The notes under the pieces are model-generated. The model made no database searches and was not told the origin of the DNA. It saw only the letters and a program-made list of their open reading frames with translations. Both the position numbers and the translations under genes were made by a program. From a virus, in IMG/VR virus record IMGVR_UViG_3300043398_000191, positions 1 through 20,175 of that record: 20,175 nt of DNA; one strand, written 5' to 3'. Numbering within the stretch: position 1 is the first letter of the stretch; each line of letters opens with the position of its first letter. Positions 1 to 20,175 of this stretch are shown piece after piece.

Positions 1-225
1 GGCGTCCAGTACCAGCACACCGATGTGACGGTGGAATGGGTTAGGTCCCAAATCACCTTGGTAGGCATCCAGAAACTGCACGCTGACACTCAACCAAGCT
101 CGGTGCTGCCGGTGTGTATCAATCGTATTGCGGTTATCGTAATCGATGACCAGCGAGTCGGTATAGGTCAGCTTTACAGCTTCTACTGCAGTGACGAGGG
201 ATTGGCGGGCTTGTTCTAGGCTCAT
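1..225 (-). CDS. Partial tail-terminator/tail-completion-like protein (N-terminal 75 residues)
   Basis: The frame is open from an ATG at 225 to the window edge, so the C-terminus is missing. The 75 visible residues begin MSLEQARQSLVTAVEAV, an amphipathic helix, followed by strand-like segments (KLTYTDSLVIDYDN, AWLSVSVQFLDA). This helix-then-sheet layout suits the small tail terminator or minor tail proteins that cap the tail tube at the head-tail joint. The start lies 2 nt after the stop of the gp10-like gene, so translation is probably coupled. The gene order capsid, connector, head closure, gp10-like, then this gene matches the usual order in siphoviruses, and the functional call rests mainly on that order. 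The call is moderate for a real gene in this role and low for exact family. Confidence 0.6.
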   Translation of the reverse strand, partial: MSLEQARQSLVTAVEAVKLTYTDSLVIDYDNRNTIDTHRQHRAWLSVSVQFLDAYQGDLGPNPFHRHIGVLVLDA

Positions 226-227
226 GA

Positions 228-815
228 CTACACTTTCAGATATTTAAACTTGGCCTTTACCACAGCCTTTATGTTCCATACCGCGCCTTTCAGCAGGTCT
301 GGCGATATGCTAGATGCAACGCTGCGGTTCACCCTTCGGTATTCAAGTGGGCCCCACTCATTCGGACCTACGTACATTTCAGCAGACCCGTCCTGCAACT
401 CCTCCGCGTAGGTAGCGGTGTTCACTATGGTGATACGGGAGTTCCACCTGGCTCGGGCGAGGTCGAGCTTCGCTCTAGCAAGCGGCCCCGATGTGGCCTC
501 GGTGTCCCCCATCGTCCTCGGGGACTTGTAGTCCTTGGTAATCGGACGCATGTTCTCGGAGAAGCGAATATACGGGCTTTTCCCGGAGGGCCATGATGTA
601 TTGGGCGCGGGGGCATACCCGCCGCGTCCGGGGTCAGCATCGCTCAGGTGTAGGTACCAGTTCGCCGCCAAGTTTCCGGTTAGCTGCGGAGTCGCCTTCA
701 GCACGAACGTGAACACCTTCAATGCCTCAGAACGCACATGCGCAGTAGCAGAAGCCTTCACACGTTTACGCATAGCTTGTGTCTTCGCTTTCCAAGCGTT
801 GGCGTTCTTAATCAT
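228..815 (-). CDS. HK97 gp10-like head-tail joining protein
   Basis: This 195-residue protein has a basic N-terminal helix (about residues 1-40, many Lys, Arg and Ala). The segment TPQLTGNLAANW (about 42-53) and the later TYAEELQDGS (near 134-143) correspond to the 'TPVDTGxLRxS' and 'YAxxlExG' signatures of the HK97 gp10-like family. Members of that family connect the capsid vertex to the tail. The length is normal to slightly long. The stop of the preceding 298-residue gene overlaps this ATG by one base (TGATG), and the next gene starts 2 nt downstream, so the gene sits inside a tightly coupled head-tail operon. An alternative label is minor tail or tail-completion protein, which databases often use for the same family. 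Confidence 0.75.
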   Translation of the reverse strand: MIKNANAWKAKTQAMRKRVKASATAHVRSEALKVFTFVLKATPQLTGNLAANWYLHLSDADPGRGGYAPAPNTSWPSGKSPYIRFSENMRPITKDYKSPRTMGDTEATSGPLARAKLDLARARWNSRITIVNTATYAEELQDGSAEMYVGPNEWGPLEYRRVNRSVASSISPDLLKGAVWNIKAVVKAKFKYLKV

Positions 816-1711
816 CAGACCCGCCTAATGTGCAAGTTCCAGGCGTCCAGTTCCGACGTTACGTTCAGCACCTGTGCAGGCGTAACACCAGACCACCAAT
901 CGGTATCCACCCACTCAAGGTCGGATGCGTCCACGCTAACTTTCTGGCCGACTTTCGGGACTATGCGAGGAACGAAGTCAATCTGACGTATCAGCAGTGT
1001 GAGGTCGCCCGCGTGGAATGTCGCGTCCGACTGGCTACGCTTGTTGAACAACTGGTGCGGCAGCATGATGATGGCCGGCATCTGGAGCAGACCCGCAGCA
1101 TACGTATCGGATATAGGGTCGTAAATCTCCGAGCCGAACTCAGCGTAGGTTACAGAAGCCTTATCCATCAAGTCACACTGAGCGCAGGTCAGCCCATCCT
1201 TGGCGGTGTATAACGAGCGGCAGCGGTACAGGCGTCCGTCAGGCCCACGGAACATGCTGCGGGGTTGGGGTGAGGTCTCCGTGCTTGCAAAGTAGATGTT
1301 GTAGAACGGGAAGTATTCGGAGGACGTAGTACCATCCACCGTGTCCTTCAGGTAGTCTTTCCGCCCATAGCATGGGATTCCCGCCTCAGCAAGGATTGCC
1401 TGCCCGGGCGTGAGCACTGAGAACATCTCCGTGGCCCGGCGCATAGGCACTGTCTGGCGTATGGGCCGGCCTAGTACACCGTCCATCGCGGGGTCGCCCA
1501 GCAACCAGGTCTCACCCAGCAAGCTGACGACGCGCCGGGGTGGGAGTGCAAGTCCGGGAGCAAGGCTCATGGAGCGTGACCGGCTGACGCTACCCTCTGG
1601 ACTCGTCTCGTCAAACGTCGAGAACTGCGCCTTGTAGGCGAGTGGGAACCCGGTGTACGGGTCAGTCAGCGCGATGTCGTCAAAGTACCGAGCGGCGTTC
1701 AGGAGCCTCAT
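815..1711 (-). CDS. Head-tail connector region protein, family not recognised
   Basis: A 298-residue protein with a plausible start at 1711 and a weak AAGG upstream. I do not recognise the family from sequence. It is rich in beta-forming and aromatic residues, has a Cys cluster in the middle (CRSLYTAKDGLTCAQC), and has no transmembrane segment or signal peptide. Its position between the head-tail adaptor-like gene and the gp10-like gene is where head-closure (stopper) proteins are encoded, although at 298 residues it is much longer than usual stoppers of about 100-120 residues. It could be a fused or enlarged stopper, or an extra neck protein. Ten bases separate it from the upstream gene, and its stop overlaps the next start. 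It is certain as a gene, and the role is inferred only from position. Confidence 0.65.
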   Translation of the reverse strand: MRLLNAARYFDDIALTDPYTGFPLAYKAQFSTFDETSPEGSVSRSRSMSLAPGLALPPRRVVSLLGETWLLGDPAMDGVLGRPIRQTVPMRRATEMFSVLTPGQAILAEAGIPCYGRKDYLKDTVDGTTSSEYFPFYNIYFASTETSPQPRSMFRGPDGRLYRCRSLYTAKDGLTCAQCDLMDKASVTYAEFGSEIYDPISDTYAAGLLQMPAIIMLPHQLFNKRSQSDATFHAGDLTLLIRQIDFVPRIVPKVGQKVSVDASDLEWVDTDWWSGVTPAQVLNVTSELDAWNLHIRRV

Positions 1712-1721
1712 CCTTGGCCCC

Positions 1722-2222
1722 TTAAACGTTGGTCACCGGGTCGGTTGCGATTCCGGTTGACACGGTGAGACCAGGCGTGTACGTCTCCACTGCCACTGTA
1801 GTCGAGGTCAGGGCCTCATACAGGGACAGCAGGCGCTTGCGCGTGGCGTAGAAACCGGCGAGGACACCCATGCGAGTGTCCGCGAACGGGTCAATCTGCC
1901 TCTCAAACTCTGCACGGCCATCGGTGATACGCTTAGGAGCAAACAGAGGAAGCGATGTGAGTAGGTGCTTTGAAGCGGAATATGCTGAGTACAACTGCAC
2001 AACGTCAAAGAACTTCTGCTGCGATGGCGTTCGGGCCGAGGCCGTGAGAGCCCATACCGCAAGGTATTGGTCAACCATGTCCGACGCAAGGTCGGTCAAC
2101 TCGAAGGTCAACATGCGGACATACAGAGGCAGGGATAACGTCTGGTCCTCAAGTTCCTCCACGCTCACGCCAAGGACCGCTCGGACCTCATCGTAGCTTG
2201 TGTAGTCGGTGAGAATAGACAT
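1722..2222 (-). CDS. Head-tail adaptor/connector protein
   Basis: A 166-residue, mostly helical protein. The N-terminal stretch YTSYDEVRAVLGVSVEELED resembles the opening of gp6/gp15-type head-tail connectors, which start with 'Y.t.dEvRa.LGvs..el.D' and form the ring under the portal. The rest is helical (EL TDLASDMVDQYLAVWALTA and later segments), with a polar Thr/Val-rich tail. It is the first gene of the connector group after the capsid region. Oddly, no Shine-Dalgarno sequence is visible upstream of the ATG (…AATGCGTGC-ATG). The DNA immediately upstream is the edge of the plus-strand endonuclease cassette, which may have displaced the original leader. The call is good for a connector and weaker for the exact type. 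Confidence 0.65.
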   Translation of the reverse strand: MSILTDYTSYDEVRAVLGVSVEELEDQTLSLPLYVRMLTFELTDLASDMVDQYLAVWALTASARTPSQQKFFDVVQLYSAYSASKHLLTSLPLFAPKRITDGRAEFERQIDPFADTRMGVLAGFYATRKRLLSLYEALTSTTVAVETYTPGLTVSTGIATDPVTNV

Positions 2223-2259
2223 GCACGCATTGTAGGTGGGTTGTGGTGTGGAGCGATTT

Positions 2260-2286
2260 CCAAAAAGGAGTTGCTCCGTGTTTTGG
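2260..2286. other. Imperfect hairpin at the left edge of the endonuclease cassette
   Basis: Arms CCAAAA (2260-2265) and TTTTGG (2281-2286) enclose GGAG-TTG-CTCC (2267-2277), with a 1/3 internal loop. Read on the minus strand, the inner stem is followed directly by TTTTT, so it could act as a weak terminator or attenuator just upstream of the connector gene. It also overlaps the -35 region of the plus-strand promoter. The structure is seen directly and the function is inferred. Confidence 0.4.
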
Positions 2287-2300
2287 TTCTGTGTTACACT
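2271..2300 (+). promoter_or_regulatory. Sigma70-like extended -10 promoter for the RHH/endonuclease pair
   Basis: The -10 hexamer TACACT (2295-2300) is preceded by TG-T (2292-2294), giving a textbook extended -10. A weak -35, TTGCTC (2271-2276), lies 18 bp upstream. The RHH start codon is 25 bp downstream, with CAGGAG at 2312-2317 as ribosome-binding site. This gives the inserted plus-strand cassette its own transcription, against the direction of the capsid operon. Confidence 0.6.
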
Positions 2301-2324
2301 CCAATTTTCAACAGGAGTAACACC

Positions 2325-2510
2325 ATGCGCAAACTAAGCAGCTTCTCAATTCCAGAAGAACTCGACACCGCTCTGCGGGGTTATCTGGCAGAGACCGATA
2401 TCAACCTGAGCCGACTCATCCAGCGGCTGCTGACCGCACACCTTGCAGAGAAGGGTGTGGAGATTGTGAAAATCGAGAAGACCGGGCGTGCAGAACGGGT
2501 GGTGGAATAA
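2325..2510 (+). CDS. Small ribbon-helix-helix DNA-binding protein
   Basis: A 61-residue protein. Its N-terminal strand KLSSFSIPEELDTALRGYL, followed by helix ETDINLSRLIQRLLTAHL, is the beta-alpha-alpha layout of the MetJ/Arc/CopG superfamily, which binds DNA as a dimer with the beta-ribbon in the major groove. The start at 2325 is chosen because CAGGAG lies 7 nt upstream; the longer reading from 2241 would run through the promoter. Its stop overlaps the endonuclease start (TAATG at 2508-2512), so the two proteins are translationally coupled. A repressor of its own cassette, or a targeting or accessory factor for the endonuclease, are both possible. The fold call is strong and the role is inferred. 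Confidence 0.75.
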   Translation: MRKLSSFSIPEELDTALRGYLAETDINLSRLIQRLLTAHLAEKGVEIVKIEKTGRAERVVE

Positions 2511-3685
2511 TGGCTTACACCAACATAAACGAAGGTAAACGCCCGGTAGACATGAATGACCCAAGGGTTATTCCTACTGAGACAGTAGAGCGCGACCTAC
2601 GGGACAGGTTTCCTGACCTAGAGTTTCCATATATAAAGCAAGACCACGTAGCAGGTGTGCGATCAAACGTACATGCCTACTGTGAGAAGCACCAGATGTT
2701 CAGCCGTATGCTACTGTCGTCGGCTCGAACCGTGGGTGGCACGAAATACGGCTGCTGGGCCTGCGCTGATGAGCACAAGGGTGGCTCAGGCGGCGGGGAG
2801 CATGGGCACTCGCCGCGTCGCTACGCTCCTGGCTACATCGGTCGCTCTGGTGTGCAGTCAGGTATCTTCCGGGCTGTGAAAGCGGTCTATCCAGATGCAG
2901 TGTGGGAGCATCGGATGGAGAATGGGAAGGAGATCGATATCTTCATCCCGACGCTTGGGTTTGGGATTGAGTACAACGGGAACTACTACCATAGTAGTGC
3001 TGTTGGTAAGGCTTCGGATTATCACGTCCGTAAAACCCTGGGAGGAATCAAAGAGAACAAGAGTATTCTTCACATATTCACGGATGAGGTAGGGCATGAC
3101 TTTACTAAGTTTGCCAGCTACGTTAAAGAGGTTATGCGGCTATACAACATAGTCAACCACTTGGACGCCAACCCTGCTGACAAGCAGCGTATGAGGTTTG
3201 ACCCATATAAAGCAAGACAGCTATCCGTGGCAGAGGGTCGGGCATTCGTGTTGACGCACTCAATCACCTACATGTCTGAGGCTGTGCTCAACGCCTTCGG
3301 CCTATTCATAGGGGTCTACGACCAGCACAAGTCCCTAGTAGCTGTTCTGTACGGTAAGCCCGGAGCGATTTACGGCGTGGCGATGGCGGACACATTCTTC
3401 AACCTCACTGTGGGGTTGCACAGGTACTCCCAACACGCCAAAACCTTGAAATATTACGCGCCACTTCGAGACCCTATGGCCTGCCTGCTGCAGAGATTGC
3501 ACACCCAACAACTTGGATTTGATGTGCACTCTAATCTCACTCCTGATGATCTATACGGCGGGCGTGTTGAGGTAACCAGCCCGGTAGGGTATGGGCTCAC
3601 CAAGGCGACGACGATAGTGCCGTCCGTAGAGGGGTGCGCGCACACCATCTACGACTGCGGCTGGGTGTCGGTCAAGCTGAAGTAG
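2510..3685 (+). CDS. Free-standing Vsr-like (EDxHD-type) homing endonuclease
   Basis: A 391-residue protein. Residues 58-85 hold a CxxH...CxxC zinc-binding pattern (C58, H61, C82, C85), followed by a Gly/His-rich linker. Residues about 115-200 form a Vsr-like nuclease core: E141 and D143 in KEIDIFIP, E154 in GIEYNG, H161 in YYH, and YHVRK (H172, K175). This arrangement is typical of phage homing endonucleases related to I-Bth0305I. The region from about 233 (KARQLSVAEGRAFVLTH...AFGLFIGVYD) resembles the acetyltransferase/Mom-like domain that often follows such nucleases in phages. The gene lies opposite the structural operon, between the capsid gene and the first connector gene, as expected for a mobile intergenic endonuclease. 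Its last 14 bp overlap the end of the convergent 70-residue gene. By eye it is somewhat more AT-rich than its neighbours. Confidence 0.8.
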   Translation: MAYTNINEGKRPVDMNDPRVIPTETVERDLRDRFPDLEFPYIKQDHVAGVRSNVHAYCEKHQMFSRMLLSSARTVGGTKYGCWACADEHKGGSGGGEHGHSPRRYAPGYIGRSGVQSGIFRAVKAVYPDAVWEHRMENGKEIDIFIPTLGFGIEYNGNYYHSSAVGKASDYHVRKTLGGIKENKSILHIFTDEVGHDFTKFASYVKEVMRLYNIVNHLDANPADKQRMRFDPYKARQLSVAEGRAFVLTHSITYMSEAVLNAFGLFIGVYDQHKSLVAVLYGKPGAIYGVAMADTFFNLTVGLHRYSQHAKTLKYYAPLRDPMACLLQRLHTQQLGFDVHSNLTPDDLYGGRVEVTSPVGYGLTKATTIVPSVEGCAHTIYDCGWVSVKLK

Positions 3686-3884
3686 TTTTGGGTCGCACTG
3701 GGGCTTTAACTGGCTCCAGTGGGCTTCGCTCCCAGGCGAACACCCCGGCTCCCACCTGCAGCTCAAGCCAGGCAGACTTCCGTATGCAGACTAGCTCGTC
3801 AGGCTGCATAAGAACCCCTTGGTCGGAAAATGCAAATTTACCAAGGTTTCGTACCCATACACCATCTGCGTGTGCGATTCGCAT
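3672..3884 (-). CDS. Small protein of unknown function after the capsid terminator
   Basis: A 70-residue protein starting MRIAHADGVWVRNLGKF, with no recognised family. The ATG at 3884 is chosen because AAGGAG (3891-3896 on the minus strand) lies 6 nt upstream; a TTG at 3890 abuts the ribosome-binding site and is unlikely. The first 50 residues alternate hydrophobic and polar residues like a small beta-barrel. The tail, EPVKAPVRPKTTSA, is Pro/Lys-rich. It sits directly after the capsid terminator, so it is made only from read-through or from its own signal. Its last 14 bp overlap the end of the convergent endonuclease gene, so the C-terminus may have been remodelled by that insertion. A small accessory head protein is one possibility. 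Confidence 0.65.
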   Translation of the reverse strand: MRIAHADGVWVRNLGKFAFSDQGVLMQPDELVCIRKSAWLELQVGAGVFAWERSPLEPVKAPVRPKTTSA

Positions 3885-3900
3885 AATCAACTCCTTATGT

Positions 3901-3931
3901 AAAAAGGGCCCCCTAGTGGAGGCCCTTTTGT
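3901..3931 (-). terminator. Rho-independent terminator after the major capsid gene
   Basis: A 9-bp perfect stem (3902-3910 with 3921-3929, core GGGCC/GGCCC) has a 10-nt loop and ends in TTTTT on the minus strand. It lies 13 nt after the capsid stop. The A-run on the other side makes it potentially bidirectional, so it could also stop plus-strand transcripts leaving the endonuclease cassette. This would let capsid mRNA greatly exceed connector mRNA. Confidence 0.85.
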
Positions 3932-3943
3932 TAAGCCTACGTA

Positions 3944-5158
3944 TTAGGCAACAGTCAGCACAGAGAATGGCGTAAGGTCTGTGTTACCGTAGAGACGGAA
4001 GCACTCCTCACTCCAGTGGATGACCATCGACTCGCTACGGCGCAACACAAAAGCCTCTGCAGCTTGATAGTTAGCGCTGGTGTTGCTTACACGCATGATA
4101 GCGTTTTTAGCGTCGATGGCCCAGATGGTGTTAGCGGGAACCGGGCCACCGTTGGCAGCAGACTCCACAATAAACCATTCCACGTCATTACCAAAGCCGT
4201 TGATAACACGAGCTTGTGGGTCGATACGAGCTAACGTAGGGTCATAGTTGTTAGACCCAGGCCGTCCAGTTCTACCTTCCACACGAAGGTATGTGTCAAT
4301 GTCCGCGATAACGTGCGTTACACGACGTGTCTTACGTGCAGAAGCTAACCACTTAACCCAAGCTTTGTGCGTAACCACACCGCCAGTAGCAGCGGAGTCA
4401 AACGACGTAGTGGTAACAGCAGGCACTGCACCAGTGTTAAGGTCGTTGTCGCCAGCGAACAGAGCAGACAGGTACGAGTAGATGCGAGCATCTTTCTCAA
4501 CTTGCATGAACCGACCAACGGTCAGGCCAAGCATGTCCAAGGTCGAAGCCTTCAGTGCTTGCTGGCTGAACTCCAGCTGGATACCGTAGGTGGGCAACTT
4601 GTACACGCGGTCAGCGGTGCCGTACTTAGCAATCAGCGGTGCCTCAGTGAACTGGGCGATACGCTGAGCCCGAGCTTGCTCAGGGCCGTTAGCGGTACCG
4701 TAACTGATGACCGGGCGCTCAAAGATTTCACCGTCAACGGACATCTCTTGCGCAACCATACGACCGTACACTTCCGAGTCGGTCATGTAGTCACGAGGGG
4801 TCTTGTCTTCGATCAAGTCGAGGATAGCCACCGGGAACAGCGAGCGGGAAGCAGAACCACCGTAAGTGGAACTCACGTCCTTGACGTTAGCTGCGTTGAA
4901 TCCAGACATGCCATTCATGACATCGGCAACCGACGGAGCACGAAGGCCGAAGATATCCTTACTGGACTTAGCCAAGCCCTCTGATGCGCAGAGTTGAGCG
5001 CAAGCACTGCCAAGAGACAGGTCAGCGTCAGGGTAGCGGCGGTTCAAGAGTTGAGCCACAGTGACACCCTTGTCCTGGGCCTCTCGGTACATTTCTGCAC
5101 CGAATTGGTCGGCAGCAATATGTTGCGTTGCGCCGTTCTTGTCGATATAAAAAGCCAT
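3944..5158 (-). CDS. Major capsid protein, HK97-fold type
   Basis: A 404-residue protein with AGGAG 7 nt before the ATG. The length, its position after the protease-scaffold and decoration genes, and a terminator right after it all identify the major capsid protein. Residues about 1-100 are helical and Ala/Ser-rich, like a delta or scaffold-like domain. From about residue 105 (SRSLFPVAILDLIEDKTPRD) the sequence has the look of an HK97-fold shell protein: an N-arm, a long spine helix near VGRFMQVEKDARIYSYLSAL (about 215-235), and a C-terminal A-domain-like region ending SVLTVA. It assembles the icosahedral shell. Whether the N-terminus is removed by the S49 protease cannot be read here. Confidence 0.88.
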   Translation of the reverse strand: MAFYIDKNGATQHIAADQFGAEMYREAQDKGVTVAQLLNRRYPDADLSLGSACAQLCASEGLAKSSKDIFGLRAPSVADVMNGMSGFNAANVKDVSSTYGGSASRSLFPVAILDLIEDKTPRDYMTDSEVYGRMVAQEMSVDGEIFERPVISYGTANGPEQARAQRIAQFTEAPLIAKYGTADRVYKLPTYGIQLEFSQQALKASTLDMLGLTVGRFMQVEKDARIYSYLSALFAGDNDLNTGAVPAVTTTSFDSAATGGVVTHKAWVKWLASARKTRRVTHVIADIDTYLRVEGRTGRPGSNNYDPTLARIDPQARVINGFGNDVEWFIVESAANGGPVPANTIWAIDAKNAIMRVSNTSANYQAAEAFVLRRSESMVIHWSEECFRLYGNTDLTPFSVLTVA

Positions 5159-5184
5159 GTTGGTTCTCCTGGGTTAGTGGTCTA

Positions 5185-5670
5185 TTAGGCCACGCGGGAA
5201 ATGACGATGGTGGTGCCAACTGCGCCAGTACCCACGGTACCCAGCGAGACGACGCGCCACTTGAAGTTGAGCGTGTTACCGGCTGCGGTGGCTTTGCACA
5301 CCTTAGCGAAGGAGGTCAGAGCAGTACCTTTCGCAGTAACCGTACCGGCTACAACGTAGTCACCGACAGCGATAGTGCCGGTGCCGGGGGTAGCCTGAAG
5401 GCCATCTGCCACGACGAAAGCAGCACCCTCTTCTACCACGGAGCCAACAGAGAATCCGTTCGACGTGCCGTCTTCGACGGAAACTACGAAGCCCTCGATC
5501 TCGTTACCAGCCACGGCCAGGTCGTAGCGGGACTCACCAGCAAGCTTTACAGCCTTGTTGAGTTCCGTACCTGCCGACCACTGGTTGGCCGAACCGGAGC
5601 CAGCGCCGAATCGCACAGCGATGGCCTTCTCCATAACCCCAGTGGGGACGATGAAATGATCTTTTGCCAT
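5185..5670 (-). CDS. Head decoration/stabilisation protein
   Basis: A 161-residue, Gly/Val/Thr-rich, beta-dominated protein with strong AAGGAG 8 nt before the ATG. Near the N-terminus it reads FIVPTGVMEKAIAVRFGAG, and the whole sequence alternates short strands and turns (VSVEDGTSNGFSVGSVVEEG). This is the look of the small capsid-decorating proteins encoded between protease/scaffold and major capsid genes, like lambda gpD. The gap to the capsid gene is only 26 bp, and 12 bp separate it from the protease gene. It probably trimerises on the outside of the shell. The assignment rests on composition and conserved gene order, not on a diagnostic motif. Confidence 0.7.
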   Translation of the reverse strand: MAKDHFIVPTGVMEKAIAVRFGAGSGSANQWSAGTELNKAVKLAGESRYDLAVAGNEIEGFVVSVEDGTSNGFSVGSVVEEGAAFVVADGLQATPGTGTIAVGDYVVAGTVTAKGTALTSFAKVCKATAAGNTLNFKWRVVSLGTVGTGAVGTTIVISRVA

Positions 5671-5682
5671 GAGTGAAACTCC

Positions 5683-7110
5683 TTATTTCTGGCGGGACTG
5701 AAGCAACGCAGCGAACAGGGGATTGGAAGCCACCTTTACAGGAGCATCACCTTCCGGGGCCGTGGCTGCGACCGGGCCCGCCTTAAACTGTGCCTTAAAC
5801 TGCTCAGCAACACTTGCATGTGCAGTCAGGACTTCAGCAGCAGACATCGATGCAACTGCATCGACCTTACCGCGCAAGGCCACCGTCATCGTCCGCACGG
5901 AGGCGCGAGCGATTTCAACGGAGGCGTCGAATTGGGATTTGATCGTAGCCAGGCTATCGACAGCAGCTTTCGCTTCCATCTTAGCGGCCAGCACGTCGGC
6001 TTGAGCTTTGTCCAGCGAAGCCTGAAGGTGAGCGACCAACTCGTTCACGACAGGCACGGCAACAGGTGCCGGTACTGCTGCGACGGGTTCAGCGGCTGCA
6101 GGTACCGCAGGTGCGGGTTCGACTGCTGCCACAGGTTCGCCCAACTCCACGCCTGCTGCCAAAGCTGCTAAAGCTTCGGGAGAGAGGTTTTTAGGGTCCA
6201 TAACGGGCTCTGTGGTGGGTTGAGATGCCGCATTATCTGCGCTCATAGGTGTGGTAACCACTGACGCTACACGGACATTAGGCATGTTGGAAGGTGTTTT
6301 GCCTTTACCAAGCGTCTTATCTGCAAATTGGGTAGCTTTACTGAATGCAGCCTCATACGAGCCAATCTTGTCTGCCAGCCCTGCGTCTGCAATTTGCTGG
6401 CCCACAAACATTCGACCACCGCCAAACTTCTTCTCTGCGGTAGCGATTGGCAGGTTCTTCTGCTCGGCTACGTGCCCTAAGAATACGCTGTACATGGCCT
6501 GGGCTTGGTCTTCCATCATCGCCTTCGCCTTGTCAGACAGCGGCTCGTAGGGGTTGGCAAGGGCTTTATCAGCGCCTGCACGGATGACGGTAGCCTTGAT
6601 GCCATCTTGCTTCATCTGTTCAGTGCGGTCGATGTGAACCTGCAAAATTCCAACGCTTCCGACCATCGCAGTCTCAGCAGCTACAGTGTGGCGGGCCGAC
6701 GAGCCAAGCCACAAGGCTGCGGAGGCCATCGTGCCACCCGTGTACGCTACGACGGGCTTCACTTTGTCTACGCGGCTAATCAGTTGAGCCAGCTCGTGTA
6801 CGCCAGCAACGTGACCGCCACCGGAGTCGATATTGAGCAGGATGGAGCCAACACTGGAGTCAGATATCGCAGCGACGAGGCTATCCCGGATGTCAGCGTA
6901 GCCAGTCGCGCCAAAGAAAGACATAAAGCCAGCGTGACCATTAACCAGAGAGCCGCTAACATCCACGACAGCCACAGCACCTTGCTGGTCGAATGGCTTG
7001 TGTACGGGTGCTGCGTCCCCACGCATAACCATAGCCGTTGCTTGTTCTTGACGTTTTTCAAGGGCATAGAAGTCGGCTTCAGGGCCGCAGTAGAGTATGG
7101 AATCGTTCAT
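5683..7110 (-). CDS. S49 (SppA-like) prohead protease fused to scaffold domain
   Basis: A 475-residue protein. Residues about 45-265 are a ClpP/SppA-fold peptidase. NIDSGGG (93-99) is the oxyanion-loop motif, S130 in GGTMASAALW is the likely nucleophile, and K182 in GADKALANPYEP is the likely general base. The 52-residue Ser-Lys spacing equals that of Bacillus SppA. Residues about 300-345 are an Ala/Pro/Val-rich linker, and about 350-450 form a long helix of scaffold type (ELVAHLQASLDKAQADVLAAK). Such fusions guide capsid assembly inside the prohead, then cleave scaffold and themselves. In-frame ATGs at 6246 and 6201 could give a separate scaffold protein, as Nu3 within lambda C, but neither has a strong ribosome-binding site. 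The start overlaps the previous gene by ATGA. Confidence 0.88.
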   Translation of the reverse strand: MNDSILYCGPEADFYALEKRQEQATAMVMRGDAAPVHKPFDQQGAVAVVDVSGSLVNGHAGFMSFFGATGYADIRDSLVAAISDSSVGSILLNIDSGGGHVAGVHELAQLISRVDKVKPVVAYTGGTMASAALWLGSSARHTVAAETAMVGSVGILQVHIDRTEQMKQDGIKATVIRAGADKALANPYEPLSDKAKAMMEDQAQAMYSVFLGHVAEQKNLPIATAEKKFGGGRMFVGQQIADAGLADKIGSYEAAFSKATQFADKTLGKGKTPSNMPNVRVASVVTTPMSADNAASQPTTEPVMDPKNLSPEALAALAAGVELGEPVAAVEPAPAVPAAAEPVAAVPAPVAVPVVNELVAHLQASLDKAQADVLAAKMEAKAAVDSLATIKSQFDASVEIARASVRTMTVALRGKVDAVASMSAAEVLTAHASVAEQFKAQFKAGPVAATAPEGDAPVKVASNPLFAALLQSRQK

Positions 7111-7316
7111 GGTGGGATTTTAGGTTGTACGTCAATGGGTATGTTTGCCAAACTAGGCCACTTCCCGGCTGGACAACCGAAACCGGCCATCGCAATCTTG
7201 CTGGCGAGCGGGCACCCGCACAGACGGCAGATGAGGATGCCCAAGTTGGCCTTGTTCTCGCAGGTGTCACAGATCACCCAGCGGTCCTTTTGGATATCGC
7301 CGGGTGCGAATAGCAT
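7107..7316 (-). CDS. Cys-rich mini-protein (CxxC...CxxCxC...CPxGKW), copy 2
   Basis: A 69-residue protein with cysteines at 17, 20, 30, 33, 35 and 48 in the order CDTC, CRLCGC and CPAGKWP. This is a small zinc-ribbon-like motif known from phage genomes and resembling the DUF6171 type. The ATG at 7316 overlaps the stop of the large fiber gene (TGATG), which decides the start over the longer upstream reading. Its own stop overlaps the protease start (ATGA). The same Cys pattern occurs in the 59-residue gene at 10409-10588, so the two are paralogs, and each directly follows a fiber-type gene. A metal-binding chaperone or a small structural factor for the fibers is possible. No function is established. 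Confidence 0.75.
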   Translation of the reverse strand: MLFAPGDIQKDRWVICDTCENKANLGILICRLCGCPLASKIAMAGFGCPAGKWPSLANIPIDVQPKIPP

Positions 7317-10300
7317 CAGGCGCTCACTGCGAATGCATTGGCAGCATTCTGCTTGGCGGAGAGCAGGTTTGCCTCTGCCGTTGCGCCGTTGCTCTGCATC
7401 TTGGCCCATACAGCGTCAGCAACTTCGCTGGCGGTCAGTGCCGGTGCTGCATTGACTTGGTACGTCCGAACAGAGCGGGCGCGGAAGTCCACGCTACCGT
7501 TGACCTCATCGTCGGGCGAGGCGCTCGGTTGTCCGTCGATGACCGGCAGAGCATCGATACCTGCGTTGGTGTAAGCGGCCAGTGCGCGGCGGAAGCGCCA
7601 GTTGCCCAGCAGCAGCAAGTCTGTGCCGTCGAACCGCAGCGCCTCGGGGTAACGCATACCTGTGCTCGTGGCTTGCCAAGCCGACACGACGTTGTACACA
7701 TCTTCCGCAACGGTGCGAATGTTGCCGATGTCGATGCGCAGAGCCGGGGCGTCGAATGTCACAAATGCGTTTGTGGTGCCGGAGCCGCGCCCATAAATCG
7801 CCACACCGAACCCGTCTTTGTTCTCCTGCTGCGCCACCGGAATTGTGACGGTTACCGAGTTGGTGTACTGCAGGTCAATCGGGTCATACCCGGCCTTGCG
7901 CACGCGCAGGGTGTAGGTCGGCACCAGCGGGTCGTATGGATAGGCGATGCTGAAGGTGGACGACGTGCCGGTGCTCGTTGCAAGTGGGACAGCCCCTGCT
8001 GCCGGAGACGCGCTTGCGAACACAGCCACCGAACTTCCCAGTACCACACCTTGCAGGTTGAGGGTGGCGTAATCCAGAGGGTACATGGCAGCGTTCTGCA
8101 AAGCCAGCGTGGTGGTGCCGTCAAACCGCACGACATCAAGTCGGTTGGTGTTGCCGGTCACCGAGCAGGTGATGCGGATTTTGGGGATGAAGCCAATTAC
8201 CGGGTCGATGCCAGTCTCCGCAGCCAAGTTCGCGTTGCTCAGGGTCTTCCACGTTCCGCTGAAACCGGCTCCCGCCTTATCCAAGTCGTACTCATACGTG
8301 TGGTTGGCAGTGTTGGTGCCCTGTGACGCCATCGTCGTGAGGCCCGTCCAGCCCAGGATGTGCCAGGGCCATGTCCAAACAATCTGGTCGCCCAGGGTAC
8401 GCATGACCACCGCACCTTGCGCGGAGAACACCGGAGTGCCACCCGTGACTTGGTACAGGTCAGGGTAGTAGGCCGACTTCTCAGCAAACGCCAAGCCTGC
8501 GCGGGTGGTGGTGTCGCCAGTGAACGAGTCCCACATGCAGGTGCCGTAAACCGCGATGTAGCTGGTTGGTGGCGAGCCGCTGTTGTTACGGTTTCCACGG
8601 TACGTCGAGTTCAACTGCTGTGGGCCGATGGTCTTGCTGGCGTCCACCATGTAGTTGTTCTCGGCACGCCAGCGCAGGGATGTGTTGGTCCCGCTGCAGG
8701 TTCCAAGTCTCAGGCCAGTCGTCCAGTTGCGCTGGATTTTGATGTCTTCGGTGTTGCCGCCGTCCGAGGCGATGTAGCCCATCAGGTTGACGGTACCGCC
8801 GTTGAACGGGGCTGCATCGGTGCCACAGTAGCGAAGCGATGAGCGCTTCATGGTGTTGGCAAAAAAGATGCCGTTGTATGGGTGGCAGTTGGCCACACCC
8901 GGCCAGTTGCGAGCGTCCGTCACCTCTACGTCCGCACCCTGCGACATGCACTCCACGGCGTGAGTTGCTACCGTCGTTGGTGTGGTGCCGGTGCAGCTAT
9001 CAGCATAATACGTCCGCTTGATCTTGACCCGGTTGCAGGCGCTGACCAGTTGGCGCTTGGTGAACGACCACATCTCGTCCACCACGATGTCGTCGCAGGT
9101 GTTGTAGATGACGGAGCCGCTCACCGCTGTGGCGATGCCTGTCTGCCCGGTGCGGATTTTCGTGAAGTTGAATCCACCATACAGGTTGGTCAGGCTCAAG
9201 GCGTAACCGCTGGTGACCGTAGCTTCCGCCCGCAGACCCGAGATGCTGCCCATGTCGCCGCCGTTGTAACACTGCTGCATCACGAGCCAGTTGCTGGCAA
9301 ACGGTGTGGTGGCGTAATTTGCCATGCCCACATACAGGCGGTCGGAGTTGATTCGGGTGGCAACCTCTTGGATGACTACCTGGTCACACGAGTGCATGTC
9401 ACGGATGTACAGGCTATAGGGCTGCACCAAGTTCCAATACCACGCTCCGGTGCTCAAGCTGTGCGTAAGCCGTCCGGCATTCGAGAAACCAGCCTCGTAC
9501 CGAGTGCCCATCGTGCCCCACGGCTGGACGGACAGGTTGGTGTTCGTCAGGGCGCAGTTTTGCAAAATGATGTTGGGGATTCGCACGTTGCACCCAGCAA
9601 CGGGAAGGTCGCCGGCTGCAACGCTGTTGCGCCCCATGCCGATGGTCACAACAGCTACGTCCGTGATGCTCACGAATTGTGAGCGGCTGTCGGTGCTGAC
9701 CTCGGTACTGACAAACTTATTGGCCGCGTTGGGCCACCACTGATAGACACCGGAGCCGGGAGCAGTCTCAATCTCCACTCCGGGGTACGCGGTCACAGTG
9801 TCCTGCGTGAAGTGTGGGAGCTGTATGGTCTGCCCACGCACGCCGCTTGTGGTGCCCACGTTGAACCAGCGACCGTTAACGTCCATTGAGCCCAAGCGGG
9901 GGATAGAGAACGTCCGATCTTGCCCGCCAACCACCACAATCCAGCCGGTCTCGTCAGGGCCTGTGGCTGATGCCACAACGCCGCCCGTAAAAGCACCAGC
10001 CGCGAAAGTGCCGACGACGGAGCGCACCTTGAACCAGCCAGAAGCGGGCATAGCCGCACCTGCTGCAGTCACGGTGCCGCCCGTGCGGTCGGACATGACG
10101 CAGAGCAATTCGCAGGTCGCAGCGCCTTGGGTCAGGGTCAAGCCTGATGCAGGCACGAAGCCTGTGGCGCTGCCGAAGGGTATGAGACGCACACCAGATG
10201 CGTCGATGTTGAAAGCTCCGCCCAGTGTGGCGCTGACGGTGACGTTACCCATTGGGCCGGTCGTGGCAGTGCAGTTCGGGCCGAACCGGGAGTCGCTGTC

Positions 10301-10399
10301 AATCGTGAGCGTGCCCGCGTTTACAGAGTAGGTGTCAAGTCCGGTCTTCGGTGTGAGCGAAGACATCTTGACGTTGGTAGTGACGGTAAAAGCGGTCAT
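7316..10399 (-). CDS. Large beta-helix fiber/spike protein
   Basis: A 1027-residue protein. Residues about 1-190 are Gly/Thr/Ala-rich beta structure. From about 250 to 620, repeated short turns rich in N, G, I and V (NVRIPNIILQNC, LYIRDMHSCDQVVIQ, DDIVVDEMW, TEDIKIQRNW) look like a right-handed parallel beta-helix, as in phage tailspikes and polysaccharide-binding or lyase proteins. A region near 840-880 (YTLRVRKAGYDPIDLQYT) reads as an Ig/carboxypeptidase-regulatory-like sandwich. The C-terminus contains ASEVADAVWAKMQSNG, a motif common in phage structural proteins. No catalytic residues can be assigned by eye. The location between portal and protease, inside the head module, suggests a head fiber or a displaced receptor-binding fiber. 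The small Cys-rich gene overlaps its stop. Confidence 0.75.
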   Translation of the reverse strand: MTAFTVTTNVKMSSLTPKTGLDTYSVNAGTLTIDSDSRFGPNCTATTGPMGNVTVSATLGGAFNIDASGVRLIPFGSATGFVPASGLTLTQGAATCELLCVMSDRTGGTVTAAGAAMPASGWFKVRSVVGTFAAGAFTGGVVASATGPDETGWIVVVGGQDRTFSIPRLGSMDVNGRWFNVGTTSGVRGQTIQLPHFTQDTVTAYPGVEIETAPGSGVYQWWPNAANKFVSTEVSTDSRSQFVSITDVAVVTIGMGRNSVAAGDLPVAGCNVRIPNIILQNCALTNTNLSVQPWGTMGTRYEAGFSNAGRLTHSLSTGAWYWNLVQPYSLYIRDMHSCDQVVIQEVATRINSDRLYVGMANYATTPFASNWLVMQQCYNGGDMGSISGLRAEATVTSGYALSLTNLYGGFNFTKIRTGQTGIATAVSGSVIYNTCDDIVVDEMWSFTKRQLVSACNRVKIKRTYYADSCTGTTPTTVATHAVECMSQGADVEVTDARNWPGVANCHPYNGIFFANTMKRSSLRYCGTDAAPFNGGTVNLMGYIASDGGNTEDIKIQRNWTTGLRLGTCSGTNTSLRWRAENNYMVDASKTIGPQQLNSTYRGNRNNSGSPPTSYIAVYGTCMWDSFTGDTTTRAGLAFAEKSAYYPDLYQVTGGTPVFSAQGAVVMRTLGDQIVWTWPWHILGWTGLTTMASQGTNTANHTYEYDLDKAGAGFSGTWKTLSNANLAAETGIDPVIGFIPKIRITCSVTGNTNRLDVVRFDGTTTLALQNAAMYPLDYATLNLQGVVLGSSVAVFASASPAAGAVPLATSTGTSSTFSIAYPYDPLVPTYTLRVRKAGYDPIDLQYTNSVTVTIPVAQQENKDGFGVAIYGRGSGTTNAFVTFDAPALRIDIGNIRTVAEDVYNVVSAWQATSTGMRYPEALRFDGTDLLLLGNWRFRRALAAYTNAGIDALPVIDGQPSASPDDEVNGSVDFRARSVRTYQVNAAPALTASEVADAVWAKMQSNGATAEANLLSAKQNAANAFAVSA

Positions 10400-10408
10400 T
10401 TGGTTGCC

Positions 10409-10588
10409 TTAGAGCTTAGGCCACTTATCTGCCGGACACTTTGCGAGTATCAGTACAACTTTTCCTCCAAGTGGACACTTACACTTGGAGCAAACGTCCA
10501 TCCCGAGATGCACCACCTTGAACTCGCAAGAATTGCAAGTCTCTCGCCTCGCGGCTTGTTGTGCGGTGGATGCAATCACAATGGACAT
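10409..10588 (-). CDS. Cys-rich mini-protein (CxxC...CxxCxC...CPxDKW), copy 1
   Basis: A 59-residue ORF with start ATG at 10588 and stop TAA at 10409-10411, 9 bp before the large fiber start. Cysteines 18, 21, 33, 36, 38 and 51 lie in CNSC, CSKCKC and CPADKWP. The pattern, including the 12-residue gap between the last two cysteines, matches the gene at 7107-7316. That match to an independent paralog is the main proof that this short ORF is real. It probably binds one or two zinc ions. There is no strong ribosome-binding site. A perfect 9-bp hairpin lies just upstream. Like its paralog it follows a fiber-type gene, here the coiled-coil stalk. Confidence 0.75.
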   Translation of the reverse strand: MSIVIASTAQQAARRETCNSCEFKVVHLGMDVCSKCKCPLGGKVVLILAKCPADKWPKL

Positions 10589-10595
10589 GGCTGTG

Positions 10596-10619
10596 GAATA
10601 GGGGCCGAAACCCCTATTC
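10596..10619 (-). other. Perfect 9-bp intergenic hairpin with UUCG-type loop
   Basis: GAATAGGGG (10596-10604) pairs perfectly with CCCCTATTC (10611-10619). On the minus strand the 6-nt loop is TTTCGG, which can close to a UUCG tetraloop. No T-run follows, so this is more likely an mRNA-processing, stabilising or translation-control element between the coiled-coil gene and the Cys-rich gene than a classical terminator. Confidence 0.65.
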
Positions 10620-10626
10620 TACCCAC

Positions 10627-11508
10627 TTAGCCGTTGTTGCCGGAACCGTTGCTCTGGCCCAGGGCCAAGCCCATCTTGCCACGCAGCACGTTGCGGAACG
10701 TCACGCCGTGGTCGGCGCAATTCACGTTACCAACTTCGACCTTGGTGATGAAGGTGTTGTTGATTACGGACTGGCCGGCAGCGTTAGCTGCAACGACAGC
10801 TTCAAGCGCATCGACTTCTGCTTGGGCAGCAGCGGCGGCAGCGGCAGCGTTTGCAGCAGCTTGGCTGGCGGCAGCGGCGGCGGCTTGTGCAGTAGTGGCA
10901 GCGGCTTGAGCAGCAGCGATGCCAGCAGCGTCCACAGCCAGAGCTTCAACAGCAGCTTGCAGAGCCGCAATTTGAGCAGCTTGTGCAGCGTCAACGCCGG
11001 TCAGGTTTGCAATCTCGGTTGCGTGAGCAGCGATAGCAGCAGTCAGCGCAGCGCAGTCACAGGCTTCGCCGGAAGGGGCGTTCTGAATTGCAACGATCGA
11101 AGCTTGCATGCTGTCGATGGCGGTCTGGTGAGCATCGATGGATGCTTGCAGAGCAGCGTCAGCAGCTTCACGGGCGGTAACTTCAGCGGCCAGAGCAGCG
11201 GTCAGCGAACCAACAGCGGTCTGCAGGCCAGCAACCACAGGCACCAGGGCTTCAACGCTGTCCAGACGGCTATCCAAGGCACCGAGTTGGGCCAGGATGG
11301 ACTGGGCGGTCAGTTGGTCGCCAGAAGCGTTGGAGGCCAAGGCTGCGTTCAGGGCGGCAATCGATGCCTGCAAGGCGTTGATGTCAACGCCTTGCAGGTT
11401 AATCAGATCGGCCAGTTTGTCGTTGATCGCTTCGCCGGTGGAGTCGGCAATGGTCGTGACCAGACAGTCGATCAGGATGTCCAAAGGAGCGCTAGAGGAG
11501 GTCGTCAT
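10627..11508 (-). CDS. Ala-rich coiled-coil fiber/stalk protein
   Basis: A 293-residue protein starting MTTSSSAPLDILIDCL. The ATG at 11508 is preferred because AAGGAAA lies about 7 nt upstream, inside two overlapping palindromes (CCTTGCAAGG and GGAAATTTCC). Residues about 40-245 are an almost unbroken heptad-like, extremely Ala-rich stretch (AALQAAVEALAVDAAG, AQAAATTAQAAAAAASQAA), interrupted near residue 150 by GEACDC. The last 45 residues (VINNTFITKVEVGNVNCADHG...) form a beta-type cap ending in a Gly/Asn/Ser tail. This is the architecture of a trimeric phage fiber stalk with a small head. The neighbours are the collagen-like, YD-repeat and beta-helix proteins, all likely surface proteins. 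Which part of the virion it decorates cannot be read here. Confidence 0.7.
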   Translation of the reverse strand: MTTSSSAPLDILIDCLVTTIADSTGEAINDKLADLINLQGVDINALQASIAALNAALASNASGDQLTAQSILAQLGALDSRLDSVEALVPVVAGLQTAVGSLTAALAAEVTAREAADAALQASIDAHQTAIDSMQASIVAIQNAPSGEACDCAALTAAIAAHATEIANLTGVDAAQAAQIAALQAAVEALAVDAAGIAAAQAAATTAQAAAAAASQAAANAAAAAAAAQAEVDALEAVVAANAAGQSVINNTFITKVEVGNVNCADHGVTFRNVLRGKMGLALGQSNGSGNNG

Positions 11509-11552
11509 GGGGAAATTTCCTTGCAAGGAGTAAGAGGTGTGCTGACACCGTG

Positions 11553-11771
11553 TCAGACCCCAGTATTCTCCACGGAAGGCGTATCACAGACATTGCCAGA
11601 AAGCAACATCTCCAAGCCCTTCAGTTGCAGCATTTGCAACTCGATCTCTTTTTGCTTGAGCGCCATCTGCTGCTCGACGATGCAGCGAACGATGGAGCCC
11701 AACTCCTCGGCAATCACGGTGGCGAGACAGCCGAACTTTTCGTCAAGGATGTTTTGTGTGGGGTCAGGCAT
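11553..11771 (-). CDS. Small helical protein, unknown function
   Basis: A 72-residue protein starting MPDPTQNILDEKFGCLATV. The ATG at 11771 has AGGAG about 10 nt upstream; the longer reading to 11879 is a frame extension through another small gene. Most of the sequence is one long helix with heptads (EEQMALKQKEIELQMLQLKGLEMLL-like), so a coiled coil is likely. It overlaps the preceding 48-residue ORF by 8 bp, and an inverted repeat (CTGACA...TGTCAG, 11542-11556) spans its stop. No family is recognised. The position within the surface-protein block suggests a structural or assembly accessory role. Confidence 0.55.
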   Translation of the reverse strand: MPDPTQNILDEKFGCLATVIAEELGSIVRCIVEQQMALKQKEIELQMLQLKGLEMLLSGNVCDTPSVENTGV

Positions 11772-11910
11772 GTGGGCCACTCTCCTGTGTGAGCGGCTCC
11801 GGCTGCACCTGTCGGAGTAGGTCAAGCAGTATGGCTTGGCGAGCTTCCAACTCGTCGATGCGGGTGTACAGGGAGCCAATCAGGTTGGCGAGCTCAACTA
11901 CGCTGGTCAT
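11764..11910 (-). CDS. Tiny coiled-coil ORF, 48 residues
   Basis: The ORF reads MTSVVELANLIGSLYTRIDE and continues with LEARQAILLDLLRQ. Its leucine/isoleucine spacing predicts an amphipathic coiled coil. The ATG overlaps the stop of the YD-repeat gene (ATGA at 11907-11910), and its end overlaps the next small gene by 8 bp, which is the coupling seen throughout this operon. No family is recognised. Support is the overlap architecture and the sensible helix. An alternative is untranslated spacer, but the 1.5-gene gap it fills would be unusual here. Confidence 0.55.
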   Translation of the reverse strand: MTSVVELANLIGSLYTRIDELEARQAILLDLLRQVQPEPLTQESGPHA

Positions 11911-12257
11911 AGGGTCGTCTCCGTGATAGACGCCAAGTTTCCACCCGAGTAGGTGAAGTCCTTGCGGTAAGTGACAGCGCCCCGAACCAGGTCGATGCGC
12001 GTAAGCTGGCCCGCCGCGTAGGTCAGGGTCTTGGTCGAGCCGTCAGCGTACACGATCTGGCTCAGGTTGCCAGAGGTGTAGGTGAAGGTGGGCGACTTGA
12101 GCGGGTCGTCCGTGTTGTTGGCCTTGTAGACCAGCAGGCCCGTATTGTCGGTGACGTAGATGTCGAAACCCGCGCCACGGCGCACGAAGTAGAGCGTGTT
12201 GGCTGTCAGGGTGGCGGGCAGAGCCGCCACCTCTTTTCGGGCGAGGTAAACGGCCAT
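11907..12257 (-). CDS. Virion surface protein with IYVTD anchor and YD-type repeats
   Basis: A 116-residue protein with two parts. Residues about 1-50 (AALPATLTANTLYFVRRGAG, then FDIYVTDNTG) share a pattern with the next gene upstream (ALPGVLTPYAIYYIAPAGQP...IYVTDSTG), so both probably attach to the same virion partner. Residues about 57-115 contain three YD/RHS-like beta repeats, each with a [FL]TY-x2-G-x-L core (FTYTSGNLSQIVYADGS, LTYAAGQLTRI, FTYSGGNLASI). These form extended beta structures in fibers. The gap to the preceding gene is 6 nt, with no clear ribosome-binding site, so translation is probably coupled. A small spike or head-fiber protein is the likely role. Confidence 0.65.
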   Translation of the reverse strand: MAVYLARKEVAALPATLTANTLYFVRRGAGFDIYVTDNTGLLVYKANNTDDPLKSPTFTYTSGNLSQIVYADGSTKTLTYAAGQLTRIDLVRGAVTYRKDFTYSGGNLASITETTL

Positions 12258-12263
12258 GCGGTA

Positions 12264-12836
12264 TTACCAGGCGGTGGTGGTCCAGCCCGTGGCGGGCAGA
12301 CTGCCGTTGTAGGTCATGTTGCCGCTCCCATCCTCGCCAATCTTGTTCAGTTGGGTCATGTTGGCATGGGTGTGGCGCTTGGCTACCGCGTCGTCGATGT
12401 CAGCAGCAGCGCTCGTGGGCTTACCGGCCAAGTTTGCCCAGCTTGCGACAACATCCAGCGACTCAGCTTCGCTCGTCTTCACCCAAGTCGAGCCGCTCGG
12501 GTTGTACAGGTAGGTGGCTCCACCGGAGACGACAGTGCCGTCTCCCGTTGCGTCCTGCACGTACACCCACTTGGCTGAGGTCAGCGGCAGCAGGGCGTTA
12601 CGGGCAGCAATGTTGGCAACGATGGTCAAGTCGTTAGCCCCCGCCAGCGTCGCGTTGATGAGGGACTGCACGTCGGCAGCGGTCATCACGCGGCGGGTGG
12701 CTGTGCCTGTGGAGTCAGTTACGTAAATCTCGACGTGATTGGGTTGGCCTGCAGGCGCGATGTAGTAAATGGCGTAGGGGGTGAGGACTCCGGGCAGGGC
12801 TGTCTCGCGGAAGACCTGGAATGCAACAGTAGACAT
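12264..12836 (-). CDS. Head-fiber/spike-like protein with IYVTD anchor domain
   Basis: A 190-residue protein. The N-terminal 60 residues (ALPGVLTPYAIYYIAPAGQP...EIYVTDSTG) are paralogous to those of the following 116-residue protein. The middle section (AARNALLPLTSAKWVYVQDA) is a motif common in phage tail and head fibers. The C-terminal part (WANLAGKPTSAAADIDDAV, then HTHANMTQLNKIGEDGSG) closely resembles the 'W.di.gkPts...id.av...HsHan...ld.i.ed..g' segment of phage head fibers and fiber tips. It likely forms a trimeric surface spike. The upstream gap of 30 nt has only a weak GAGAA. The exact location on the virion is inferred. Confidence 0.7.
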   Translation of the reverse strand: MSTVAFQVFRETALPGVLTPYAIYYIAPAGQPNHVEIYVTDSTGTATRRVMTAADVQSLINATLAGANDLTIVANIAARNALLPLTSAKWVYVQDATGDGTVVSGGATYLYNPSGSTWVKTSEAESLDVVASWANLAGKPTSAAADIDDAVAKRHTHANMTQLNKIGEDGSGNMTYNGSLPATGWTTTAW

Positions 12837-12866
12837 GGCGTAATTCTCGGGTTGAGGTGGTGGAAG

Positions 12867-13142
12867 TTACCAGACTGGGTTCGTGTAAACCATCTGTGGA
12901 GCAGCATACAGGCCGGAATCGGTACCGAATTTTAGTAGGTTTCCGGGGTCTGAGGAGAGCAAAGTTGTAGGTCCAGTTGGGCCAACAGGTCCAGCATCAC
13001 CTTTTGGACCTTGAGGACCGATAAGACCAAGCTCAAGCGTTTGAATCTGGCTTACCGTATCGATAATTTGCAGTGTCGGAGCCACCTGGTCGGTGATGAC
13101 CAGAGTGCGCTCCGTAAAGACTTCAAGCAGTTCGGTGCTCAT
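12867..13142 (-). CDS. Short collagen-like virion protein
   Basis: A 91-residue protein. The N-terminal 36 residues are Val/Ile/Thr-rich (FTERTLVITDQVAPTLQII). Residues about 42-58 carry a run of Gly-X-Y triplets (GPQGPKGDAGPVGPTGP), the collagen-like triple-helix repeat often used as a trimerising rod in phage fibers. The C-terminus (LLSSDPGNLLKFGTDSGLYA) is a motif found at the tips of phage head and tail fibers. GAGGAA lies 6 nt upstream of the ATG, but that Shine-Dalgarno sequence is part of the 3' arm of a perfect 9-bp hairpin, so translation may be controlled. It begins the surface-protein block after the Rha gene. Confidence 0.7.
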   Translation of the reverse strand: MSTELLEVFTERTLVITDQVAPTLQIIDTVSQIQTLELGLIGPQGPKGDAGPVGPTGPTTLLSSDPGNLLKFGTDSGLYAAPQMVYTNPVW

Positions 13143-13149
13143 GCCGGTT

Positions 13150-13172
13150 CCTCACATTACCCAAATGTGAGG
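13150..13172 (-). promoter_or_regulatory. Perfect hairpin sequestering the ribosome-binding site of the collagen-like gene
   Basis: CCTCACATT (13150-13158) and AATGTGAGG (13164-13172) form a perfect 9-bp stem with a 5-nt loop. In the minus-strand mRNA the 3' arm ends in GTGAGG, and the Shine-Dalgarno GAGG of the gene starting at 13142 lies within it. There is no T-run after it, so termination is less likely than translational control or mRNA processing. Confidence 0.6.
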
Positions 13173-13198
13173 AGTTTACCACTGCGCGCTGTTGTAGG

Positions 13199-13861
13199 TC
13201 AGGTAACAGCCAGACCGTAGGCTTGGTGCCATACCTTAGCGTGGTAAGAGTTGACCTCACCGTAGTTCGCATCGAACACGCGGGTAATCGGGATGCCGAG
13301 CGTTGTGGACAGCCGCTTGAGAATTCGCCAGTCGAATGGGATATCTTTGTGCAGCCGCTCCATGCGCTTGACCGTGGCGTACTGCTTGGCTTTGTCCAGT
13401 TCGATTTCCAGCCGATTCGCCTTCTTCACAGCCTGGCTGGCTGTATTCATGGCTGTGGCTTCTCTGCGGTTTCCGATCTCCGCCTTGGTAGCCTCGGCGC
13501 GTGCGCGGGCTTCGTACTGCAGAGCCCAAGCCCTCGCAGCCTCAGCCGGGTTTGCAAAGTTGGGTATCACAGCGACCGGGGCGGCTGCAGCTTCAAGCTC
13601 TTGCCAGCGGTCAATGATTTTGGCACGCATCTCTACTGAGTAGCCGGACGCAACGATCATCGTGTCCCGGAAAGACAGGTGGAACTCGTAGTAGGTTTGG
13701 CGGTTCTGCGGGTGGGTATAAGGGGTCTCGTTTCCAGAAACGATACCCTCCTCGATCAAGCGCCGAATCGTTTTGAGTACGCTGTCATGTGGACTGCGTA
13801 CCAAATCCGCAATCTCGCGGCTGGACATGGTTTGGCTCGCGCCAACGGTGGATAGTTGCAT
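13199..13861 (-). CDS. rha: Rha-family phage regulatory protein
   Basis: A 220-residue protein. The ATG at 13861 is chosen because GGAG lies 6 nt upstream; the TTG-based extension starts inside the ribosome-binding site. Residues about 12-90 (MSSREIADLVRSPHDSVLKT, YYEFHLSFRDTMIVASGYS, RAKIIDRWQELE) match the Rha domain, a DNA-binding regulator whose presence interferes with growth of certain temperate phages in integration-host-factor mutants. Residues about 100-160 are an Ala/Arg/Glu-rich helix. The C-terminal 55 residues (ERLHKDIPFDWRILKRLSTT, VFDANYGEVNSYH) resemble the C-terminal domain of phage antirepressors. It lies alone between virion genes, behind its own promoter and leader hairpin, so it looks like a moron. 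Rha presence suggests a temperate phage. Confidence 0.82.
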   Translation of the reverse strand: MQLSTVGASQTMSSREIADLVRSPHDSVLKTIRRLIEEGIVSGNETPYTHPQNRQTYYEFHLSFRDTMIVASGYSVEMRAKIIDRWQELEAAAAPVAVIPNFANPAEAARAWALQYEARARAEATKAEIGNRREATAMNTASQAVKKANRLEIELDKAKQYATVKRMERLHKDIPFDWRILKRLSTTLGIPITRVFDANYGEVNSYHAKVWHQAYGLAVT

Positions 13862-13880
13862 TTGAAGCTCCAAAGAGAAA

Positions 13881-13921
13881 ACCGTCTGTACTGCGTGGAT
13901 TCAGCACGCAATACAGACGGT
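13881..13921 (-). terminator. Strong 17-bp hairpin with T-rich tail in the rha leader
   Basis: Arms 13881-13897 and 13905-13921 pair over 17 bp around a 7-nt loop. The only imperfection is a pair that is G-U on the minus strand but C/A on the plus strand, which indicates minus-strand transcription. TTTTCTCTTT follows. It stands between the promoter at 13987-14015 and the rha ribosome-binding site, so it is either the terminator of the portal transcript or an attenuator of rha. Confidence 0.75.
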
Positions 13922-13986
13922 GGGCCTTTGGGGGCTTTGAACTCTAGCCGTCTGAATCACAGCAGTTCAAAACACCCGAAGGCTTA

Positions 13987-14015
13987 ATTCTACTCCGAGA
14001 AAACGTCCAGTGCAA
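13987..14015 (-). promoter_or_regulatory. Sigma70-like promoter for rha
   Basis: On the minus strand TTGCAC (14015-14010) and TAGAAT (13992-13987) are separated by exactly 17 bp. The -10 matches 5 of 6 consensus bases and the -35 matches the key TTG. It starts immediately after the stop codon of the preceding gene (14016), about 125 bp ahead of rha. Between promoter and hairpin there is a second inverted repeat (TTTGAACT...AGTTCAAA) that might be an operator. Confidence 0.5.
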
Positions 14016-14408
14016 CTAGACAGCCAACACCTTCGGAACAACAATGAACCGCCCCACAGCAAGGCGCTGAACCCTCCCATGGGGAGAGGTAACTTCCAGG
14101 CTGTACGAACCCAGCAGGTAACCATCCGTATCAACCTTCACCAAGCCTGGCTCCCACAGCAGGGCCGTCTCCGTCGCAGCTAAGTTGGGGGCGATGATGC
14201 CGGAGGGGCCTCCGATGGTAAGCTTCCCGTTCGTATCGGTCCACTTCGCCAGCGTGAGCGCAGTTGCACCCGAGCGGCGCACCTCAAGCTCTACGGTGTA
14301 ACCGGTCAGATCGACCGGCACACCGCTAATTTTCCAGCACCAACTCTTGGCGCTCGAATCCAGGGTCTCACCCTGGTAAACACGGAAATCAGCAATTGCG
14401 CTACTCAT
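14016..14408 (-). CDS. Small Ig-like/BppU-N-like virion protein
   Basis: A 130-residue, all-beta protein. FRVYQGETLDSSAKSWCWKI, then GVPVDLTGYTVELEVRRSG, then GIIAPNLAATETALL follow a pattern common in phages: 'f..G.t....w.w...g.pvDLtgyt..l.vR...g'. It resembles the N-terminal domain of baseplate upper protein BppU and related small head or tail proteins. It starts inside the portal stop (ATGA, 14408-14405) and is therefore co-translated with the portal. Directly after its stop lies the rha promoter. In other phages similar proteins are encoded next to portal or capsid genes and are probably decoration or fiber-anchoring proteins. The pattern is clear and the role is inferred. Confidence 0.65.
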   Translation of the reverse strand: MSSAIADFRVYQGETLDSSAKSWCWKISGVPVDLTGYTVELEVRRSGATALTLAKWTDTNGKLTIGGPSGIIAPNLAATETALLWEPGLVKVDTDGYLLGSYSLEVTSPHGRVQRLAVGRFIVVPKVLAV

Positions 14409-15895
14409 TTTGCAGGCCCTTTCGGCTGTGTCGGTGTACCCGTCTTCAAGGTGCGGTCCATCGCGCTCGTATTCGACCCCTGAGAACCGCTCGTATTGGC
14501 AATTTGCGAACCCGCCGCGTTCGCGGAGAAGAAGCCGGTACCGGACAAGGGCTTGAACGTTGGGGGCGGCAGGTGACCGGTCAAAGCAATCGCCGCCTCT
14601 TCGTCGGAGATGAAGCCGAGCGAGAGCAGTTGCAGGGTATTGGAAGTCTCCATTGAGCGAAACGCTGCAAGCTCAGACTTCGGGCGCAGATCAAGGTCGT
14701 CGTAACGGAACTCGCAATAACCGTCCACGCCGGAGATACGCAGGGCCACCGTCAGGGCGCGACTGTACAACTCGTTCAATTTGCGCCGCAACATGTCCGC
14801 CGTCTTCAAATATAGCAAGCTCTCGGTACTGGAACTGTTGGACGAACCGCCGTGACCAAGCACCACAGGCAAGGTCTTCGCACCTGCAGCTAACTTCCCG
14901 TTCAGCACCGACTGAATTTTCTCCATCACGGCCGACGGGTCGTGACCCCCATCGACAAAGCTATACGTCACCGCGTCGAAGCTGACAAAAGCATCCTCTG
15001 GTGATGCCGCGTTCACCATCGTCTCCACCTCAGCCAAAATCGCCTTCTGGTAAGCGGTGAACTTATCGGGGTCATTCAAAATCTCGGGTGGTGTCGATTT
15101 TTTGATGAGTTCAGCGTCGATTGAGGCCAGCAAGCGGGGGTGAACCGCCCGCTTGAGGACGCGGCGCATATCATCGGTGAACTCAGCATCAGCCAATGCC
15201 GGCTGCGTAGACGCCTGCAGGAAGCCAGAACTGTAAGCATCCGTCAGCAACTGATCGACACTCACGTAAATGAAGGTGGGGATATCCAGATCGACCTCGG
15301 CCGAGCCCAACTTCTGAGCCCACCGCACCGAGTTATCTTCATCATAAGCCACCAACTTCGTCACGCTGATCGGGTTCAGGGAGGCCGGAATACGCGCCTT
15401 ATCAAGGGCGACCTCTACGGCAGCAGCGCCGTAATACAGCAACTCCTTTCCCAGAGACTCGCTCAAGGTTTGCAGGGTCACCTGAGCGCCGAACGAACCA
15501 TCGGCAGCGCCCAAATATGTCAAGCGGCGCAGCAACTCATGAGCAAGGGCCGTCCCGTTCGGGTCAATCTGACCGTCCAAATCCTTCGCAACCAGACGGT
15601 AACCTTCTGGAATGCCGGTGCGCAGCAACATGGACACAGCAGAGGACAGGTCAGGGCTCGCCTCAGCAAGCTCTCGTGTCACCGCAAACTGGTCACGCCC
15701 ATTTCGTGCAGCCAAGCGGCTTGTATTGGCAAGGTCGCGCACCACGCGTCGAATGGCCGACAACTGAGGAGCAGCCTGTGTACGGTAACCGGGTATGCTG
15801 ACCGGCTTATTCGGTGCTTTTGGCAGGGGCGGCGGCGTTAAAGTCGCCGCGCTCCAGCCGGACACAAAGGTGGTAAAGGTGTTGAGAAGGCCCAT
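14405..15895 (-). CDS. Portal protein
   Basis: A 496-residue protein. The ATG at 15895 has AGGA 6 nt upstream and is preferred over the TTG at 15916. Its length and its position directly after the large terminase identify it as the portal, the dodecameric ring at the packaging vertex. Supporting segments include RRVVRDLANTSRLAARNGRD and the early helix with ELAEASPDLSSAVSML. The stem-like region is rich in helices (DDMRRVLKRAVHPRLLASID), and KTADMLRRKLNELYSRALTV resembles the long crown or wing helices of SPP1/HK97-class portals. The last 60 residues are a disordered Ser/Thr/Asn-rich tail. It overlaps the next gene by ATGA. Confidence 0.85.
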   Translation of the reverse strand: MGLLNTFTTFVSGWSAATLTPPPLPKAPNKPVSIPGYRTQAAPQLSAIRRVVRDLANTSRLAARNGRDQFAVTRELAEASPDLSSAVSMLLRTGIPEGYRLVAKDLDGQIDPNGTALAHELLRRLTYLGAADGSFGAQVTLQTLSESLGKELLYYGAAAVEVALDKARIPASLNPISVTKLVAYDEDNSVRWAQKLGSAEVDLDIPTFIYVSVDQLLTDAYSSGFLQASTQPALADAEFTDDMRRVLKRAVHPRLLASIDAELIKKSTPPEILNDPDKFTAYQKAILAEVETMVNAASPEDAFVSFDAVTYSFVDGGHDPSAVMEKIQSVLNGKLAAGAKTLPVVLGHGGSSNSSSTESLLYLKTADMLRRKLNELYSRALTVALRISGVDGYCEFRYDDLDLRPKSELAAFRSMETSNTLQLLSLGFISDEEAAIALTGHLPPPTFKPLSGTGFFSANAAGSQIANTSGSQGSNTSAMDRTLKTGTPTQPKGPAK

Positions 15896-15903
15896 GTGCA
15901 ATC

Positions 15904-15943
15904 CTGTGGCAGACAAGCCCGCCGATGGCGGGTTATACCACAG
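15904..15943 (-). other. Two-tier hairpin in the terminase-portal gap
   Basis: Outer arms CTGTGG/CCACAG (15904-15909 and 15938-15943) enclose a GC-rich CCCGCC-GAT-GGCGGG hairpin (15918-15932). The portal ribosome-binding site AGGA abuts the 3' arm in the minus-strand transcript. There is no T-run, so translational control or RNA processing is more likely than termination. Confidence 0.55.
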
Positions 15944-15949
15944 ATAGGG

Positions 15950-17632
15950 TCACTGCTTCAACCGGAATGTGGACAGCAGCGGGATGTGGCCGGGTAGAGT
16001 CCAAGCGCCGGCTGTCCCCCTGAGCAAGGTGGCCGTCAGCAGGTAGGTCAGAGCAAAGTGGTAGTGATCTTGACCATTCGTCTTCTTCCACACGAAGGTC
16101 AACTCATCCTTCACGAACTCCTGCGTGCGCTTCATGCTGAGCATTTGCGAGGTAAAGCGGGCTGTCTCAGCGCTTCTAGCGACCAGAATTTTGCGCTCCT
16201 TGAAGATCGTGAGCAACTTATCGAGCATGGCAGTACGTGCGATCTTGACCAGGCGCAGGTTCAGCTTACCTTCCTCTGCGTCTGCCGTCTTTTGCTGCGT
16301 CACAAACAACTCGGTGGAGCGGCTTACAGAAAAAATCGCACCCCAAGCGTTGGGGTCGCTATCCGTAATTCGTGTCACCAAATGCGTCTCCGGCTGCGTA
16401 TCGTGAACCGACGTGATAACCCGAAAGCGAGCACATAACTCACGCCGTCGCGCCTCGAAATTGGCAAGCGGTATGGCTTCTTGGTGCACTACCAGCAGTG
16501 TACCGTCTTGCGTTATGCGCCCTATGCAGACATGGCATAACTGACCCATATCCGCCCCCATAAAGTGAAGCTCCGTAGACTCCAGCGGACTTGCGAAAAT
16601 CGCCTCCTCTATGTCCGCAGGCACAAGCTGGGAATCCTGCTCCTCTGAAGTCTCGCCCAGCACCTGATTCACGAACTCGGAAGTCGAGTTGAACTCGGTC
16701 GAGCTTCGCACCAGGTAATCGGGCTTCAAGACGCGGTGTGCTGTGACCGGCCCCACGTAATACGTCGTTGCTTCAAAATTGTCAGACCCATTCTCAGCCA
16801 CCCACTCAAGGCGGTCGGAATGCAGTTGTGGGTCTTTGCCGCACTCCGGGCACCTCCAACGGGCTTCGCGCCAGCGCAAGTCCTTCAGGTTCATGCGGTC
16901 GATATCCCTCATTGAACCTTCAAAGTCAGGAATCAGGATATCTGACCAGTAATCGGGCAACCACTTATGCTCGCAGTGATAGCAAGAGGCGAAATGCCGG
17001 TACCGAACCGACGCCTGAGCCTCACGATCAATCCCAAGCCCCGCAATTGTGGGTGTGGAGAACTGACGCACCAACTTGTGGGGACTCGCTTGCAGACGCG
17101 AACGGAACTGTTTGAGCACATCAGGGTCTGCTCGATCAAGTTCATCTACTACAAGCAGGTCTGCAGAGATGGACAAGGCGGCAGTATCGGACTTTGTACC
17201 ACGTGTAAACAGGAAGTTTCCATTGATCTCTTTCAGTTCAATTGAATCTACATTGACATTTAGCAGTCGTTTTAGCTCGGGCGTGTTGTATATGATTGGG
17301 TTTAGCTTGGTTGTGACGAGTTTTCCTGCATCACCTGCTGTAGGCAGGGCGTAGATCACATTCATGCGCTGCGTTGCTAATACAGACAGAAAATAGGCCA
17401 TAGTAGTCACTGTCAGACCAATTTGAGCGCATTTGACGGTGTTTACCACCCTTGATGGGTCATCCATCACACGTCTTTGGAACTCATAATTCTCAAAAGA
17501 CAGCTTCTTTCCCTCTAAATACAGGTACTTTTCGACCCAATTTGACAAGCTCGTCAGGCTATACGTATCGTCAAGTGCCTCTTGGATGCGTGTCAGATGG
17601 TCACTGTATGGCGTTTTTTGATCTAATTTCAT
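15950..17632 (-). CDS. terL: Terminase large subunit, gpA-like
   Basis: A 560-residue protein that drives DNA into the prohead and cuts the concatemer. The ATPase part has an atypical Walker A (VKCAQIGLTVTT, about 66-77), of the type seen in lambda gpA and relatives. It also has Walker B LLVVDELDRAD (159-169; D163, E164) and a coupling motif FSTPT (191-195). CxxC pairs at 217/220 and 261/264 form the zinc element of this family. The nuclease part begins near GADMGQLCHVCIGR (D361), with a second likely acidic site later and DHYHFALTYLL near the end. Its length is near the low end for gpA proteins. It starts inside the stop of the proline-rich small gene (ATGA). This family typically cuts at cos sites, which fits the repeats upstream of the small genes. 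Confidence 0.9.
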   Translation of the reverse strand: MKLDQKTPYSDHLTRIQEALDDTYSLTSLSNWVEKYLYLEGKKLSFENYEFQRRVMDDPSRVVNTVKCAQIGLTVTTMAYFLSVLATQRMNVIYALPTAGDAGKLVTTKLNPIIYNTPELKRLLNVNVDSIELKEINGNFLFTRGTKSDTAALSISADLLVVDELDRADPDVLKQFRSRLQASPHKLVRQFSTPTIAGLGIDREAQASVRYRHFASCYHCEHKWLPDYWSDILIPDFEGSMRDIDRMNLKDLRWREARWRCPECGKDPQLHSDRLEWVAENGSDNFEATTYYVGPVTAHRVLKPDYLVRSSTEFNSTSEFVNQVLGETSEEQDSQLVPADIEEAIFASPLESTELHFMGADMGQLCHVCIGRITQDGTLLVVHQEAIPLANFEARRRELCARFRVITSVHDTQPETHLVTRITDSDPNAWGAIFSVSRSTELFVTQQKTADAEEGKLNLRLVKIARTAMLDKLLTIFKERKILVARSAETARFTSQMLSMKRTQEFVKDELTFVWKKTNGQDHYHFALTYLLTATLLRGTAGAWTLPGHIPLLSTFRLKQ

Positions 17633-18057
17633 TCTCCGAGAGCCTCTGAATACGCCAGCATGAACTCGCTTTGCAAGGCGGGAAAGCGTTTTAGTACCTT
17701 AATCAAGGTGGATTCGAGGGCTCTGTTGCGTTCAGCCGAGTAGATTTCCGACCTCGACTTGGTAATGGAGGTCAGGATGGTGTTCAAGGTCGAGAGAATC
17801 TGCGCCTTTTGGTTCAGAGGAATGTCTACATCGTACTCGGCAGCACGAAGAAGGCGCTTGGTGGATGCAAGTGCTTGTTCCAGTTCCCCAGCCAAGTCCA
17901 AGTCCTCCAGAGACTGTATCGGTAGCGGGGGTGGAGGCGGTGGCGGGGGCTGGCTTGGCGTCTGTGCGTGGTGGAAGCGTGGCGAGTCATGCACAGCAAA
18001 GCGCGGTGTATCAAGCAGGTCCATTCCACGGGGAGGGGTTGGCGGCTTAGGTGGCAT
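17629..18057 (-). CDS. Proline-rich packaging-associated protein, possible terminase small subunit
   Basis: A 142-residue protein. Residues 1-47 are very Pro/His-rich, including a run of eight prolines. The rest (from about 50) is helical: SLEDLDLAGELEQALASTKR, LNQKAQILSTLNTILTSITK and RNRALESTLIKVLKRFPALQ. The helical part resembles oligomerisation domains of small terminase subunits but has no evident HTH. It lies between the HTH gene and the large terminase, overlapping both (11 bp and ATGA). It could be the second part of a split small terminase, or a separate assembly protein. An internal ATG at 18024 would give a shorter form lacking the first 11 residues. Function is inferred from position only. 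Confidence 0.6.
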   Translation of the reverse strand: MPPKPPTPPRGMDLLDTPRFAVHDSPRFHHAQTPSQPPPPPPPPLPIQSLEDLDLAGELEQALASTKRLLRAAEYDVDIPLNQKAQILSTLNTILTSITKSRSEIYSAERNRALESTLIKVLKRFPALQSEFMLAYSEALGE

Positions 18058-18424
18058 GGTTGGATGTGTCTTGGAGTTTTATCACTGCCCGCCGCACAGT
18101 GTTGTATGAGCAGTAGAGGAGCTTGGCTGCGTTGGAGACACTGATCTTGCCATCTATCACTTGCTGTGCATACATCATGCGTAGACCAAGGCGTGCTGCC
18201 CTCAGGTCGCTCTTCCTTGGGCTTGGTGCTCTGCCGTGATACAAGTAGCTCAGCCACTTTTCAGCAACACCCAAGTCCTTCGCAAGCTGCCTCGTTGTTA
18301 TGCGACGGTTGTACAAGTCGGATAACTGGTCGGCAGTTACGCGGTTAATCAAGGCGGCGGGTGACTTCGTGGGGTCTGGTCCGGGCCAAGTTTGTGGTAT
18401 GGGGTGGTGGTGGGATGGAGGCAT
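18047..18424 (-). CDS. HTH DNA-binding protein, candidate small terminase subunit
   Basis: A 125-residue protein with two helix-turn-helix-like segments: RITTRQLAKDLGVAEKWLSY (about 40-60) and KISVSNAAKLLYCSYNTVRR (about 92-112). Its location as first gene upstream of the large terminase, with tandem DNA repeats just upstream of its start, fits a small terminase that recognises cos/pac. A transcriptional regulator of the late operon is the main alternative. No ribosome-binding site is visible before the ATG. The first 25 residues are Pro/His-rich and may be untranslated, but no better start exists. The DNA-binding call is solid and the terminase role is inferred. Confidence 0.65.
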   Translation of the reverse strand: MPPSHHHPIPQTWPGPDPTKSPAALINRVTADQLSDLYNRRITTRQLAKDLGVAEKWLSYLYHGRAPSPRKSDLRAARLGLRMMYAQQVIDGKISVSNAAKLLYCSYNTVRRAVIKLQDTSNHAT

Positions 18425-18510
18425 GCGGGTATTGTAACGTGGAGTTGTGATGAAATGGAAGGGTGTTGGGGTGATGGGCGGTGTGGGTGTTGGTGTAGGT
18501 GTTAGGTTTG

Positions 18511-18562
18511 AGTACGTTATGAAAGTACGTTATGAAAGTACGTTATGAAAGTACGTTATGAA
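18511..18562. repeat. Four perfect 13-bp tandem repeats (iterons)
   Basis: The unit AGTACGTTATGAA occurs four times head to tail, starting at 18511, 18524, 18537 and 18550, without a single mismatch. An AT-rich stretch (TTTAAATTTATAAGG) follows. The repeats lie 87 bp upstream of the HTH gene start, in a region without genes (18425-18965). The left part, 18425-18510, is G/T-rich on the plus strand. Candidate roles are binding sites for the HTH protein in a cos/pac site, an operator, or an origin. Confidence 0.85.
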
Positions 18563-18692
18563 AGTTTTAGGTTTAAATTTATAAGGAAAGTGGACCAGGA
18601 CAAGCCGCGAACGCCACGACGCCTACAGACGCCATACGTCAATCCGTAAGCGTCATGTAAGGTTTTCATGCTAGGGTTCCCCTGCACATCCG

Positions 18693-18755
18693 TGTAAGTT
18701 TCATGTAAGTTTCCTGTGCTAGGTGTTTCCACGTTGTAAGTTTCGTGTAAGTTTC
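18693..18755. repeat. Two pairs of TGTAAGTTTC repeats spaced by 42 bp
   Basis: The 10-bp unit TGTAAGTTTC occurs at 18693, 18704, 18735 and 18746. Within each pair the period is 11 bp, about one helical turn. The pairs are 42 bp apart, about four turns. A degenerate fifth copy (TGTAAGGTTTTC) lies at 18656, and TGCTAGG also recurs (18669 and 18717). Sites on one face of the helix suggest cooperative protein binding, for instance a packaging or origin complex or a regulator of the promoter at 18789. Confidence 0.75.
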
Positions 18756-18788
18756 CCTGGAGCCACTAAAAAAATAGTTGAAAATAGT

Positions 18789-18819
18789 TTGCATAGCGTA
18801 GAAAAAACTATGTTATGAT
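18789..18819 (+). promoter_or_regulatory. Extended -10 promoter driving the rightward transcript
   Basis: TATGAT (18814-18819) is preceded by TG-T (18811-18813), an extended -10. TTGCAT (18789-18794) may be the -35, with a long 19-bp spacer. The inverted pair CATAG/CTATG (18792-18796 and 18808-18812) overlaps the promoter and could be an operator. Transcription would begin near 18826 and produce a leader of about 140 nt. Confidence 0.6.
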
Positions 18820-18825
18820 CTAGCC

Positions 18826-18965
18826 ATGCAGTTGCTCGAAGCTGCAACCCCTAGGGTAAACACCTAGTGGAATGTTCTTTTACCTATGGGACAATCCCAT
18901 ACATGGTGCGCAATGCCGATAGCACACCATGCCCTAGTAAATCGGTTTGATTGGGGAAGATAGAA
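18826..18965 (+). promoter_or_regulatory. Structured 5' leader of the Thr-Ala-repeat gene
   Basis: About 140 nt without a protein gene, able to form three successive hairpins: GCAGTT/AGCTGC (near 18828-18846, one G-U pair), TATGGGA-CAA-TCCCATA (18885-18901, perfect) and CATGGTG/CACCATG (18902-18908 with 18925-18931, perfect). The ribosome-binding site GGGGAAGA (about 18953-18960) follows unpaired. The long structured leader suggests post-transcriptional control. I do not recognise a known riboswitch. Confidence 0.5.
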
Positions 18966-19469
18966 ATGACTAACGCAACCGCAACCGCAACCGCAACCGC
19001 AACCGCAACCGCAACCGCAACCACTGCCAGCAACGAAGTTGGATTCGTTGCCCTGACCACGCTTAAGGGCAAGGGCACCACTGCCCTGCAAAAGGTTAGC
19101 AACCACACCAACAACGGCGCCTTGAAAGGCGCGCTGATAGCTCAAGCCATCGGCCGAAAGGCCATTGTAGATGACATGGCAAATGAGGGCATGGCCCTTA
19201 CCATCCATGCCTTATCTGTAGGCAACATAAGGCCGGCAATGGCCTTAGTTATAGCTAAATGGGGTAAACCCTATAGCATGTTGACCGAAGGCGGTAAGGC
19301 ACCCTACTCCGAGTGGCTCCGTCTCGGTGCCACCCTAGCCAATGAGGGCCGGACGAATAAGGCGGGAAAGCTTACAGCTGTAGGCAAAGCATACGACCTA
19401 TTCCAACACCTCAGCACAGCCAGTGCAGCGCTCCGAGAGTCACGAGAACAGGCGAAACTCAGCACCTAA
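18966..19469 (+). CDS. Protein of unknown function with N-terminal (Thr-Ala) repeat
   Basis: A 167-residue protein. The ATG at 18966 is preferred over an upstream TTG because GGGGAAGA is spaced correctly for it. After MTN, eight Ala-Thr pairs form a flexible linker encoded by a perfect hexanucleotide repeat. From about residue 27 the sequence is helical and basic: TTLKGKGTTALQKVSNHTNN, LIAQAIGRKAIVDDMANEG, IRPAMALVIAKWGKPYSM, YSEWLRLGATLANEGRTN and AYDLFQHLSTASAALRESRE. The charge and small-residue content could fit nucleic-acid binding, but no family is recognised. It is the only rightward gene outside the endonuclease cassette. It has its own promoter and structured leader and precedes the structured non-coding region, so it may be an early or middle gene. 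Confidence 0.7.
   Translation: MTNATATATATATATATATTASNEVGFVALTTLKGKGTTALQKVSNHTNNGALKGALIAQAIGRKAIVDDMANEGMALTIHALSVGNIRPAMALVIAKWGKPYSMLTEGGKAPYSEWLRLGATLANEGRTNKAGKLTAVGKAYDLFQHLSTASAALRESREQAKLST
18975..19022 (+). repeat. Perfect hexanucleotide repeat (GCAACC)x8
   Basis: Eight uninterrupted GCAACC units inside the start of the 167-residue gene encode Ala-Thr pairs. Because the unit is six bases, gain or loss of copies changes linker length without shifting the frame. Confidence 0.95.
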
Positions 19470-19476
19470 CCCTCCA

Positions 19477-19528
19477 GTGGGCATGTATGCCCACCTTAAG
19501 CAAACCTTACATGTAGGGTTTGCTTAAG
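19477..19528 (+). other. Two back-to-back perfect hairpins after the gene
   Basis: GTGGGCAT-GT-ATGCCCAC (19477-19494, 8 bp) is followed without a gap by a 12-bp perfect stem of CTTAAGCAAACC and GGTTTGCTTAAG (19495-19506 and 19517-19528) with a 10-nt loop. The loop holds the palindrome TACATGTA, so loop-loop pairing is possible. There is no T-run. They could be a factor-dependent terminator, an mRNA stabiliser, or a boundary before the structured RNA region. Confidence 0.65.
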
Positions 19529-19582
19529 GGATTGACAAATCCGCTACCTATCGGTGATCGTGCCGATTGTATATAGACCTGT

Positions 19583-20175
19583 TCTTTGTGTGTCGTTTCG
19601 CTTAATCACGACTGGAAACTACGTAGATTAAGTCGAGCCGCCGCATGCTTTCCACGGATTAGCATGATGGTAACGACATACAGCGTTCAGGGTAACCCTA
19701 TATTCTAGGTTTTCTTTAAAAACACATAGAGTTATAAAACGATTACGGATTAGTCAAATAATCCGGGAGCGTTTACTTCGAGGACAGTATCCACAATGCT
19801 TGCATATCGCAGTGTTGTGTATCTGGCGCGCTGGGTGAAATGGATACGTTTTGCGAACTGCCTACACATTCGCAAAACCCTATTAAGCCCGTATCTGTAA
19901 CGGATAAAGCGACTTATACACATCACAAGTGATTCAGCATTGCACGGATAGTGGCATGTAAACGTATTGGGTCAGTCTTGGCCGATACAGTGAAGCGATT
20001 AGCGAACGCTTCGCGGTATTGGATGGATGACAGTAAACCGGACGTAATAGGTTAATCGCAGTCAGTCGTTTTAGTGTGTGGAACACACAATTTACGCTTG
20101 CGGCGATGCAGCGTAAACCGTGGCGTATGCGAACCGGCCAAAAGCCCCATGCATACACACCCAACAATTACGCAT
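19583..20175 (+). ncRNA. Candidate large structured non-coding RNA (5' part)
   Basis: There is no credible protein gene for about 700 bp, but there are nested, mostly perfect stems. An 11-bp stem, 19587-19597 with 19672-19682, encloses two hairpins (CTTAATCACG side 19601-19632; CATGCT/AGCATG 19644-19666), forming a three-way junction. Then AAACG/CGTTT around GGATTA/TAATCC (19737-19774, 5x5 internal loop), and GATACG/CGTATC around a 9-bp stem (19843-19895). Then CCGATAC/GTATTGG around GAAGCG/CGCTTC (19982-20022, 3x3 loop), GTGTGT/ACACAC (20074-20088), TTTACGC/GCGTAAA (20091-20117) and GTATGC/GCATAC (20125-20156). The imperfect pairs in the 11-bp stem and the 19982 stem are G-U in plus-strand RNA but C-A on the other strand. 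TATAGA at 19572-19577 could be the -10. It continues past the window end. Confidence 0.6.

Follow-up and report, generated by a model that had tools for sequence, protein, structure and literature searches.

The question raised by this locus is whether a long stretch of phage DNA without genes, lying beside the terminase genes, specifies a large structured RNA, and if so of which kind. The window analysed is the whole virus record IMGVR_UViG_3300043398_000191, 20,175 bases. Its head module is on the minus strand (TerL at 15950-17632, portal, S49-type protease, major capsid protein), and the plus strand upstream of the terminase genes carries a small ORF (18966-19469) and then the RNA region (19470-20175), which runs to the end of the record. 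There is also an HNH/homing-endonuclease-like gene on the plus strand (2510-3685; PHROG 3339, E 1e-12) amid the minus-strand head module, and an anti-repressor-like gene (13199-13873, minus strand; PHROG 4936 and 63) in the structural module. Upstream of the small ORF, at 18511-18575, a 13-bp repeat (AGTACGTTATGAA) is present in four tandem copies, with two copies in the near-identical phage L004.

A sequence-only reading had described about 590 nt without a credible ORF at 19583-20175, and this held. No plus-strand ORF of at least 50 aa is present in this interval, where the only ORFs, of 58 and 77 aa, are on the minus strand. The plus strand of 19570-20175 has a folding energy of -203 kcal/mol, where dinucleotide shuffles average -164.8 +/- 6.6 (z -5.8, 0/20 shuffles as good), while the minus strand in the same test gives z -1.5. 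The incomplete core RNA downstream of the boxA-like sequence (19723-20175, plus strand) on its own gives z -3.9, and -1.5 for its minus strand. That the folded structure is real is very likely, indeed close to certain. The boundaries proposed in the sequence-only reading were too narrow, as the RNA element starts at about 19477, just past the stop codon of the small ORF, where the conserved element opens with two hairpins (19477-19494 and 19494-19529), and it extends beyond the record end, where the sequence ACAAUUACGCAU stands. Judged from contig L041, some 300 nt of the 3' part are probably missing. A scan for sigma-70 promoters found nothing above chance.

There was no DNA match to the window in the phage collection, and a search of the genome collection for TerL relatives found none; the TerL proteins of the nearest named phages are only ~27% identical. 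Relatives were reached through the small ORF, which led to L003, and through the terminase, which led to L004-L013; alignments of both then raised the numbers to 70 loci by terminase and nine by ORF, in overlapping sets. In about 35 viral contigs with enough sequence, all of one phage lineage, one layout is seen, in which the terminase genes are on one strand and, divergently, a small variable ORF is followed by the hairpins hp1 and hp2, a boxA-like site, and an RNA of ~450-850 nt. The locus is beside the terminase genes in all relatives. No conserved reading frame was seen through the region; such a frame would have refuted the sequence-only reading. Some candidates were rejected as chance matches: one ORF match in the genome collection, L048, which falls within a longer unrelated protein, L030-L033, L035, L037, and L038 from a scan with the 3' motif, and L105 and L110 from a scan with the core motif. 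Contigs L042 and L043, both of the same metagenome, stop at an identical sequence within the RNA, and the ends of many others fall in or near the locus, as expected for a variable region in assembly. In L047, an ORF judged from its sequence to be TnpB-like (1411-2397, minus strand) is between the portal and TerL genes.

Directly after the ORF are the two hairpins, hp1 at 19477-19494 and the long hp2, a perfect palindrome, at 19494-19529, both on the plus strand. A stem of at least 12 bp within 130 nt of the ORF stop codon is present in 35/35 loci, compared with 28% of shuffles, and in 32/35 loci (22% of shuffles) the 3' arm of hp1 overlaps the 5' arm of hp2. In those 32 loci the two hairpins are mutually exclusive, since the overlapping arms compete for one strand; in the window itself they merely abut, without overlap. 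The 35 loci are not fully independent, several being close relatives. As a general reading, hp1 is not a plain intrinsic terminator, because the T run is not conserved.

Between these hairpins and the boxA-like site is a domain in which sequence differs among relatives while the pairing is kept in each. The plus-strand E1 hairpin (19550-19567), with the stem AUCGG/CCGAU in the window, has other complementary pairs in the relatives. The three-way junction placed at 19587-19682 by the sequence-only reading was confirmed in that position (19588-19681, plus strand, closing helix 19588-19597/19672-19681), and it carries arm A (19601-19607/19626-19632) and arm B (19644-19649/19661-19666), the latter capped by a CC[CU]A[CA]GG-type loop. 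Relatives form this junction too, from different letters. A block of ~32 nt is common to arm B and to L041-L043, and L017 has a block in common with the window around boxA. The covariation of this 5' domain is shown helix by helix without a formal count, because cross-group MAFFT alignments were too poor.

For the window's own core there are only four clear relatives. L003, L017, and L029 have 86-93% identity to the window over 41-52 nt close to its end. Hairpin X (20091-20117, plus strand, 8-bp stem 20091-20098/20110-20117) has wholly different complementary stems: where the window has UUUACGCU/AGCGUAAA, L040 has UCUAACAC/GUGUUAGA and L039 has AUACC/GGUAU. Hairpin Y (20125-20156, plus strand), which holds the family's most conserved block (GCGAACCGG...AGCCCCATGC), has one compensatory change, a U-A pair in the window being C-G in L040. 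The core alignment of L017, L029, and L003 has two-sided changes in 15/97 predicted pairs, with a total covariation term that is unfavourable, so that covariation in these three members is weak on its own. In L044-L046 there are two-sided changes in 21/258 pairs, and the RNA ends with a hairpin that resembles a terminator, with a T run. For L041 and L025 the cores fold no better than shuffled sequence (z -0.3 and -0.4).

Support for a conserved RNA comes also from a sister group with a distinct core, eight contigs with TerL 38-40% identical to that of the window, in which an RNA of ~690 nt is found between the ORF and the next gene. In seven of the eight, 90.9% of cells pair, and two-sided changes are seen in 87/182 pairs, against 51.8 +/- 4.0 in shuffles. 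The covariation score is 0.449, compared with 0.218 +/- 0.012 for shuffles and no more than 0.10 for slid versions, although the alignment that was scored also supplied the structure, giving it an advantage over the latter. Near the 3' end an H-type pseudoknot is retained while its letters vary (GUCCC/GGGAC, UUUACCG/CGGUAAA, UUUCCC/GGGAAA, UCUCG/CGAGA, CCCUCCCC/GGGGAGGG). When the structure was predicted without G-U pairs, 50 G-U and 10 A-C cells were found, which indicates the plus strand. That the wobble pairs are G-U only on the plus strand had been claimed for two long stems of the window; the check was made in the sister group only and not on those stems. The last helix is followed directly by the next gene, with its ribosome-binding site. 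A covariance model built from the 3'-terminal 87 positions matches three contigs that had no part in its training, L072, L087, and L078 (E 2e-11 or better), of which L078 is a near copy of a training member. The model of the sister-group core matches 12 contigs, all of the sister group, and has no match in the window, so one common core for all the relatives is not shown. What the window and the sister group demonstrably have in common is position and leader layout, not a common origin of their cores.

The boxA-like sequence of the window, TTTTCTTTAAAAA, is at 19710-19722 on the plus strand. In the first 260 nt past the ORF, TC[AT]TTAA[AC]A is present in 21/35 loci (shuffle mean 0.33, maximum 2), with close variants in four further loci, and 21 of the 23 occurrences in all of the upstream sequence examined fall at this position. 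The published boxA consensus is GYTCTTTAANA (PMC5725501). The window sequence TTTTCTTTAAAAAC fits it save for the first position, and L029 and L085 fit in full. The motif matches boxA in the rRNA leaders of E. coli rrnB (TGCTCTTTAACAATTT) and Burkholderia multivorans (GTTCTTTAAAAAC, 185 nt ahead of the 16S gene), and Acinetobacter has a TCATTAA form; the rrn leaders of Sphingomonas, Paracoccus, Azospirillum, and Stenotrophomonas were uninformative. In rRNA operons boxA has been described as necessary and sufficient to recruit antitermination factors (PMC10250234). The window site meets the sequence criterion for boxA, while binding of NusB-S10 and read-through of terminators are inferred from sequence alone.

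The small ORF directly upstream of the RNA (18966-19469, plus strand) encodes 167 aa with a pI of 9.9. The protein is predicted to be all-helical (mean pLDDT 78), and searches of Pfam, PHROGs, PDB, and BFVD gave no match to it by sequence or fold. Relatives have ORFs at the same place that are either 37-48% identical to it or unrelated, and those at other loci are unrelated to each other, often alanine-rich, and in many cases acidic. A CAACCG-type repeat is present at 18974-19021, the 5' end of the window ORF, and the ORFs of L004, L006, L010, and L013 also contain low-complexity alanine-rich repeats.

Exchange of the ORF can be seen directly. The TerL proteins of the window and L004 are identical and their DNA is ~86% identical up to 18966, where similarity ends at the ORF start; past this point both ORF and RNA are unrelated. 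L017 and L029 have the region of the first codons in common and are different over the remainder of the ORF and across the 5' RNA domain; similarity resumes ~50 nt ahead of boxA and reaches into the core (81-93% in matching stretches). This pattern indicates that the ORF and 5' domain travel together and that boxA and the core are a separate unit. The sharp breakpoints, in window/L004 at 18966 and in L017/L029, mark a hypervariable cassette beside the terminase genes.

By size and location, GOLLD and ROOL are the nearest known kinds of RNA (PMC12286853), and the sequence-only reading had offered either a divergent member of these or a new class. The covariance match that defines them is absent. 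With Rfam 15, cmscan of the window found no match at gathering thresholds and one chance match at E up to 10, and in nine relatives there was nothing at gathering and only chance matches at permissive thresholds; the RNA is therefore not recognisably GOLLD, ROOL, OLE, or HEARO. GOLLD is likewise a large ornate phage and prophage RNA, of at least 800 nt, with a 3' part more conserved than the 5' part and function unknown (PMC12286853), and is often near tRNA genes, whereas ARAGORN found no tRNA in the window, and only L003 has one, a tRNA-Arg ~2 kb downstream. Also unlike GOLLD, this RNA is preceded by a small ORF, hp1/hp2, and boxA. Assembly as a multimeric RNA cage is a further mark of GOLLD. 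ROOL is a phage RNA of ~600 nt with a complex structure, pseudoknots, and no known protein partner (PMC12286853), but the window RNA differs in having boxA and in belonging to a probable operon next to the terminase genes. The evidence favours a new class, although a shared three-dimensional fold with GOLLD or ROOL was not compared. Bacterial rRNA leaders also have a boxA-like sequence and a hairpin-rich leader followed by a long untranslated structured RNA (PMC10250234, PMC5725501); here, however, the locus is that of a phage, the RNA is not ribosomal, no boxC was identified, and long-range closing helices are predicted in some groups only.

We prefer to explain the locus as a large phage RNA of a new class, which uses host Nus antitermination for its transcription and acts after release from a joint transcript, a reading that could prove wrong as readily as right. 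Homology, conserved layout, compensatory pairing, the boxA-like sequence, and plus-strand bias are shown; transcription, Nus recruitment, processing, and action in trans are inferred. The RNA would probably be co-transcribed with the small, fast-diverging ORF, out of the region that diverges from the terminase genes. Through boxA in the emerging transcript, RNA polymerase would acquire the host NusB-S10 (Nus) complex; this would shield the long untranslated RNA from Rho and may aid its folding, as for ribosomal RNA. The tandem hairpins past the ORF would probably be where messenger and RNA are parted, through RNase III cleavage or a two-hairpin switch, and the core RNA (~450-850 nt) would act during infection as RNA or as an RNA-protein complex. 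The plus-strand folding bias is found in the window and in relatives, and the core of L017 and L029 is kept across exchange of ORF and leader. The earlier claim that this phage genome has a large and ornate non-coding RNA on its plus strand is supported by compensatory changes in relatives, the lack of a conserved reading frame, and strand asymmetry, with no transcript data. Against our reading stand the lack of transcript data, a boxA function inferred from sequence, the few relatives of the window's own core with their unfavourable covariation term, the unremarkable stability of the L041 and L025 cores, and the failure of the sister-group core model to match the window; the ribosome-binding site that directly follows in the sister group could also fit a cis-acting leader.

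The main rival, which remains possible, is such a leader: an oversized nut-like antitermination element acting in cis, in which the long RNA is a folded part of the messenger and not an independent product. The product of the small ORF would then resemble N, binding the RNA domain immediately 5' of boxA and, together with Nus factors, taking polymerase through the early operon. As in lambda nut/N, a phage boxA is beside a hairpin domain that swaps with a small ORF. In favour of this are the joint swap of ORF and 5' domain while boxA and core stay (L017, L029), the joint swap of ORF and whole RNA between the window and L004, the RNA domain directly preceding boxA, the basic ORF product of the window, and the start of the next gene straight after the last helix in the sister group. 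Unlike lambda, however, the hairpin domain here is 5' of boxA, and boxA is followed by several hundred nucleotides of conserved, covarying structure with a pseudoknot, beyond the needs of a nut site. The phage ORFs have no detectable relation to N, are unrelated to each other, and are acidic at many loci, and the RNA of L044-L046 ends in a terminator-like hairpin with a T run. A nut-like leader would explain why ORF and leader are swapped jointly; it leaves the size and conservation of the core unexplained.

The other alternatives are very unlikely. A highly divergent GOLLD or ROOL would fit the similar size, the phage location, and the conserved 3' and variable 5' parts (PMC12286853), but neither the window nor nine relatives gave a covariance match even when thresholds were permissive, and the absence of tRNA from the window and the boxA and hp1/hp2 leader also speak against it. 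An element acting as DNA (replication origin, cos/pac site) or a chance structure, instead of an RNA, might be suggested by the adjoining terminase genes and by perfect palindromic hairpins such as that at 19494-19529; it is disfavoured by the strand asymmetry of folding and by the excess of G-U over A-C cells, and two-sided changes are far above shuffles. BoxA, moreover, functions in RNA only. A packaging RNA for the DNA packaging motor, by analogy with phi29 pRNA, would explain the constant place beside the terminase genes in all relatives, but the RNAs of the window and L004 are wholly different despite identical large terminase proteins, and the phage RNA is on the other strand and several times the size of pRNA.

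To return to the preferred reading of a new RNA class, a bolder form of it is possible, in which a giant trans-acting RNA, made through boxA with the host rRNA transcription machinery, has as partners a protein and a leader domain that are rapidly exchanged, and forms an RNA-protein particle for infection or counter-defence. As the RNA encodes no protein, matches no catalogued family, and contains a copy of boxA, a signal of bacterial rRNA transcription, it is a good candidate to found a new class of giant viral RNAs. Very large RNAs of phages and bacteria fall into only a few known classes, most of them without a function. Since this one has a defined genomic partner in the small ORF, a host-factor site, and natural cassette swaps, its role is directly testable; the host-factor site predicts how the RNA is produced, and the swaps reveal which parts belong together. 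This would suggest that phages may exploit the antitermination signal of ribosomal RNA for a long RNA of their own.
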